Source: SAR324 cluster bacterium
GTDB lineage: Bacteria > SAR324 > NAC60-12
NCBI GenBank assembly: GCA_015232315.1
Contig: JADFZZ010000008.1
Coordinates: forward strand, 62,001 to 126,000
Direction: 5' to 3'
Length of the DNA: 64,000 bases
Position 1 is the stretch's first letter, and every line of letters begins with the position of its first letter. The notes under the pieces were generated by a model. The model had not been told where the DNA came from and did not search any database. It saw only the letters and a program-made list of their open reading frames with translations. Shown one piece after another: positions 1 through 64,000 of this stretch. The position numbers were made by a program, and so were the translations under genes.

Positions 1-31
1 ACACAATCGAAAGTTCCCAATAGGAGAAATC

Positions 32-1789
32 ATGATAAATCTTAAAGTTTTCAAAGATGAAACAACTCGTACTAAAGCGATCGAATGGGGTCTGGACAGA
101 TTAAAGCAATTATTCCCGGGCATTGATGTTGAAGAAAAACTGAAACAACCGCTGGGTGAATTGCTGGGACGTCCTTCAGTAAGAACCCCGAAACCACAGG
201 CACCCGCAAAAGAAGTACCCAAACCAGCCACCAACAATATCCTGAATCTGGCCTCAATTCTTGACTCATCCGCCCGCGAGTTTCCCTTGCAGACCGCGCT
301 TGTGCTGGGTGACAAAACCTTCAATTATGCCCAACTCAATGGTGCTGCCAATAAAATCGCAAACGGCTTGCTTCAGGCTGGAATCAAAAAAGGAGATCGA
401 GTCGCGTTAACCTGCCCCAATCTTCCCTATTTTCCCATGGCGTATTACGGCATTTTGAAAGCCGGAGCAGTGGTGGTTCCCATCAATGTCCTGCTTAAAG
501 ACAAGGAAATTGAATATGTTTTAAAAGATTCTGAAGCCAAAGCCTATTTCTGCTTTTCCGGTACCCCTGAACTCCCGATGGGTGAATGGGGTTGGAAGGC
601 CTTCAATAATGTCAAAACCTGTAACCATTTCATCTTGATGACTCCTGATCCTGCCGCAGCGTCACCTATTGAAGGTGCCACTACGTTGGGACAATTCATG
701 AAAGATCCGTCACCTGTTGCGGAAACTGCTTCCACAGCGCCTCAAGACTCTGCTGTTATTCTTTACACATCAGGAACAACAGGAAATCCAAAGGGTGCCG
801 AACTGAGTCATGTCAATCTCATGATGAATACCTTTGTCGCCAGAGATTTATTACAGACACCAAGAGGGGAAACACAATTGATTGTGTTACCAATGTTTCA
901 TTCCTTCGGACAGGTTGTCCAGATGAATACCGGAATCCTTTGCGCTCACAAACTGGTGCTGGTTCCAAGGTTTGAACCGGGAATGGTGCTGGAATTACTT
1001 GAAAAACAGGCAGTGAATATATTTTGTGGTGTTCCTACCATGTATTGGGCCTTGCTGAATCATCCACAGAAAGACGCAGTTCAGAAAGTCCGGGATGCCA
1101 AACACCTGCGGTTGTGTGCGTCAGGTGGCGCGGCGATTCCAGTGGAAATCATCAAGCAGTTTGAAGATTTTTTTGAGGTGCCCATTCTGGAAGGCTATGG
1201 TTTGTCAGAAACATCTCCAATTGCCACTTTCAATCACATGCATCACACACGCATTCCCGGTTCTGTCGGAACACCGGTCTGGGGCGTTGATGTCAAAATT
1301 GTGGATACTGAAGACAATGAAGTGCCCGCAGAAACGGTTGGAGAAATCGCGATTCGTGGGCACAATGTAATGAAAGGCTATCTCAATCGCCCCGAAGCCA
1401 CTGCTGAAGTCATGAAAGGCGGCTGGTTTCATTCTGGGGATCTCGGAAAAAAAGACAAGGAAGGACATATTTATATTGTAGACCGCGTGAAAGACATGAT
1501 CATTCGTGGTGGTTTCAATGTATATCCCCGTGAAATTGAGGAAGTCCTGATGACCAACCCGGGAATTTCACTGACTGCGGTGATTGGTGTGCCTGATCCT
1601 AAAATGGGTGAGGAGATCAAGGCCTTTATAGTCCTGAAAGAGGGTGCAAAATTGACTCCTAAAGAGATCATTGCATGGTCCAAGGAAAGCATGGCAGATT
1701 ATAAATATCCCCGAATTGTGGAAATCTGCAAAACGCTGCCGATGACCGCCACAGGCAAGATTCTTAAAAAAGAATTGAAAACTCAATAA
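32..1789 (+). CDS. Acyl-CoA synthetase (AMP-forming, long-chain fatty acid CoA ligase family)
   Basis: Predicted to activate a carboxylic acid, probably a fatty acid, to its acyl-CoA through an acyl-adenylate. The 585 residues show the AMP-binding signature YTSGTTGNPKG near residue 245, a GYGLSETSP motif near 390, the hinge region with YIVDRVKDMIIRGG near 485, and the C-terminal catalytic lysine region TATGKILKKEL at the end. About 70 residues precede the usual family start and carry a Pro/Lys-rich linker, so there may be a small N-terminal appendage. The start is an ATG with AGGAGA five bases upstream. The YceI-like gene follows 29 bases later and is probably cotranscribed. The chain length of the substrate cannot be read from the sequence. 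Confidence 0.9.
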   Translation: MINLKVFKDETTRTKAIEWGLDRLKQLFPGIDVEEKLKQPLGELLGRPSVRTPKPQAPAKEVPKPATNNILNLASILDSSAREFPLQTALVLGDKTFNYAQLNGAANKIANGLLQAGIKKGDRVALTCPNLPYFPMAYYGILKAGAVVVPINVLLKDKEIEYVLKDSEAKAYFCFSGTPELPMGEWGWKAFNNVKTCNHFILMTPDPAAASPIEGATTLGQFMKDPSPVAETASTAPQDSAVILYTSGTTGNPKGAELSHVNLMMNTFVARDLLQTPRGETQLIVLPMFHSFGQVVQMNTGILCAHKLVLVPRFEPGMVLELLEKQAVNIFCGVPTMYWALLNHPQKDAVQKVRDAKHLRLCASGGAAIPVEIIKQFEDFFEVPILEGYGLSETSPIATFNHMHHTRIPGSVGTPVWGVDVKIVDTEDNEVPAETVGEIAIRGHNVMKGYLNRPEATAEVMKGGWFHSGDLGKKDKEGHIYIVDRVKDMIIRGGFNVYPREIEEVLMTNPGISLTAVIGVPDPKMGEEIKAFIVLKEGAKLTPKEIIAWSKESMADYKYPRIVEICKTLPMTATGKILKKELKTQ

Positions 1790-1818
1790 CACCAACCAGA
1801 TATCTGACAGGAATTCAC

Positions 1819-2400
1819 ATGACACAGAATTACAGAATTTCCAAAGACAGCAGCCAGATTCGTCTTCTGCTGTACAAAGAAGCAACACTCTTGTCGCCCT
1901 TGGCCCATAACCATGTGATGGTGATTACAGACCTTGACGGCATGATTCGTTATGATGCGCAAAATATTGGCAAATCCGGACTCAGTGTCACCATTCCTGT
2001 CTCAACATTTAATGTGGATTCAGAACAGTTCCGGCGCGAAGAAGGGCCAGATTTTGCCAGCAAAATTTCTGATCGGGATATAAAAAAAACGACGGAAATC
2101 ATGCTGGATAAAGATATTCTTTACGCTAGAAAATTTCCGACCATGTCTCTGGATTCCCTGTCAGTATCCGGCCAACTTCCCCAACTTTCTGTCAAAACCA
2201 GTATTTGCATCAAGGGCAATGTCTGTGAAGTGATGTTGCCGGTCCATGTTGACATAGAAGCAAACCAGATGAAAATCGCTGGTGAGATCATGTTGAAGCA
2301 GACTGATTTCAAAATAAAACCCGTCAGTGTTTTGCTGGGAAGCATCAAGGTGCAGAATGAGTTTCAGGTAAAATTTAATATCGTTGCTGAGTTGGAATAA
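1819..2400 (+). CDS. YceI-like lipocalin-fold protein
   Basis: This 193-residue protein matches the YceI pattern: an N-terminal strand ending in a conserved AHNH-like segment (residues 28-32), a central region with charged DRDI/K residues, and the C-terminal pattern KQTDFKIKPVSVLLGSIKV followed by alternating beta strands. Family members bind long isoprenoid or amphipathic lipids in a closed barrel. Most are exported, but no signal peptide is visible here, so this one may be cytoplasmic. ATG start with AGGAA seven bases upstream. Its position behind an acyl-CoA ligase fits a lipid-related role, but that is inference. Confidence 0.7.
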   Translation: MTQNYRISKDSSQIRLLLYKEATLLSPLAHNHVMVITDLDGMIRYDAQNIGKSGLSVTIPVSTFNVDSEQFRREEGPDFASKISDRDIKKTTEIMLDKDILYARKFPTMSLDSLSVSGQLPQLSVKTSICIKGNVCEVMLPVHVDIEANQMKIAGEIMLKQTDFKIKPVSVLLGSIKVQNEFQVKFNIVAELE

Positions 2401-2412
2401 GACATCATCGTG

Positions 2413-2455
2413 GCACAGAAGTTATTGTTGGCGAGATCCATCAATCCTTCTGTGC
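2413..2455. terminator. Inverted repeat between convergent genes, possible bidirectional terminator
   Basis: GCACAGAAG (2413-2421) and CTTCTGTGC (2447-2455) form a perfect 9-bp inverted repeat with a 25-base loop. It sits at the junction of the YceI-like gene and the convergent response-regulator gene and overlaps the last codons of the latter. There is no U-tract, so termination is only a suggestion from the position. Confidence 0.3.
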
Positions 2456-3346
2456 GGCAATGACAAATGTGACTTCATTCCCCTTGTCATTATAACTCAA
2501 TGATTTGCAATATATTTTTGACAGAATCAGTCCTCTTCCGTTTTCCCACAAAATTGCGTCCTCAGAGAATGCATCAGGAATCTGACGCCAGTCGAAACCG
2601 TTGCCTTCATCTGTAATGGTGAAGGTTGCTTCCATGGGGGTATATTCTAATCTAATGTGCACCTGTCGTTCAAGATACTGAGGATTTTGGGTTCTTTCTT
2701 TCACTAGCTTATCCCAGTTGCCTTCTGTTTGTGCTAATCGTTTTTCTTCTCCATTTATTTCCCAGTTACCATGTTCAATGGCGTTGGCTAGCAATTCATA
2801 AAATACCGTCTGGATGGATACGACCTGAGAGATGTAGTGTGAATTATAGAAATATTGTAATAGACACTGGCTGGTACTTGCCATCAAAGTGATATCACTC
2901 TGAAGATGCATTTCACAGCACAGATAATCCAGATTTTCATAATTGATACGAAGTGCTTTTTGTTCATGGATAAATCCGAATACTGAACGGAGTGTGTCTT
3001 CAATGACAGACAGGCTGGATGGTTTTCTGAAAAAAGTGGTTGCCCCACCACGCAGCGCTTCCAGAATGATACTTTCATCTCCATGAGCACTGGTCACAAT
3101 GACCGGGATTCCTTTATTCTTGATACGTATTTTTTTTAACAATGTAAGGCCATCCATCACAGGCATTTTGACATCGGTAATCACCATATCCACAGCCTGA
3201 TTTTCCATTAACTGGAGAGCAACTTTTCCGTTTTCCGCTTCGAGTATTTTCACAGGATAAGGACTGAGTGAATGTATCACACGGGATAACGTTTTGCAGA
3301 TATTTGGTTCATCATCCACAATCAATGCGGTAATGATAAAAGACAT
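2441..3346 (-). CDS. Response regulator with C-terminal RsbW-like HATPase domain
   Basis: Domains: a receiver (residues about 5-120) with the acidic pair VDDE, phospho-acceptor Asp in VITDVKMP, the switch Thr/Ser in VIVTSAH and the Lys in FRKP; a helical linker; and a C-terminal ATPase of the anti-sigma/serine-kinase type (about 175-300) with N-box ELLANAIEHGN and ATP-lid elements DEGNGF and GRGL. There is no DNA-binding domain, so output is probably phosphorylation or sequestration of a partner (anti-sigma or anti-anti-sigma type). It begins 15 bases after the stop of the histidine kinase gene at 3362-4696, which makes the two a likely signalling pair. A second protein of the same architecture lies at 56483-57472. 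Confidence 0.85.
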   Translation of the reverse strand: MSFIITALIVDDEPNICKTLSRVIHSLSPYPVKILEAENGKVALQLMENQAVDMVITDVKMPVMDGLTLLKKIRIKNKGIPVIVTSAHGDESIILEALRGGATTFFRKPSSLSVIEDTLRSVFGFIHEQKALRINYENLDYLCCEMHLQSDITLMASTSQCLLQYFYNSHYISQVVSIQTVFYELLANAIEHGNWEINGEEKRLAQTEGNWDKLVKERTQNPQYLERQVHIRLEYTPMEATFTITDEGNGFDWRQIPDAFSEDAILWENGRGLILSKIYCKSLSYNDKGNEVTFVIAAQKD

Positions 3347-3361
3347 GGAGAGCTCGCTATT

Positions 3362-4696
3362 TTATGTTGATGGCAGACTGATTTCGAAAGTGGTTCCTTG
3401 TTTTGGTTTGCTTTTGACAGTAATTTCACCGTGATGATGCTGGATAATATTATAGCTGATAGATAGTCCCAAACCGGTTCCTGTGCCAGCATCTTTGGTA
3501 GTAAAAAAAGGATCAAATATATGCTTTAGAATCTTTTCCGGAATGCCATGGCCATCGTCTGTTACGCTGATCAATACAGTTCCATGATTATTTGTTTTTT
3601 GCTTGAATTCAGTACTGATGGTTAGTTTCCCATGACCATTAGGCATTATTGCGTCATGGGCATTTGTGAAAAGATTGACAAATACCTGTTCTAACTGGTG
3701 ACGATCCCCAGTGATTTGATGTGCTGGTTCCGCATAACTTTTTTCGAATTCAATATTTGCCAGACGAAACTGTTCTTTGAGCAAGATAAAACTCGAATCA
3801 ATCACTTCCTCCACATACAGCGACTCAAAATGAGTTTCCTGTTTCCTTGAAAAATTACGCAAATGATTGATGATTTTCATCATTCGGTGAATCCCTTCAA
3901 TGGTGAGTTGTAGCGTTTCATACGCCGTTTGCTGATTCAACTCAGTCCCATTGCGAAGTTCCAGTTCCACATTGGTCAGGATATACGAAAGAGGTTGATT
4001 CAGTTCATGAACAATCCCGGAGGCAAGCTCTCCAATGGAGGCCAGTTTTGCAGATTGAATCAACTGACTTTGAGCCTGCGTGAGTTCCTGATGTGCCAGC
4101 AAAAGTTTTTCATGGGATTGTTTCAACTCACGTTCGGTTTTTTGTTTTTCAATAATATCATGTTGCAGAATTTCGTTGTTTTTTTGAAGTTCTTCTTTGA
4201 TTTTAGTGAGTTCCGCATTGGCCTCTTCAAAGTGTTTGGCCTTATGGGTCGTGATGGCCAGTTTTTCGGTAAGAATCATGGCAAAAACACGAAACAGCAC
4301 ATTTTTCAGGGGATCATCTGAAACCTGTGCATATTCACCAATGTCTTTGGCGCTAATGGAAAATAAATCTGTTGCGACCTCAGTTATCACTGTTGCTGCA
4401 CAGGGTTTATGGCTGATGATGCTCATTTCTCCAAACACATCTCCCATGCGTTTCAGACTGAGAATATATTCATTGCTGGCGTAAACACCTACGCCACCCC
4501 GAATTAAGAAGTAGACATTGGAATTGACTTCACCTTCTTTCAAAATCACATCTCCTGGAGGATGTTTGGTAATTCGGGAGATGTTCGCAAGTTTTTGAAG
4601 AATGGGTCCCGGCAGAGGATTGAACAATCTGGAACTGCTTAAATATTCCGCGATTTCAATATTGTCCTCAAACAACTGTTCATCAAAATCAGACAT
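3362..4696 (-). CDS. Histidine kinase with N-terminal cyclic-nucleotide-binding-type domain
   Basis: The 444-residue protein has a CNB-type domain (about 25-140), a long coiled coil (about 150-215), a HisKA dimerisation helix with phospho-acceptor His near 230 (GIVHELNQPLS) and a HATPase with NLFTNAHDAI, DDGHGIPE, FDPFFTTK and GTGLGLSISYNII. In the CNB domain the phosphate-binding cassette reads GEMSIISHKPCAAT: the Arg usual after the Pro is Cys99, so binding of cAMP or cGMP is doubtful. No membrane segment is seen. An in-frame TTG exists six codons upstream, but the ATG used here is preceded by GGTGGA, so it is preferred. It lies just upstream of, and is probably cotranscribed with, the receiver/HATPase gene. 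Confidence 0.88.
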   Translation of the reverse strand: MSDFDEQLFEDNIEIAEYLSSSRLFNPLPGPILQKLANISRITKHPPGDVILKEGEVNSNVYFLIRGGVGVYASNEYILSLKRMGDVFGEMSIISHKPCAATVITEVATDLFSISAKDIGEYAQVSDDPLKNVLFRVFAMILTEKLAITTHKAKHFEEANAELTKIKEELQKNNEILQHDIIEKQKTERELKQSHEKLLLAHQELTQAQSQLIQSAKLASIGELASGIVHELNQPLSYILTNVELELRNGTELNQQTAYETLQLTIEGIHRMMKIINHLRNFSRKQETHFESLYVEEVIDSSFILLKEQFRLANIEFEKSYAEPAHQITGDRHQLEQVFVNLFTNAHDAIMPNGHGKLTISTEFKQKTNNHGTVLISVTDDGHGIPEKILKHIFDPFFTTKDAGTGTGLGLSISYNIIQHHHGEITVKSKPKQGTTFEISLPST

Positions 4697-4887
4697 AAAA
4701 TTCCACCAATTCAAGAGTTACATATTCAGTAGTCTTTAATAGTTTTTTTTAATGAGGTCAATTTTTTATCAGATATTGTTTTATTTTGCGTCTCCCTGAA
4801 ATTGCTGGCATCCTTATAAAAAATTTGGAGATTCTCTACATCCCAGTGTGATCGACACATCATTTTCCTGCCTTTTTGTTTCAGTTT

Positions 4888-5757
4888 ATGCTCTGGCTTC
4901 CTCTCACATTGCTGACCGCACTCTGTGTTTCTCTGATGCAGGTATTTCAGAAACAGTTGCTGCATCAGGATCTGGATGAAATTCTGCTATTGTGGTGTGT
5001 GAATCTTGCGGCATGGCCGTTTATGTTGATGTCCTTGTTTTGGTTTGGCGTTCCGGGATGGAACATGGAAGCAACAGGAATACTGATGATTTCAGGCGTA
5101 ATGAATCTGCTGGCAACTTTTTTATCACTCAAGGCTCTCAAGCTTTCGGATATTTCCCTGACAATCCCAATGCTGTCATTCACTCCAGCATTGATGCTGC
5201 TCACGTCCCCCCTGCTATTGGGTGAATTCCCACGCCCTCTGGGAATTGCAGGAATTGGTCTGATTGTTACAGGCTCCTATGTTCTTCATCTGAAAAACTG
5301 GTCCGATGGTTATCTTGCGCCAATCACTGCTGTATTTCATGAAAAAGGCACACGATTGATGTTGCTGGTCGCACTGATTCTTAGCGTTCTGGCGAACATT
5401 GACAAAATCGGTGTCCAACGAACATCAACCATCTCATGGGGTGTCGCGGTCAATACGTTTCTGGTGATTGCGCTCACACTGCTGGTGGTGCGAAAAAAAA
5501 AGTTTTCAACAGCGCTGATTCACTGGAAAAAATTGACGACCATTGGGTTGTTGTATGTGATTGCCTCATTTTCCGGTTTGATTGCCATTCAATTGACACT
5601 GGCCTCGTATATGATTGCGGTCAAACGCACAAGCATCCTCATGAGTGTCTTCTGGGGCTATCTTTTTTTCAATGAACCCCAAATCAAAAAAAGGTTTATA
5701 GCCGCAGTCATTATGGTTTCCGGCATCATCCTGATCGCTTTTCAGAGTCAGCGATAG
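4888..5757 (+). CDS. DMT-superfamily (EamA-type) transporter
   Basis: The 289-residue protein is hydrophobic throughout, with about ten predicted membrane segments in two similar halves, as in EamA/drug-metabolite transporters. Typical features are the first-half segment with ALKLSDISLTIPMLSFTPALML and the second-half segment with MIAVKRTSILMSVFWGYLFFNEP near the C terminus. It should be an inner-membrane carrier for a small metabolite; the substrate is unknown. An in-frame TTG at 4876 would add four residues. Neither start has a clear ribosome-binding site, and the ATG is preferred. It stands alone between two minus-strand units. Confidence 0.82.
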   Translation: MLWLPLTLLTALCVSLMQVFQKQLLHQDLDEILLLWCVNLAAWPFMLMSLFWFGVPGWNMEATGILMISGVMNLLATFLSLKALKLSDISLTIPMLSFTPALMLLTSPLLLGEFPRPLGIAGIGLIVTGSYVLHLKNWSDGYLAPITAVFHEKGTRLMLLVALILSVLANIDKIGVQRTSTISWGVAVNTFLVIALTLLVVRKKKFSTALIHWKKLTTIGLLYVIASFSGLIAIQLTLASYMIAVKRTSILMSVFWGYLFFNEPQIKKRFIAAVIMVSGIILIAFQSQR

Positions 5758-5809
5758 CTCAAATTGAAAGCCAAATCATTGTTGCGCTTTTTGAGTTGAA
5801 CAGGAACGT

Positions 5810-6412
5810 TTAGAAGGACGTTGGGCGTGAACGGTAGATGTCGTCCATGATCTGTTTCAGTGGGGGGAGTTCAAGAGCACTTTCGGCGGATTTCATAAAT
5901 TCAGTCAGATCATTTCCTTCCAGCCATTCATAAACACAGGCCTGCAATCCCATTTCAAGACGGTCAATCTGCCTGATAAATTCTGCTTCAGGTGATTTAC
6001 CTGACTCATATTCCTCCCACAACAGAATATATTTCTGTCCATTCGGAAGTTTTTCAAAGGTTTTTTTAATTGAAGCCAGTTCCAGTTGATATTTTTCAGA
6101 TGAGAGAATTCCATCCACAGGAGTGATATCTCCTGCATGAATTTCACCCAGGTCATGAATCAATGCCAATGTGAGAACTTTTTCCAGATTGAGCGGAGTG
6201 GGGGACTGAGATGCCAGCAATAGTGCGATCAATGCAAGGCCAAAGGAATGTTCGGCAACGCTCTCACAGACTTCTTTCGGGATACCACGTTTGAGCCATC
6301 CCTGACGATAAAGCAGTTTGAGGCGGTTGATTTCAAAATAAAACTGAAGCCAGACTGAATCGTGTTGATGCGAATCCGGCTTTATATCGCTCTTGATCTG
6401 CATGGTTGTCAT
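5810..6412 (-). CDS. HD-domain phosphohydrolase (YfbR / HDDC2-like)
   Basis: A 200-residue HD protein with the metal ligands in order: His in CESVAEHSFG (near residue 53), HD in ALIHDLGEIHAGD (near 86) and a later Asp in RQIDRLEMG. Length and motif spacing match the 5'-deoxynucleotidase / HDDC2 group that removes phosphate from nucleoside monophosphates. The nucleotide substrate is family knowledge, not visible. Its ATG overlaps the stop of the upstream VWA-FHA gene by four bases (ATGA), so translation is probably coupled to that gene. Pairing with FHA proteins is unexpected for a housekeeping nucleotidase. Confidence 0.82.
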   Translation of the reverse strand: MTTMQIKSDIKPDSHQHDSVWLQFYFEINRLKLLYRQGWLKRGIPKEVCESVAEHSFGLALIALLLASQSPTPLNLEKVLTLALIHDLGEIHAGDITPVDGILSSEKYQLELASIKKTFEKLPNGQKYILLWEEYESGKSPEAEFIRQIDRLEMGLQACVYEWLEGNDLTEFMKSAESALELPPLKQIMDDIYRSRPTSF

Positions 6413-8160
6413 GCAGTGTCATTAGAGGCTTCTGCTTTTGGAGAATTGTTCAATCCAATCCTGAATTTAAATCGAAAAATCCCTATGGCAATTTCATCGC
6501 CATCTCTGAGGAAACGATGCTCAACACGGCGATTGTTGACTAGGGTTCCTTCCTGACTATGGCTTAGATTCTGAATTTTGTATTGGCCACCAATCCGGAC
6601 TATTTTTGCATGTTTCAACGAGACGTCATTTCCTTTCAGGACCAGATCATTCATGTCAGAAGAACCAATAAAAATAACACTGCGGATGAGAAAATATTCA
6701 TGCCGGTTGTTTTCACTGACAAGGGTAGGAATTCCTTTGCGTATGGGCCCCCTTGCCTTGCTTCGATACACAGGTAACGAAACTTCAACCGGTGCTTCTT
6801 CCGTGGATGTCATGGGAGAAACCGGATTTCGAAACAGCAGTGTCATCTCTCCAATATCCAGAATATCACCATCTTGAAGCAAGGTTCGATGAATTCTGCG
6901 TCTATTGATCAGCAAAGCATTCTTGTAATTTTTGTCTTCCAGCAAAAAGGTATTCTGCTGAGGAGACAGGTTGACTTTATTCAGATTTGCCGAAAGTCTT
7001 AAATTTGTCCGGGTATTGATTTCTGTAAGAAAATCCAGGGTATAAAGTTTCTGTTCCAGAGGAATCAGTTGATCATGTTCACCCGGTGTTAAAATTTGAA
7101 AGGTTGGTTGAAGATAATGATTCAGCTTGGATTGAACAATCCTGGTTCTGACAAAAACGCCCACAAACAAAAGCACCAGACCACTCAGGCTGATCACGAT
7201 GGAAACAGGTGTCGGCGAAACCGGCCAGACCGGCGTTGCGTTCACTCTGGACTTCATCGAATAAATCTGTTCCTTGTGTTTGAGAATGATTTCCAGATCA
7301 TGAGATTTGTTTCCAAGAAACCCGAGATGATACGACAGCACATATTCCCCTCTCAGTTTATTGATAATTTTATCCATCACGACTGGTAATTCGGAAATGG
7401 AGTTTATCGAAACAAACTGACCATTGGTGCTTTGACTCCAATTAAACAGCCATCCGTTTGCGGCATTTTCACCAAGAACAACATACAACGGAGTGATGTT
7501 ATTGTCCTTTAGCAGGTCTCGCGATTTCTCCCACTGATTCATGAATTCCGGAGTCGGTGGATCTATATCTTCTGAAATGACAATCAACCATTGTCGACGA
7601 TTGACTGCATGGGGAAAGGAAGGAATATTACTGAGCAGAAAGTCAATGAAAGACTCTCGTCGGGAGACCCCATAAGTTTTTTTTTGGAACTGGACATATA
7701 ATTCTCCCCGGTCTTCATAAAAAGACGAGGGACCTGATTCAGCGCCATTGAAATTCAGGAGAAGTTTATCACCACTCAATTTTTTGGAAATGAGTAATCT
7801 GCTGGCTGAGTTAATAACCTGTCCCGTCGTATCATCACTCAGGTCCAGATTGATCAGGAGCGCCGTGTTGAGGTCAAATAACTGTTTGCGATAAACCATT
7901 TGACGAAAAGGAGCAAAGGTCCCGTTGATTTTTAAGGCGACACTCTCCTCATTAACCCCTTCCAAGGCCACACCCGTGTCATCGACAGCCTCCATAAACA
8001 CATGGTGGAGACCTCCCGCATAACCATTGATCGAATCAACCGCAACAATTTGCGGTGTGGAAAAAAATGAAGAATCTGCGAATGTCCAGGGGACAACTCC
8101 GCAGACCAGGACGAGACCCAAAGCCACCCGTCCAATGGCCCGATTTAAAGAATCCATCAT
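6409..8160 (-). CDS. Membrane protein with VWA-like and two FHA domains
   Basis: Order along the 583 residues: signal peptide or signal anchor (about 5-28); an extracytoplasmic von Willebrand factor A-like region (about 90-275) in which the metal site is only partly kept (LLINLDLSDDTTG instead of DxSxS); one transmembrane segment (about 313-338, followed by Arg-rich residues); then a degenerate FHA-like unit (about 370-450) and a canonical FHA domain (about 488-565: FIGSSDMNDLVL, VSLKHAKI, GTLVNNRRV). FHA domains bind phosphothreonine, so the cytoplasmic half should read Ser/Thr kinase signals. The VWA half faces the periplasm and could bind a protein partner. The stop of the upstream gene overlaps its start by one base (TAATG). 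Confidence 0.8.
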   Translation of the reverse strand: MMDSLNRAIGRVALGLVLVCGVVPWTFADSSFFSTPQIVAVDSINGYAGGLHHVFMEAVDDTGVALEGVNEESVALKINGTFAPFRQMVYRKQLFDLNTALLINLDLSDDTTGQVINSASRLLISKKLSGDKLLLNFNGAESGPSSFYEDRGELYVQFQKKTYGVSRRESFIDFLLSNIPSFPHAVNRRQWLIVISEDIDPPTPEFMNQWEKSRDLLKDNNITPLYVVLGENAANGWLFNWSQSTNGQFVSINSISELPVVMDKIINKLRGEYVLSYHLGFLGNKSHDLEIILKHKEQIYSMKSRVNATPVWPVSPTPVSIVISLSGLVLLFVGVFVRTRIVQSKLNHYLQPTFQILTPGEHDQLIPLEQKLYTLDFLTEINTRTNLRLSANLNKVNLSPQQNTFLLEDKNYKNALLINRRRIHRTLLQDGDILDIGEMTLLFRNPVSPMTSTEEAPVEVSLPVYRSKARGPIRKGIPTLVSENNRHEYFLIRSVIFIGSSDMNDLVLKGNDVSLKHAKIVRIGGQYKIQNLSHSQEGTLVNNRRVEHRFLRDGDEIAIGIFRFKFRIGLNNSPKAEASNDTA

Positions 8161-9008
8161 TATAACTCACAAAACTGCAGTAACGCTGTTCCAATTTTAA
8201 CGATGTCTCCTCTTTTCATGGATTGCTGATTGACCAAACGATAATTGATAAGAACCTGTCCCCCGGTTTGAGCATTCTGAAGAATACATTGTTGTCCCTG
8301 TTTGATGATGCGTGAATGTTGTGAGCAAACCTCTGAATAGCCTGTCAGCACAATATCATTCGCATAATCATAACCAATTGAAAATTGATCTTTGTCCAGA
8401 AAAAACGCCACACCTTCCTGTTCTCCGTTGAGTACTTTCAAATACGCATTTGATAACAAGATCTCTACAATCGCCATAAAAAAAGGAACACATATCCCAA
8501 TGACGACAATACCCAAAAAACTGCTAAGGTTTTCCAAAGGAATCAGGAGAAACCCTTCCAGAAAAATTCCGCCAAACAATCCACCCAATGCACCATTAAG
8601 CGTTTGCAAGAAGAAACGCCGGGTTAATGGACGTGAATAACCTGTAAATGAAGCGATACCAGTCGCCCACAGAGTCCAGGCAATCACGCGGACCACTGAC
8701 GCAGAAACATAAAAAGCAAGGAGACTCTGAGCACATGTAAATGCGATCAGGGCAATCACTAGCCCCAGTATGCTTCCCAACAAAAGTTTGCGTCGGGCCA
8801 AAGACCAGTTCTGATTAAGAAACGCGTCTTTGGCATAGATAAAAGCGCCTAATCCGGCACCTGTAAAAATTCCCTGATACACAAATAAATCCAGAAATGG
8901 AAGAGGGTAGTCCAAATAGATATAGGCCAGCAATTGAAACAACAACCACCCGCAAATACCTGCTGTAGTGCCAATCAGGATTGTAGTCAAAATTCTTTGT
9001 GTCCGCAT
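8160..9008 (-). CDS. Multi-pass membrane protein with C-terminal FHA domain
   Basis: The first about 195 of 282 residues contain roughly six hydrophobic segments (from about 8-30 to about 162-185). The last 75 residues form an FHA domain (FSIGYDYANDIVL, CSQHSRI, GQVLINYRLV, GDIVKIG). The protein should sit in the inner membrane with the FHA domain in the cytoplasm. It is the first gene of a trio with the VWA-FHA protein (one-base overlap) and the HD phosphohydrolase. No Ser/Thr kinase or PP2C phosphatase is present in the window. Function is unknown beyond likely phosphothreonine recognition. Confidence 0.75.
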   Translation of the reverse strand: MRTQRILTTILIGTTAGICGWLLFQLLAYIYLDYPLPFLDLFVYQGIFTGAGLGAFIYAKDAFLNQNWSLARRKLLLGSILGLVIALIAFTCAQSLLAFYVSASVVRVIAWTLWATGIASFTGYSRPLTRRFFLQTLNGALGGLFGGIFLEGFLLIPLENLSSFLGIVVIGICVPFFMAIVEILLSNAYLKVLNGEQEGVAFFLDKDQFSIGYDYANDIVLTGYSEVCSQHSRIIKQGQQCILQNAQTGGQVLINYRLVNQQSMKRGDIVKIGTALLQFCEL

Positions 9009-9417
9009 AAATCAATTTCAGGCGTTTCAGTTTCAACTCACAGTTTTTATCACAAAAACTGGAGCAAAATATCTTTTCAACAATTGTTGTCAGGCATCAG
9101 AAGATTAAAAAATACTCAACCATCGGATTTGATACTGCATTCAATGGTAACAACAATTCACAGAAAAAGAGCAGGATGTGATATTCATGTTGTGGCATCA
9201 ACCACACATGAACCCAATGATTCAACTCCTGCCTGTATTGCGGGTTAACAAAACAGGATTCGCCGTTCTGTCAGGATAAATGCTGTTTGCAATATCGGGA
9301 GGATCTCAGGAGGGAATCCTTTGGAGCTGTGGAAAGAAAGATCGTCCTTCTCCATCTTTCCACAACAGGCAGTAGGTAAAAAATACTGCCCAAAACCACA
9401 AGTTATTTATAAAATGC
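9009..9417. other. Gene-free stretch between ftsZ and the FHA genes, with two hairpins
   Basis: No convincing gene is seen in these 409 bases. Two perfect inverted repeats lie near the ftsZ end: TGTGGAAAGA (9328-9337) with TCTTTCCACA (9355-9364), and GGCAGTA (9368-9374) with TACTGCC (9384-9390). Neither is followed on the minus strand by a clear U-tract. They may serve as RNA hairpins at the 3' end of the ftsZ transcript. A promoter for the FHA trio must lie in the left half if the trio is not read through from ftsZ, but I cannot point to one. Confidence 0.5.
9328..9364 (-). terminator. Hairpin downstream of ftsZ
   Basis: A 10-bp perfect stem with a 17-base loop lies about 55 bases after the ftsZ stop. 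A second, shorter 7-bp hairpin (9368-9390) lies between it and the gene. The lack of a U-tract makes factor-independent termination uncertain. Confidence 0.35.
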
Positions 9418-11253
9418 TCAACTAGAAAGTTGGTTGCGCAACAACTTTCTAACGTAAGCCGGAATATCAAGATTATTCAGCAGTTTATGTGGATCCTGAT
9501 TCTTCACAAAGGAGGGAATATCCCGTTCAAGTCCATATCCTCGGGTTGTAACAGGTTTCCACTGAGGAGCTTTTTCTTTGGAAGTCGCACTTTCCGGGAC
9601 TTCTTTTTGAGACATTTGATAATGATCTGACATTGGTTCAGACTCAGAATCAACTGAATAAAATTTTTCTTCCGGAACGTCCGGGGCAACTGTTCTTTTT
9701 GTTTGATTCAGTTCAACTTTTTTATTCTGCTCTGTTGTTGATTTGGCAACGCCTGATTCTTGTGCCAGTTGACGCCCAATCTCACGAACAGTTGTCAATT
9801 TAACAGTATGAGTAGACATATCTTCTGGTTGAGGGCCATCTTCTTCATCCTTGACCATCATTACTGGAGGCTCAATTATTTTTTGTTCAGACTGCATGCC
9901 GGTTTGGATTGTTTTCTGCTGAACATTTGCAGTCAACTGAGGTGAGAACCCTTCTCGAGGAGATAATGTTGAATTCAAAGCCTCAGTGTTTTTTCCCAAA
10001 GGCGAAATAGCTGGTTGTTCTTTTTTTATTTGTTCCAGGGGCTGAAGCAAAGGATTTTTCAGCGTATTCATCACTGTGTCAGTTCTCGATAGCGAACCTT
10101 TTGCCTGAGTATCTGTCATTGGACCAGGCTGAATGGCTGATTTTGACGCGAATGACATTTCCTGTGATGGCACGCTTTGATGGCGTGCCGTTGAAACGGC
10201 TGGTGACCAGGATGAACCTCCGGGCAAGTTTACAGCAACTTTTTCTTTTACAGAAACATGAGGGGTCGCCGCAATATCCACAGGGCTATCCGGAAAACCG
10301 GTCGCAATAACAGTGATCATGATCTGATCCGAAAGATCAGGATTGATAGATGTTCCCCAGATAATTTCAGCATCTTCATGAGCTTGCTGTTGAATAAAAG
10401 AAGTCGCCTCATTGATTTCATGCAGAGAAAGATTTTCATTCCCTACCACATTGATGAGAATCCCTTGGGCACCTGTGATTTTACAGTGACTGAGCAGTGG
10501 GCTATGAATGGCTTTCTCAGCCGCTTTTTTCGCGCGATTTTCACCAGACGCAATGCCTGTTCCCATCACAGCTTTGCCTTTATTTTCCATAACCGTTCGA
10601 ACATCAGCAAAATCCAGATTTACCACACCATTAGAGGTGATCAAATCTGAAATCCCCTGAATTCCCTGACGCAACACATCATCGGCCAGCCGGAAAGCTT
10701 CTTCCATGGAAGTTCGGTTGGTGATCATTCCCAAGAGGTTATCGTTAGGGATTACAATGAGTGTATCCACATACTTCTTCAATTCCTCAATTCCCTGTTC
10801 TGCGTTTTTTCTACGCTGAGGGCCTTCAAATTTAAAAGGCATTGTCACCACCCCAACGGTGAGTGCTTTCATTTCCCGTGCGATTTGTGCAACAACTGGA
10901 GCGGCCCCTGTTCCTGTTCCGCCACCCATTCCGGCTGTTACGAAGATCATATCCGCGCCTTCAGCATATTCTCTGATCTGGCCCATGCTTTCTTCTGCCG
11001 CTTTGTGACCTACGGCAGGTTTCGCACCGGCACCTAAGCCACTGGTACTGCCAGCCCCCAGTTGTAATTTAAAGTTCGCCTTTGATTTTTTCAGATCCTG
11101 CAGATCTGTATTAGCCGCTATAAAGTGCACTCCTGCGACTTTTGAATCAACCATGCGATTCACTGCGTTGCCGCCACCGCCACCGACGCCAAAGACCTTA
11201 ATGACCGGGTCATCATTTTCAATTACTGGTTTCATATTTGCGAATCCAACCAT
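9418..11253 (-). CDS. ftsZ: Cell division GTPase FtsZ with long C-terminal linker
   Basis: FtsZ polymerises into the division ring. The GTP-binding region ([13 protein letters not shown] near residue 22, glycine loop GGGTGTG at 110-116) and the T7 loop ([11 protein letters not shown] near 212) are intact. The GTPase core ends near 325. It is followed by about 250 low-complexity residues rich in Gln, Ser, Lys and Pro, then a conserved C-terminal peptide [12 protein letters not shown] that would bind FtsA. Total length is 611 residues against about 380-400 in most bacteria. The ATG used here is preceded by AAGGGG. ftsA lies 119 bases upstream. The last codons are embedded in a 29-base palindrome (9423-9451). 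Confidence 0.97.
9423..9451. repeat. 29-base palindrome in the last codons of ftsZ
   Basis: TAGAAAGTTG and CAACTTTCTA are the outer arms, with the self-complementary TTGCGCAA between them and one unpaired base. It encodes the last residues of the FtsZ C-terminal peptide and stops just before the stop codon. It could act as an RNA hairpin at the 3' end of the message. Confidence 0.6.
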
Positions 11254-11372
11254 AATCCCCTTTGTTATATTAAAGTTTCTTATTCTTTGATTGTTGAGAA
11301 AAAATTTGTTGATTATGTAACAAACTGTCTTTGTTTTATGCTGATATTCAAAAATAAATTGAAAATTTTTAT

Positions 11373-12611
11373 CTAAAAGAATTCATGCAACCAGTCTTTC
11401 ATTCTCCGGGAAACTTTATGAAACAAATTTGATTCATCACCGGAAAAACGTAATTTGCTCTGACTGTTCAGGCCATAACGCACAAGTCCCACGCTTGTGG
11501 CGTATTTGGGCGAGTAGATCAATTCCTGCAACTTGCCGATATGTTCAGGGAATCCAACACGAACCGGAAGATTCAGCACATCAGAGGCCAACTCATCCGC
11601 ACCAGTCATGATGCAGGTACCACCAGTAATAACCACACCGGAAGCCATGACGCTTCTGTATTGTGATTTTTCTATTTCCTGGGCGATGAACTCAAAAATT
11701 TCCCTGAACCGATCTTCAATGATTTCTGCCAGAACAATTTTAGGAATAGTTCGGTTTTTTCTTCCACCGACCCCTGGCACTTCAATGAGTTCTTCGGGGG
11801 TCACCATGGATGTCATTGCGACACCATATTTATGTTTGAGTTCTTCAGCTTCAGCCAGAGGAGTTTTCAAACCAATGGCAATATCATGCGTGAGATGATT
11901 TCCACCCAATGCCAGAACAGCCGTATGAACAATGCTTCCCTCGGAATAAATTGTGATATCCGTAGTTCCTCCACCAATATCCACCAGAACCACGCCCACT
12001 TCCTGTTCATCAGAACTCAGGACGGCCTGACTTGATGCCAGTGGTTCCAGCACAATATCTTCAACATCTAGTCCTGCCTGGTTACAGCATTTGATAATAT
12101 TCTGGGCTGAGGTCACAGAGCCTGTGACAATATGAACATTCACTTCCAGACGGGTTCCGGACATATTGAGCGGATTCTGCACTCCATCCTGATCGTCTAC
12201 AATGAATTCCTGGGGGAGAATATGAAGAACTTCCCGATCATTGGGAATAAGGATCTGGGCGGCATCAATGACGCGCCGAATGTCTTCTTCGGTAATGGTC
12301 CGGTTATGATGGACGGTGACCATTCCATGGCTGTTTCGTCCTTTAATATGATGACCGGCAATTCCAGCATAAACGGAGGTTATTTGTTGTCCACACATCA
12401 ACTCACATTCTTCCACAGCCTTTTTAATGGCCTGGACCGTTTTTTCAATGTTAACAACCACCCCTTTGCGCAAACCTTCGGATTTTGCGGTTCCAACGCC
12501 TATAACATTAAGGATATCCTTACTGTCAAGTTCAGCAGCAATGGCACAAATCTTTGTAGTTCCAATGTCCAGACCTACAACGATATTATTATTATTTTTA
12601 CGTGATGGCAT
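11373..12611 (-). CDS. ftsA: Cell division protein FtsA
   Basis: Actin-like ATPase that tethers FtsZ to the membrane. The 412 residues show phosphate-1 [16 protein letters not shown] (near 12), the 1C domain region with [16 protein letters not shown], phosphate-2 [16 protein letters not shown] (near 205) and the adenosine motif [19 protein letters not shown] (near 328). The C-terminal end [11 protein letters not shown] forms an amphipathic membrane-targeting helix, as expected. It is followed by ftsZ. No ftsQ, ddl or mur gene lies upstream: the neighbours are a small exported protein and trkA, so the division genes are split from a classical dcw cluster. Confidence 0.96.
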
Positions 12612-12765
12612 CCATGCTCCTCACAAAAAATATGGAAAAAAACAAACCTTAATAGGCCTATAGCATAAGAAGCTTTGATATAACAAGAAATTTTCTCAAA
12701 AATCATTGGTTTATTAACAAATTGCAAGTTGCATTTTTAAAGTGAATGGAATTTTGATATTCAAA

Positions 12766-13101
12766 TCATCTTTGATAAGAACAAACACCCCCATCAATAC
12801 GCTGGGTTTCACCTTGAGCACAGGGTGCTTTTCTGAGATCTGAGCGGCCACAATAGTATTCTCCATCAGGCAGTTTGGCCTGCATGGCAGGAATAGCGAC
12901 TTGTTCCTTGCCGGGGCGAAAGGGCGTAATCTTTCCACCCTTGACAAAAAAACGGCGGGTACCACGCTGGACCACCTGCTTACACAAATGGATAACTTCA
13001 TCGTTTTGTTCCGTCGGATACTGAAAGGCTACATCCGCTGCGCAACTGCTACAGAACAGTAGTATTGCCATGAGTAAGTTCAAAGCTGAATAATGGCTCA
13101 T
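12766..13101 (-). CDS. Small exported cysteine-containing protein of unknown function
   Basis: A 111-residue protein with a hydrophobic N-terminal signal (about residues 6-20) ending in CSSCAADVA. Either signal peptidase I cleavage or, less likely, lipidation is possible, since no perfect lipobox is present. The mature part has several more Cys residues (LCKQVV, YYCGRS, APCAQG, GGVCSYQR) and basic stretches, which suggests a small disulfide-bonded periplasmic protein. It lies 31 bases after the end of trkA and about 150 bases before ftsA. I do not recognise the family. Confidence 0.6.
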   Translation of the reverse strand: MSHYSALNLLMAILLFCSSCAADVAFQYPTEQNDEVIHLCKQVVQRGTRRFFVKGGKITPFRPGKEQVAIPAMQAKLPDGEYYCGRSDLRKAPCAQGETQRIDGGVCSYQR

Positions 13102-13132
13102 CTCCTGATTTTTTTCAAAATGTAACGGTCTT

Positions 13133-14521
13133 TCAATAAAACATTTTCTGTACTTCTTTCAGTGCCAACGATGTACAGACCATGATCACACGGTCGCCAC
13201 TTTCGATTTGAGTGTCACTGGTCGCCAGATGCCACCGATCATTCCGGATAATACCACCCACCAGAACACCTTGCTCACCGAATGAAGAAAATTTACTGAC
13301 GGGTTTTTTGGTAATGGCGGACTTGGCGGATGCTTCCAGTTCAACCACTTCCACATCCACACCATGAAGATGTGCCACTGATAAAAACTCACTGCGTCTG
13401 ATGAATTTAAGAATTTCGTTGGCCGCTGAAATTTTGGCACTCAACGCGACATCCAGACCAATCGTTGCTGCCAGCACCAGATAGTCTTCCTTGTTCACCA
13501 GTGCGATGGTTTTACCCTGTGTGCCGCGAGGATCACGATTCTGTTTATTCATTAAATGCTTTGCCAAAAGACAGCTTACGATATTGGTTTCATTTTCACC
13601 GGTTGTCGCAATGAAGGATTCCATATCAAGCAGTCCTGCCATGATCAGTACATTGGCATCAGTTCCATCACCATTCAGAATTTGTGTGTTTTTCAACTCA
13701 GAGGCCAACAATTCTGCGCGATCCGCGTCTTTTTCGATAATTTTGATATCCACATTTTTTTGTAACAACTCCGCAACACGCCTTCCGACCATTCCACCAC
13801 CAAGAATCATCATCCGATAGATATGACGCTGTTCAATGCCCATTTGGGACATGAATCTGGGCAGATTTTCTCCGTTGACCAGTATAAATACCTGATCATT
13901 GGGTAAGACCGTGTAGTCCGGAGGTGGAATCAACGATGTTATACCTCTTGCTATCACAATGATACGAAATGGCAGATCGGCATTTGATTTTTGAATTTCA
14001 TCAATGGATTTGTGGATCAGTGGTGAGCCATCCCTGACTTTTAAGGCAAACACCTTGATTTGTCCATCGCCAATATCAATCACATCATTCCCCGCGGTAC
14101 GCCGGATCAATCCTGAAATCTCCTGGGCAACAAGTTCTTCAGGGTGAATCATTAAATCCAGTTTCAAATCCTGTGTTGATAATAGAGAGTCTTTTTCACC
14201 AAAATCAAGGGACCGGACTCTGGCAATTTTCTTTGAAATACCAAAACGTTCAGCAATCAGTGAAGAAATCATGTTCAGCGAATCATTATCAGTCGCGGCA
14301 ATGATCAGGTCCATTTTTTCTGCACGAGCCGCTTTCCAACATCCCAGATCCAGAGCGCTACCATGAATAATTCTCGCGTCAAGACTGTCACTGGCAGAGC
14401 GGATCAACGCCTGACTTTGCTCAATCGCAGTCACAGAATAGCCTTCATGAACCAGGCGTCTGGCGACATGCAAGCCGACACCACCTAACCCCAGTACCAA
14501 TATATTTTTAATTGCGCTCAT
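13133..14521 (-). CDS. trkA: TrkA, regulatory subunit of the Trk potassium uptake system
   Basis: Cytoplasmic NAD(H)-binding peripheral subunit that gates the TrkH/TrkG K+ channel. The 462 residues contain two RCK repeats, each with a Rossmann motif (NILVLGLGGVGLHVARRL at residue 5 and RMMILGGGMVGRRVAELL near 236), acidic strand ends (IEQS, IEKD) and a C-terminal TrkA-C unit after each. Length matches full-length TrkA. ATG start with a short GGA six bases upstream. No trkH gene is in the window. The channel with its own RCK domains at 50740-52419 is a separate system. Confidence 0.93.
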   Translation of the reverse strand: MSAIKNILVLGLGGVGLHVARRLVHEGYSVTAIEQSQALIRSASDSLDARIIHGSALDLGCWKAARAEKMDLIIAATDNDSLNMISSLIAERFGISKKIARVRSLDFGEKDSLLSTQDLKLDLMIHPEELVAQEISGLIRRTAGNDVIDIGDGQIKVFALKVRDGSPLIHKSIDEIQKSNADLPFRIIVIARGITSLIPPPDYTVLPNDQVFILVNGENLPRFMSQMGIEQRHIYRMMILGGGMVGRRVAELLQKNVDIKIIEKDADRAELLASELKNTQILNGDGTDANVLIMAGLLDMESFIATTGENETNIVSCLLAKHLMNKQNRDPRGTQGKTIALVNKEDYLVLAATIGLDVALSAKISAANEILKFIRRSEFLSVAHLHGVDVEVVELEASAKSAITKKPVSKFSSFGEQGVLVGGIIRNDRWHLATSDTQIESGDRVIMVCTSLALKEVQKMFY

Positions 14522-14570
14522 AGTTCCATTTTGTCAGTAAGTTCAACCATAACCCTGTCTTTTTCGCTAT

Positions 14571-15503
14571 TTATATAGGGAACGGAACAGAGTCCAGAAT
14601 TTCCAGCATCACAGGCTCTCCGTGCTCCTGTCTGGAAAATATTAACCGATGCTGATTGGCTGGAATGAAAGAATTTCTGATATCATCCGGTATGACATAG
14701 TCCCGCTGGAAGCATAGTGCCAATGCTTTGCACAACCGCATCCACATCAAGGCACCGCGTAAACTGATTCCCATCCTGATTTTTGAATGCGAGCGGGTGA
14801 GTTCTATCAATTGATGCATGTAGGTCACCAGTTCGTCAGACACAGAAACTTCATCCACACAAGGTCTAAGTCTCATCACATCCAGCGGTTGTATCGCATG
14901 CTCATGCTCCGGGATATCCCCGGCATGAAAGCTTGCTTTACGGAGGAGGTGTTTTTCCACCTTTGCAGGCGGATAGCCTAAAGACAATCTGACCAGAAAA
15001 CGATCAAGTTGAGATTCAGGAAGAGGGTACGTTCCCGCGAAACTGACCGGATTTTGAGTTGCGATGATAATGAATGGCTGAGGAAGAGGATGGCGATGAT
15101 TGCCTATATCCACAAAATCATCCGTCATGGCCTGTAGCAGAGCGGACTGTGTTTTGGGAGAGGCACGGTTTAATTCATCGGCCAGAATCAATTGACGAAA
15201 AATAGGTCCTGGCTGAAATTCAAACGATCCGGAATTTTTATGATAAATTTCTACACCCAGGATATCAGATGGCATCAAATCTGATGTGAACTGGATACGT
15301 TGGAACTGAAGTCCCAGGACCTGACTGAGCATGTAGGCAAAAGTCGTTTTACCAACACCGGGGATGTCTTCCAGCAGCACATGACCTCCGGCCAGAATAG
15401 ACGCCACCGAATACCGGATCACAGGTGACGGACGTCCGAACCATGTTTCCAGTTGCAACTGGATTGTCTGAAGGCTCTGGAATGAGGCCGATGGAACAGG
15501 CAT
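14571..15503 (-). CDS. MoxR-family AAA+ ATPase
   Basis: Chaperone-like ATPase. The 310 residues show Walker A EDIPGVGKTT (46-54), Walker B with ILADELNRASPKTQSALLQAM, sensor 1 IIATQNPVSFAGTYPLPESQLDRF and the winged C-terminal lid. MoxR proteins usually act with DUF58 and VWA proteins to activate metalloenzymes or envelope complexes. Those partners are not adjacent here, where the neighbours are a PRPP-synthetase-like gene one base upstream and trkA 49 bases downstream. The degenerate VWA protein at 6409-8160 is the only VWA candidate in the window, and a link to it is speculation. Confidence 0.92.
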   Translation of the reverse strand: MPVPSASFQSLQTIQLQLETWFGRPSPVIRYSVASILAGGHVLLEDIPGVGKTTFAYMLSQVLGLQFQRIQFTSDLMPSDILGVEIYHKNSGSFEFQPGPIFRQLILADELNRASPKTQSALLQAMTDDFVDIGNHRHPLPQPFIIIATQNPVSFAGTYPLPESQLDRFLVRLSLGYPPAKVEKHLLRKASFHAGDIPEHEHAIQPLDVMRLRPCVDEVSVSDELVTYMHQLIELTRSHSKIRMGISLRGALMWMRLCKALALCFQRDYVIPDDIRNSFIPANQHRLIFSRQEHGEPVMLEILDSVPFPI

Positions 15504-15504
15504 A

Positions 15505-16746
15505 TCAGATCATCATTTCATATTGGGAAACCCTCGGGGAATGATGGACAGGGTTTTTCGATGAAATATCCGCATCATACCAGGAACCGGCCATCGGAAC
15601 ACTTGACAACCCATAATATTCATCAGGATCGTGATGGGGAGAACTCAAGCATTGAGAAATCGCGCTGGCGATCCATTTCTCGATTTTGAGCACAATGGTT
15701 TTTTTGCGTAACCGTCCCTGATCATCCCGGTTGAGAATATTTGGAATCGTGTTGGTGGTAATAAACTGGGTGAGTTTGGGATTGTTCAGATTTTCACGTC
15801 CTTCAGGCGAAATATAGGTATGAGTGCAGTAAAAAAAGATATTGGCAGGCCTTGATTTGGGATTGTCGCTCAACAGATTGATATTGGCCGCAATAGTCCC
15901 ACCAGTTCGAACCATGTCATCCAGAATAAACACATCCCTGTCTTTCAGCAATTCCACATCATCAGCAATATTTAATTCCACTTCGCGCTGACCATGACGT
16001 GTTTTTTCAATAGTCACCTGCACTGAATTTTTCAGGCCTGTGTATTCTCTGACTTTCTTTACAAAGTCTTCAGCTCCACGGTCTGGTGCTACAAAACCAA
16101 CATGTTCGCCAAAATTTCCGAGTCGAACCAATCCGGAGCGCAAAATATAATTAGCTACAAGCGCGGCAATATCCAGATTGATAAAACATCGTTGTGCGGG
16201 GTTGTTGGCGTTCCCTATGGTTTTTTCATAAATATGCCGCATTACCGCTGGTTTATGATTGTGGACGGTCATGACCAGATCCACCCCTGAGGTTTTCAGC
16301 AAATGGGCATATAATTCCGCGGAACAGGGTTGGCCGGTAAATTTTTTTCTGGACTCAAAATCAATGACCTGTGGATGATCCAGGGTGCGGGGCCCTCTGT
16401 CCTGTGCGGAATAAAACAAATCAGGTTCAACCAGTGCGACAAATTCAGCACCGTTTTCTTTGGCGGCATTGGCGATCAGACAATTGCGCATTGCCAGTTC
16501 ATCACGACTGTAATGTGGCGAGGCGGTCGAGATGATATACACAGAAGTACCTCTCAGCCCATAACCCAGATTTTCTTCAGTGACGCCATCCAGAAGAAAT
16601 CGTGGACAAAATTCCTTGTTGGCGAAAGTTTTGAGTGAGATCAGATCTGAAATATCAATGAACTGTCCCTGGCTGTGCGCAATACCTAAGGCGAATGAAG
16701 CGTCACTCACATTTGACACGAGAATTTGTTTATGCATAGGGTCCAT
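15505..16746 (-). CDS. Divergent ribose-phosphate pyrophosphokinase (PRPP synthetase)-like protein
   Basis: Type I phosphoribosyltransferase fold resembling PRPP synthetase: the N-terminal half contains STASPHYSRDEL and PDLFYSAQDRGPR (compare STSPP and YFxYxRQDR of Prs), then FVAPDRGAEDF, and the PRPP loop FILDDMVRTGGTI near residue 273. At 413 residues it is about 100 longer than normal Prs. The extra material is mostly at the C terminus, together with an insertion around the Cys/His-containing middle. It could make PRPP for the purine genes immediately upstream (purN, purD-purE) or be a paralogue with another role. The moxR start follows after one base. Confidence 0.75.
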   Translation of the reverse strand: MDPMHKQILVSNVSDASFALGIAHSQGQFIDISDLISLKTFANKEFCPRFLLDGVTEENLGYGLRGTSVYIISTASPHYSRDELAMRNCLIANAAKENGAEFVALVEPDLFYSAQDRGPRTLDHPQVIDFESRKKFTGQPCSAELYAHLLKTSGVDLVMTVHNHKPAVMRHIYEKTIGNANNPAQRCFINLDIAALVANYILRSGLVRLGNFGEHVGFVAPDRGAEDFVKKVREYTGLKNSVQVTIEKTRHGQREVELNIADDVELLKDRDVFILDDMVRTGGTIAANINLLSDNPKSRPANIFFYCTHTYISPEGRENLNNPKLTQFITTNTIPNILNRDDQGRLRKKTIVLKIEKWIASAISQCLSSPHHDPDEYYGLSSVPMAGSWYDADISSKNPVHHSPRVSQYEMMI

Positions 16747-16755
16747 TATGTTTTA

Positions 16756-17379
16756 TTATCGGTGAAGAATTGGGGGCGTGATAATTTTTCTGCCTTCCAC
16801 TTTCAATTCCTTATTGGCGATCCAGTGGATTGCCTGAGGTAGAATCTGATGCTCCTGTACCTGAATTCGCGCTTGCAGACTATCTTCTGTGTCATCAGAA
16901 AGCACAGGCACTGCGGCCTGAATGATCACAGGTCCGGTGTCAACCCCATCATCCACAAAAAATACCGAACAACCAGTGATTTTGACACCATATTCCAAGG
17001 CCTGTTTTGCCGCATGTACCCCAGGGAAAGACGGAACAAGTGCGGGATGTGTGTTGATGATTTTCATTTTCCATTGTGTCACAAACCATGGAGAAACCAG
17101 GCGCATGAAACCCGCAAGCACAATCAACTCCACACCATGGGCAACCAACACTTCATGCATGGCCTGATCAAATTTTTCACGGGATTCATATTGTTTGTGT
17201 GAAATATAAAAAGACGGGATGCCATGATTTTTTGCGCGTTCCAGGGCATAGGCGGATTCCTTGTTGGAAATCACCACCTCAATGGATATGGGGAGATTCC
17301 CTTTTTCCTGAGCGTTGATGATGGCTTGCAGATTCGTACCGCTACCTGAAACAAGAACTCCTACAGGAAAAGGTTTCAT
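16756..17379 (-). CDS. purN: Phosphoribosylglycinamide formyltransferase
   Basis: Transfers the formyl group from 10-formyl-tetrahydrofolate to GAR, the third step of purine synthesis. The 207 residues have the phosphate loop GVLVSGSGTNLQAIINA at the start and the catalytic Asn/His/Asp set in KIINTHPALVPSFPG and DDGVDTGPVI. The ATG overlaps the stop of the upstream purD-purE fusion by four bases (ATGA), so GAR synthesis and formylation are translationally coupled. Confidence 0.95.
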   Translation of the reverse strand: MKPFPVGVLVSGSGTNLQAIINAQEKGNLPISIEVVISNKESAYALERAKNHGIPSFYISHKQYESREKFDQAMHEVLVAHGVELIVLAGFMRLVSPWFVTQWKMKIINTHPALVPSFPGVHAAKQALEYGVKITGCSVFFVDDGVDTGPVIIQAAVPVLSDDTEDSLQARIQVQEHQILPQAIHWIANKELKVEGRKIITPPILHR

Positions 17380-19145
17380 AACGTCTCCAACCCTGCGTCT
17401 TGATGTGCTTGCGCTACTTTCTGAGCCATTTCCAGACGGTATAATTTCATCCTGGCACGCAGGTCTGTATAGCGAATGGACAACATCTGAATGGCGCTCA
17501 ACGCCGCATTGACGGAGCCATTGATTGCCATGGTGGAAACTGGAATGCCTGGAGGCATCTGGGCAATGGCCAGCAATGCGTCCATTCCCTGTAAGGATGA
17601 AAGGATCGGAACTCCGATCACCGGTCTGGTTGTTTCGGAGGCGGCAACACCAGGAAGATGCGCAGCCATGCCTGCCATGGCGATAAATACCTCCACTCCG
17701 GCTACTTCCGCTTTGTGCATAAATTCACGGGTTCTTTCCGGTGTACGGTGCGCGGAAGTCACACACAGGGAATATCCTACACCAAACTGGTCCAGCACAG
17801 CCGTGGCTTTTTTCGCTATTTCAAGATCGCTTTGACTGCCAATCATAATAGCCACACTTTTTGTCGCACGTCCGTCTTTGAAATGACACAGGCCTTTGAG
17901 TCCAATATCTCTCCGATAAACCATGCCATCCCAGTGTATGTTTCGTATCCTGTCATAGGCGGCGGCTACCGCGTTTTCGAGTGTATTGCCCATGCCGGTA
18001 ACGCCGACAACACGCCCGCCATTGGTGCGATAGACAGGGCCATCCTTGACAGTGCCCGCATGAAACACCATCACATTTTCGGTATTGTCATCCAGTCCGG
18101 TGATGATTTTACCTTTGGGATAATTTTCAGGATATCCTTCCGATGCCAGGACAACACATGCTGTTGGCCGTGAATCCCACTCAGCCTGCGTTGTGGATAA
18201 ATCGCCTCTGGCAGACGCCCTCAACAACGGAAATAAATCGCTCTTGAGGCGCATCATCAACGGTTGACATTCAGGATCGCCAAATCTGCAATTGTATTCA
18301 ATCACTCTGGGCTGTCCGCCATCAATCATCAGTCCGATATACAACACCCCCTTGTAGGGATGGCCCTCTTCGGACATCCCTTTCAAAGTGGGTTCAACCA
18401 CCTGTTTCAGAATCAGGTCTTCCACAGAAGCTGTCACTACAGGTGCCGGGGAGTATGCCCCCATACCGCCGGTATTCAGGCCTGTATCCAGTTCACCGAT
18501 GCGTTTATGATCCTGTGCGGAAGGGCAGGTGATGTAATTTTTGCCGTCACTGATCACAAAATAAGAAGCTTCTTCACCTTTAAGGAATTCTTCGATCACA
18601 ATACTGGAGCCCGCGTCGCCGAAGGCATGGAGTTCGAGAATATTATGGATCTGTTGACGAGCGTCTTCCTTTGTCTGACAAATCAGCACACCTTTTCCGG
18701 CCGCCAATCCATCGACTTTGATCACATAGGGGGGCTTGAGGGTTTCCAGAAATTGTTCCGCTGGCAAAACTTCCGTGAATTGCCGGTATGCCGCTGTCGG
18801 AATATGATGACGTTGCATGAAGTCTTTGGCAAACCCTTTGCTGCCTTCAAGTTGGGCTGAGGCCGCACTTGGTCCGAACGCCAGAAAGCCCTCGCGCTCT
18901 AAACGGTCAACCAGGCCTTCCACCAGATATACTTCTTGTCCAATGATGGTGAGATCAATGGATTCTTGCCGAACAAACGACACAATAGCATCATGGGAAT
19001 GCAAGGTAACACGTTGTGCCAGGTCTTCCATTCCAGCGTTTCCCGGTGCAACAAATATTTTGGTCACGACCGAACTCTGGCTCAGTTTCCATACCAGCGC
19101 ATGCTCGCGTCCACCACTACCGATAATCAAAACTTTATGGGTCAT
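17376..19145 (-). CDS. purD: PurD-PurE fusion: GAR synthetase plus N5-CAIR mutase
   Basis: One uninterrupted 589-residue frame encodes two enzymes. Residues 1 to about 425 are phosphoribosylamine-glycine ligase: IIGSGGREHALVWKL at the start, the ATP-grasp core with KVDGLAAGKGV near 130, RFGDPECQ near 290 and the C-terminal RDIG. Residues about 433-560 are PurE: IMIGSQSDLEIAKKA, VTSAHRTPERT, AGMAAHLPGVAASETTRPVIGVPI and AQMPPGIPV. The last about 25 residues are a basic helical tail. PurD and PurE catalyse non-consecutive purine steps. No purK is in the window. A frameshift between two genes is ruled out by the continuous frame as given. Confidence 0.93.
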   Translation of the reverse strand: MTHKVLIIGSGGREHALVWKLSQSSVVTKIFVAPGNAGMEDLAQRVTLHSHDAIVSFVRQESIDLTIIGQEVYLVEGLVDRLEREGFLAFGPSAASAQLEGSKGFAKDFMQRHHIPTAAYRQFTEVLPAEQFLETLKPPYVIKVDGLAAGKGVLICQTKEDARQQIHNILELHAFGDAGSSIVIEEFLKGEEASYFVISDGKNYITCPSAQDHKRIGELDTGLNTGGMGAYSPAPVVTASVEDLILKQVVEPTLKGMSEEGHPYKGVLYIGLMIDGGQPRVIEYNCRFGDPECQPLMMRLKSDLFPLLRASARGDLSTTQAEWDSRPTACVVLASEGYPENYPKGKIITGLDDNTENVMVFHAGTVKDGPVYRTNGGRVVGVTGMGNTLENAVAAAYDRIRNIHWDGMVYRRDIGLKGLCHFKDGRATKSVAIMIGSQSDLEIAKKATAVLDQFGVGYSLCVTSAHRTPERTREFMHKAEVAGVEVFIAMAGMAAHLPGVAASETTRPVIGVPILSSLQGMDALLAIAQMPPGIPVSTMAINGSVNAALSAIQMLSIRYTDLRARMKLYRLEMAQKVAQAHQDAGLETL

Positions 19146-19265
19146 CTGTCACCTCTGGAATAATAAAATGAATGTAAGAAATGGTTTTTTCAGACAGGCA
19201 GGAATCACTGCTCGATTCTGGGGATCCAGCCTGACATAAAAACAACGTTACAATCACTAAATATT

Positions 19266-20738
19266 TTAATTGTTCTGGGGATTTAAAAAGACATATTGGG
19301 AATTTTGACGGTTTTGAACCAATAGCAATACGCCTCGGGATTTATCCAGACCACTCAATATTTTCTTGAATTCATCCACATTTTTGATGGCATACTGGTT
19401 TACTTCCAAAATCAACATACCGGGCCTGAGGCCTTTGGATTCTGCCTCTGAATCCACCTCAACACTGGAAATCACAACGGCCTCTTTGAGATCGTTATAG
19501 CCCAGGCGATCAGCCGCTTCATGTGTCAGGTTTTGCACACTCAATCCCAGAAGATTATCCTCTTTTGCCGGTTCAGGGACCTGCTCATTGCTGGCCGTCG
19601 GGTCGCTCGGACGTTCTCCCAGTTTCACAGAAAAAACCATTTCCTTTCCTTTCCTCAGGACTGTAATCTTAACGGTTGAGCTAACCTTGGCATTGGCAAT
19701 TTCATTTCGGAGGTTATTGCTGTTGCTGATAGATTTCTGATTCAGTTTGATAATGACATCCCCTTTCTGAATTCCGCTGGTTTCTGCTGGCGTTCCGGGC
19801 ATGATGCCGGTGATCAGTGAGCCTTCGGTGCCTGACAGACCGAACGCTTTGGCCAGTTCAGGTGTCAGATCCTGAATGCTGACTCCCAGCCAACCTCGCG
19901 AGACGGAACCAGACGCAATCAACTCTTCCATGATCCTTCGCGCCATGTTGATAGAAACGGCAAAACCAATTCCCTGATAGCCACCATTTCTACTGAAGAT
20001 AGCGGTATTCACACCAATGATTTCACCGCTCAGATTTAACAGTGGTCCTCCGCTGTTTCCCGGATTGATGGCGGCATCGGTTTGAATGAAATCCTCATAA
20101 TCGGTGATGCCGATATTGGAGCGCCCCTTGGCACTGACAATTCCGAAGGTCACAGTTTGTGTCAACCCAAAGGGATTCCCGATAGCAATCACAGACTCAC
20201 CGACATCAATGTCATCGGAATTGCCCATTGGCAGGAAATCAGGGTTGGTCACATCAATTTTGACAACAGCGATGTCCGACAACGGGTCAGTCCCGATCAG
20301 TTTTGCTTCAAATTCCCGGCCATCATACAATTTAACCACGATTTTGTCAGCTTCGCCTACCACATGATGGTTCGTCAGGATGAAGCCATCCTTGTTAATG
20401 AGTGCGCCAGACCCCAAACCTTCCTGCTTAAACTGTCGCTCCTTTTGATTCCCATGAGGCTGCTTGCGAAATCCCGGTGGAAAAAACCGATCAAGGAACT
20501 CATCATTAAACTGGTCGAATGGATTGTTCAACTGCTGACCATCATGGCCTTTCACCATTTTTTCAACCTTGATATGAACCACTCCTTTCTGGAGTTTTTT
20601 GACCAGTTGAGCCCGTGTTTTTGATTCACGGATCAAGGGTTGCAGACTGTCTGCACTCTGGGCAAAAATACTATGAGACAAAAACCCAAACAGGCAAAAC
20701 ACGATTCCTGTCCATAGTGACCAACGCATTGTTTTCAT
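19266..20738 (-). CDS. Periplasmic serine protease, Do/HtrA family
   Basis: Envelope quality-control protease. Starting at the ATG chosen here the 490 residues begin with a clean signal peptide (MKTMRWSLWTGIVFCLFGF...IFAQS). The trypsin-like domain has the triad His (LTNHHVVGEA, near 124), Asp (DPLSDIAVVKID, near 153) and Ser (NPGNSGGPLL, near 228), followed by two PDZ domains (about 285-375 and 400-485). A longer reading with 23 extra residues exists, but the ATG is preceded by CAGGAG eight bases upstream and gives the signal peptide, so the short form is used. Which of DegP, DegQ or DegS it matches cannot be decided. Confidence 0.94.
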   Translation of the reverse strand: MKTMRWSLWTGIVFCLFGFLSHSIFAQSADSLQPLIRESKTRAQLVKKLQKGVVHIKVEKMVKGHDGQQLNNPFDQFNDEFLDRFFPPGFRKQPHGNQKERQFKQEGLGSGALINKDGFILTNHHVVGEADKIVVKLYDGREFEAKLIGTDPLSDIAVVKIDVTNPDFLPMGNSDDIDVGESVIAIGNPFGLTQTVTFGIVSAKGRSNIGITDYEDFIQTDAAINPGNSGGPLLNLSGEIIGVNTAIFSRNGGYQGIGFAVSINMARRIMEELIASGSVSRGWLGVSIQDLTPELAKAFGLSGTEGSLITGIMPGTPAETSGIQKGDVIIKLNQKSISNSNNLRNEIANAKVSSTVKITVLRKGKEMVFSVKLGERPSDPTASNEQVPEPAKEDNLLGLSVQNLTHEAADRLGYNDLKEAVVISSVEVDSEAESKGLRPGMLILEVNQYAIKNVDEFKKILSGLDKSRGVLLLVQNRQNSQYVFLNPQNN

Positions 20739-21130
20739 ACACACTCCTGAGTTATTCCAATCTTGAATATTGAAGAACGAACACCATTGAACGAAAGATC
20801 CACCCACCTGTTTTTAAGGTCCACATAAAACGGGAACCCTCCATAAACCACAAGTTTTTTGTATGCCGGAACGGCCTCCTGAGACCGTGTACTGTGACCG
20901 GTAATATTGGGAAAAAACTATATTTTTTGATGTTCTTTTTCAGAATGGCAAACATCATGCAAGATCAAATGGCAACGGTTCTATGGATTGGAACCAAAAC
21001 CAATAACAAGTCAACCAATAAAAACGCAAGGAGTTCCGGAGCGTAACCCGAAACTCCTCATGCTATGTTTTTGGAGCATTTTGCTATCAGGTTGTATAAA
21101 CTGAGTTTCAACAGTTCAGGGATAAATCTT
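20739..21130. other. Divergent intergenic region upstream of htrA
   Basis: These 392 bases separate the htrA start from the small plus-strand gene. No convincing gene is seen. The region carries a terminator-like hairpin at 21029-21058. Promoters for both flanking genes are expected here, but no pair of hexamers is clear enough to call. Confidence 0.5.
21029..21058 (-). terminator. Terminator-like hairpin, minus strand
   Basis: AGGAGTTCCGG (21029-21039) pairs with CCGAAACTCCT (21048-21058) with one mismatch and an 8-base loop. Read on the minus strand the stem is followed by TTGCGTTTTTATT, a short U-tract. It could end the long minus-strand unit that finishes with apgM at 21501, which would then run antisense through the small gene at 21131-21499. 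Confidence 0.45.
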
Positions 21131-21499
21131 ATGAAAGTCACAACCAAAGCTACAGATCTGGTGCATGCGTTTTGTCAATTCGCATTCAACTGGACCTATG
21201 AAGATATCAACGCCATGTTTCAGCATAGCCCGTTGGGTGCCCAATACTGGGAAACCCGCTTTCAGGAAGTCAATTCAAGCCTGACCAACTTGTACATGGT
21301 GGCAGATACAGAACATCGTCTGATGATTATCAGCTTCATCGTCAATTACAAATATCCGGAAATTTTTAAAAAGAATGAACCCGTAGCGGTGAAATCCAGA
21401 CCCGTTCCCAAATTGAGAAAGAAACGGAAATTGCCCTTGAATTCGACACTGAAACTGGTGATTGATAACACACGGAGCTTGAATCAACAGCAGGCCTGA
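21131..21499 (+). CDS. Small basic protein of unknown function
   Basis: A 122-residue protein beginning MKVTTKATDLVHAFCQFAF. The central part is helical, and the C-terminal third is strongly basic (RPVPKLRKKRKLPLN), which suggests nucleic-acid or membrane-surface binding. A longer reading from 21065 exists, but the ATG used here has AGGG about ten bases upstream. The gene ends one base before the convergent apgM stop. I do not recognise the family. Confidence that it is expressed is moderate. Confidence 0.5.
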   Translation: MKVTTKATDLVHAFCQFAFNWTYEDINAMFQHSPLGAQYWETRFQEVNSSLTNLYMVADTEHRLMIISFIVNYKYPEIFKKNEPVAVKSRPVPKLRKKRKLPLNSTLKLVIDNTRSLNQQQA

Positions 21500-21500
21500 T

Positions 21501-22721
21501 TCACCGGCACAAATGTTTCAGTAAGTCCCACATTTGAAAATACCCCAAACTTCCCTGACGAGCGGACACTTCATCAAAGTGATGGATTTGGTCCGCTTCA
21601 ATATGGGAGCCATAAAGCAACACTGGGACTGGACCTTCCATGTGGTGTCCTGTGATGCTGGAGGTGCTGTGATCGGTAGTGACCGCAATTCGTAAAGGCT
21701 CCTTCCATTCTGCCAGAAAATGGCCCAACCGCAGATCGAACTCTTCAATAAATTTCATTTTCCTCAAGGCATCCTGATTATGCGCGGCGATATCACATCC
21801 CTTGATGTGTAGAACCACCAGATCCCGTTTTCGAAGGACCTGAGTCGCATATTCAAATTTAAGAGCCAGATTGCTGTCAAGATTTGCGGTCATTTCCGGT
21901 GCGTGAAGAACATCCATCCCTGTCATTTTGCATAATCCGAAAATGGTACGATCACCCGTCACACACGCCGCGTTTAGTAATTGGTTATTTATGTGGATTG
22001 GTGGCAAGGATCGCATCATGCCGGCTTCTCTCGTCAAAATACCTGTCACGGGCACTTGTCCTTTTTGTTGGCGCAGAACATTGAGCGGATGATTTTTTAA
22101 TATTTGCTCAGCTTTATCTTCAAACTGTCGCAGGAGTTGTGCAGTTCTCTGCGCCTTTGAATCGGCAGGATCGAGTGCGTGTGGAATTAGTTTTTTCTGG
22201 TAGGTTCGTTCTTCAATCGGATCGCTGCTCACAATTTTGTCTGAAAGTCCCTGCCCTCGGATAATCAGCGCAAACCGGTGTTCAGTTGCTGATCTGACAA
22301 ATAGTTTTTCGTTCCTATCCAGTCGCATTTGATTCAGACTGTTAACAAGTTCCTCAACACCTTCACGGATACGGCCAGCCCGCCGATCAATAATAAAACC
22401 ATTTTCGTCCACCGTGGCCCAGTTTCCACGCCATGCGACATCACCAGGTTCAAGCTCAAGATCGGTTCCCAAAGCCTCAACAATTCCGCGAGGAACGGGT
22501 TTTTCTCCAGGGGGATATCCTAAAATCCCGAGAGTGCAGGTTGCCGTAGTGTGAGGAAAATGTGGTGCTGTGGGATCCGCTATTCCGGACTGACCAAGGG
22601 TCGCAAGATAATCCAGGTTGGGTGTTTGAGCCGCCTGCAGGGGAGTTTGAGTGTTCAAGGCATCTATGGGTTCATCGGCCAAACCATCCAGAATGATCAA
22701 TAACTTGGAAATAACACTCAT
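21501..22721 (-). CDS. apgM: Archaeal-type cofactor-independent phosphoglycerate mutase
   Basis: Predicted to interconvert 3- and 2-phosphoglycerate. The 406-residue protein belongs to the alkaline-phosphatase-superfamily apgM group: metal-binding ILDGLADEPI near residue 10, PNLDYLATLGQSG near 36, ILGYPPGEKPVPRG near 68, DGFIIDRRAGR-like segment NGFIIDRRAGRI near 108, and HIKGCDIAAHNQD and TTDHSTSSITGHH for the second metal set. Where archaeal relatives have a Ser nucleophile before the ILGY motif, this reads TTATCTLGILGY, with Thr at the matching position. It follows the 2-phosphoglycerate-kinase-like gene after eight bases, so the two probably act on the same metabolite. Confidence 0.88.
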   Translation of the reverse strand: MSVISKLLIILDGLADEPIDALNTQTPLQAAQTPNLDYLATLGQSGIADPTAPHFPHTTATCTLGILGYPPGEKPVPRGIVEALGTDLELEPGDVAWRGNWATVDENGFIIDRRAGRIREGVEELVNSLNQMRLDRNEKLFVRSATEHRFALIIRGQGLSDKIVSSDPIEERTYQKKLIPHALDPADSKAQRTAQLLRQFEDKAEQILKNHPLNVLRQQKGQVPVTGILTREAGMMRSLPPIHINNQLLNAACVTGDRTIFGLCKMTGMDVLHAPEMTANLDSNLALKFEYATQVLRKRDLVVLHIKGCDIAAHNQDALRKMKFIEEFDLRLGHFLAEWKEPLRIAVTTDHSTSSITGHHMEGPVPVLLYGSHIEADQIHHFDEVSARQGSLGYFQMWDLLKHLCR

Positions 22722-22729
22722 GACAAAAC

Positions 22730-23923
22730 CTATTTGGCGGTATTATTATTTTTTTCTTTGGAATCTTTGTGATGATGTGCCCTGATTTGTTTTTGCAGAT
22801 TATCCATAACGGTTTGCACCAATTCATCAAGGGATGAGTCAAAATCGGTGTTATTGATGATATCAATGTCATACTGATTGGCCTGTGCGATAAAGTGATC
22901 ATGAATCAACCGGATACTATGGAAATTTTCATCATAACGGGATGTTCTCTGGGATTGTTCATGACGATGAACAAAACGGGCACGATGATTGGGTTCATCC
23001 ATCAGAGACAGGACAATCGGGATCTGATAGGTCTGTTTTTGGTATTTCTTCAACTGGAGCAATGACGGGAGCAGATGGACACCTTCGATCACCATGCTCA
23101 TGTTTTCCTTGATGGCCCGTTCCACCACAGCATGCACTCCGGCGCAAACCCTGAATGATTGTAACGTATAGCCTGCCAGAACCTTGTCATCGCCTTCCAG
23201 CCAGAACCGTTCAAAATCACCGGCTTCAAAGGAGGAACTGTGTAGTGATGGGATGATCTGCTTGGTGAATACCATGCGCATGATCTGACGGATCGTGTCA
23301 GTGCCTGTCACTTTCATGATACCCAGACGTGAGGCTAGTTCCATTGCCAGCGTTGATTTGCCTGTACCGCCAGAGCCACCAAGATAAATGATGACTGGTT
23401 TGTCGAGTTTTTTCAGATTTCGCGACAATTCATACAACGACGCGAACTCCTTCCCCTTGATAGCGACAATTTTGTCATACAGTCGTTGATACACCTCCTC
23501 CAGTTTGATTTCCCAAACCCCATCCTGACGCAGTTCATTTTCTAGTTCCTGAGTCAATTGATAGGCTTGTGTTGGAGAGAATCCCGTGGCTGTGATGGGT
23601 TTGGACAACAATTCCCGTGAGAAGGGAAATGTCCCGTTTTCTGAGACAATATTGATGATGGTAGACGACACCACCATGGTGTTTTTCAGCGATTCCAGAC
23701 AATTGTATCCATATTTTTTTTCAATTTCCTGATTGACGATGATATTCAGTTCAGCCGTCATGATTTCATCTTTTTTGGACAGGCGCTCCCGTATGGTTTG
23801 TGCCACTTTATAGGCTTTTTTGAAGGGAAGTCCGCGTTGTACCAGTGAGTGCGTCAGAATCCCTCGCATGAAAGGTTCTTTCACACCATTGGGCTTGATG
23901 ACCATCAATCGGAATTTACTCAT
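22730..23923 (-). CDS. ATP-cone protein with 2-phosphoglycerate-kinase-like P-loop domain
   Basis: The 397 residues contain an N-terminal ATP-cone-like unit (about 5-72), a second related unit (about 98-153), and a kinase domain with Walker A LGGSGGTGKST (181-191), followed by GTDTIRQIMR and EGVHLLP, the pattern of the 2-phosphoglycerate kinase family. In methanogens that enzyme makes 2,3-bisphosphoglycerate for cyclic DPG. In bacteria the role of homologues is unsettled. No cyclic-DPG synthetase is in the window. The ATP cones suggest allosteric control by ATP/dATP. The gene lies between rseP and apgM with gaps of 19 and 8 bases. A basic, His-rich tail ends the protein. Confidence 0.8.
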   Translation of the reverse strand: MSKFRLMVIKPNGVKEPFMRGILTHSLVQRGLPFKKAYKVAQTIRERLSKKDEIMTAELNIIVNQEIEKKYGYNCLESLKNTMVVSSTIINIVSENGTFPFSRELLSKPITATGFSPTQAYQLTQELENELRQDGVWEIKLEEVYQRLYDKIVAIKGKEFASLYELSRNLKKLDKPVIIYLGGSGGTGKSTLAMELASRLGIMKVTGTDTIRQIMRMVFTKQIIPSLHSSSFEAGDFERFWLEGDDKVLAGYTLQSFRVCAGVHAVVERAIKENMSMVIEGVHLLPSLLQLKKYQKQTYQIPIVLSLMDEPNHRARFVHRHEQSQRTSRYDENFHSIRLIHDHFIAQANQYDIDIINNTDFDSSLDELVQTVMDNLQKQIRAHHHKDSKEKNNNTAK

Positions 23924-23942
23924 GGTAGAACAGGCTCAAAGG

Positions 23943-25271
23943 TTATTTAAGTTGAAGGATATCATGGTAGGTGATTACAATCATAAGTAGCATCAACAGC
24001 GACATTCCCACCATTTGTATCCGTTCCCGAAACACAGGATTCAGGGGGCCACCCTTGATTTTTTCAAGCAGCAGAAAAAAGATATGTCCGCCATCCAGCA
24101 CGGGAATCGGGAATAAATTAAAAATACCCAATTGCAAACTGATCACGGCAACTAAAAAAAACAGATCAGTGATGCTGTTTCTTGCCGCATCTCCCAGAAC
24201 CTGACCAATACGCACAGGGCCGCCTACGTCATTCATTGTTCCTTGTCCTGAAAACAGCTTGCCCATGAAGGAAAAAGTGGAGCGGGTCACAAACCACAAA
24301 CGTTCGGACCCCATGATCACGCTGTCAATCGGACCATAAGACTGTCGTGTCATTTCAATCCCCATGCCCATAAGAAATCGCTGGTTGGCCGCATCATACA
24401 GTGGGATTACTTCGATCTTCATAATCGTTCCATTGCGATCCACTTCAACGGTTAAGGGACTGGGCTGGCTGTTATGATTCGTCTTTGCCTTGTCCGTTGA
24501 ATTCTGCTCAGTCTGAATTGTTTCGGTGATCTGACTCCAGTCTTCAATGGCCTTTCCGTTGATCCGGATAATCCGGTCACCAAGCTGTAACCCTGCGGAT
24601 TCCGCCTGTGAGTTTTCTGAGAAACTGCCAACCACCGGCTCAATATGAGGAGTCCATCCCGTTCCATCCCGTTCCATTTCCGCCAGACTGGTTTCCTTCA
24701 GGGGAACAAGGTATCCGTTGCGAGATACAACAAGCGTCAGCGTTGCTTCAGGCGATATTTCTCCCACCATGTCGTACAATTGCTGCCAGCTTTGTAGTTC
24801 TTTGCCGTTGGCCGAAACAATCTCATCACCTGGTTGCAGACCAATACGTTGAGCCAATCCCTGCTCAGAAACCTGGAATACTACAGGATATGAATTCAGA
24901 TATTTGGGCACATTCACGCCAATCATGTAAACCAATGGCATGAATAAAAACGCGAATAACAGATTCATGGAGGGGCCAGCCACTAAAATGTAAAATCGCT
25001 GAAAAATGGATTTAGACGCATAATTTTCCGGGTCAGTCTCGTTTTCATCGTTCAGATTTTGTCCCCATAGCCTGACATACCCGCCAACCGGAATCCATGA
25101 AATGAGATATTCAGTTTCGCCAACTTTTTTTCCCCAGAGCTTTGGCGGAAAGCCAATGGAAAACTGTTCTACACGCACACCTGCGTGACGGGCGGCCGCA
25201 TAATGTCCCAGTTCATGAATAAAAATCAAAAAGCCGAGTACCAGTAAAAAAACCGCGATGGTTGTGATCAT
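23943..25271 (-). CDS. rseP: RseP-type site-2 intramembrane zinc metalloprotease
   Basis: Cleaves anti-sigma factors and remnant signal peptides inside the membrane. The 442 residues begin with a membrane segment containing HELGH (19-23), followed by GFPPKLWGKK and VPVGGYV-like IPVGGYVRLWGQ, two PDZ domains (about 125-205 and 215-300), and the C-terminal membrane segments with the zinc-coordinating region PVLDGGHI near 393. The ATG overlaps the end of dxr by four bases, as in many genomes. With HtrA at 19266-20738 the window holds two classic envelope-stress proteases, but no anti-sigma gene is seen. Confidence 0.94.
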   Translation of the reverse strand: MITTIAVFLLVLGFLIFIHELGHYAAARHAGVRVEQFSIGFPPKLWGKKVGETEYLISWIPVGGYVRLWGQNLNDENETDPENYASKSIFQRFYILVAGPSMNLLFAFLFMPLVYMIGVNVPKYLNSYPVVFQVSEQGLAQRIGLQPGDEIVSANGKELQSWQQLYDMVGEISPEATLTLVVSRNGYLVPLKETSLAEMERDGTGWTPHIEPVVGSFSENSQAESAGLQLGDRIIRINGKAIEDWSQITETIQTEQNSTDKAKTNHNSQPSPLTVEVDRNGTIMKIEVIPLYDAANQRFLMGMGIEMTRQSYGPIDSVIMGSERLWFVTRSTFSFMGKLFSGQGTMNDVGGPVRIGQVLGDAARNSITDLFFLVAVISLQLGIFNLFPIPVLDGGHIFFLLLEKIKGGPLNPVFRERIQMVGMSLLMLLMIVITYHDILQLK

Positions 25272-26464
25272 TTCAATTTCTCCAAAACGAGATGTGCCTG
25301 ATGCCGTCCCCAGGCATCAGCCTGAAGCGCGTCATCCACAGTGTTGATTTTCTTTAAAAACGCCGGGGCCTCCCGGTGATGATGTTGTTGTTCCAGTTGA
25401 ACCATGACCTGTGACAAAACACGTGCGATATCGACAAAACGGATCTGTCGATCCAGAAGACGGGCGACCACTTCTTCATTGGCTCCATTGAGAATCGCCG
25501 GTGCGCCACCACCAAGCCGGGCCGCCTTGAAGGCCAGCGCCAGACAGGGAAATTTTTTTCCAGAAACCTGTTCAAACTGAAGTTTCGCGATTTGAGACAG
25601 ATTCATTTTAGGAATTTTCAGCGGAAGCCGTTCAGGCCAGGAAAGGCAATAGGCAATCGGCACTCGCATGTCCGGAAGTCCCATCTGGGCAATGAACGAC
25701 CCATCCTGATATTCAACCATTGAGTGAATAATGCTCTGGCGATGAATGATCACCTCAATCTTGTCCACCGACACGTCAAATAACCAGCGGGCTTCAATCA
25801 CCTCCAGACCTTTGTTCATCATGCTGGCTGAATCAATCGTGATTTTTGAACCCATTTTCCAGTTGGGATGATTCAGTGCTTCTTCCAGCGTGATGTTTTC
25901 GAAGGTTTCCACCGGACGATCCCTGAACGGTCCCCCTGAAGCGGTGAGAATAATTTTTTCGATTTCTTGAGGATTATGCCCTGCCAACGCCTGAAAAACC
26001 GCATTATGTTCACTATCCACAGGCAGTATGCGGCTACCATGCTGTCGGGCTGTGGCCACCATGACATCTCCTGCAAGAACCATGGTTTCCTTGTTGGCCA
26101 GGGCCAGTGTTTTACCAACAGACAAAGCCGCATGGCTGGATTTCAAACCTGCGGCACCGACAATACCGGCAACGACCAGTTCCACTTCGGGTTCTGTTGC
26201 GATACGCTCAAGTCCATCCTGTCCCCAGAACACTTTCAGTTGAGGCTCTGGATACCGTTCCCTTAAACCGCGGGCCGCGGTTTCGGATCCAACGGACACG
26301 ATACGCGGATGAAACTCCTCAATCTGATCAATCATTGTCTCGACCTGGTTCTGGCAGGATAAGCCAATGACCTTGAATCTATCGGGAAATTGCCGAACCA
26401 CATCCAGGGTATTGACCCCAATGGAACCAGTAGATCCCAAAACAGCCAGATTTTTTTTTATCAT
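25268..26464 (-). CDS. dxr: 1-deoxy-D-xylulose 5-phosphate reductoisomerase
   Basis: First committed enzyme of the MEP isoprenoid pathway. The 398 residues show the NADPH motif VLGSTGSIGVNTL at the start, substrate and metal sites in LPVDSEHNAVFQAL, TASGGPFRDRP, NWKMGSKITIDSASMMNKGLEVIEA and GLPDMRVPIAYCLSWPERL. Length is normal. It precedes rseP with a four-base overlap. Upstream, in place of the expected cdsA neighbour, come a HicA/HicB pair and a lone HicB-like gene. Confidence 0.97.
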   Translation of the reverse strand: MIKKNLAVLGSTGSIGVNTLDVVRQFPDRFKVIGLSCQNQVETMIDQIEEFHPRIVSVGSETAARGLRERYPEPQLKVFWGQDGLERIATEPEVELVVAGIVGAAGLKSSHAALSVGKTLALANKETMVLAGDVMVATARQHGSRILPVDSEHNAVFQALAGHNPQEIEKIILTASGGPFRDRPVETFENITLEEALNHPNWKMGSKITIDSASMMNKGLEVIEARWLFDVSVDKIEVIIHRQSIIHSMVEYQDGSFIAQMGLPDMRVPIAYCLSWPERLPLKIPKMNLSQIAKLQFEQVSGKKFPCLALAFKAARLGGGAPAILNGANEEVVARLLDRQIRFVDIARVLSQVMVQLEQQHHHREAPAFLKKINTVDDALQADAWGRHQAHLVLEKLK

Positions 26465-26524
26465 GCTGCCAATACAGAGTTAGGGTTTAACATAAGGGAA
26501 GGTGTTTGTGAAACATTGGCAAAA

Positions 26525-26737
26525 TCAAAGATCTTCAGGAGTTAATCCTGTGACTTTTGCCAATCGTGACAACATTTTCGGACCGATCTCTTCTTTATCA
26601 TGGAACGCAAATACTGTGTCTTTCCACCCCTCACGGGTTAAAATTCGATGAGATCCCGATTGACGTTTGATCTTCCAACCTATGCGCTGAAGAGCGGCAA
26701 AAACTTGTTTTGATTTTGTGGTTTTCCACTGGTTCAT
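26525..26737 (-). CDS. hicA: HicA-family toxin (mRNA interferase-like)
   Basis: A 70-residue basic protein with the HicA pattern: an N-terminal helix (SKQVFAALQRIGWK), then the strand with the conserved His in RQSGSHRILTREG, and a C-terminal strand/helix. HicA toxins cut mRNA using this His. Its start overlaps the end of the HicB-like gene by four bases. The antitoxin gene comes first in transcription, the reverse of the most common hicAB order. A C-terminal tail (KMLSRLAKVTGLTPEDL) matches the family. Confidence 0.85.
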   Translation of the reverse strand: MNQWKTTKSKQVFAALQRIGWKIKRQSGSHRILTREGWKDTVFAFHDKEEIGPKMLSRLAKVTGLTPEDL

Positions 26738-26943
26738 AGGGCTATTGCCAGATCAATGTTGACATATTCCGATTGTGTTTCATCATGCTCAATTTGATCC
26801 GCAAGAACTCTTAAGGCTAAAGCCTGCACCTTTATGATAGCCTCCGGCCTGGTTTTTCCATAGCCCATTACCCCCGGCAAATCCACAACTTCAGCAATCC
26901 ATCTGCCATCTTCTTCCTGTTCAATTTCAATAGAAAATTTCAT
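26734..26943 (-). CDS. hicB: HicB-family antitoxin
   Basis: A 69-residue acidic protein with the HicB/UPF0150 partial RNase H fold: KFSIEIEQEEDGRWIAEVVDLPGVMGYGKTRPEAIIKVQALALRVL matches the pattern of two strands, DLPG turn, and helix. It is short and has no separate DNA-binding domain. It would neutralise the HicA toxin encoded directly downstream with a four-base overlap. Confidence 0.85.
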   Translation of the reverse strand: MKFSIEIEQEEDGRWIAEVVDLPGVMGYGKTRPEAIIKVQALALRVLADQIEHDETQSEYVNIDLAIAL

Positions 26944-27035
26944 TTGTTCCTTTTTCAGTCAATGACGATACCATACTGGTCTATACTTCATTTCTTTTAT
27001 GATTGCGTTCATGAAAGTTTTATAAGTGACAGTGC

Positions 27036-27052
27036 TAACCCACATGCTCCAT
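27036..27052 (+). repeat. 17-bp direct repeat, copy 1 (cdsA 3'-end duplicate)
   Basis: The 17 bases TAACCCACATGCTCCAT are identical to 27333-27349, where they are the last codons of cdsA in reverse complement (MEHVG stop). This copy lies outside any gene, just downstream of the lone HicB-like gene. Confidence 0.9.
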
Positions 27053-27057
27053 TCTCT

Positions 27058-27267
27058 TCATAGCGCAATCTGTTCCTCAAAATAATTTGTTCCAGCTTCG
27101 CTCAGTGCATCCTGTTTGTTCAATTCCAAAGCTTCCTGTAACGTGATTTTCAGACTTTTCATTAATTCATCACGGGTTTTTTCCTGACAGTTCACCCCTG
27201 GGACTTCCTCAATCCAACCAATCCACCAATTATCCACTGATTTAATAACTGCTGTGTAACTATTCAT
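27058..27267 (-). CDS. Lone HicB-like protein
   Basis: A 69-residue protein with the same fold pattern as the HicB gene next door: SYTAVIKSVDNWWIGWIEEVPGVNCQEKTRDELMKSLKITLQEAL. The ATG used here is directly preceded by GGAGAGG. A TTG ten codons upstream gives a longer reading without such a site. No toxin partner lies in its immediate operon position. It could be an orphan antitoxin left from a second module, or a second antitoxin for the HicA at 26525-26737. It is flanked by the 17-bp repeat of the cdsA end. Confidence 0.7.
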   Translation of the reverse strand: MNSYTAVIKSVDNWWIGWIEEVPGVNCQEKTRDELMKSLKITLQEALELNKQDALSEAGTNYFEEQIAL

Positions 27268-27331
27268 TCCTCTCCGCAATGTAATATTGGTTTGCACAAT
27301 GACAATTTAATGATCCTGTTTACAGGATATA

Positions 27332-28192
27332 TTAACCCACATGCTCCATGAGAATGACCAGATAATAGAACAGCGGAACGGTGGTCAGAAAACCATCCAC
27401 CCGATCCAGCACACCGCCATGTCCGGGGAAAAGTGTGCCGGAATCCTTGACATGGCACACCCGTTTGATTTTGGATTCGACCAAATCGCCCATTTGGCCG
27501 ACCACCGCAATCACAACAGCGATGACAGCGCCCTGCCACCAGTTCAGATGGGTCAGCACAAGAGCCGAATAAATCGCACCGATGAGGCCACTGCCAATCA
27601 CACCGCAGGCACTGCCTTCAATCGTTTTTTTGGGACTGATAGATGGCGCAAGTGGGGTTTTGCCAATTGCTCTGCCTCCAAAATACGCAAAAGAATCACT
27701 GGCCCAGATGGTCAGTAAGAGCAGAAAAATCAGGGCGGTACCCTGTGGCAGATTTTTGAGGGGCGTGAGATAATTGAAACTCCATCCAATCCAGAGCACA
27801 CCAAACAGATACAGCCCCATTTCCTGTAAATCAGCAATTTCATGACGGGGGGTGAACAGCAGTTGGAAGAACAGCACAGCCAGCACACTCAGTAGCAACA
27901 TGGCATTGATTCCTGAAACACCTCCGAAAGTTCCGCCCAGGCCGATCAAAATGGTCAATCCCATGAGCACGGGAGCATTCAGATTTATTCCATTCCCGGC
28001 AAACATGTTTCGATATTCATGCATACCCACCAGGGCGAATGCCAGAACGACAAGTCCCAACACGGTTTGAGAGCCAAAAACCAGCAGGCCAATCACAGCC
28101 AATGCCGCGGGAATAGCTGTCATCACTCGGGTTTTTACATCTGATTTTGGTTTTTGAGGTTGTTCCAGATTGATTGTTTCGGTTTCTGACAT
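27332..28192 (-). CDS. cdsA: Phosphatidate cytidylyltransferase
   Basis: Makes CDP-diacylglycerol, the precursor of most phospholipids. The 286 residues are largely hydrophobic (about eight membrane segments) and carry DSFAYFGGRAIGKTPLAPSISPKKTIEG and the family signature ESKIKRVCHVKDSGTLFPGHGGVLDRVDG near the C terminus. The last codons contain the 17-bp sequence that is repeated 297 bases downstream. uppS lies 71 bases upstream. Confidence 0.96.
   Translation of the reverse strand: MSETETINLEQPQKPKSDVKTRVMTAIPAALAVIGLLVFGSQTVLGLVVLAFALVGMHEYRNMFAGNGINLNAPVLMGLTILIGLGGTFGGVSGINAMLLLSVLAVLFFQLLFTPRHEIADLQEMGLYLFGVLWIGWSFNYLTPLKNLPQGTALIFLLLLTIWASDSFAYFGGRAIGKTPLAPSISPKKTIEGSACGVIGSGLIGAIYSALVLTHLNWWQGAVIAVVIAVVGQMGDLVESKIKRVCHVKDSGTLFPGHGGVLDRVDGFLTTVPLFYYLVILMEHVG
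27333..27349 (+). repeat. 17-bp direct repeat, copy 2 (inside cdsA)
   Basis: Second copy of TAACCCACATGCTCCAT, forming the functional 3' end of cdsA. Together with copy 1 it brackets the lone HicB-like gene. Confidence 0.9.
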
Positions 28193-28263
28193 GATTCCTT
28201 TTTTGTTGAAAACTGAGTTAGATGATTCTGAGGTTGATTGACTAATGGAGGACTTCCCTTTAG

Positions 28264-28992
28264 CTATACACCGCCCATCCTGCGCTGTCTATTCTGAAAA
28301 TCAAGCAGGGCCTTGAAAAATTCCTCCTGGGTAAAATCAGGCCACAGGACATTGGTGAAATAAAACTCCGCATAGGCACTTTGCCACAATAGGAAATTGG
28401 AAATCCGGTATTCACCACTGGTACGGATAATCAGATCAGGGTCTGGCAAATCAGGTGTGTATAAATGCTGTTGAAGCATTGCGTCATCAATGGTTCCGAT
28501 CTCAAACGGCTGTTTTGCGTAAGCACTCACAATAGACTGAACCGCCCTGATGATTTCCGCCCGACCGCCATAATTGACAGCGAGATTCAAAACAAGCCCT
28601 GTATTCCCCGCTGTGTTTTGCAGGGCACGGTCCAGCGGCGCATGAATAAATTCCGGCAATGCGGCCCGGTCGCCGATCAGGCGCAACTGAATGTTGTTAG
28701 TCAGCATGGTGTTGAGTTCTTTTTCCAGATATTCCGCCAGCAGATCCATTAAAATGGAAACTTCGGTCTGGGGACGTTTCCAGTTTTCCGTTGAAAACGC
28801 ATAGAGCGTCAGGGCTTTGAGTCCAATCTCAGCAGAGGTTTCCACTGTGACTCGTACTGCCTTGACAGCACTGCGGTGTCCCTGAAATCGGGGCATGATT
28901 CGTTGTTGGGCCCAGCGACCATTACCATCCATGATGATTCCCACATGTCGGGGAAGAAGCTGTTTGTCAATGGATTGCCAAAGTGGATGCAT
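28264..28992 (-). CDS. uppS: Undecaprenyl diphosphate synthase (cis-prenyltransferase)
   Basis: Builds the C55 lipid carrier for cell-wall synthesis from IPP and FPP. The 242 residues show HVGIIMDGNGRWAQQR (catalytic Asp) near residue 17, FQGHRSAVKAVR, LTLYAFSTENWKRP and the C-terminal LIIRTSGEYRISNFLLWQSAYAEFYFTN. It stands between nadC and cdsA. Its product pathway uses Dxr, four genes further down the same strand. Confidence 0.96.
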   Translation of the reverse strand: MHPLWQSIDKQLLPRHVGIIMDGNGRWAQQRIMPRFQGHRSAVKAVRVTVETSAEIGLKALTLYAFSTENWKRPQTEVSILMDLLAEYLEKELNTMLTNNIQLRLIGDRAALPEFIHAPLDRALQNTAGNTGLVLNLAVNYGGRAEIIRAVQSIVSAYAKQPFEIGTIDDAMLQQHLYTPDLPDPDLIIRTSGEYRISNFLLWQSAYAEFYFTNVLWPDFTQEEFFKALLDFQNRQRRMGGV

Positions 28993-29006
28993 ATTCCAGT
29001 TTAATG

Positions 29007-29879
29007 TCAGTGTGAGGGTTCGTCTTCATAGTCCAGACTGATATCCAGGGCCAGTGCTGAATGGGTCAGTGCTCCCACCGATATTTGATCAACGCCTGTT
29101 GCCGCGATATCCGCAACCGTTTGCAGAGAAACTCCTCCAGACGCTTCGGTGATGGCACGTTTTTGAATTTTTTGTACAGCCTGTTTCAATTCTTCACAAC
29201 TCATGTTGTCCAGCAGAATAATGTCTGCGCCTCCAGCCAGAGCGTCATCAATCTGTGATAACAGATCCACTTCCACTTCAATGCGCATGGTATGGGGGAT
29301 GCTCGCACGAGCCTTCAGGATGGCATCCTTCAACGGAACTCCATGCTGTTTGAGCATAGCCAGATGATTGTCCTTGAGCATGACCGCGTCTGACAGATTG
29401 AATCTGTGATTGTGCCCCCCTCCTGACCGAATGGCATATTTTTCAAGATAGCGCAATCCCGGAGTGGTTTTGCGTGTATCGACAATATGTACGGTGGGTG
29501 ATCCCTTACGGGCTTCCTGGACATAATTCCAGGTCAGTGTGGCAATGCCGCTGAGACGTTGCAGGAAATTCAGCGCTACCCGCTCTGCCTGAAGCAAGGC
29601 ACAGGCATTTCCTGAGACAGACGCCAGCAAGGTTCCCGGAGGATTCCAGTTGCCATCTTTCTGAAACGCTATCCAGTGCGCATCAGGATCCAGCATCAGA
29701 AATGTGTCTCTGGCAATATCAAGTCCTGACACCACACCGGGCTTTTTCTGATGAATGACAAAGGATCCTGTCCAGGAAGGATCTATGGTGCTTTGTGTGG
29801 AAAAATCCTGCCATGAAATGTCTTCTTCAAGTGCAGTCTGGATCAAGCGGCGAACATATAATTGATGCATGGAAATCAC
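29007..29879 (-). CDS. nadC: Nicotinate-nucleotide pyrophosphorylase (carboxylating)
   Basis: Converts quinolinate and PRPP to nicotinate mononucleotide. The 290 residues contain VALNFLQRLSGIATLTWNYV, DTRKTTPGLRYLEKYAIRSGGGHNHRFNLSDAVMLKDNH (split here by function into the phosphate and quinolinate sites), EVEVD and ILLDNMS. Last gene of the nadA-nadB-nadC set, 18 bases after nadB. Confidence 0.96.
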   Translation of the reverse strand: MISMHQLYVRRLIQTALEEDISWQDFSTQSTIDPSWTGSFVIHQKKPGVVSGLDIARDTFLMLDPDAHWIAFQKDGNWNPPGTLLASVSGNACALLQAERVALNFLQRLSGIATLTWNYVQEARKGSPTVHIVDTRKTTPGLRYLEKYAIRSGGGHNHRFNLSDAVMLKDNHLAMLKQHGVPLKDAILKARASIPHTMRIEVEVDLLSQIDDALAGGADIILLDNMSCEELKQAVQKIQKRAITEASGGVSLQTVADIAATGVDQISVGALTHSALALDISLDYEDEPSH

Positions 29880-29897
29880 CTGCCGGGGTTAGAAATA

Positions 29898-31445
29898 TCA
29901 GGATGCCCAGTCGTAAATCATTTTGATGATGGGGGGGCGTCGAGGGGTATGTTGTTTGGGGAAATCTTCACGATAGTGGGCACCGCAACTTTCTTCTCTT
30001 TCAAGGGCGGCCTCCGCCATCAACTGTGCCATGAGTTGAAGCGTTTCAAGTTCGAATACCGCTTTCCCTGATGGTTCGGGATTGGGCAATGAAGCGTCAT
30101 GCAAACAGTCACACACCATTTTGAGTGACTCAGCCCGTCTTGAAAGCCCCACCTTATCCCACATCATTTTTTTCAGATCAGGGAGTGAAATAAGGGTCGG
30201 GGTTTTTGAATAGCGGGGTTGAAGGTATCCGGATGGCTCAGATAAGGACTTTTGTCGCTGGTCTTTTTTCAAGGAACCCACCACTCTCATGGCGAAGACC
30301 GCGGCTTCGAGAAGCGAATTGCTGGCCAGTCGGTTAGCTCCATGCACGCCGGTTCTGGTTACCTCTCCACAGGCGTACAATCCGGGAACCGTGGTCCTGC
30401 CCCATAAATCGGTGTAGACTCCGCCCATCATGTAATGAGCCACAGGTGTCACAGGGATTTTTTGAACACGAATATCGATCCCGAAATGGAGACAGGTTTT
30501 GAAGATGGTAGGAAATCGTTTTTCCAGAGCAATGGTTTCCGCAATCTCTGTCGCATCAAGGAAAATCTGCTGTTTTTCCTGACTCATCTGCTGATAGATG
30601 ACACGGGACACAACATCTCTGGGGGCCAGATCTCTGAGGGGATGAGCCTCACGCATGAAAGCGTTTCCCCTGGAGTTTCTCAAAACCGCGCCTTCACCAC
30701 GCAGCGCTTCGGAGATTAGAAAATTAGGTCTGCCGGGAAGATTCAACGCCGTCGGATGGAATTGATAAAATTCAAGATCCATCAATTGTGCTCCACAGCA
30801 ATAAGCCAGGATCACGCCATCCCCCGTCGCACCCTCCGGATTACTGGTATACTCAAACAAATGCCCGGCTCCACCGGTTGCAAGGACAACCTGGGACGTA
30901 TGAAGTTCAGACATGTTGCGGGTCATCACATCATAATACAAAACCCCCTGAACACGTTCCCGGTTGCGGAGAATTCGTGTGACCAGAGTGTGTTCCCGTA
31001 TTTCAATGTTAGGATGTTGCGCCACACTTTGCACAAGTCCACGCTGAATTTCAGCGCCAGTGGCATCACCACCGGCATGAAGGATGCGTTTTACACTATG
31101 GGAGCCTTCCATCCCCAACGCATAATTATTATCTTCATCCCTGTCAAACCGGATTCCCAGTTGCTCCAGTGTCTGAATGGCTTTGAAACTGGCTTTGGAC
31201 AGCACCTGAACCGCCTGTTGGTCACAATGCCCACTCCCTGCGATCATCGTATCCCGAATATGCAGTTCCACAGAATCATCCTTGCCGCAGACTGCCGCGA
31301 TTCCGCCTTGAGACCATTGCGTATTACTGTCAAAAATCGTGTTTTTTGTCAGCAGAATAACGGGCATGTGATCCGCTGCGAGTCGTGCGGACAACAAACC
31401 TGCGAGACCACTTCCAATCACGACCAGCGGAGTTTTTAGTTTCAT
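29898..31445 (-). CDS. nadB: L-aspartate oxidase
   Basis: FAD enzyme that oxidises aspartate to iminoaspartate for NAD synthesis. The 515 residues begin with VVIGSGLAGLLSARLAADHMPVILLTKN, followed by TQWSQGGIAAV, the HRILHAGGDATG-like segment KRILHAGGDATGAEIQ, FYQFHPTALN, EALRGEGAVLRN and YACGEVTRTGVHGANRLASNSLLE. The C-terminal helical domain is present. It follows nadA after ten bases and precedes nadC. Confidence 0.96.
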   Translation of the reverse strand: MKLKTPLVVIGSGLAGLLSARLAADHMPVILLTKNTIFDSNTQWSQGGIAAVCGKDDSVELHIRDTMIAGSGHCDQQAVQVLSKASFKAIQTLEQLGIRFDRDEDNNYALGMEGSHSVKRILHAGGDATGAEIQRGLVQSVAQHPNIEIREHTLVTRILRNRERVQGVLYYDVMTRNMSELHTSQVVLATGGAGHLFEYTSNPEGATGDGVILAYCCGAQLMDLEFYQFHPTALNLPGRPNFLISEALRGEGAVLRNSRGNAFMREAHPLRDLAPRDVVSRVIYQQMSQEKQQIFLDATEIAETIALEKRFPTIFKTCLHFGIDIRVQKIPVTPVAHYMMGGVYTDLWGRTTVPGLYACGEVTRTGVHGANRLASNSLLEAAVFAMRVVGSLKKDQRQKSLSEPSGYLQPRYSKTPTLISLPDLKKMMWDKVGLSRRAESLKMVCDCLHDASLPNPEPSGKAVFELETLQLMAQLMAEAALEREESCGAHYREDFPKQHTPRRPPIIKMIYDWAS

Positions 31446-31455
31446 AATTCACGGA

Positions 31456-32619
31456 TCAGCTTAGTTCGAGCATGAGCTGAAGTGCTTTGCGGGCATATTC
31501 AGCCGTTTGATAGGGAACCTTGATTTGATTAACCACTTTTCCCTCAAGCAGATTATCCAGAACCCAGAGAACATTGGCGGGATGGGTACGATACATGGTT
31601 GAACAGGGGCAGACATTCGTATTCAGACACTCAATGTGCTTGCCTTCGCTGGAATAAAGTTCCTGATGCAATCGATTGACCATATTGATTTCAGTGCCGA
31701 CGACCCAGGATGTTCCAGGGGCGGAATCGCGAATGACCTGAATGATTTTATTGGTGGACCCATGATAATCCGCGGCTCCAACTACGTCTTCAGCGCACTC
31801 TGGATGAACGATCACTTTCACAGCGGGATTACGGCGTCTTGCCGCATGGATCTGAGCCACATTGAACCGTGCATGGACGGAGCAGAAGCCATTCCATAAC
31901 ATGACTCTTGAATTTTGAATTTGTGCCTCTGTCAGTCCGCCCTGCGGTTTGTGGCGTTTCCAGAGTTGGATCTGTTCTTTGGCAATCCCCAGAGTGTTCG
32001 CGGTGTTTCGCCCTAAATGCTGATCAGGAAAAAACAGCACTTTTTTATTTTGTTCAAGAGCCCATGTCAGAATTTTATCAGCGTTGGATGAGGTACAGAC
32101 GGTGCCGCCATGTGCTCCGCAAAAAGCTTTGAGCGCTGCGGAGGAATTGATGTAGGTCACTGGAATGAAACTATTTTCTCCACAGATTTCTTCAAGCGCA
32201 TCCCAGCATTCTTCCACACTGTCAACATCGGCCATATCAGCCATGGAGCATCCTGCCGTGATATTGGGAAGAATGACGGATTGACCCTCCGTTGTAAGGA
32301 TATCCGCACTTTCTGCCATGAAATGCACTCCACAGAAGATAATATATCGGGCTGTCTGGTTTGCCGCGATTTGGGCCAGATTCAGTGAGTCTCCGGCGGC
32401 ATCGCCAAAACGAAACGTCTCATCCCGCTGATAGTGATGAGCCAGAACAAAGACCTCGTCGCCCAGCGCGGCTTTGGCTTCAAAGCCCCGCTGCCAGATT
32501 TCCTCCATGGACAGATGATAGTAATGGGATGGAATATCATCGCAAAGAAACACGGGAAATCCTTCATCAGGTGGGCAAACTCCGGAAATTGAGGTTTGTG
32601 ATGTGACTTCTTGAAGCAT
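31456..32619 (-). CDS. nadA: Quinolinate synthase
   Basis: 4Fe-4S enzyme that condenses iminoaspartate with dihydroxyacetone phosphate. The 387 residues contain VFVLAHHYQRDE, the three cluster-ligand regions GAHGGTVCTSSNADK, WNGFCSVHARF and ECAEDVV (with others in AGCSMADMADVDS and NTNVCPCSTMYRTHP), and the DQHLGRNTA motif. It is the first gene of nadABC. The 146-base gap to rsmD upstream probably holds its promoter. Confidence 0.95.
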   Translation of the reverse strand: MLQEVTSQTSISGVCPPDEGFPVFLCDDIPSHYYHLSMEEIWQRGFEAKAALGDEVFVLAHHYQRDETFRFGDAAGDSLNLAQIAANQTARYIIFCGVHFMAESADILTTEGQSVILPNITAGCSMADMADVDSVEECWDALEEICGENSFIPVTYINSSAALKAFCGAHGGTVCTSSNADKILTWALEQNKKVLFFPDQHLGRNTANTLGIAKEQIQLWKRHKPQGGLTEAQIQNSRVMLWNGFCSVHARFNVAQIHAARRRNPAVKVIVHPECAEDVVGAADYHGSTNKIIQVIRDSAPGTSWVVGTEINMVNRLHQELYSSEGKHIECLNTNVCPCSTMYRTHPANVLWVLDNLLEGKVVNQIKVPYQTAEYARKALQLMLELS

Positions 32620-32765
32620 GGTTCCTCATCAACTCGAAATATTGCGGTGACTCCATTAAGACGGACGATTATGCGTTTACAAAAACGCTAACAGAAATTT
32701 AACGAAAGATTTTAAAGCAGGAGATGGATGAAGGCAAGGCTTTTTCACCCCCCTTGGGAATGCCC

Positions 32766-33317
32766 TCATATTTTAGTTAAAAAATTCACTTTGACATGTC
32801 CATATCGTTTGGTTTTAATGATGTCAAATTCCTTGGGAATCCGATATTCAAGAACGTCCGGTGACTCAATTACAAGCATAGAGTCCTGATGCATGAAGCA
32901 GGACGCAAGTGCGGGTAATATCAAATCATATTCCCCCTGGAGATAAGGCGGATCCAGAAAAATAAGGAGTGGTTCATGGGGCAACTTGAATTGTCTCAAA
33001 AAGTTGATCGCTGTCAGATTGTAAAGCCGCGAACGTGATTCAAGTTTAAGCGCTGTGATATTAGCTGATAACACCTGATAGGCCGGCGGTTGTGATTCCA
33101 CAAAAATTGACTGGGAAACACCATGGCTGAGAGCCTCACAACCAAGTGCACCACTACCCGCATAGAGATCCAGTGCGCAACATTCCGGAAAATCGATCAT
33201 GTTTCTTAAAACATTGAACATCGCCGCCCTGATTTTGTTTGAGGTCGGTCGGACTTTGAGACCTTCAGGGACCTTGAGTTGTCTTCCTCTTAATTCACCG
33301 CTGATGATATTGATCAT
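32766..33317 (-). CDS. rsmD: 16S rRNA (guanine966-N2)-methyltransferase
   Basis: Rossmann-fold methyltransferase acting on the 30S subunit. The 183 residues show the RsmD N terminus INIISGELRGRQLKVPEG, RPTSNKIRAAMFNVL, the SAM motif LDLYAGSGALGCEALSHG and the catalytic DPPY in IFLDPPYLQGEYD. A reading 21 residues longer is open, but the ATG chosen here fits the family start and has GGAAAAG upstream. Confidence 0.94.
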   Translation of the reverse strand: MINIISGELRGRQLKVPEGLKVRPTSNKIRAAMFNVLRNMIDFPECCALDLYAGSGALGCEALSHGVSQSIFVESQPPAYQVLSANITALKLESRSRLYNLTAINFLRQFKLPHEPLLIFLDPPYLQGEYDLILPALASCFMHQDSMLVIESPDVLEYRIPKEFDIIKTKRYGHVKVNFLTKI

Positions 33318-33476
33318 AACTTTTCCAAAAACTGATGACTGTTGTGAAGTACCGAATCGTGATTGCCATGATTCGGGCATTGTAAGTTTTCAAGAGTCGG
33401 TTAACTGTGGTCATCCTTCGCTGAAATTGTTGAACGATGATTGAAAAACCAAAATTTCAGGCATGACACAGGTTTT

Positions 33477-34940
33477 ATGCATCACAGAACGTACCAGGCT
33501 TTTTTTTATCTTTGTGCTTTCCTGACAATTCAGGCCTTCAGCGCTTTTTCTCAGTCAGTGCCGGAAACCGCGTTTGAGTCAGCCATACAGTTCGGGATCA
33601 AAGCACCAACCATCATGAAGCCAGACCAGGTGTTCACAGATCTGAATGTTTTTGAACATATTCTCCGTGAAAGTTATGGTCATTTTGAGATTCAGCAGTC
33701 TCAAGGCCATGACTGGGAAAAAATATTCGCGAATCTGCGTGATCAATTGCTGAAGGCTGGCCAACCTGTTCTGGTTCACCATTTTCTGGAACAATTGATG
33801 CGTTCACTGGATTTCACCGGAGATCCGTTTTTGAGGGGTGAAATCCAGGTTTTGAACCGAAACTATGTGGAACAGATCAAGGCCCTTTCACGTCCGTTTT
33901 ATGTTCCGCTCAGAATGGCTTCATATCAGGGGCGATTCCGGGCCATGCCCCATACTGAATGGCTTGCCATTGCCAATCAATGGCTGGTGGGGTGTAAGCC
34001 CAAAAATTTCCGCTATTTCCCTGTACTGCCTGATCGTGCGGGCGAATCCCTGTCGGTGTTCGGTGTTTTTTCAGAGTCAGCACCGGATTCCATTCATTGT
34101 ATTTTTGTCAACGATCTCGACCGACCACGCGAAATCACCCTTTCCATGCAACCTCTGGATATTCAGAATCCACTCCCGGCCAATCTTCCTGTGTTTGAAT
34201 GGAAAGATGGAGATATTCCCTATATTCGCTGGTATCGGGACAGTTCTCCCTATTCAGGAGACACGCGACAATTTTTGAAATTGGCTCAAAAACTTCAGAA
34301 TTACCAGACCTTGATTGTGGATGTCCGGGGGAACGTCAGCGGCAGTTTCGGTTATATTGAAAAATGGCTCCAGCAAATAACCCGTAACAGTTGGAGCAAT
34401 GTGATCATTCGGGAAAAACAGTCGGCACTGATTCTGCGCGGACTTCTCAATCGCCTGGACTGGCTCAGATACCAACAAAAGTTGCAAAATTTTCCGGAAG
34501 CTCCAGACCTGACACAGAAACAACAGCAAATTCAGGCTTTGATCGACCATTTGCGCGACACTCGGGTTGCCGTAAAATGGATTGAAACCAAATTTATTTT
34601 TCAAGGCAGTAAAGAGTCTCCACCGTGGAATAAAAACCTGATCATCATCGCCAATCAGCATTGTGGCTCAGGATGCCAGTTTCTGGCAGGATTGGCCAAA
34701 CAGCAGGAGAACGCCTGGTTGATTGGCGGCAACACGGGTGTTTTTCCACGCACCCCCTTGTTGCCATTGTATCAGTTACCTCAATCAAAAATCCTGTTGA
34801 CCATCAATCACACCCTGCATCTGGATCATGCCGGGCAATATGTTAAACCTTCCGGGCATGAGCCTGATTACTGGCTGGCTCCGCCGGATGATATGAATGA
34901 AATTTTTCGTTTTGCCCGTTCCTTACAAAAAACACCTTGA
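33477..34940 (+). CDS. Exported S41-peptidase-like protein
   Basis: The 487 residues start with a signal peptide (MHHRTYQAFFYLCAFLTIQAFSAFSQS) and end in a domain resembling C-terminal-processing peptidases of family S41: LIVDVRGNVSGSFGYIEKWLQ (near 290), IIIANQHCGSGCQFLAGLAKQ (near 400, where the Ser of GSG would be the nucleophile) and WLIGGNTGVF. The usual Lys four residues after the Ser is not obvious and no PDZ domain is seen, so activity is uncertain. A TTG twelve codons upstream gives a longer reading, but the ATG preserves a clean signal peptide. It stands alone between two minus-strand units, and its stop is seven bases from the convergent gene. Confidence 0.7.
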   Translation: MHHRTYQAFFYLCAFLTIQAFSAFSQSVPETAFESAIQFGIKAPTIMKPDQVFTDLNVFEHILRESYGHFEIQQSQGHDWEKIFANLRDQLLKAGQPVLVHHFLEQLMRSLDFTGDPFLRGEIQVLNRNYVEQIKALSRPFYVPLRMASYQGRFRAMPHTEWLAIANQWLVGCKPKNFRYFPVLPDRAGESLSVFGVFSESAPDSIHCIFVNDLDRPREITLSMQPLDIQNPLPANLPVFEWKDGDIPYIRWYRDSSPYSGDTRQFLKLAQKLQNYQTLIVDVRGNVSGSFGYIEKWLQQITRNSWSNVIIREKQSALILRGLLNRLDWLRYQQKLQNFPEAPDLTQKQQQIQALIDHLRDTRVAVKWIETKFIFQGSKESPPWNKNLIIIANQHCGSGCQFLAGLAKQQENAWLIGGNTGVFPRTPLLPLYQLPQSKILLTINHTLHLDHAGQYVKPSGHEPDYWLAPPDDMNEIFRFARSLQKTP

Positions 34941-34947
34941 GGTGATG

Positions 34948-35481
34948 TTACTGTTGCTGAAACAGTGAACGCAGTGGCACTCTGCGCAGAGGAAAACCGT
35001 TAAGGGACACTTGCATAGAGGCCAGTTCCTGCTCAAACGGCCCCAATGTCCAGCAGTCTTCAGGATCCAACGTTTCTACAGGTTGTCCCGAATCATTCAA
35101 CGGACAAATATCTCTAAACTCCGCCAGTTGGTCCTCGTCAATTTCATCAATCCAGCGTAGAGGCAGTCCCTGTGTTCGGCAAACATAAGGGCGGGATTCA
35201 TAAATCCGGCAGGAACCATTTTCATCCAGGAAGCAGCATTTGCCCTGTTGATGTGGCGGTGTTTCAGACAAGAGGCAGGGGTATGTTTCACGGATATTCA
35301 GGGCTTCCACTTCAAAAACGGTCAACTCATCCTGACAGCATTCATGACATCCCTTCCGGCATTGCATCCGTTCAGCATGCATTTGTGCGATGGGTGCCAC
35401 CAACTGGTCTACCCTGTCATAAAACTGTCGGATCAGTTGCGGAATTTTTGTTTGTAGTATCGATGTTCGATTATGGTTCAT
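34948..35481 (-). CDS. YkgJ-type cysteine-cluster protein
   Basis: The 177 residues have the metal-cluster pattern of the YkgJ/zinc-iron chelating family: CRKGCHECC (near 42), CCFLDENGSCRIYESRPYVCRTQG (near 82-105) and further Cys (DICPLN, EDCWTLG). Family members are thought to bind Fe-S or Zn and may modify other proteins. Function is not established. The ATG overlaps the stop of argJ by four bases, so the two are coupled. Confidence 0.8.
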   Translation of the reverse strand: MNHNRTSILQTKIPQLIRQFYDRVDQLVAPIAQMHAERMQCRKGCHECCQDELTVFEVEALNIRETYPCLLSETPPHQQGKCCFLDENGSCRIYESRPYVCRTQGLPLRWIDEIDEDQLAEFRDICPLNDSGQPVETLDPEDCWTLGPFEQELASMQVSLNGFPLRRVPLRSLFQQQ

Positions 35482-36659
35482 GTGGTGTAATAGGCATTTT
35501 CCTTGATGTAACCTTCTGTCAGATCACAACCCCAAACCACTTCAGCATACTCACCGGTCCCCAGTTCAATTTCAATAAAGATTTCGCTATTTTTCAGATA
35601 TTCAGAAATTGCGGCTAGTGGCACAGTGTTCTGATTCAGGGAATGGGCGTCAATCCACATATTGCGCTCACGACCAAACAGGATACGCAGTTTGTCTATG
35701 GGGACTACATACTCAAAGACCTTGCCAATCGCCATGATGAATCGCCCCCAGTTGGGGTCAGCTCCATAAATGGCGGTTTTAACCAACGGTGAATTGATCA
35801 CCGATTTGGCAATTTTTAGTGCTTGTTTAGGCGTTTCCGCTTTTGAAACACACAATTCAATCAGCTTTGTCGCCCCTTCTCCATCCCTGGCGATTTCCCT
35901 GGCCAGATACGTTGCCATTTCACAGAAGACCTGCTCAAATTTTTCCAGATCCACCTCTCCGGCTTTGCCATTGGCCAGGACGACGACAGTGTCACTGGTG
36001 GAGGTGTCACTATCAATGGAGATCCTGTTGAAGGAACGATTGACGGATCTGTGGAGAATCGAGGACAGCGTCTCAGACGGGATCTTTGCATCGGTTGCAA
36101 AGTAACTCAGCATGGTGGCCATGTTGGGTTCAATCATGCCGGCACCTTTGGCAAGGCCGACAATGGTTGCTTTTCCCACGGTGCGGCAAATCCATTTGGG
36201 GCGGGTGTCCGTGGTCATGATGGCTCTGGCAAATTGCTCAATATGCGTCGGAGAAGATCCAAGTGCGGATTTGACCCGGGGCAAGCCTTTGGTGATTTTT
36301 TCCATCGGCAACATTCGTCCGATCACACCCGTTGAAGAAGGCAGAACCAGTTTTTCTGAAATTCCAAGGGTTTCACCGGTCATCCGGCAGATCTCTCGAG
36401 AATCATCAATTCCTTTCTGTCCTGTTGCAACATTGGCATTTTTTGAATTCACAATCACGGCTTGAAGCGTTCCATTCATCAAATGCTCACGTCCCACGAG
36501 CACCGGCGCTCCCGGCATGGTGTTCCGGGTAAATACCCCTGCGGCATGACATGGAATCTCTGAAAAAATAACTCCCAAATCCAGTGTGGAATCCTTGATG
36601 CCAACATTCAGTCCGCACCATGAAAACCCCGGGACCATTTTCAATCCTGTATCACCCAT
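35478..36659 (-). CDS. argJ: Bifunctional ornithine acetyltransferase / N-acetylglutamate synthase
   Basis: Arginine-pathway enzyme that recycles the acetyl group from N-acetylornithine to glutamate. The 393 residues show VNSKNANVATG, LPSSTGVIGRMLPM, the self-cleavage/nucleophile region EPNMATMLSYFATDAKIP (Thr of MATML) and GADPNWGRFIMAIG near the C terminus. A GTG seven codons upstream also opens the frame, but the ATG used here has GGAAGGA about nine bases upstream and fits the family N terminus. Cotranscribed with the YkgJ-like gene downstream and possibly with the rplM-rpsI unit upstream. Confidence 0.95.
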   Translation of the reverse strand: MGDTGLKMVPGFSWCGLNVGIKDSTLDLGVIFSEIPCHAAGVFTRNTMPGAPVLVGREHLMNGTLQAVIVNSKNANVATGQKGIDDSREICRMTGETLGISEKLVLPSSTGVIGRMLPMEKITKGLPRVKSALGSSPTHIEQFARAIMTTDTRPKWICRTVGKATIVGLAKGAGMIEPNMATMLSYFATDAKIPSETLSSILHRSVNRSFNRISIDSDTSTSDTVVVLANGKAGEVDLEKFEQVFCEMATYLAREIARDGEGATKLIELCVSKAETPKQALKIAKSVINSPLVKTAIYGADPNWGRFIMAIGKVFEYVVPIDKLRILFGRERNMWIDAHSLNQNTVPLAAISEYLKNSEIFIEIELGTGEYAEVVWGCDLTEGYIKENAYYTT

Positions 36660-36776
36660 AGCTCTGATTCCTTCCAACACAGAAATTATTGATCACTCGT
36701 CTTGCAACGCGGTTGTTACTTCCCACAAAACCCCGGCACATGCAAGCGATTGAACGAAACCCTCCGGAGTAAGTTT

Positions 36777-38033
36777 TTAGCTCAAATTATTATGAACTTG
36801 TATGGTGGCACGCAACTGAAGCAGGTACTGCCTGATCGCAGGAATAACCGCCTGAGTCACGGGCGAAGGCAGAGTATCAAATCCATGCTGTGTCAGCGGC
36901 AATCGCAGAAAAGTCGTGAACGACGCCTGTTTCTTGCGCAAATGATGATAAAAGCGTAGCGATTCTTCAATAGGAACCATTGAATCATTTGCGCCATGAA
37001 TCAGTAAAAATGGAACAACGCCTTGCTCCAGACAGTAAACCGGAGAGGCTTTTTCAAATAGAATTCTGTTTTCTGACATGGAACATTGCATGACGATTTG
37101 CTCCAGATGTTGTGCCAGGGCTGGGTATGCGGTTTTTTTCGCAAAGGGTGCGATAAAATCATAAACACCATAAAAAGCGACACAACCTTGCAGGCTGGTG
37201 TTAACCGCTTCAAAACCCGGTTGGTACTCATCCCTATTGGGTGTCAATGCGCTTAAAGCGGCAAGGTGAGCGCCGGCAGATTCCCCAACGACAAAAATGG
37301 AAGAAGGATCGGCACCATATTCGGGGCCTTTCTCATGGATCCAGCGAATAGCGCGCTTGCAATCAATCAAATGCTCCGGAAAGGCAACTTCCGGACTCAA
37401 CCGATAACTGATCGACACGCACAACCATCCCTGCGCGGCCATTTCCACCATCAGCGGAATCCCATGATGCCGACTTCCCATGCTCCAACCGCCACCATGA
37501 ATCTGGAGCAGCACTGGCGCGTTGTTCAAAGAGGAAACTGGTTTATACAGATCCAGTTTCAGACAGACGGATTCATCTTCATAAAACACAATATCCAACA
37601 AACATGACACTTGCCTCTCAACCAGCAATTGGAGAGGGTTCCAGTAAGTCTGCCAATTCATGTGGGCGGATTTCATGGCAGTGATAGTCGATCCTGTATT
37701 TTCTGAAACAGGGAAAGTCTGTTCAACCTGAAGCAACAAGCTCTCCTGAAGTCTGAACAACAGGAACAATCTTGTCAGCAGTGCGGTTCCGCAGACAACA
37801 TGAACTCCGATCAGGAAAATCACCAAGGGAGTCATCGATATAAAAAATGAGAACAGGGATATCACACCAAGATTTAAAATCAGTGTGTGAAACGTCAGGT
37901 CACCGGCAAGCCATCCTGAACAAAAAGAAAGGAAATTCTGTAAGCTGTTGTGTGGAGATTTAAAAGGAAAAAAGACATTGGCTGTAATAAGAATAACAGC
38001 CAATGTCCAGAAAAGGAGTAAACTTTCGGCCAT
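36777..38033 (-). CDS. Membrane-anchored alpha/beta hydrolase (HSL / acetylesterase type)
   Basis: The first about 115 of 418 residues hold three hydrophobic segments. The rest is an alpha/beta hydrolase of the hormone-sensitive lipase type: oxyanion motif LLQIHGGGWSMGS (near 156), nucleophile elbow VVGESAGAHLAAL (near 250), Asp in GANDSMVP and His in LTQHGFD near 392. It should hydrolyse a short-chain or aromatic ester at the inner membrane. It begins nine bases after rpsI, so it is probably read from the ribosomal-protein promoter, an unexpected neighbour for r-protein genes. Confidence 0.85.
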   Translation of the reverse strand: MAESLLLFWTLAVILITANVFFPFKSPHNSLQNFLSFCSGWLAGDLTFHTLILNLGVISLFSFFISMTPLVIFLIGVHVVCGTALLTRLFLLFRLQESLLLQVEQTFPVSENTGSTITAMKSAHMNWQTYWNPLQLLVERQVSCLLDIVFYEDESVCLKLDLYKPVSSLNNAPVLLQIHGGGWSMGSRHHGIPLMVEMAAQGWLCVSISYRLSPEVAFPEHLIDCKRAIRWIHEKGPEYGADPSSIFVVGESAGAHLAALSALTPNRDEYQPGFEAVNTSLQGCVAFYGVYDFIAPFAKKTAYPALAQHLEQIVMQCSMSENRILFEKASPVYCLEQGVVPFLLIHGANDSMVPIEESLRFYHHLRKKQASFTTFLRLPLTQHGFDTLPSPVTQAVIPAIRQYLLQLRATIQVHNNLS

Positions 38034-38042
38034 GTCGCAGGA

Positions 38043-38435
38043 TTAACGTTTTGAAAACTGAAAACGTTTGCGGGCACCGGCGAGACCATATTTTTTACGT
38101 TCCACTTCACGGGCATCCCGTGTCAGCATGGCGGCTTTTTTCAGCGGTGATCGTAGTTGTTCGCTCACTTGAAGCAACGCACGGGAAATGCCGTGTCGAA
38201 TCGCGCCAGCCTGGCCAGAGCATCCACCACCTTGAACGGTAACATACACGTCAAAATTATTGGTGTTCTCTGTCAGAACCAAGGGTTGCTTGACCACCAT
38301 TTTCAGTGTTTCCAGACCAAAATACTCATCCAGAGGTGTTTTGTTGATCACAAATTTTCCATTACCCGGACGCAGGTAAACCCGTGCGACAGAAGTTTTT
38401 CTCCGACCGGTACCATAAAATTGTATTTCTGACAT
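38043..38435 (-). CDS. rpsI: 30S ribosomal protein S9
   Basis: A 130-residue S9: starts [23 protein letters not shown], contains [23 protein letters not shown] and ends in the conserved basic tail [17 protein letters not shown] that reaches the P-site tRNA. It follows rplM after 15 bases, the standard L13-S9 pair. Confidence 0.98.
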
Positions 38436-38450
38436 ACTGATCCTGCAAAA

Positions 38451-38894
38451 TTAAATTTCAAAAGGTTTGGGGTTCTGTGCACTATGTGGATGTTCAGGCC
38501 CTGTGTATAATTTTAAGCGATGTAACGAATCACGATTGAGGATATTTTTTGACATCATCCCCTTGACTGCGTTATACACCAAAGCTGTTGGTTTTTTGTT
38601 GAGGAGTTCCGTGGCTTTGGCCTGTTTCAATCCTCCCGGATAACGGGTGTGATGATAATAAATTTTGTCACTCCATTTTTTTCCGGTCAGCACAATTTTG
38701 TCTGCATTGACTACAACCACAAAATCACCAGTGTCTACGTGGGGAGTGTAAATGACTTTGTGTTTTCCTCTTAACAGATTGGCGATGAGTGTGGAAAGCC
38801 GCCCCAATGTTTGGCCAGACGCGTCAATCACCCACCACTCACGAGGATATTTGCCTTCTTCAATGTCTTCTTTTCTGATGGATCTTGTTTTCAT
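38451..38894 (-). CDS. rplM: 50S ribosomal protein L13
   Basis: A 147-residue L13 starting MKTRSIRKEDIEE and containing REWWVIDASGQTLGRLSTLIANLLRGKHK, DTGDFVVVVNADKIVLTGKKW and the C-terminal RLKLYTGPEHPHSAQNP. A reading 15 residues longer is open, but this ATG with AAGG upstream matches the family N terminus. First gene of the rplM-rpsI unit; a candidate promoter is at 39001-39029. Confidence 0.97.
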   Translation of the reverse strand: MKTRSIRKEDIEEGKYPREWWVIDASGQTLGRLSTLIANLLRGKHKVIYTPHVDTGDFVVVVNADKIVLTGKKWSDKIYYHHTRYPGGLKQAKATELLNKKPTALVYNAVKGMMSKNILNRDSLHRLKLYTGPEHPHSAQNPKPFEI

Positions 38895-39233
38895 AAACTT
38901 GCCTTTATACCTCAAAAATGCCCCGAGACCGTCATTCAATCCGGGAGAAATGGATTGTGTTCTATTTGGATGGTACGGTTTCCTCTAAAATAAAACAGGC
39001 TGAATACTGGATCCAAAATAGTATTACAAGTCTTTTTTCATAAGGTTTTTTCAAACGAAGCTGAATAGACGGGAAAACAGGATGATTACTCCTGCCTGGA
39101 AAAAAATTATGCGGAATCTACAGATTTCCCCAAAAAAACTCTCGACATATTCTATCTGAACATTTTAGTAATAGGTAGCATGCAACTCAATCTGAGTTAC
39201 CAGCCCAATCTATATTGTTGATTAATTGATCCT
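38895..39233. other. Divergent intergenic region between rplM and the diguanylate cyclase
   Basis: A 339-base region with no gene. It holds a sigma-70-like promoter pointing to rplM (39001-39029) and, near the cyclase start, a 6-bp inverted repeat AACTCA-ATC-TGAGTT (39184-39198) that could be an operator. The 5' leader of rplM would be about 100 bases. Confidence 0.5.
39001..39029 (-). promoter_or_regulatory. Candidate sigma-70 promoter of rplM-rpsI
   Basis: On the minus strand TTGTAA (39029-39024) and TATTCA (39006-39001) are separated by 17 bases. Each differs from the consensus at two positions. Position and spacing fit a housekeeping promoter about 105 bases upstream of the rplM start. 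Confidence 0.4.
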
Positions 39234-41042
39234 ATGTCCGAAAACTCCGCAAACTCAATCAATCCGGGTGAAATCCTGAATCGAATGGATTATGGTGTAA
39301 ATGTTGTGGACAGCCAGTTTAATGTGCTGTTCATGAATCTCGCCTCAAGAAAGAAATGGAATATCATTGATTTCAATCCGGCAACTTATAAGTGCCATAA
39401 ACTGTTGTTTGGCAACGACACTCCTTGTTCCAACTGTCCCCTGCGTCAGATGGAACAGACCGGAGATCCCTCTGGCCAGATCGTCGGGGCACTCAACACC
39501 CCGGATTATCCCAACCACAGGGTAAAATATCATCGTATGGGCCATCAACGATTTGTACAAACCCTGACGGATATTACCAAAGAAACCGAACTGGTGCGTC
39601 AAGTCACGATTCAATCGAAGGAAACCCAGGCACAAAATATCATCCTCAAGCGGCAGCGGCAGCAGTTTGAAGACAATTCGGCATTTCTTGCTTCAGTATT
39701 CAATGCGATCCGGTCTGGATTTCTCATTCTGGACTCACCCACCACACTCAATGCCACATCCACCAACAAAGCGTTTATTGATTTTTTTCAGCCGGCCTCA
39801 GAAAAAGAAGTCCTTTCCAAAAAATGCTACCAGCTTTTTGGTTTTCAGCGCAGGTGTCCCGCATGTCCGATTGAACATATCAATGATCGCACTGATTTTT
39901 CAAGCATGCGTTACCATCAGAATGTGGCAGATTATACCCTGACTGAATTTTATTCTGTTTTGCCTGATGGAAAAATTCTTCTGACCTTTGAAGACAGTAC
40001 CAAGCGGGTCCAACTCGTTCAACAGGTGAAAGAAGATAAAGAAATCATTGAACGTCAAAACCAGATTTTCAGGGCCTTGCTGGAAACCGGAACGGACATC
40101 CAGACAACCAAAGAACTGGATGAACTCTTCACGGTCACACTGAATCAACTCCAGAATCTGTTCTTTAATATCAATTTCGGGATTATTCTGAATGGTGAGC
40201 GCGCCAATATCATTGAAAGTGCGGTCTTTCAGGGATTCAGCGTCGAGGAACAGCTCACGATGGTGGAATACAATCTGCAACTTCTGGAACCCGGGATTTC
40301 TGAAATCGTGATTGAACAAGTGAAAGAACGTTATAAGGCGCAACCGGGAAATCAGGTTCATTCAGAAATGAATCATATTTCCATTTTGCCAGTCAAGGGA
40401 CGAGATCGAAAGAATATTGGGAAACTACTGGTCAAAGGTCCAGAGCTTGACAAACACTCGCTTGAAATTATTACTATTTTTCTGGAACAATTGGCGGCTG
40501 TCGCAGAAAATAAACTGTTGACTAAACAACTTGAAAAAATGGCCAACACGGATCCGCTGACAGGTGCTTATAACCGAGGATTTTTTGGCAGGGAACTGGA
40601 TTCGGCAATCCAGAATGCAAAACGTTTCTCTATTGCTTTTTCCATTTTGTTATTAGATGTTAATGGACTCAAACGAGTCAATGATGTCTTTGGCCATGAG
40701 GCCGGTGATGAAATGATCATCACTGTTGCCGCTCTGTTGCGTGAGGTGTGTCGCCGCACAGATATTGTTACCCGGCTTGGTGGTGATGAATTTGTTGTTT
40801 TGTGTCCATCCACTGACTTTGCCCAGGCACAGCGTTTGCTGGAACGCATCCGGGAACGTGAAGAGCGCACCACCATGGTTTGCACACATTCTGATGGAAC
40901 CAAGGAAACAATACCCGTTCACATGAGCATTGGAACAGCATGTTCGGAAAGCGTGGTGCCGGAGGAAGTTCTGAAAGAAGCAGATACTTTGATGTATGCG
41001 GATAAAGAAGCCTATTATGCGAACAAGGCAAAATATCGTTAA
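39234..41042 (+). CDS. Diguanylate cyclase with two cysteine-motif PAS domains and a GAF-like domain
   Basis: Makes cyclic di-GMP from two GTP. Order along 602 residues: PAS-like unit 1 (about 12-120) with C54-x10-C65-x2-C68-P; coiled coil; PAS-like unit 2 (about 150-262) with C198-x9-C208-x2-C211-P; coiled coil; a GAF-like region (about 290-425); and a GGDEF domain (about 435-600) with the intact active motif GGDEF at 516-520 and an RxxD inhibitory site (RRTD) five residues before it, so product inhibition is likely. No membrane segment, hence a cytoplasmic sensor. The Cys sets could bind metal or respond to redox; this is inference. No strong ribosome-binding site precedes the ATG. The CheZ-like gene follows after 25 bases. 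Confidence 0.9.
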   Translation: MSENSANSINPGEILNRMDYGVNVVDSQFNVLFMNLASRKKWNIIDFNPATYKCHKLLFGNDTPCSNCPLRQMEQTGDPSGQIVGALNTPDYPNHRVKYHRMGHQRFVQTLTDITKETELVRQVTIQSKETQAQNIILKRQRQQFEDNSAFLASVFNAIRSGFLILDSPTTLNATSTNKAFIDFFQPASEKEVLSKKCYQLFGFQRRCPACPIEHINDRTDFSSMRYHQNVADYTLTEFYSVLPDGKILLTFEDSTKRVQLVQQVKEDKEIIERQNQIFRALLETGTDIQTTKELDELFTVTLNQLQNLFFNINFGIILNGERANIIESAVFQGFSVEEQLTMVEYNLQLLEPGISEIVIEQVKERYKAQPGNQVHSEMNHISILPVKGRDRKNIGKLLVKGPELDKHSLEIITIFLEQLAAVAENKLLTKQLEKMANTDPLTGAYNRGFFGRELDSAIQNAKRFSIAFSILLLDVNGLKRVNDVFGHEAGDEMIITVAALLREVCRRTDIVTRLGGDEFVVLCPSTDFAQAQRLLERIREREERTTMVCTHSDGTKETIPVHMSIGTACSESVVPEEVLKEADTLMYADKEAYYANKAKYR

Positions 41043-41067
41043 TTTCATGATGTGGACATAATTCAGT

Positions 41068-41727
41068 ATGGCTGAAAAAAAGGCTGCGGGAAAAATTTTT
41101 ATCGGACAAGTGTTGCAGATGGCGCAAAGTCTGGAAATGGGAGATTTTTCTCATGTTCTGCAACAGGAAGACGGGGCCATAGACGAATCTGCCGGAGAAG
41201 TGGCGGATATTTTCAATCAACACCTTCAGAATCTGAAGTTTCTGGGCCAGTATATTCCGGCAATCAAAACAGAAATTTCAAGGTTGATTGACGGGATTTA
41301 TGATGTATTGCAAACCATTGAAAAAGCGTCGATCCGCGTGTTGGATAATACTGACGGTATTCTGGAACAACATGATATCATCGAGCAGGGAATCAAACAG
41401 CTCAAGCATAATCCGGCCATAGCCCGGGTGATAGGAAAACGACTGGACAACGTTCAAAACGCCCAGAACAAATCCCGCATGTTTGTGTTTGATTCCATTC
41501 AGGCTCAGGAATTTCAGGAATTGACCAAAAAACAGACTGAAATGATGGTGGGGTCCTTGCAGGAACTTCAGGAAAAACTGAACACCCTCCAATCCATTTT
41601 TTGTTTGCAGGGAGGAGAAGACGCGCCTCATCCTGAGGACAATCAAACATCCGCTGAAGATGGGGATGATTCAGGCAATACGATTCAGGATTCAGTGGAT
41701 CAACTTCTGGCAGAATTCGGTTTGTAG
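41068..41727 (+). CDS. CheZ-like chemotaxis phosphatase homologue
   Basis: A 219-residue acidic, almost fully helical protein. Two features point to CheZ: the long helix segment IQAQEFQELTKKQTEMM (144-160), which aligns with the AQDFQDLTGQ segment of enterobacterial CheZ, and the C-terminal DSVDQLLAEFGL, which resembles the CheY-binding tail. As recalled, CheZ uses Asp143 and Gln147 in that segment; here the matching residues are Glu151 and Lys155, so the catalytic Gln is not in place (a Gln is one residue further, Q156). It may still bind a CheY-type receiver. It lies between the diguanylate cyclase and chorismate mutase in one short operon. Confidence 0.7.
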   Translation: MAEKKAAGKIFIGQVLQMAQSLEMGDFSHVLQQEDGAIDESAGEVADIFNQHLQNLKFLGQYIPAIKTEISRLIDGIYDVLQTIEKASIRVLDNTDGILEQHDIIEQGIKQLKHNPAIARVIGKRLDNVQNAQNKSRMFVFDSIQAQEFQELTKKQTEMMVGSLQELQEKLNTLQSIFCLQGGEDAPHPEDNQTSAEDGDDSGNTIQDSVDQLLAEFGL

Positions 41728-41734
41728 GAGAAAC

Positions 41735-41986
41735 ATGAATCTTGATGAACTCAGACTCCGAATTGATGAACTGGATGAAACAATACTGCGGTTAGTCAAT
41801 CAGCGTGCAGAATGCGTCAGGGAAATCGGTCAGATCAAACGCCAGTCCAATCAGGATGTGTTTGTGCCTGAACGTGAAAAACGCATCATGGAACGACTGA
41901 TTAATCTCAACCAGGGGCCGCTTTCTGATCATGCTGTTCAGCATATTTTTCAGCAAATCATCGAAACGCTGAAAACACTTCAATAA
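41735..41986 (+). CDS. Chorismate mutase (AroQ class)
   Basis: An 83-residue, all-helical monofunctional chorismate mutase converting chorismate to prephenate. It shows the AroQ pattern LDELRLRIDELDETILRLVNQRAECVREIGQIKRQ, the Lys/Arg of VFVPEREKRIMERL and the final helix IFQQIIETLKTL. ATG with TAGGAG five bases upstream. It begins seven bases after the CheZ-like gene, an odd pairing of metabolism with signalling that may reflect simple read-through. Confidence 0.92.
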   Translation: MNLDELRLRIDELDETILRLVNQRAECVREIGQIKRQSNQDVFVPEREKRIMERLINLNQGPLSDHAVQHIFQQIIETLKTLQ

Positions 41987-42252
41987 TTAAGCCACGTTGA
42001 TTCATATGCTCAAGGGAATGAAGTTGACGATGACATTACGATGGTGGCTTTTGAGTATATTCAACCAGAAAACAAATTCATTCAGACTGAACAATCGAAT
42101 TGAGACTGACCTGTGACACTGCGCTTTTTCCAATGTTTGTGCTTAATTCCAGGTTCATCTCTTTTCCACAGTTCAGTGGCATGTCACAGGCGCCCTCATT
42201 CGGGGCGTTATCCCCCTCAAAAAATGAAGCGAACCAGTAGAATGGATAATTT

Positions 42253-42849
42253 ATGTCAAATGATGACTTAGCAGAAGATCGTGAAACTCGAATTGAAAAT
42301 TTAGAGCGTAAGATTGAGGAATTAACAGGAGAGGCATTCGATTCATTCTGTTCAGAGGAGTGTTCTCCAGAACTTAAAGAGAAATTTTTGGAGTCTGTGC
42401 TTGCTTTTGAGGAAGGACAACATTCTCAATTGTTTGATACATTGATCAATGGCGGTTTGAGTTTACCCTCACCAGAAGAATTAAACGATGCTGACCTCAT
42501 CAAAAAATTATGGGAAGTCATTCATGCTTTATCGTTGCTTGGAGTTTTTTTGTATCACACCGATCATCTGAATGATCGTGAACTTTATGAGCATTTGTGG
42601 CATGACACCTTACGAGAAGATGCCTTTATTCAACCTGGCAATCCAGATTATGCTTATCATCTCGACATCATTGGCAGTGGGAGTGAAGAAGACATTTTCA
42701 TTCTTTTGAAATATTACGCAGACGAGGAAGAACGTAGAGAATGGGAGAGCGAGTTCTCTCAAGAGGATTTTCCAGCCCCTAAGAAAAAGCCTTATGATCG
42801 GGATTGCCATTTACCAAAACGAGAAAACTGGAGTGAAGGGCAGTGCTAA
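42253..42849 (+). CDS. Acidic protein of unknown function
   Basis: A 198-residue, strongly acidic protein. It begins with a predicted coiled coil (RIENLERKIEELTGEAF), followed by helical segments including ELYEHLWHDTLRED, and a C-terminal Lys/Pro-containing tail. No signal peptide or membrane segment. The codon choice and AT-richer composition resemble the following rsgA and differ from the surrounding genes. I do not recognise the family. Confidence 0.65.
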   Translation: MSNDDLAEDRETRIENLERKIEELTGEAFDSFCSEECSPELKEKFLESVLAFEEGQHSQLFDTLINGGLSLPSPEELNDADLIKKLWEVIHALSLLGVFLYHTDHLNDRELYEHLWHDTLREDAFIQPGNPDYAYHLDIIGSGSEEDIFILLKYYADEEERREWESEFSQEDFPAPKKKPYDRDCHLPKRENWSEGQC

Positions 42850-43007
42850 AATGAAAACTTGAAAAATGAAATAACAATCACATGCACGCAAGATTCAGGC
42901 AAGTTGGAAGTTCGTCTACTTAACCAAATTTGGTTCTGCCCCACAAGCCCCTGATGTTGGTCGTTCGGTATTTTCATCCTCTCACCTGAAGAAAAAAGGT
43001 AGTATTC

Positions 43008-44060
43008 TTGGATTTGAAAGAGCTTGGTTTTGATCACTGGTATAAAGATCAGGTTGGCATGGAATTTCCGCCAGAACATAGTCTTGCCCGTGTATCTGCC
43101 GTTGATCGCGGCCAGTACATCATTAGGAATGAAGAGGGAGAAATCTCCGCTGAACTTACAGGAAAATTTCTATACCTTGCGGAATCATCGGTTGATCTAC
43201 CCTGTGTGGGAGATTGGGTTTGTGTACAATATCATGATGTTGGTTCATTTGCGGTGATCCACAATATCCTACCAAGAAAGTCTTTCTTACGTCGAAAGTG
43301 TTCTGGTAAAAATATCAATTTTCAAATGATTGCAGCCAATATCGATAGGGCTTTTATTATCCAATCTTGTGAGTTTGATTTTAATTTGAGCAGACTTGAA
43401 CGATATTTGGTGATGGTCAATGAAGCCCGTATTGAGCTACTGCTGGTTTTGACCAAAGTAGATTTAGTAAATCCTGAACAATTAGAACAGATGGTTGCTA
43501 AAATTCAGCAGTATGGTGTTAAGAGTATAGCCATTAGTAATGTGACGGGTATTGGAATAGATCAAATCAGAGATACTATGGAGAAGGGAAAAACCTATTG
43601 TCTATTAGGTTCCTCAGGTGTCGGAAAAACTACGCTCCTTAATCATCTCATCGGAACAACTCCTCTAAAGACAACTCCGGTTAGTGGAACAGGAGAAGGT
43701 CGACACACGACAGTACGTCGTCAACTCCTGTTGCTCGAACAGGGTTCTCTAATGATTGATACACCGGGAATGCGTGAACTTGGAATCTTAGGGATGAATG
43801 AGGGGATTGATGAGAGCTTTTCAGACATCACTAAACTTACGACCTTTTGCAGATTCTCAAATTGTACCCATACAAATGAGCCTGGCTGTGCCTTGGTTAG
43901 AGCTATAGACCAAGGAGAACTGAGTCCAGAGCATTACTCCAACTATCTGAAAATTAAGAAAGAATCTGTTTTTAATGAAATGTCCTATATTGAAAAACGT
44001 AAAAAAGATAAAAAGTTTGGACAGTTTGTTAAAAATGTCCTGAAACACAAAAATAAATGA
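43008..44060 (+). CDS. rsgA: Small ribosomal subunit biogenesis GTPase RsgA
   Basis: Circularly permuted GTPase that checks 30S maturation. The 350 residues show an OB-fold N terminus (LARVSAVDRGQYIIRNEEGEI), G4 LVLTKVDL (near 145), G1 LLGSSGVGKTTLLNHLIG (near 203), G3 DTPGMRELG (near 250) and a zinc-binding Cys/His set FCRFSNCTHTNEPGCAL. The start is TTG, preceded by AAAAGGT at a good distance, and the N-terminal residues DLKELGFDHWYKDQ fit the family. Lower GC than its neighbours suggests possible acquisition together with the gene before it. Confidence 0.93.
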   Translation: MDLKELGFDHWYKDQVGMEFPPEHSLARVSAVDRGQYIIRNEEGEISAELTGKFLYLAESSVDLPCVGDWVCVQYHDVGSFAVIHNILPRKSFLRRKCSGKNINFQMIAANIDRAFIIQSCEFDFNLSRLERYLVMVNEARIELLLVLTKVDLVNPEQLEQMVAKIQQYGVKSIAISNVTGIGIDQIRDTMEKGKTYCLLGSSGVGKTTLLNHLIGTTPLKTTPVSGTGEGRHTTVRRQLLLLEQGSLMIDTPGMRELGILGMNEGIDESFSDITKLTTFCRFSNCTHTNEPGCALVRAIDQGELSPEHYSNYLKIKKESVFNEMSYIEKRKKDKKFGQFVKNVLKHKNK

Positions 44061-44088
44061 GCAATTGGGACACCGAACGAATAAAGAT

Positions 44089-44110
44089 AGATTGTGCGAA
44101 GCCACAATCT
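44089..44110 (+). terminator. Hairpin after rsgA, possible terminator
   Basis: AGATTGTG (44089-44096) and CACAATCT (44103-44110) form a perfect 8-bp stem with a 6-base loop 28 bases after the rsgA stop. No U-tract follows. Confidence 0.4.
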
Positions 44111-44209
44111 GATCCGATTGTTGGACAAGCCCATTTGATGCATGGTGTTCTAACCTTATTTTTAGGGGGGCCAGTGTAAACACGATTAAGCCTCAAAATT
44201 CATCGGATA

Positions 44210-45010
44210 TCATTCCCCATTAAATTGAGGTTTTCGTTTTTCAAGAAACGCACGGTATCCTTCCAGATAGTCCCGACTGCCAAAACAGCGGTCCATTGCG
44301 TCATGCACCTTGCGTTCATCATGTTCGTTGGGATTTTCCTTGAGATAATTGTCAATGGCTACTTTAGAGGCTCTAACGCTGAGCGGCGCGTTATGGGCAA
44401 TGGTATTGGCATATTTTTCGGTGAAGGCCTGAAGTGAATCGGGCGTCACGCATTGTTGGATGAGGCCCATTCGCATGGCATCGGTTGCATCATAGACTCT
44501 GGCGGTGTAAAGCATTTCACGGGCAAATGCAGGCCCGACCACATCAACCACCCGTTTCACATTTTCATAGCCATAGGCAATACCGAGTTTGGCTGGTGGA
44601 ATAGAAAATTTGCAGTCATCGGCGGCAATTCTCAAATCACAGCTCAGGGCAATGGCGCACCCGCCACCCATGCAGAATCCGCGGATCATGGCAATGATGG
44701 GTTTTTCTGATTCACGCAACGCCTGAAATGCCGCATAGGTTGTTTCTTCATAATGTTTGACCGCAGCCGCAGTGTTTCGGTTGGTTTCAAATTCAGAGAT
44801 ATCCGCTCCGGCAATAAAAGCCTCTTCCCCGGCTCCTCGCAGGACCAGGACACGAACGTCAGGGTCCTGATTGAAGTACGCAACGATTTCAGGAATGGTG
44901 CGCCACATATCGAGACTGACCGCATTTCGTCGTTCAGGTGTATTGAAGGTGATCCAGCCCAGAGGTCCTTGTTTGTGAGCCAGAAGTTTGTTATTGGCAA
45001 ATTCTTTCAT
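44210..45010 (-). CDS. Enoyl-CoA hydratase/isomerase (crotonase) family protein
   Basis: A 266-residue crotonase-fold protein with the CoA/oxyanion segments EAFIAGADISEFE (near 63) and IRGFCMGGGCAIALSCDLRIAADD (near 108). In classical enoyl-CoA hydratase the next segment carries a catalytic Glu in a PE-x-x-x-G motif; here it reads SIPPAKLGIAYGYENVKR, so that Glu is missing, while the second Glu position (AREML) is kept. The protein could be a hydratase variant, isomerase or decarboxylase. It stands alone and its acyl-CoA substrate is unknown. Confidence 0.87.
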   Translation of the reverse strand: MKEFANNKLLAHKQGPLGWITFNTPERRNAVSLDMWRTIPEIVAYFNQDPDVRVLVLRGAGEEAFIAGADISEFETNRNTAAAVKHYEETTYAAFQALRESEKPIIAMIRGFCMGGGCAIALSCDLRIAADDCKFSIPPAKLGIAYGYENVKRVVDVVGPAFAREMLYTARVYDATDAMRMGLIQQCVTPDSLQAFTEKYANTIAHNAPLSVRASKVAIDNYLKENPNEHDERKVHDAMDRCFGSRDYLEGYRAFLEKRKPQFNGE

Positions 45011-45092
45011 GACACGATCCTTGATTGATTATTGGTTTAGATAGTGATGGTATGATTTAAATCATGCTGAGGAAAAAACAACCGTTCGATTT

Positions 45093-46376
45093 TTAGTCGG
45101 ACATCTCGTTCAGATCAAGTGAAAGTCCTTCACGGGAACACGCTTCCAGATAGCGGTTATATAATCCGCTCTGATCCTGCGACACAGGGAGTTTGCTGGC
45201 TGACAATGATTTTTGTCCAGTCAACAGCAGTTTTTTAGTCACTTCCCTGGGAATTTGCAGAACAGTGCGAAGCGTGTAGGCAAACAGGCAGGCTGAAGCA
45301 TGTCCTGTCAGAATTTGACGCCGAATCTGAGGGGAAATGGTCTGTTTTCCGAGACATTTGAGGCTTTGTCCATACAATGCGAGGGTTTCCTTGAGATGAT
45401 GATCAATCTGTTTTTTCCTGTCGGTTCCCTGTTCGGCTTCAAACACTTCCAGTCGTAGTTGTTCCATCCAGATCCGTGCCTGTAAAAAAAATGGAACAGG
45501 GCTTTGAGGCCGGAAAAACTCCATTTGTTTTGAAATTTTGAGCATTTCCTTGTGCAGGATTGAAACTTCAAGCAAGGTCAGCACCATGGCCATCAGCGAA
45601 CGTTCAATTTTGTCGATGGACGCATCAGTCATCATTTCTTTTTTGTGCTCAAACATTTCTGAGAGAGCTTGGATGTTCAACGGTTGGATCAACTCAAACA
45701 TGTGTGGCAACGATTGTTGATAGCGGATGATCTGATTGAGCAGGCGAAGATTGTCTTCAAAAATCTGATACACATCTTTGTAACGAGAGTCCTTGGTCTC
45801 ATTCTTGTTTTTTTCCATGTGTCCCAGACCTGCTTTTTCCTGCTTCTGCTGAAAATATTTAACAAGATTTTTCTGATAGGTCCGATAGGCCGCAATGATC
45901 AGTTTGGTCATCATGGGGTCGCACATGCCACAACCGAGCGGAATCATGCTTTGCATCAAGACTTTTCGTGACTGGTCCACTTCCAGTTTTGCTCCGGCTT
46001 TGATGATGCTGGAAACCAGTGCGAGTCGGGCACTGTGCTGAAGCGGGTTCTGTTCCAGTTCCTTGACAAACTTCTGGTTTTTCTGGTTGGGGTTGTAGGG
46101 CAGAATTTCATAAGCAGATTTTCGGGCACGCGCATCATCAGTCGGAAGTTTTTCACGGGTTATCAGAATTTTCTGGAACAGGTTGGACGCCGAGTTCATC
46201 AGACCGGAACGGTGACCTTCAACTTCCTGGACACGAAGAAAAAATTCCTGATAATACAGGGAGCGTAAATCAGGAATGCACCCCGGATCAGTAGGATCAA
46301 AAATACTGTTCAGATAACTCCGAGTGCCTGGAGTTTTGCTGTTTTTCTGTTTGAGTGCGCCGGGATTCTGGGCCAT
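45093..46376 (-). CDS. Large helical protein of unknown function
   Basis: A 427-residue soluble, mostly alpha-helical protein with no signal peptide or membrane segment. Recognisable segments include GCGMCDPMMTKLIIAAYRTYQKNLVKYFQQKQ and a possible coiled coil in the middle. The reading frame is open to 46463, but the ATG at 46376 (AGGAAAC about ten bases upstream) avoids translating the palindrome at 46466-46494. It is the last of three unrecognised genes on this strand (45093-48624). I do not recognise the family. Confidence 0.65.
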   Translation of the reverse strand: MAQNPGALKQKNSKTPGTRSYLNSIFDPTDPGCIPDLRSLYYQEFFLRVQEVEGHRSGLMNSASNLFQKILITREKLPTDDARARKSAYEILPYNPNQKNQKFVKELEQNPLQHSARLALVSSIIKAGAKLEVDQSRKVLMQSMIPLGCGMCDPMMTKLIIAAYRTYQKNLVKYFQQKQEKAGLGHMEKNKNETKDSRYKDVYQIFEDNLRLLNQIIRYQQSLPHMFELIQPLNIQALSEMFEHKKEMMTDASIDKIERSLMAMVLTLLEVSILHKEMLKISKQMEFFRPQSPVPFFLQARIWMEQLRLEVFEAEQGTDRKKQIDHHLKETLALYGQSLKCLGKQTISPQIRRQILTGHASACLFAYTLRTVLQIPREVTKKLLLTGQKSLSASKLPVSQDQSGLYNRYLEACSREGLSLDLNEMSD

Positions 46377-46465
46377 GATGATTGTTTCCTGCCTTGTTTT
46401 TAGATAAGGAACATTCGAAAAATAACTTCCATAACTTTTTAAAAAACATTTCCTGCCGGACATGC

Positions 46466-46494
46466 GTAGAGACGCGCGTTTCGCACGTCTCTAC
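46466..46494. repeat. 29-base REP-like palindrome
   Basis: GTAGAGACG (46466-46474) pairs with CGTCTCTAC (46486-46494), and GCG/CGC pair inside, leaving one mismatch and a TTT loop. It lies in the spacer between two unknown genes. Similar short palindromes occur as dispersed elements in many bacterial genomes. Only one copy is seen in this window. Confidence 0.65.
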
Positions 46495-46569
46495 AAACCT
46501 GGGCAAGATGCGGTGGTTAAATAAATTTGGTCAGTTATTCTTTTGTTGTTCCTAAGCGTCGTACCGTGG

Positions 46570-47694
46570 TTAGTTTTTATCTTCCCCCACATCCAGTGAA
46601 AACATTTTTTCAACCAGTTCCTTCATATTTTCCAGGGATTCACTCCATTCAAAGCTTTCCATTTGTGAATAGAGATCATCAAACATGCTCTTGACAGTTT
46701 CCATGAGAGCAATCTGTTTGCGGCGACGTTCGGCCTGAACCAGAAAAATTTCATAGTTCTGAATCACCGAAGTGAAAAAATCGAGTTCATCAAATACATC
46801 CGGTGATTCTGTGACAAAAAACAATTGTCGTTTCTTGCCCCAGAAACACCGTCGATCCTGATCACTGATAAACCATGTGTCCTGATTGTCTGCATGATTG
46901 GCCTGGTCAGCGCCAAGGAACAGCAGGTCTTTCAGTTTTTCAGTATATTTTTGATCCCCATACACCATTTCCAACGATGTGCTGGTTCCTGAAAAACTGA
47001 CAATGAAGGGTCGATGCAGCACTTCCATGCTGTTGACGATGATGTCAAACAGTTGTTGGGCATTGCCATTGGAAACACGTTTGATCAGATCGGTAAAACT
47101 GCGTAGAACAACATTGTTGAAGGTTTTATGCAGACTCAACAACTCATTGATGGAAGCCGTCCTTCGGTGCATGGATGCGGCTTCTTCTTCGGAAAGCGGT
47201 TGTCGGGTTTTGTTTGAACTCTCTTTTTTGGCCTGAAGGAACAGGCGCAGAATATTTTTTTTGAGTGTGCTGCGATAACTGGTGTTAGGCTGATATTCAA
47301 TCAGGGAAACATTGGGGTCCGTCGCTATTGTCTCCAGAATCTCTCTTCGCTGGGCGTCGGTGCGTGCCAAAATCAGAAATTTGCTCTGGGAAATATGTGT
47401 GGCAACAGGTTGGTTCCTGATAAAATCGAGAGTTTCCTGACATTGTGTGGCACTGATATCCCAGTCAAATACGATAATATGCGGTGTAAACATCAGACAC
47501 GAACCAATCGCACCATCACCTGTATCCACATGAACAGTAAAGTTGCCTTCTTTCATGACCTCTGCCAGGCTTTTCTGGGTGTCCTTATGGTCATGAATCA
47601 CCAGAATGACAAAATCTTCAGTAATCATTTGATGCTTCTGATTCTGGGTTGAGCCTACGGATTCCATTCTGGTAGTTTTGTTCAGATTCAACAT
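46570..47694 (-). CDS. Protein with degenerate receiver domain, unknown C-terminal part
   Basis: Residues about 25-150 of 374 resemble a response-regulator receiver: ILVIHDHKDTQKSLAEVMKEG, then IIVFDWDIS with an Asp at the phospho-acceptor position. The acidic pair is reduced (HDH) and the conserved Lys before Pro is Gln (LIEYQPNTS), so normal phosphorylation is doubtful. The C-terminal about 200 residues are mixed alpha/beta and unrecognised, ending in an acidic helix. It precedes the unknown gene at 45093-46376 on the same strand and may form a unit with it. Confidence 0.65.
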   Translation of the reverse strand: MLNLNKTTRMESVGSTQNQKHQMITEDFVILVIHDHKDTQKSLAEVMKEGNFTVHVDTGDGAIGSCLMFTPHIIVFDWDISATQCQETLDFIRNQPVATHISQSKFLILARTDAQRREILETIATDPNVSLIEYQPNTSYRSTLKKNILRLFLQAKKESSNKTRQPLSEEEAASMHRRTASINELLSLHKTFNNVVLRSFTDLIKRVSNGNAQQLFDIIVNSMEVLHRPFIVSFSGTSTSLEMVYGDQKYTEKLKDLLFLGADQANHADNQDTWFISDQDRRCFWGKKRQLFFVTESPDVFDELDFFTSVIQNYEIFLVQAERRRKQIALMETVKSMFDDLYSQMESFEWSESLENMKELVEKMFSLDVGEDKN

Positions 47695-47994
47695 AAATTT
47701 TCAGATTATCTAAAAAGGTTGCTGATTGAGTCTCACGTTTTCACAGTGCAATCACCCTGCATGACGGCCTCTGTTTCTGTCTATAACAAAACGAATGCGT
47801 TTGGGCTAGTATTTCATGGCTGATTTATTATGTCCTTCTGGAAAGAGAAAGGTAAAGACCAATGTTTGTTGTCTTCAAGGCAGAAAACACGACAGAAGAA
47901 GTCCCTCGTGGGAAGGCTACGGGATAGAACATGATAGACGTTGACGTCCATTCAAGATCAGAAGCGAAGCAGGCGGTTTATCCTGAAACATTTT
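47695..47994. other. 300-base gap between unknown genes
   Basis: No gene, repeat or clear hairpin is seen. A promoter for the pseudo-receiver gene at 46570-47694 is expected on the minus strand, but none is clear. Confidence 0.4.
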
Positions 47995-48624
47995 TTAAGA
48001 GAGGTGTTTCATGGCCCGGTACAGTGAATCCACAATAAAAAATTCTCTGAATTCATCGGCTTCATTTTGCAAAAGAAGTTCCTCAAGCAATTCCGCTTTT
48101 TTCTCAGGATCCGCAAAATGCAGTTCACTGTTTTTGATCAGATGAAGCTGAATTCGGAGTTCACGACCATAAACGTCAGAGATTGGAGGGACATCACCAT
48201 ATAAACTGATCACTTCATCATATTCTGACAGGGTTTCATCATCCAGATTATCATCATGGGAGGAGAACAGAACATCACGGTTCAACTGATCCAGAATGAG
48301 ATTCCTGATCATTTCAAGTTTGTATAAAGGCGGGATAAGTCCTGTTTTTCTGACATGCCGGAGCAATTCCATGTTTGCCAGGATATTCTGGATCAAAGCC
48401 TGATAGAATTTGGGAAAATCATCCTGACTCAGAACCGAGCGTGATAAGCCGCTGGTGATCACCTCAAACAAAGCCCGTTCTTTGGTTTTGCGACGGAGGT
48501 TGTAGGAGGCCTGCATATCAAAAATAAGATACATATCCTCAAAAATATTTTCCGTGATCTGGTTGACAATTGTGCGATCAATTCCATCCGGGTTGATTTT
48601 CACTCTCTTGTAGTTTGCCCTCAT
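47995..48624 (-). CDS. Protein of unknown function
   Basis: A 209-residue soluble, helical, acidic protein starting MRANYKRVKINPDGIDR. It has a conserved-looking middle (FYQALIQNILANMELLRHVRKTGLIPPLYKLEMIRNLI) and an acidic C-terminal half with DDNLDDETLSEYDEV. ATG with GAGG four bases upstream. No domain is recognised. Adjacent on the same strand to the pseudo-receiver protein, with a 300-base gap. Confidence 0.6.
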   Translation of the reverse strand: MRANYKRVKINPDGIDRTIVNQITENIFEDMYLIFDMQASYNLRRKTKERALFEVITSGLSRSVLSQDDFPKFYQALIQNILANMELLRHVRKTGLIPPLYKLEMIRNLILDQLNRDVLFSSHDDNLDDETLSEYDEVISLYGDVPPISDVYGRELRIQLHLIKNSELHFADPEKKAELLEELLLQNEADEFREFFIVDSLYRAMKHLS

Positions 48625-48758
48625 ATGCCTCGCTTATCAGTCTTCATTTGCATGTCACCAGGTTGTCTATCGGATCTGTCTCTGGTTTAATTGACCATCT
48701 GGAGAAATCTTTCCAGTTAGAACTTAAAAATATTTTTTTTTACCAGAAAAAGGAACTG

Positions 48759-50306
48759 TCAGAAAGAATACATGACACGTCCCACGCCATGCAGGATCAA
48801 CCCTTTTCTGGTTTCAGGCGTGGAAAAATCATCAAAAGTAAACGCCTTACCGGGGCGGATACCATTCAGTTCAAGATCAAACCGTAGTTTTTTGTCCATT
48901 GCCCAGGAAATGATATTGTCCCACTCCAGACCTATGTAGCGCACATAAGTCCCTTTGTCATTGAATACTGGCTGGTCCCGATTCATTTCATACAGACCCG
49001 CTTCATAAAAAATGGAGTCATCCTCAGACTTTACCTTATACCGCAGTCCCTGCATGGAAGTGTTGTTGATGGAGTGTCCCAACCCTGTGCCACCACGTAA
49101 ATTCATTTCGGAGCCATTGAAATAAAACCGGTTTCCCTGATAGGCTCCAGGCATGATTTCATAATATCCATACAATGTTTTCAGATAATTTTTCCCCACA
49201 TTGTCGGGATCTTTGTGTTCCTTGTCTCCACGGGCGTAAAGATTGAGGAACGTGAGTTTGTGGTTCCCGAGCCGGTAGCTGAATTCAAATTCTGACGACA
49301 GCGCATTGAAACTGTGTTTGGCCAGTTTGCGTTCATCCAGTGGACTTCCCTCTCCCAGATTGGCTGGAATCAGCCCGTATTGGTCTTGCAACAGGTGATA
49401 GCGGCGCAAGCCCTGAGTGGCATTGACATCAAAACTCAGATTGATCGAGGAGGTTTCCCATAAAATCCGCAAGCCGCCAAATTGCTGTTCAAACGCGTCA
49501 TAATACATGATGCGATTATCCAGATCACGCACATAGATATCATTTTGTCCCGGGGTGGAAACTTCATCATCGGCAGGAATCGGGGCACGGGCCGTGAGGC
49601 CACCCATCGGAATATTTCTTTCAGTATAAATGATCCGGTAGATTTCAACATTGAACTTGTTCAACGGATTCCCTGCTTCATCCACATCATCAAATATCGG
49701 ATAATCCAGTGAAAGAAAATAGAGCATGTCGGATGGATGTGGTGCCGTTTTCATGGCGCCGGCTTCATAGCACCATGTCCCTGCGGTGCATTGCTGGGAA
49801 ACTCCGGACAGAATTCCGGAAAACACCTTGCCGCGTCGGTCACCGATATTGATGTAATGTTTACCCAGTTTCAGGATGCCGTGCGGATTGGAATTGTATT
49901 CCAGATAGGCCTGACGTGCCTGGATGTCTGTTTCCTGGGACTGCGGAGTTCGGTGGCTGTTTTCTGTTTTCAGATCAGAGTCATTAAAGGGATCCTGAAC
50001 CGCCTGAAGTTCCAGATTGATGGAAATCATGCGGTGCATGACGGAGCGGATCCTTAACCGGATTTCCTGATCAATCACCGTTTCACCGGATTCATACCTG
50101 CTCTCAATCCCCGGAACATCGCTTCCAGTGCGGTAATTGGCCCTCAACCGGTAGTCGCCTGAAAGTTGAATCCCGGGAGAAAAGGCCCAACGGTCTTCTT
50201 TTTCTTCAATATCACCGCGTTCCAGAGGAATAAAATTGGACTGGGCCAGACAACCCATGGAGTATCCAAGTAAAATCAGTAATATTCCCCAAAAACGAAG
50301 TGGCAT
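48759..50306 (-). CDS. Outer-membrane beta-barrel protein, alginate-export (AlgE)-like
   Basis: The 515 residues begin with a signal peptide (MPLRFWGILLILLGYSMGCLAQS) and continue in alternating amphipathic strands with aromatic girdles. Segments such as FSPGIQLSGDYRLRANYRTG, RQAYLEYNSNPHGILKLGKHYINIGDRR and a C-terminal strand GLILHGVGRVMYSF ending in Phe, the typical BAM recognition end, fit the alginate_exp/porin group. It should be an outer-membrane channel for an anionic polymer or small solutes. No polysaccharide synthesis genes are near. Confidence 0.8.
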   Translation of the reverse strand: MPLRFWGILLILLGYSMGCLAQSNFIPLERGDIEEKEDRWAFSPGIQLSGDYRLRANYRTGSDVPGIESRYESGETVIDQEIRLRIRSVMHRMISINLELQAVQDPFNDSDLKTENSHRTPQSQETDIQARQAYLEYNSNPHGILKLGKHYINIGDRRGKVFSGILSGVSQQCTAGTWCYEAGAMKTAPHPSDMLYFLSLDYPIFDDVDEAGNPLNKFNVEIYRIIYTERNIPMGGLTARAPIPADDEVSTPGQNDIYVRDLDNRIMYYDAFEQQFGGLRILWETSSINLSFDVNATQGLRRYHLLQDQYGLIPANLGEGSPLDERKLAKHSFNALSSEFEFSYRLGNHKLTFLNLYARGDKEHKDPDNVGKNYLKTLYGYYEIMPGAYQGNRFYFNGSEMNLRGGTGLGHSINNTSMQGLRYKVKSEDDSIFYEAGLYEMNRDQPVFNDKGTYVRYIGLEWDNIISWAMDKKLRFDLELNGIRPGKAFTFDDFSTPETRKGLILHGVGRVMYSF

Positions 50307-50739
50307 AATTGATGACTCAGGTATAATGATGAAATGAATAAACTCATGGAAAAAGCCTGCACGAAAGGAAACACGTTAAAGAGAAATGCCAGTCATATTC
50401 AAGCGTTTTCTCCCGGCCTTGCAACCATGGACAACCGATTGTAACAAGGCGCTCAATAAACGGGCACCTTTCAGAAGTTGTGACAAGTAGCTGACAGTTT
50501 GAATGTGCCATTCCGACAGCGCGAAATACGAGCAACGAGGGATCTTAAACCTGTGGTAAAAAAAGCATTCCTTCAGCGAGAGGGCAAACTGCAAACAGAA
50601 AAATGAAAGGTCCCCAATTCTGTTATATTTATTTCCGGCGATCGCCTTATCCCTTGATTGTTAATGTGTCCTGAAACTATATGAAGCATTTTTCTGAACC
50701 CGACTCACAATCCGCGCAGTCTCTTGAAGGAGGTGCTCC
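50307..50739. other. 433-base gene-free region between divergent genes
   Basis: No convincing gene is seen. Around 50506-50546 the sequence GCCATTCCGACAGCGCG...GAGCAACGAGGGATCTT resembles the dispersed TCATTCCGA/GAGGAATCT-type intergenic repeats of many Gram-negative genomes. Only one copy is in the window. Promoters for the barrel gene and the K+ channel gene should lie here. Confidence 0.4.
50727..50733 (+). promoter_or_regulatory. Ribosome-binding site that fixes a TTG start
   Basis: AAGGAGG lies six bases before TTG at 50740 but 15 bases before the first ATG at 50749, so the TTG is the likely start of the K+ channel gene. Confidence 0.7.
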
Positions 50740-52419
50740 TTGCTGAAAATGGATGAATCCCGAAAACGTCTGTTGATGCTGATCCTTGCGTTTCCCATGC
50801 TGATTGTGATCAGTGGCAGTATTTATATGTATGGCATGCAAATCCTGGAGGGTGAAGAACGCAGTTTTCTTCAAAGCATGGAATGGGCTTCTGAAACCCT
50901 GACCACAACCGGCTATGGCCGTGATGCGATGTGGCGGCACCCATTGATGATTCTGTTTGTCATCCTGTTACAGGCCATGGGTATGTTTTGGGTGTCGTTG
51001 ATTGTCCCCCTTTATTTGATTCCTTATCTTGAGGCGCGTTTCAACATCCGCCTCCCTGTAAAAGCCGACAGCAAACTTTCAGGGCATGTGGTCATTTTTC
51101 GTTATGGTTCGACAATGACACGTCTGCTGCTCGAATTGAAACAGGCCGGCATTCCTGAACTGGTGATTGAAAGTAATGACTCTCTGGCCAGAAAATTGTT
51201 TGATAGCGGAATATCCGTCATTTATGGAGAAATGGAAGACGGGATTCTGAACCATGTCAATCTGAACAACGCCCGTGCTCTCATCGCCAACGGATCGGAT
51301 GAAGACAATGCCGGCTTCGTGCTGACGGCCAGACAATTGGGGTTCCAGAAAGAAATTTATACGTTTGCCGAAGATCCATACCACCGCCATCCACTCATGC
51401 TCGTGGGGAGTACAGCGGTGTTTTCGCCCTATCACATTCTGGCCGCGGCTATTGTCGTACAGGCCACCACCGAAATTGACGCCAGAATCCCTGACATCAG
51501 GAAAATCGCTCCTGGAAAACTGTTTCTGGCAAAAATCAGGATTCATCCCTCCTCCGCCTTGGCTTCAAAAACCATCAGGGAAGCCCGGATCAGCGCGGAT
51601 TTCGGGGTCACCGTGCTGTCACAGTGGGTCAAGGGAAATCTGCTGATTCCTGTAGACACTCAAATGCGGCTGGAACCTCATGGGATTCTGGTAGCGACCG
51701 GCACCAAATCCGGGCTCGAAAAATTGCGTCATGCCCTGGGAACAACCCTGGCCTCCAGAAAGGATGGCCATTTCATCCTGATCGGCTATGGGCAGGTGGG
51801 AAAAAAAATCAAGGAGTTGCTGGAAGCCCTCAAAGAGACTGTCACCGTCATGGATGCTGAACACAAACCCGGAGTGGATTTTGTAGGCAATATTCTGGAT
51901 ACAAAAATGCTGGAAAGCCTGGAAATCGCTTCAGCCAAAGCCATCATTCTTGCGGTAAATTCTGATAGCGCGGCTCTTTTTGCGACGGTTGCCATCAAAG
52001 ATTTGATGGAAGAAGTCACGGTCATCACCCGAGTGAATCACGATGAAAATCTGGAAAATTTGTATAGTGCCGGAGCTGATTTCGCGATATCTGTCAGTCA
52101 TGTTTCCAGCCAGATCCTGTCCTATCATCTGCTGGGGGAGTCCGTAAACAACCAGAAAAATGATCCGCTCCTCAAAGCAGTCAAGGTCCCGGCGTTGCAT
52201 GGCCAGAATTTTTACAGCATCAATATGCGTTCCAGCACGGGTTGTTCCCTGATTGCTCTGGAACGACACGCTTCAGAACAAATCATCCACATTCCACCGC
52301 TTCCCGATGATTTTTGTTTTCACAAAGAGGACATTTTGCATGTTTCAGGCAATGAGCGGGAACTACAGCAATTTTGTGAGATTTATCATGCAGTAGCGGT
52401 TGATATTCACACAGCATGA
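50740..52419 (+). CDS. Potassium channel with two cytoplasmic RCK (TrkA) units
   Basis: The 559 residues start with TM1 (about 10-33), a pore helix and the K+ selectivity filter TTGYG (56-60), and TM2 (about 66-95). Two RCK units follow, each a TrkA-N Rossmann domain plus TrkA-C domain. The first Rossmann begins at GHVVIFRYGSTMTRLL (near 114) and lacks the normal glycines; the second, GHFILIGYGQVGKKIKELL (near 345), is canonical. With both RCK units in one chain a tetramer would carry eight, a complete gating ring. This is the MthK/GsuK-like type. TTG start, see the ribosome-binding site. Stands alone; the ligand is unknown. Confidence 0.9.
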   Translation: MLKMDESRKRLLMLILAFPMLIVISGSIYMYGMQILEGEERSFLQSMEWASETLTTTGYGRDAMWRHPLMILFVILLQAMGMFWVSLIVPLYLIPYLEARFNIRLPVKADSKLSGHVVIFRYGSTMTRLLLELKQAGIPELVIESNDSLARKLFDSGISVIYGEMEDGILNHVNLNNARALIANGSDEDNAGFVLTARQLGFQKEIYTFAEDPYHRHPLMLVGSTAVFSPYHILAAAIVVQATTEIDARIPDIRKIAPGKLFLAKIRIHPSSALASKTIREARISADFGVTVLSQWVKGNLLIPVDTQMRLEPHGILVATGTKSGLEKLRHALGTTLASRKDGHFILIGYGQVGKKIKELLEALKETVTVMDAEHKPGVDFVGNILDTKMLESLEIASAKAIILAVNSDSAALFATVAIKDLMEEVTVITRVNHDENLENLYSAGADFAISVSHVSSQILSYHLLGESVNNQKNDPLLKAVKVPALHGQNFYSINMRSSTGCSLIALERHASEQIIHIPPLPDDFCFHKEDILHVSGNERELQQFCEIYHAVAVDIHTA

Positions 52420-52447
52420 ATGTTCAACCACTACACGTGACAGGGGA

Positions 52448-53500
52448 TTAATCGAGTTCGATGGAGGAGAGTAATTCGATCTGATCCAGCACTTTGCCTG
52501 TGCCGAGGGCAACGCAGGTCAAGGGATCTTCAGCATGAAACACGGGCAGACCTACCTGCTGACGCAACAGGACATCCAGACCAGACAGCAGAGAACCACC
52601 ACCGGCCAGAACGATGCCCTTGTCCACGATATCCGCGGCCAGTTCAGGAGGCGTGCGTTCCAGTGCGTTCCGAACGGTCTGCACAATCACTCCGCTGACA
52701 TCGGACAGTGCTTCCCGGATTTCTTCTTCGCTCAACAACAGTGTTTTAGGAATTCCGGTCACCAGATCACGGCCCCGTACTTCCTGTGTTTTGGGTTCGC
52801 CAACCGGATAGGCGGAACCGATCTTGATCTTGATTTCTTCGGCACTCCGTTCGCCAATCAGCAGATTATATTTTTGTTTGACAAACTGCATGATGGTTTC
52901 ATCCATCGCATCGCCGCCAACTCGTGCGGAATCACTGTAAACAATACCGGCAAGTGAAATCACAGCAACTTCGGTGGTGCCCCCGCCGATATCCACGATC
53001 ATGTTTCCGCTGGCTTCTGTCACGGGCAATCCGGCGCCGATCGCCGCGGCCATCGGTTCTTCAATCAGAAAAACCTCTTTGGCGCCTGCGGATTCAGCCG
53101 CTTCACGGACAGCTCTCCGTTCCACCTGCGTGATGCCTGAAGGCACAGCGATGATGATCCGGGGTTTGAATTTCATGAGGGAAAATCGCTTTTGTGTCAG
53201 TTTGATGAAATATCTCAGCATTTCCTGTGTGATATCAAAATCGGAAATGACCCCATCTTTCATGGGGCGAATCGCAGTGATGCTGCCGGGAGTCCGGCCC
53301 AGCATCAATTTTGCTTCCTGACCAACGGCCAGAACCTTGTAACTGCCATGCTGGTCCCGTTGAACAGCAACAACAGAGGGCTCACGTATGACAATGCCAT
53401 GCCCTCTCATGTAAACCAGCGTATTTGCTGTTCCCAGATCAATAGCCAGATCTTGTGAAAAATACTTGCTTAATGACGCAAACGCCACGGTGTTCTCCAT
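52448..53500 (-). CDS. mreB: Rod-shape determining protein MreB
   Basis: Actin homologue that guides lateral cell-wall synthesis, so the cell is probably rod-shaped or curved. The 350 residues show [21 protein letters not shown] (phosphate 1, near 20), [19 protein letters not shown] (phosphate 2, near 168), and [18 protein letters not shown] (adenosine motif, near 298). No Shine-Dalgarno sequence is obvious before its ATG. mreC, mreD and pbp2 are not in the window downstream on this strand. Divergent from secA with a 276-base gap. Confidence 0.97.
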
Positions 53501-53776
53501 AATAAATCAGTGTAAAATCAACATTCTGAGCTTTCAGAACGCAACCTCCGACACACTTTAGAGAACCGCTTGAATAGAACAAGTTTTTTCTATTTTCGGC
53601 CTCAGGAGCCTGTTGTCCACACCTCACAAGAGCGCGTCAGCGCTTCCACGTCGTCATTAAAATTTATCATGATTTCAGGGGTTGATGTATTGCGTCTTGG
53701 TCTGATTTGTCTTATGGTTTGCGCCTGCATGCCAACAGCGTTCAATTTTTGATCATAATTCCGTTCAGGACGACTC

Positions 53777-56473
53777 ATGAACAGCCTATTAAAATTTTTT
53801 GGAAACACCAATAAAAAGACCTTGAAGCGTTACAAACCGCTTGTCGCCAAAATCAACGAACTGGAACCCGCAATGAAGCAGTTGAAGGCTGAGGATTTTG
53901 CGGAAAAAACCCGTGAATTCCGGACTCGACTGCAAAATGGTGAGTCCCTGGATGCCCTTCTGCCTGAAGCGTTTGCCCTGGTTCGGGAAGCGAGTCTGCG
54001 AATCATCGGAGAACGGCATTATGATGTGCAGTTGATCGGTGGCATTGCTCTGCATGAAGGAAATATCGCTGAAATGCAGACTGGCGAAGGAAAAACACTG
54101 GCTTCGACTTGTCCGGCCTATCTCAATGCCTTGCCGGGAAAAGGGGTTCATATCGTCACTCCGAATGATTATCTTGCGCGCCGTGACAGTCAATGGATGG
54201 GGAAAATATATGGTTTTCTGGGACTCACAGTGGGTTTGATTCAGCATGGGTATTCCGACCAGGAACGAAAAGACAATTACAACTGTGACATCACCTATGG
54301 AACCAACAACGAATTCGGTTTCGATTATTTGCGCGATAACATGAAATTTTCCAAAGAGGATTTCACCCAGCGCGGCTATCATTACGCGATTGTGGATGAG
54401 GTGGACAGCATTCTGGTGGATGAAGCCCGAACTCCATTGATTATCAGTGGTCCGACGGAGGACAACATTGATAAATATGGTCGCATCAATCGTCTGGTCT
54501 TTGGTTTGAAACGGGAGATTCACAAAGAAGAAGTTTCAAAACTTCTGCCAGAAGAAAACTATGACATCCATCCCGACTGGGAGGCGATGGAAGATCATGA
54601 CGTTGTCCGTACCGGTGATTACTCCCTGGATGAAAAATCACGCAACACGAACCTGACCGAACACGGTGCTGAAAAAATTGAGCAACGGCTGAAAGCGGCG
54701 GGCATGCTTAAAATGGAAAGCAGTCTGTATGATTTTGAAAACATCGAAATTCTCCACCATGTGACCCAGGCTCTCAAAGCGCACTATGTGTTCCGCAAGG
54801 ATGTGGATTATGTGGTACAGAACCGGCAAGTGGTGATTGTGGATGAGTTCACCGGAAGACTGATGCCGGGCCGAAGATTCAGCGACGGACTCCACCAGGC
54901 TCTGGAAGCCAAGGAAAGTGTCCCGGTAGAGCGTGAAAACCAGACGCTGGCCACCATCACCTTCCAGAATTATTTCCGTCTGTATGAAAAATTGGGCGGG
55001 ATGACCGGAACCGCGGAAACAGAGAAAGAAGAATTTAAAAAAATCTATAACCTCGGGGTTGTGGTTATTCCAACCAACAGGCAGGTGGTTCGGATTGATA
55101 ATCCTGATGTGATCTTTAAAACCGTAAAAGCTAAATATCTGGCTGTGGTGAACCATATCAAACAACTGTATGCCACCGGGCAGCCTGTGCTGGTGGGGAC
55201 CGTCTCGATTGAAGTGTCTGAAACGCTGAGCCGTATGTTGCATCAGGCCAAAATTCCCCATGAAGTTCTCAATGCCAAGCATCATGAACGCGAAGCGGAA
55301 ATCATTTCGCTTGCCGGGCATTTCAAGTCTGTGACCATTGCGACCAATATGGCCGGGCGCGGAACAGACATCAAACCCACCAAAGAAGCGCTTGAAGTCG
55401 GGGGCCTCTTTGTTCTTGGAACCGGACGCCATGACAGTCGGCGTATTGACAATCAGCTTCGTGGACGATCGGGTCGTCAGGGCGATCCCGGCGCCTCACA
55501 ATTTTATCTGTCTCTGGAAGATGAGCTTTTAAGAATTTTTGGTGGAGAGCGAATCTCCAAAATGATGGACCGCCTGAACATTGATGAAAATGAGCCCATC
55601 GAACATGTGCTCATTTCCAAGGCCATTTCCAATGCCCAGAAAAAAGTGGAAGGTCATCACTTTGAAATACGGAAACATGTTTTGGAATATGATGATGTCA
55701 TGAACCGACAGCGAGCGGTTATGTATGGACGGCGCAGGGATATTCTGGAAGCGGACATCAAAAGTGTGTTTCTGGATATGTCGGATGAAATCATTGAAGA
55801 ATTCATGGAACTGTATTGCAGTCACAAATATTCCGATCAATGGGATGTCCAGGAATTCAACCAGCAATTCATCAGTGTGTTTGGCATGATCCCCAATGAA
55901 CAATGGTATGAGGAATCTGTTGCGCGCGATCAATATCTGGATATTCTGGTTAAATACTCCGAAGAAGTCTTCAATAAAAAAGCCACCTATTTTCTGGAGG
56001 TGTTCCGCAATACAGCTCAAGAAGGACAAACCGAGGCTGATTTTCAATGGATGTCTGAGGACCTGACCCGGCATGTGATATTAAGGGTGCATGACAATTT
56101 ATGGAAAGAACATTTGCTGGCGATGGATCATCTCCGTGAAGGGATCGGTTTGGTGGGATATGCTCAGAAAAAGCCACTGGATGAATACAAACGGCAGGGG
56201 TTTGAAATGTTCCGCGGGTTGATTCACCGGATCAATGTCGAAGCCATTCGCACGTTTTATCATCTCACGGTGAATCAAACCATTGTCGAACCGATAGCTC
56301 CCAAAGAGCCTGAAATGGTGTTGATGCATGGAAATCCCGAAGAAATAAAAGATACCAAGCCGGCAAACATACCTGTCAGGAAACTTGATGGGGTGGGACG
56401 GAATGAATTATGCCCCTGCGGAAGCGGGAAAAAGTTCAAGAAATGTCATGGCCAAATTGAGCAGAGTGCCTGA
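53777..56473 (+). CDS. secA: Preprotein translocase ATPase SecA
   Basis: Motor that drives proteins through SecYEG. The 898 residues contain Walker A MQTGEGKT (100-107), DEVDSILVDEARTPLIISG (near 209), the preprotein cross-linking domain, GRSGRQGDPGASQFYLSLEDEL (near 560), and a C-terminal zinc-binding SEC-C motif CPCGSGKKFKKCHG that contacts SecB and ribosomes. Length is normal. AGGA precedes the ATG. Its stop lies nine bases from that of the convergent receiver/HATPase gene. Confidence 0.98.
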   Translation: MNSLLKFFGNTNKKTLKRYKPLVAKINELEPAMKQLKAEDFAEKTREFRTRLQNGESLDALLPEAFALVREASLRIIGERHYDVQLIGGIALHEGNIAEMQTGEGKTLASTCPAYLNALPGKGVHIVTPNDYLARRDSQWMGKIYGFLGLTVGLIQHGYSDQERKDNYNCDITYGTNNEFGFDYLRDNMKFSKEDFTQRGYHYAIVDEVDSILVDEARTPLIISGPTEDNIDKYGRINRLVFGLKREIHKEEVSKLLPEENYDIHPDWEAMEDHDVVRTGDYSLDEKSRNTNLTEHGAEKIEQRLKAAGMLKMESSLYDFENIEILHHVTQALKAHYVFRKDVDYVVQNRQVVIVDEFTGRLMPGRRFSDGLHQALEAKESVPVERENQTLATITFQNYFRLYEKLGGMTGTAETEKEEFKKIYNLGVVVIPTNRQVVRIDNPDVIFKTVKAKYLAVVNHIKQLYATGQPVLVGTVSIEVSETLSRMLHQAKIPHEVLNAKHHEREAEIISLAGHFKSVTIATNMAGRGTDIKPTKEALEVGGLFVLGTGRHDSRRIDNQLRGRSGRQGDPGASQFYLSLEDELLRIFGGERISKMMDRLNIDENEPIEHVLISKAISNAQKKVEGHHFEIRKHVLEYDDVMNRQRAVMYGRRRDILEADIKSVFLDMSDEIIEEFMELYCSHKYSDQWDVQEFNQQFISVFGMIPNEQWYEESVARDQYLDILVKYSEEVFNKKATYFLEVFRNTAQEGQTEADFQWMSEDLTRHVILRVHDNLWKEHLLAMDHLREGIGLVGYAQKKPLDEYKRQGFEMFRGLIHRINVEAIRTFYHLTVNQTIVEPIAPKEPEMVLMHGNPEEIKDTKPANIPVRKLDGVGRNELCPCGSGKKFKKCHGQIEQSA

Positions 56474-56482
56474 CAATCATGG

Positions 56483-57472
56483 TTATGAGGGCTGGTCTTC
56501 AGAGTCGTCCTGTGTCTGTGGAGGCCATTCCTTGACCAGCACCACACAAGTCCCTCCTCCAGATGGAAACTCAAACTCTACCGAATCAAACGCAGTTCTC
56601 GCAATGGTAATTCCGCGGCCATGAGACATTAAAAAATAGGCTGCCTCATCTTCCATAGCAGGAATTTCTTTCAAACTGAAGCCTTTGCCTTGATCCAGAA
56701 TTTTGAGCTTGAGGGCTTGTTCGGTCAGCAAAATTTGAACTGTCATATAACGATCTGAATACGGTCTGGTTTCCTGCCGTTCCTTGATGGTATCAAAAAA
56801 TTTTTCTTCGCCATCTTCAAGGTCCCTCAGGTCAGAAGATACCTCAAAATTTCCATGCACCATTCCATTCATCATGATTTCATACACGCCAATGCACATG
56901 ATTTCCCGTTTGTTTTCCGGAAAATAATAGGCCAGCAGTTGATGGCACAAGGGCAGAATCTGTTGAATTTTATTCAGATGAAATATCCGCTCTTTTTCCA
57001 GAGAACGGGTCAGGTTCCATTGCCGTAACTCATACTGGCTTTGTTGCCATGAAATTTCATCACGGTGCCTGTTGAGCTGGAGGCTCAGTTCAATCGTCCG
57101 TTCAGCCCGTTGCAAATCTTGTGGCGTAAATGGTTTGGTGAGGTAATCAATGGCACCTGCTTTCAAGGCCTCAAGAACATCAATGGTAGAGTTTTTTGCG
57201 GAGATCACTATGATCGGAATAAAATGTGTTTCAGGATTGTTTTTTAGCCGATAGATCAATTCCATGCCGTTCAATTCAGGCATCATCAGATCCGTGACAA
57301 TCAAATCCGGTTTTGCTCCGGATCTGAGAGCGGTCAGGCATTCATAACCATCTGCGGATTCGATAAACGTAAATTTGAATTTACGAATCACACGCAGACC
57401 GATCCTCACCGTGTCACGCACTGAAGGTTGATCATCAACAATCATGATGGTTACATTTTTTCGTTCAGTCAT
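56483..57472 (-). CDS. Response regulator with C-terminal RsbW-like HATPase domain (second copy of the architecture)
   Basis: The 329 residues have a receiver (about 7-125: IMIVDDQPS, IVTDLMMPELNG, VISAKN, TKPF), a long helical linker (about 130-190) and an anti-sigma/serine-kinase-type ATPase (about 190-315) with GVYEIMMNGMVHGN, DQGKGFS and HGRGITIA. Order and lengths parallel the protein at 2441-3346, though identity is low. No kinase gene is adjacent. The ATG with AGGAAGG directly upstream is chosen over a longer open reading. It converges on secA. Confidence 0.84.
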   Translation of the reverse strand: MTERKNVTIMIVDDQPSVRDTVRIGLRVIRKFKFTFIESADGYECLTALRSGAKPDLIVTDLMMPELNGMELIYRLKNNPETHFIPIIVISAKNSTIDVLEALKAGAIDYLTKPFTPQDLQRAERTIELSLQLNRHRDEISWQQSQYELRQWNLTRSLEKERIFHLNKIQQILPLCHQLLAYYFPENKREIMCIGVYEIMMNGMVHGNFEVSSDLRDLEDGEEKFFDTIKERQETRPYSDRYMTVQILLTEQALKLKILDQGKGFSLKEIPAMEDEAAYFLMSHGRGITIARTAFDSVEFEFPSGGGTCVVLVKEWPPQTQDDSEDQPS

Positions 57473-57691
57473 AAGCCTTCCTGAATCATACAGGCAATTT
57501 ATTGCATATGTCGCAGAGCCATTAACAAAACAGAAAAAAGAGGCATGGATAAGGGGGATTCTATCCACTCAGTTTTAATCTGATTTGAATTTTGTATTGT
57601 ATCCTCATAGCACTTATATCAGGTTCATAACGTATCAAAGAGCGAAAAGGAAGTCCCATTTATAAAAAAACCTGTTTTTTAGAGTCAGCTT

Positions 57692-59101
57692 ATGAAAACC
57701 CTGAATCAATCTCGTCATATTCATTTTTCCGGAATTTGTGGAACCGCAATGGCATCCCTAGCGGTTCTCCTCAAAAACCGGGGCATCCGCATTACGGGTT
57801 CGGACAACAATGTGTATCCGCCGATGAGCACTTTTCTGGAACAAAACAGCATCGCCATTTTTGACGGATATTCTGAAAAGAACTTTCCTGAAATACCAGA
57901 CCTGGTGGTTCTTGGTAACGCGCTTTCCCGGGGCAATCCTGAAGTAGAATGGGTGATGGCCCAGAAAATTCCATACATTTCCATGGCAGAGTTGCTCAAA
58001 CTGTATTTCATCCGTGGCAATACCTCACTGGTTGTGACAGGAACTCACGGCAAAACCACGACAACGTCCCTGTTGTCATGGGTGTTTGACGTCGCCGGCA
58101 AAGATCCTGGATTCATGGTGGGCGGAATTGTGGAGAATTTTGGCACAAGCTGCCGGGAAGGGTATGGTGGTTTTTTTATCACGGAGGGCGATGAATATGA
58201 CACCGCGTTTTTTGACAAGCGCTCCAAATTTTTCCATTATCTGCCTGATTTGCTGATTCTCAACAACATCGAATTTGATCATGCCGATATTTTTGATTCG
58301 TTACAGGATATTCTGAAGGCCTTCAGATACCTGTTGCGACTGGTGCCTCAAAATGGGTTGATCGTGGCTAATGGCGACGATGCCAATGTGATGTCGGTCA
58401 TTGAGCACGCGTTCACGCCGTGTGTGACTTTTGGGAAAAATCTAAATTGCATGGTTCAGATCAGGGACATCATGCCAGTCGCTTCCGGAACCACCTTCAC
58501 CCTGCACTGGCGTGACCGGCAAGATTACGAATTTCAGATTCCGCTCATGGGGGAATATAATGTGTCCAATGCCACAGCGGTTGCGATTTCGGCGATTCAT
58601 TACGGAATCACACCCGAGCAGATTCAGCGGGCATTTGATCTGTTCAGTGGAGTAAAACGCAGGCAGGAACTGCGAGGCATTGCCCGGGGCGTGCTTGTGT
58701 ATGATGATTTCGCGCATCACCCGACAGCAATTCAGAAAACGATTCAGGCCATTCGGCAACGACATCCACGGCAACGGGTGTTCGCGGTGTTTGAACCGAG
58801 AAGCAATACCAGCGTTATCAACGTGCACCAGGCAGCGATGGTCAGTGCGTTTGAAGGCGCTCATGAAGCGATCATTGCCTTGCCGTATCGGTTCGACAAG
58901 ATCCCCGTCGAAAAACGACTGGATATTCAGGCTGTAGAACAGCAAATGCGTGAGCGTGGACAAATGTGTAAAACCTTTGCCAGAACGGAAGACATTCTGG
59001 AGTATCTGGTGAGCACGGTACAAAGTGGCGATGTGGTATTGATCATGAGCAATGGTAAATTCGACAACATCCATCTCCGCTTGCTGGAAATGCTGGAATA
59101 A
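57692..59101 (+). CDS. mpl: UDP-N-acetylmuramate:L-alanyl-gamma-D-glutamyl-meso-diaminopimelate ligase
   Basis: Murein-recycling ligase that attaches the recovered tripeptide to UDP-MurNAc. The 469 residues start RHIHFSGICGTAMASLAVLLKNRGIRITGSD, the Mpl version of the Mur-ligase N terminus, and contain the P-loop TGTHGKTTTTSLLSWV (near 117), EGDEYDTAFFDKRSKF and the Mpl/MurC-type C-terminal DDFAHHPTAIQKT. Length fits Mpl rather than MurC, and the HIHF start supports this. An A/T-rich hairpin (57663-57681) lies just before the ATG. The amidase gene follows after 17 bases, a sensible recycling pair. Confidence 0.92.
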   Translation: MKTLNQSRHIHFSGICGTAMASLAVLLKNRGIRITGSDNNVYPPMSTFLEQNSIAIFDGYSEKNFPEIPDLVVLGNALSRGNPEVEWVMAQKIPYISMAELLKLYFIRGNTSLVVTGTHGKTTTTSLLSWVFDVAGKDPGFMVGGIVENFGTSCREGYGGFFITEGDEYDTAFFDKRSKFFHYLPDLLILNNIEFDHADIFDSLQDILKAFRYLLRLVPQNGLIVANGDDANVMSVIEHAFTPCVTFGKNLNCMVQIRDIMPVASGTTFTLHWRDRQDYEFQIPLMGEYNVSNATAVAISAIHYGITPEQIQRAFDLFSGVKRRQELRGIARGVLVYDDFAHHPTAIQKTIQAIRQRHPRQRVFAVFEPRSNTSVINVHQAAMVSAFEGAHEAIIALPYRFDKIPVEKRLDIQAVEQQMRERGQMCKTFARTEDILEYLVSTVQSGDVVLIMSNGKFDNIHLRLLEMLE

Positions 59102-59118
59102 TCTGGAAAACTGAAACT

Positions 59119-60336
59119 ATGTTCCGTGTACTCTGTTACTGCGCAAAATCCCTGTTGCTTTTCATTATTATTGCATCACACAACCCGACCCGGCTTCTGG
59201 CCCGGGAGTCCATGAAACAGCAGTCCTTTTTTTATGGCCAGGGTGGACCCGCTATTGAAGCATCCCGCTGGATGTCCCCTGCGACGATTGTCACCACCCA
59301 TTATTGGGCCACGGCCAATCGTATCAAGATTGTACTGAATACTTCCAGGGAAGTGCCCTATGTTTATGGATGGGACACCCACACACAACGCATGTATGTC
59401 GATTTTATTGATGTGGAATCTTTCACGCCACCTCAAGCCATGTTGCATGAAGAAAACGGAGTATTGAAGCAAATCCTGCTGGAACCGCTGAATCAGCGGA
59501 TCACACGCTTGTGGATACAGCCCGCAAAACCCTTGATGCCCAAAATCACCGCTTATACGGTCGCCACCCGAAATACCATCACCATACGTCTGGAAGAAGA
59601 GGAAGTCCCGGTTGAACAAGCCGTCATCGCCCGGCCAACTCCGGCACAAACCATACGTCCTGTCACCATTATTATTGATCCGGGGCATGGAGGAAATGAT
59701 CCCGGAGCGAGCGCGTTCGGAGTGAATGAAAAAGATATTGTGCTTCAGGTAGCAAAAAAGCTGTATCGTTTGCTCCTGAAAAATACCCCGCACAAGGTTT
59801 TCATGACACGTCAGGGAGATTCTTATGTTTCCAGAGAAAAACGAGCACAGTTTGCCCGTAATAAAAAAGGAGATCTGCTGATTTCACTGCACACCAATTC
59901 TCATACCGACCCGATGGTGCATGGGATTGAATTGTATTATCTGGAATCTGTGAGAGACCAGGCATCCATGAATGCGGCAATCAGGGAAAATGAAATGAGC
60001 GATCAGGAAATCCATCAACTGGCGGATGTTCTGCAAAATCTGTCTCTCCGCAAACACACCTCGTTATCCAACCAGCTTGCCAGGTCACTCCATGACAGAC
60101 TGATGCAGGCCATCACCTCACGCTATGCCGAGTTCCCCCGGGATCTGGGGATCAAGGAAGCTCCCTTTTTGATTCTCATGCATTCCCGGATGCCTTCGGT
60201 GCTGATGGAACTGGCGTTCATCACCAATCCTGAAGAAAACCAGCGGCTCACCAACCGTGATTACCAGCAGGTGCTGGCAGAAGGAATGTTTCATGGCATC
60301 CAGGAATTTTTACTGAAAAGAACCAGTCGCCTATAA
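59119..60336 (+). CDS. N-acetylmuramoyl-L-alanine amidase with AMIN domain
   Basis: Periplasmic zinc amidase that splits the peptide from murein. The 405 residues have a signal peptide (about 1-28), an AMIN domain (about 55-150) that targets the septum or murein, and an Amidase_3 domain (about 187-402) with IIDPGHGGNDPGA (zinc His), the Glu in NEKDIVLQ, ISLHTNSHTD (second zinc His) and VLMELAFITNPEE (catalytic Glu). Together this is the AmiA/B/C-like architecture. It follows mpl, and its stop overlaps the convergent glnD stop by six bases. Confidence 0.92.
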   Translation: MFRVLCYCAKSLLLFIIIASHNPTRLLARESMKQQSFFYGQGGPAIEASRWMSPATIVTTHYWATANRIKIVLNTSREVPYVYGWDTHTQRMYVDFIDVESFTPPQAMLHEENGVLKQILLEPLNQRITRLWIQPAKPLMPKITAYTVATRNTITIRLEEEEVPVEQAVIARPTPAQTIRPVTIIIDPGHGGNDPGASAFGVNEKDIVLQVAKKLYRLLLKNTPHKVFMTRQGDSYVSREKRAQFARNKKGDLLISLHTNSHTDPMVHGIELYYLESVRDQASMNAAIRENEMSDQEIHQLADVLQNLSLRKHTSLSNQLARSLHDRLMQAITSRYAEFPRDLGIKEAPFLILMHSRMPSVLMELAFITNPEENQRLTNRDYQQVLAEGMFHGIQEFLLKRTSRL

Positions 60337-63300
60337 ATTTTCCAACCGAATTTCAGTCGGATGCAGAAAGAATGATTTCAGCACTTCTTCAAAATCCGTT
60401 TCACGGATACGGTTAAAATCTTCCCGGGTAACATAAAAATAATCCGCCACCTGATGACCAATGGTGGTGATCAGGGACTGCTGGATATGAATGCCGGCAT
60501 TGTCAAACGCTCGTGCCATTTTATAATAGACCAGAGGCGCGTCTTCCAAAGTGATTTTGACACGCATGAAATCCATGTCCTCACGCAGGTATTTCCCATT
60601 TACCTCCCGGACAATATAACTTTTCTGATCAGCCTCCAGAAACTCGAGGCGCAGTTTGGAATTGTAGATAAAATCAGAATTCAGTGTGATCAGTTGCGGG
60701 GGTTGCCCCTCCAGAATCCGTGCTTCCAGTTCTCTTGGAAAAATCAGATCATTGCTCCCCTGACTCGATACCTGAAAATAATAACAGAAGCCAACGGTTC
60801 CGTCGGCCATAACCAACTGATTCATTTTACCGGATTCAATATTGATTCTTCTCGCACTGAGGGCATACGCAACCCGACTGTGAATCTGTGGATAATCCCT
60901 GACATAAATCAACACACCGTTGATGCTTCCCCGGGCATTGGTCAAGACATTCACAATGATGGGTTTGTTCTTGAAATCCACAAAACTCAACATTTTATTG
61001 GCCAGCACATTCGGCGTTTCGCTCAGCAGAAACCGGTTGGGGAACGCCATGAAGAACCATTCAATCAAAGGCGTGAACGATTCGGTCAACTGGCGGATGG
61101 TTTCATCGGTCAGATACTGCCTGATGGTACGAATGAGTTTATCGGTGTATTCATCCGTGCCCTTGGCATCCAGCGAGCCTATTTTCAGATATTTCCACAT
61201 GGAATGCAGATCGTTCTCAACACGCTGTAATTTTTGAAATTCACGACTGTTCACATTGGCCAGAGGTTGAAACAGCGTCACTTTCAAATCATTCTGCAGG
61301 CTGGCATTGATCAGCAGATCAATCCGGGTATCGGTTTCCAGATCCTGCTTTTTATTTCTGAGATAGAGCAGAATGGAGACCATCGGATCATCCATGCCAC
61401 CAGCTTTCATTTCAGAATAAACACGATACATTTCCTCAAAAAAGTTTCTGAGGCTTTTGGTATCTTTTGCCGTCGTATCACTCACAGAACTGTAATCAGA
61501 AATATTGACCAGAAACAACAAAATCACCTGAATCAAATCACGGTTTGCCACCTCAAAAAAACGTTGAAGGGCCTGATCATAATACGCTGTGGTTTTGCTG
61601 AGTCGAACAACGGTCATGTGATGGGCAATCATGAGAGTGATCAGATTGAACAGTTGCTCATCGTCATAGCCCAGACGTTCCAGCGCATGAATCGCCAGGG
61701 ATGTTCCGGAAATCTGATGTTTGGTTTTGGGCTCTATTTTTCCAACATCATGAAACAGCACACCCCATTTGAGAGCCAGAATGTGTTTGGGTTCCAGATA
61801 GTTGTATAATTCAGGATAGTTCTTTTTGAGATACATGAGTTCTTCCTGACAACGGTCCATTGCCTTCAGGGTGTGGACACAGACAGGATATTGATGATAC
61901 GTCAGATTCCTCAACAAAAACCGCATCTGGTTCCATTCAGGAATAAATCGGCCCAGCAGTGTATTGGCATGACCAAACCCGTCATTGGGGTCACTGATCT
62001 CATGCATCACCCTGAGAGCTCTCGCGACATAGGGTGTCAGCATCAACTCGGTGAATTTTTCCCGGATCCGGCGACGATTCGACTGAATGGCTTCGGTTGT
62101 CAGTTTTTGCAGCACATCGGACAATTCATCCTTGATTTCCGGCGACAGATCATAATCCGAATTTCCCAGATAAATGAACAAATCCAGGATTGTGATTGGA
62201 TTGTTGAAAATCAGTAATAAATGCACATGCGGCAACCCTTTGACCGCATGAATTTCTGTGACCAGTTTTTTCTGCAAATGCACTTCCACCTGAAATGTGG
62301 AGAACGTTCTGACAATGGTGCGGTCCAGCAAACGATCCAGAATCAACTGCGAAAGACTTTGAATGTTATACACCGCTTTCAGACGGAACCGGTCAAAATC
62401 ATCCACACCGGGAAACCGTTTGCGTTTCAACAGGTATAATTTTTCCATATTGTCATTGATCGTGTTCTTCTGGATTTCCGAATAAATCCCCACATCCTCG
62501 GCTTCCTTGTCAAAGTAGAACTCTTTTGCGCCACCGATAAAGTTCCTCAGATCATACACAAGCTCTATGGCCTGACATAACTTGTAGACTTGTTTTGGCG
62601 AAAGAATCCGTTTTTCAATCAGAAGGACCATCAAATCCGCTGTCTGATTCGGAAAAGATCCAAACGTAGCTGACGCGATCCAGAGTGGAATCTGTATGGA
62701 ACGCAAACCGCCAAAATCTTCCTTGATATTCATTTCCGTCAGGGTTGGGTGTGTGTGATTTTTGTATTCTGACAATTTTTTCAGAACATAGGGTTCATAG
62801 GATAAAATCTGGTAGAATTTCTGTTTCAACAGTTCAAACAGGGCCTTGCTTCCAATCAAAACACGACTTTCCAGAATGGAGGGAATGGTGTGAATGTTTT
62901 CTTCTTCGGTGTATTGCCGCAGGTCATCCTCAATCTCAAAATACTGATGCGCAGTGTCGACGCTGGCACTCCTCAACAAATGTTCCGTACGAATGATCAA
63001 CTGCTGAAGAATCACCTTTTCCCCTTCATTCAGGGAGGCGGTGTTGAGACAATACCCGACATCCCGGTCTGACGAAAAACTCAATTCGCCCCGGCCGTAA
63101 CCACCGCGGGCAAAGATCACCATGTTTTCCAGCACAAATTCGCGGTTGATCTTACATTTCTCAATCCAGGGCAATTTCTGGCTGAGTGACCTCAATGTTT
63201 TTTCGTGATTTTCAATATCCTGACTCAAATCGTTAAAAATCTGCTGATAATACTGCTTCATTTGCAGAATCTGTTTTTCAGACGCGTCAGGATCATCAAA

Positions 63301-63750
63301 TTGCAGTTGTTTGGCAATCGCCGCCCGTTTTTCTATTTTTTCAGGCAGGGTTTTTTCCTTGTATTGCTGATCCCGCAACATTTCATTGTACTGCAATCTG
63401 CGGAGGCAGGGCAACTCATACATGGCATATCCCAGCGCGACTTCGATGATGGCGTCCACCAGGCTGGTGTTGAGCGCAAGAATTTCAAAGGAATTCCCTA
63501 CACTCAGATTCAGAACCGCGATTTCCCTGGTTTGTCGCTGAAAATATGACGATACGCATTCAGAAAAAATATATTCCCGTTTTTCCATGTAATCGATATC
63601 TGTCAGATTCTCCAGATTCTCTTCCGCCAGAAAATCAACCAGTTGTTGCTGAATATCCCGGATATGCCTGTTTCTAAGTTCCCCCTGGTTCAGGGTATAA
63701 AATTGTCCCAGAAACGGATAGGTACCCACGGAAGAATATAAACGTTCCAC
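60331..63750 (-). CDS. glnD: Enlarged GlnD-like bifunctional uridylyltransferase / uridylyl-removing enzyme
   Basis: Nitrogen-sensing enzyme that would add or remove UMP on PII. Along 1139 residues: a novel N-terminal region of about 205 residues; a nucleotidyltransferase domain with RGGYGRGELSFSSDRD (Gly pair near 216, the two Asp near 228-230); an HD domain with WGVLFHDVGKIEPKTKH (near 665) and IAHHMTV; and two C-terminal ACT domains (about 950-1030 and 1060-1135). Usual GlnD is about 850-900 residues. The frame is open to an ATG at 63855, but GTG at 63750 has AAGGA five bases upstream, so it is preferred. No PII or amtB gene is in the window. Confidence 0.85.
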   Translation of the reverse strand: MERLYSSVGTYPFLGQFYTLNQGELRNRHIRDIQQQLVDFLAEENLENLTDIDYMEKREYIFSECVSSYFQRQTREIAVLNLSVGNSFEILALNTSLVDAIIEVALGYAMYELPCLRRLQYNEMLRDQQYKEKTLPEKIEKRAAIAKQLQFDDPDASEKQILQMKQYYQQIFNDLSQDIENHEKTLRSLSQKLPWIEKCKINREFVLENMVIFARGGYGRGELSFSSDRDVGYCLNTASLNEGEKVILQQLIIRTEHLLRSASVDTAHQYFEIEDDLRQYTEEENIHTIPSILESRVLIGSKALFELLKQKFYQILSYEPYVLKKLSEYKNHTHPTLTEMNIKEDFGGLRSIQIPLWIASATFGSFPNQTADLMVLLIEKRILSPKQVYKLCQAIELVYDLRNFIGGAKEFYFDKEAEDVGIYSEIQKNTINDNMEKLYLLKRKRFPGVDDFDRFRLKAVYNIQSLSQLILDRLLDRTIVRTFSTFQVEVHLQKKLVTEIHAVKGLPHVHLLLIFNNPITILDLFIYLGNSDYDLSPEIKDELSDVLQKLTTEAIQSNRRRIREKFTELMLTPYVARALRVMHEISDPNDGFGHANTLLGRFIPEWNQMRFLLRNLTYHQYPVCVHTLKAMDRCQEELMYLKKNYPELYNYLEPKHILALKWGVLFHDVGKIEPKTKHQISGTSLAIHALERLGYDDEQLFNLITLMIAHHMTVVRLSKTTAYYDQALQRFFEVANRDLIQVILLFLVNISDYSSVSDTTAKDTKSLRNFFEEMYRVYSEMKAGGMDDPMVSILLYLRNKKQDLETDTRIDLLINASLQNDLKVTLFQPLANVNSREFQKLQRVENDLHSMWKYLKIGSLDAKGTDEYTDKLIRTIRQYLTDETIRQLTESFTPLIEWFFMAFPNRFLLSETPNVLANKMLSFVDFKNKPIIVNVLTNARGSINGVLIYVRDYPQIHSRVAYALSARRINIESGKMNQLVMADGTVGFCYYFQVSSQGSNDLIFPRELEARILEGQPPQLITLNSDFIYNSKLRLEFLEADQKSYIVREVNGKYLREDMDFMRVKITLEDAPLVYYKMARAFDNAGIHIQQSLITTIGHQVADYFYVTREDFNRIRETDFEEVLKSFFLHPTEIRLENL

Positions 63751-63755
63751 AAAAT

Positions 63756-63760
63756 TCCTT
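63756..63760 (-). promoter_or_regulatory. Ribosome-binding site supporting a GTG start of glnD
   Basis: On the minus strand AAGGA lies five bases before GTG at 63750. The upstream ATG at 63855 has no comparable site. Confidence 0.6.
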
Positions 63761-63941
63761 ATAAGGGTTGAAGAAATACATATTTTTTCGATAGTTGGGT
63801 TATAAAAGTTAAAAATAAAAATTCCAAGTCCGGAAAAATGGACTGATTTTAGCATATGAGGCTTTGAAGCAAATTACCGGGGCTGAATGCCTTGCAAAAC
63901 CACTGATTTAAAGACCTAAGTCACAACGGAAGGAATCCTGT

Positions 63942-64000
63942 ATGGGTGATGAGGATTTAGAATTTAATTTTGACGACCTGGATCTCGGCGACGACAGCGA
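63942..64000 (+). CDS. Start of an acidic protein, cut by the window edge
   Basis: Only the first 19 codons are inside the window. They read MGDEDLEFNFDDLDLGDDS, highly acidic with alternating hydrophobic residues. AAGGAA lies nine bases before the ATG, and it is divergent from glnD with about 190 bases between. Nothing more can be said. Confidence 0.6.
   Translation, partial: MGDEDLEFNFDDLDLGDDS

Follow-up and report, generated by a model that had tools for sequence, protein, structure and literature searches.

The window, a stretch of 64,000 nucleotides of a SAR324 cluster bacterium contig, carries on its minus strand the division genes ftsA and ftsZ, a gene coding for a protein with six transmembrane (TM) helices and an FHA fold (6TM-FHA, referred to below as c1), a gene coding for a protein with the order VWA-like-TM-FHA-FHA (c0), and a gene for a putative HD phosphohydrolase (HD, protein P0001). 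The features of the locus are as follows:

11373..12611, minus strand: ftsA, by sequence identification, the first gene in the conserved order
9418..11253, minus strand: ftsZ, 611 aa with a long C-terminal linker; Pfam Tubulin 6.3e-53, FtsZ_C 1.2e-32
8160..9008, minus strand: c1, 282 aa; YscD-type FHA Pfam match, 2.2e-12
8454..9005, minus strand: predicted six-TM domain of c1, residues 2-185 (AlphaFold helices)
8166..8447, minus strand: predicted FHA fold of c1, residues 188-281 (Foldseek); phosphate-site Arg replaced by Tyr213
6409..8160, minus strand: c0, 583 aa; Pfam FHA 7.3e-17 in two stretches
7351..7869, minus strand: predicted periplasmic VWA-like domain of c0, residues 98-270 (Foldseek); DLSDD replaces DxSxS
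7111..7206, minus strand: predicted TM helix of c0, residues 319-350 (AlphaFold); hydrophobic in the alignment
6829..7104, minus strand: FHA1 of c0, residues 353-444, by alignment and predicted AlphaFold fold; contains LEDKNYKNALLINRRR
6460..6726, minus strand: FHA2 of c0, residues 479-567, by alignment to GarA; Arg replaced by Ser500
5810..6412, minus strand: putative HD phosphohydrolase, HDDC2/YfbR-like, 200 aa; Pfam HD_3 7.9e-36

The coordinates and overlaps that a sequence-only reading had given for the last three genes were all confirmed: c1 and c0 share one base (TAATG, position 8160), and c0 and HD share four (ATGA, 6409-6412), as can be read off the sequence. The association with ftsA and ftsZ directly upstream had been missed in that reading. 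The gap between ftsZ and c1 is 409 bp in the window and is often 100-700 bp in other loci, so the c1-c0 pair may have its own promoter; a scan for promoters and terminators gave a result not above that obtained with shuffled sequences.

An AlphaFold model of c1 built on the alignment of its relatives (pLDDT 90.8) contains six TM helices (residues 2-33, 41-58, 68-99, 103-122, 130-154, and 159-185) followed by a C-terminal FHA fold. Foldseek matched this fold to the FHA domains of GarA and OdhI, with TM-scores of about 0.8-0.94 by target, and the PDB matches listed cover the FHA part alone. The protein was present in all 39 relatives, and in the alignment its conservation is highest at the VNYR/KIGTALLQY end.

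The model of c0 (AlphaFold, pLDDT 80.4) consists of an N-terminal signal or TM segment, a periplasmic part with beta structure and a VWA-like Rossmann fold, the TM helix, and two FHA folds, one of which matched the FHA domain of GarA/OdhI with a TM-score of about 0.8-0.89 (Foldseek). The predicted structure of the VWA-like part was matched to vWF A1 with a TM-score of 0.6-0.7 by target length, and also to ArnB-type and other VWA structures. No Pfam VWA match was obtained for the window protein, in which the DxSxS metal motif is absent and DLSDD is found instead; c0 orthologues of about 281-350 aa lack the VWA-like part in the alignment. Judged from the models, the VWA-like fold is real, yet optional and without the canonical metal motif. 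The best-conserved region of c0 is FHA1, with the run LEDKNYKNALLINRRR and many invariant columns. The description of c1 and c0 as two membrane proteins with cytoplasmic FHA domains, one of them also carrying a degenerate VWA domain that faces the periplasm, agrees with the conservation of the pair and with the predicted folds and topology. The label "VWA/FHA" given to c0 needs correction to a VWA-like fold together with two FHA folds.

Pfam searches with the third ORF returned HD_3 (123.9 bits), YfbR-like, and HD, and the best solved relative of its product was human HDDC2 (4dmb, 1.1e-26). The metal-site residues H55, H86-D87, E90, and D150 are kept, and H55, H86, D87, and D150 align with those of HDDC2. 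These residues and the closeness to HDDC2 make a 5'-deoxynucleotidase-like activity plausible, in line with the earlier assignment of the gene to HD enzymes of the nucleotidase type. The HD fold and metal residues are common to P0001 and the 5'-deoxynucleotidases human HDDC2 and E. coli YfbR; P0001 is closer to HDDC2, and against the NCBIfam YfbR equivalog model it reaches 34 bits, short of the cut-off of 122. Unlike in the case of these enzymes, P0001 is linked to FHA genes, and this linkage is unique to the window genome. HD matches were found in eight of the 39 relatives, the window genome counted, and the others were 27-39% identical and located on contigs other than that of the FHA pair. 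When 52 SAR324 genomes were considered, 11 had a match, the window's counted; the other 10 were only 27-40% identical and lay elsewhere. Across the 51 further SAR324 genomes that were searched, no HD gene lies beside the FHA pair, the window's genus being represented by one genome. According to neighborhood clustering, the gene after c0 is argB in G002, G004, G005, and family f2, argJ in family f3, a low-molecular-weight phosphatase (LMW-PTPase) gene in genus g2, and a convergent gene (c8) in g4, g7, and g8; the overlap of c0 with HD is not conserved. HD is a lineage-specific neighbor and stands outside the conserved unit.

The conservation of the remaining genes was followed in a phylum sample of 52 SAR324 genomes, the window's own included, with the order relative to ftsZ counted over the first 39. 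The order ftsA-ftsZ-c1-c0 recurs across several SAR324 families. By our count, about 35 of the 37 genomes that could be assessed have ftsZ as the closest recognizable gene on the upstream side of c1, two others (G029 and G014) having been left out because contig ends cut the locus. In the two exceptions, a polyphosphate-kinase-like ORF lies upstream of c1 (G009) or no ftsZ is found within 8.8 kb upstream of c1 (G024). Beyond the first 39, the same order is shared by G046, G048, and G049, for which the fts locus was fetched. The ORF cluster corresponding to ftsA (c3) was found upstream of ftsZ in 29 loci by synteny clustering, and in most loci of the further set. The c0 gene was detected in 38 of the 39 relatives and in 49 of the 52 phylum genomes. 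It was not found in G021, where the contig ends inside c1 (L069), or in two genomes that are 57% (G040) and 51% (G042) complete. Since ZapA was found in 44 and MinC in six of the same 52 genomes, the FHA pair is at least as widespread in SAR324 as ZapA, and far more so than MinC. Moreover, c1 and c0 overlap by one or four bases in most loci, a conservation that points to more than chance. Going by this gene order and retention, the real unit is ftsA-ftsZ-c1-c0, which is SAR324-wide, and not the c1-c0-HD trio.

Outside the phylum, the range of c0 was evaluated in a single pattern scan of 84,980 species, which yielded 45 confirmed c0 loci, essentially all from SAR324. The labels of c0 homologues were mostly SAR324 cluster, Candidatus Lambdaproteobacteria, or the older "Deltaproteobacteria", with a few general titles (Deltaproteobacteria, bacterium). 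One locus, on a 3.4-kb contig labeled Opitutales (L100), was taken as a misbinned SAR324 contig.

FHA domains contact phosphate through an Arg (in GR) and a Ser (in SxxH). At the Arg position of c1, 35 sequences (three paralogues included) had Tyr in 22 cases, Lys in five, Thr in three, Ser in three, and Cys and Gln in one each, but never Arg. No recognizable phosphate site was seen in the alignment of c0 FHA1. In c0 FHA2, the window sequence GSSDMND...VSLKHA falls under GRHPDSD...VSRRHA of GarA, which places Ser500 at the Arg position and shows Ser514 to be kept. Among the c0 orthologues, the FHA2 Arg is present in 21 of 34, and both the Arg and the Ser are present in only two. Since none of the three FHA domains retains the Arg in this organism, phosphothreonine gating appears unlikely there; in lineages that keep the FHA2 Arg, docking could still be phosphothreonine-gated. 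A search for a Ser/Thr kinase and a PP2C partner elsewhere in the genome, which the sequence-only reading had proposed, gave 14 Pkinase matches in the window genome, which encodes several Ser/Thr kinases; none of the matches is at the window's locus, and the PP2C_2 phosphatase was not found genome-wide.

A second 6TM-FHA and VWA-TM-FHA pair is present in the window genome, away from ftsZ (L066), and its VWA part has an intact motif, DNSGS, and a Pfam VWA match (5e-13). In seven genomes (G036 and G046-G051), the sister 6TM-FHA gene directly follows a gene for a Ser/Thr kinase of ~645 aa; the VWA-FHA gene comes next in six of the seven, the seventh being G050, whose contig breaks off within the 6TM-FHA gene. 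A maximum-likelihood tree split the two 6TM-FHA sets by a long branch with modest support (69). The kinase-linked paralogues, where examined, also lack the FHA Arg. Given the location of the sister pair beside a kinase gene, the ftsZ-linked pair is a relative of a kinase-linked system, and the existence of a diverged paralogous pair away from ftsZ implies that the basic biochemistry of these proteins need not be division-specific.

Because the pair lies directly behind ftsA and ftsZ in nearly every SAR324 genome, c1 and c0 are probably division-associated proteins, so far unstudied; our literature search found nothing on SAR324 FHA proteins, SAR324 cell division, or a linkage of ftsZ to FHA genes. 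From the gene context we infer, with a probability of roughly 0.55, that ftsA-ftsZ-c1-c0 is a SAR324-wide division locus, and that a complex of c1 and c0 anchors or regulates the Z-ring through its FHA domains. The two proteins would form one inner-membrane complex, whose cytoplasmic FHA folds would be located near the Z-ring and act there as protein-protein docking modules. Docking on FtsZ, FtsA, or another divisome protein would anchor or regulate the ring and, in this organism, would probably not be gated by phosphothreonine. The HD gene would have arrived behind the pair, with the gene ends overlapping, in this lineage only. In a more specific form, which we put forward tentatively and at somewhat less than even odds, the pair would be SAR324's own divisome component, derived from or sister to the kinase-linked FHA/VWA pair, with FHA folds that dock on FtsZ or FtsA independently of phosphate. 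The ftsZ-linked FHA pair is a concrete candidate for a lineage-specific part of the divisome, and an example of FHA folds that are largely without a phosphothreonine site.

The sequence-only reading had raised the possibility that c1, c0, and HD make up an envelope complex that is gated by phosphothreonine and acts through the degradation of nucleotides by HD. The one- and four-base overlaps, which suggest translational coupling, the intact metal site of HD, and the several Ser/Thr kinases of the genome are in keeping with such a complex. The same reading had named an HD gene found mostly alone in relatives as a sign that the linkage is accidental, however, and HD lies away from the pair in all relatives that have one, its place being taken by argB, argJ, LMW-PTPase, or a convergent gene. 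With the phosphate-binding Arg gone from c1, c0 FHA1, and c0 FHA2 and no PP2C_2 found in the genome, we consider a complex of this kind highly improbable, and the nucleotidase output a false lead that is now removed. Signaling by a kinase could also operate at the ftsZ-linked pair without HD, the kinase marking divisome proteins, FHA2 of c0 reading the marks, and the VWA-like domain sensing the state of the envelope, which would thereby be coupled to division. Besides the kinase gene that precedes the sister pair, a correlation is consistent with such a relay: a kinase above the Pfam cut-off was found in 13 of 21 genomes with the FHA2 Arg versus one of 13 without it (Fisher p = 0.003, phylogeny uncorrected). 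The association is a hint only, because shared ancestry, in which one or two losses may explain the pattern, was not corrected for, and because the window genome, with kinases present and the Arg absent, is an exception. In addition, the Arg is kept in eight genomes with no detected kinase, only two of the Arg-bearing sequences keep the second phosphate-binding residue, Ser, and the paralogues that do adjoin a kinase gene have lost the Arg as well where examined. On balance, a relay of this kind seems unlikely.

The pair could also be unrelated to division, for example a scaffold for envelope stability or secretion, and merely share the neighborhood of ftsA and ftsZ. The paralogous pair elsewhere in the genome, the variable gap between ftsZ and c1, and the matches to YscD-type FHA profiles would all fit, and synteny with ftsZ could reflect a slow shuffling of the core locus, since upstream conservation extends in part to trkA, a PRPP-synthetase-like gene, and an unknown gene of 111 aa. 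Against this, the order ftsZ-c1-c0 is kept across several families while the genes on the other side vary, and no secretion genes were recognized nearby; we therefore doubt that the neighborhood is fortuitous, and retain the division locus as the main reading.

Division-related FHA proteins have a precedent in FipA/FhaB of mycobacteria, where FipA was reported to interact with FtsZ (PMC3989709). FhaB/FipA and FhaA, from the mycobacterial pkn/division cluster, are likewise FHA proteins encoded together with division or wall genes; unlike FhaB/FipA, the SAR324 pair has six-TM and VWA-like parts, no adjoining kinase gene, and, in the window genome, no Arg. Membership in the FhaB family itself was rejected, as c0 scored 35 bits and c1 26 bits against an NCBIfam cut-off of 125.

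YscD, PrgH, MxiG, and CdsD of type III secretion are likewise membrane proteins whose cytoplasmic FHA fold is degenerate, and the sole direct phmmer match of c1 in the PDB was CdsD (3gqs). The FHA domain of PrgH, a membrane ring protein of the type III system, is thought not to bind phosphothreonine (PMC3635987), a precedent for an FHA fold of this kind that works independently of phosphothreonine. Unlike in these proteins, the SAR324 FHA folds are C-terminal and follow six TM helices or a TM helix. A type III secretion identity, as the Pfam name Yop-YscD_cpl would have it, was rejected on the score against the SctD model (15.6 vs 86 bits), and neither type III nor other secretion genes were recognized around the FHA pair.

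ArnA-ArnB of Sulfolobus, which appeared among the Foldseek matches, are FHA and VWA regulatory partners under kinase control. They regulate the archaeal archaellum as separate proteins, whereas c0 fuses FHA and VWA-like parts in one membrane protein; to our knowledge, no linkage of ArnA-ArnB to ftsZ has been described.

In SAR324 family f3, a paralogous 6TM-FHA/VWA-FHA pair was found behind a gene for a Ser/Thr kinase of ~645 aa, in the order kinase, 6TM-FHA, VWA-TM-FHA. The seven loci with this cassette are as follows:

L068 1275-5505, kinase-FHA-VWA cassette
L116 2236-6505, kinase-FHA-VWA cassette
L117 2383-6670, kinase-FHA-VWA cassette
L118 1675-5965, kinase-FHA-VWA cassette
L119 2519-6800, kinase-FHA-VWA cassette
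L120 2918-7208, kinase-FHA-VWA cassette
L121 2131-4545, incomplete cassette, cut by the contig end

In most of these copies, a ~180-aa gene lies immediately 5' of the kinase gene; the single copy tested (L120) had no Pfam family. Very long Ser/Thr kinases are unusually numerous in the window genome, where about a dozen Pkinase matches fall in giant open frames that span about 1,650–2,020 aa (e.g., contig:position C24:38285, C8:50831, C71:5081, and C14:44161).

The FHA folds of the window pair, 6TM-FHA protein c1 (8160-9008) and VWA-like protein c0 (6409-8160), are labeled by Pfam as “Yop-YscD_cpl, inner membrane component of T3SS”. This name probably causes some proteins to be wrongly annotated as type III secretion components.

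Family f2 genomes contain, in addition to normal ftsZ, a shorter FtsZ-like gene near the FHA pair, whose product is about 45–49% identical to the window FtsZ:

L052 6550-7527 (-), second FtsZ-like gene
L059 7767-8747 (-), second FtsZ-like gene
L055 about 7262-8140 (+), second FtsZ-like gene

Upstream in the window, a 111-aa ORF (12766-13101 (-), cluster c4) matching no Pfam family is kept between the trkA gene and ftsA at 19 loci. A MoxR-type AAA ATPase gene (14571-15503 (-)), flanked by trkA and a PRPP-synthetase-like gene, was not found at the corresponding place in relatives' loci. VWA proteins are frequent partners of MoxR proteins; the nearest VWA-type candidate partner would be c0, but its VWA-like domain is predicted to be periplasmic.
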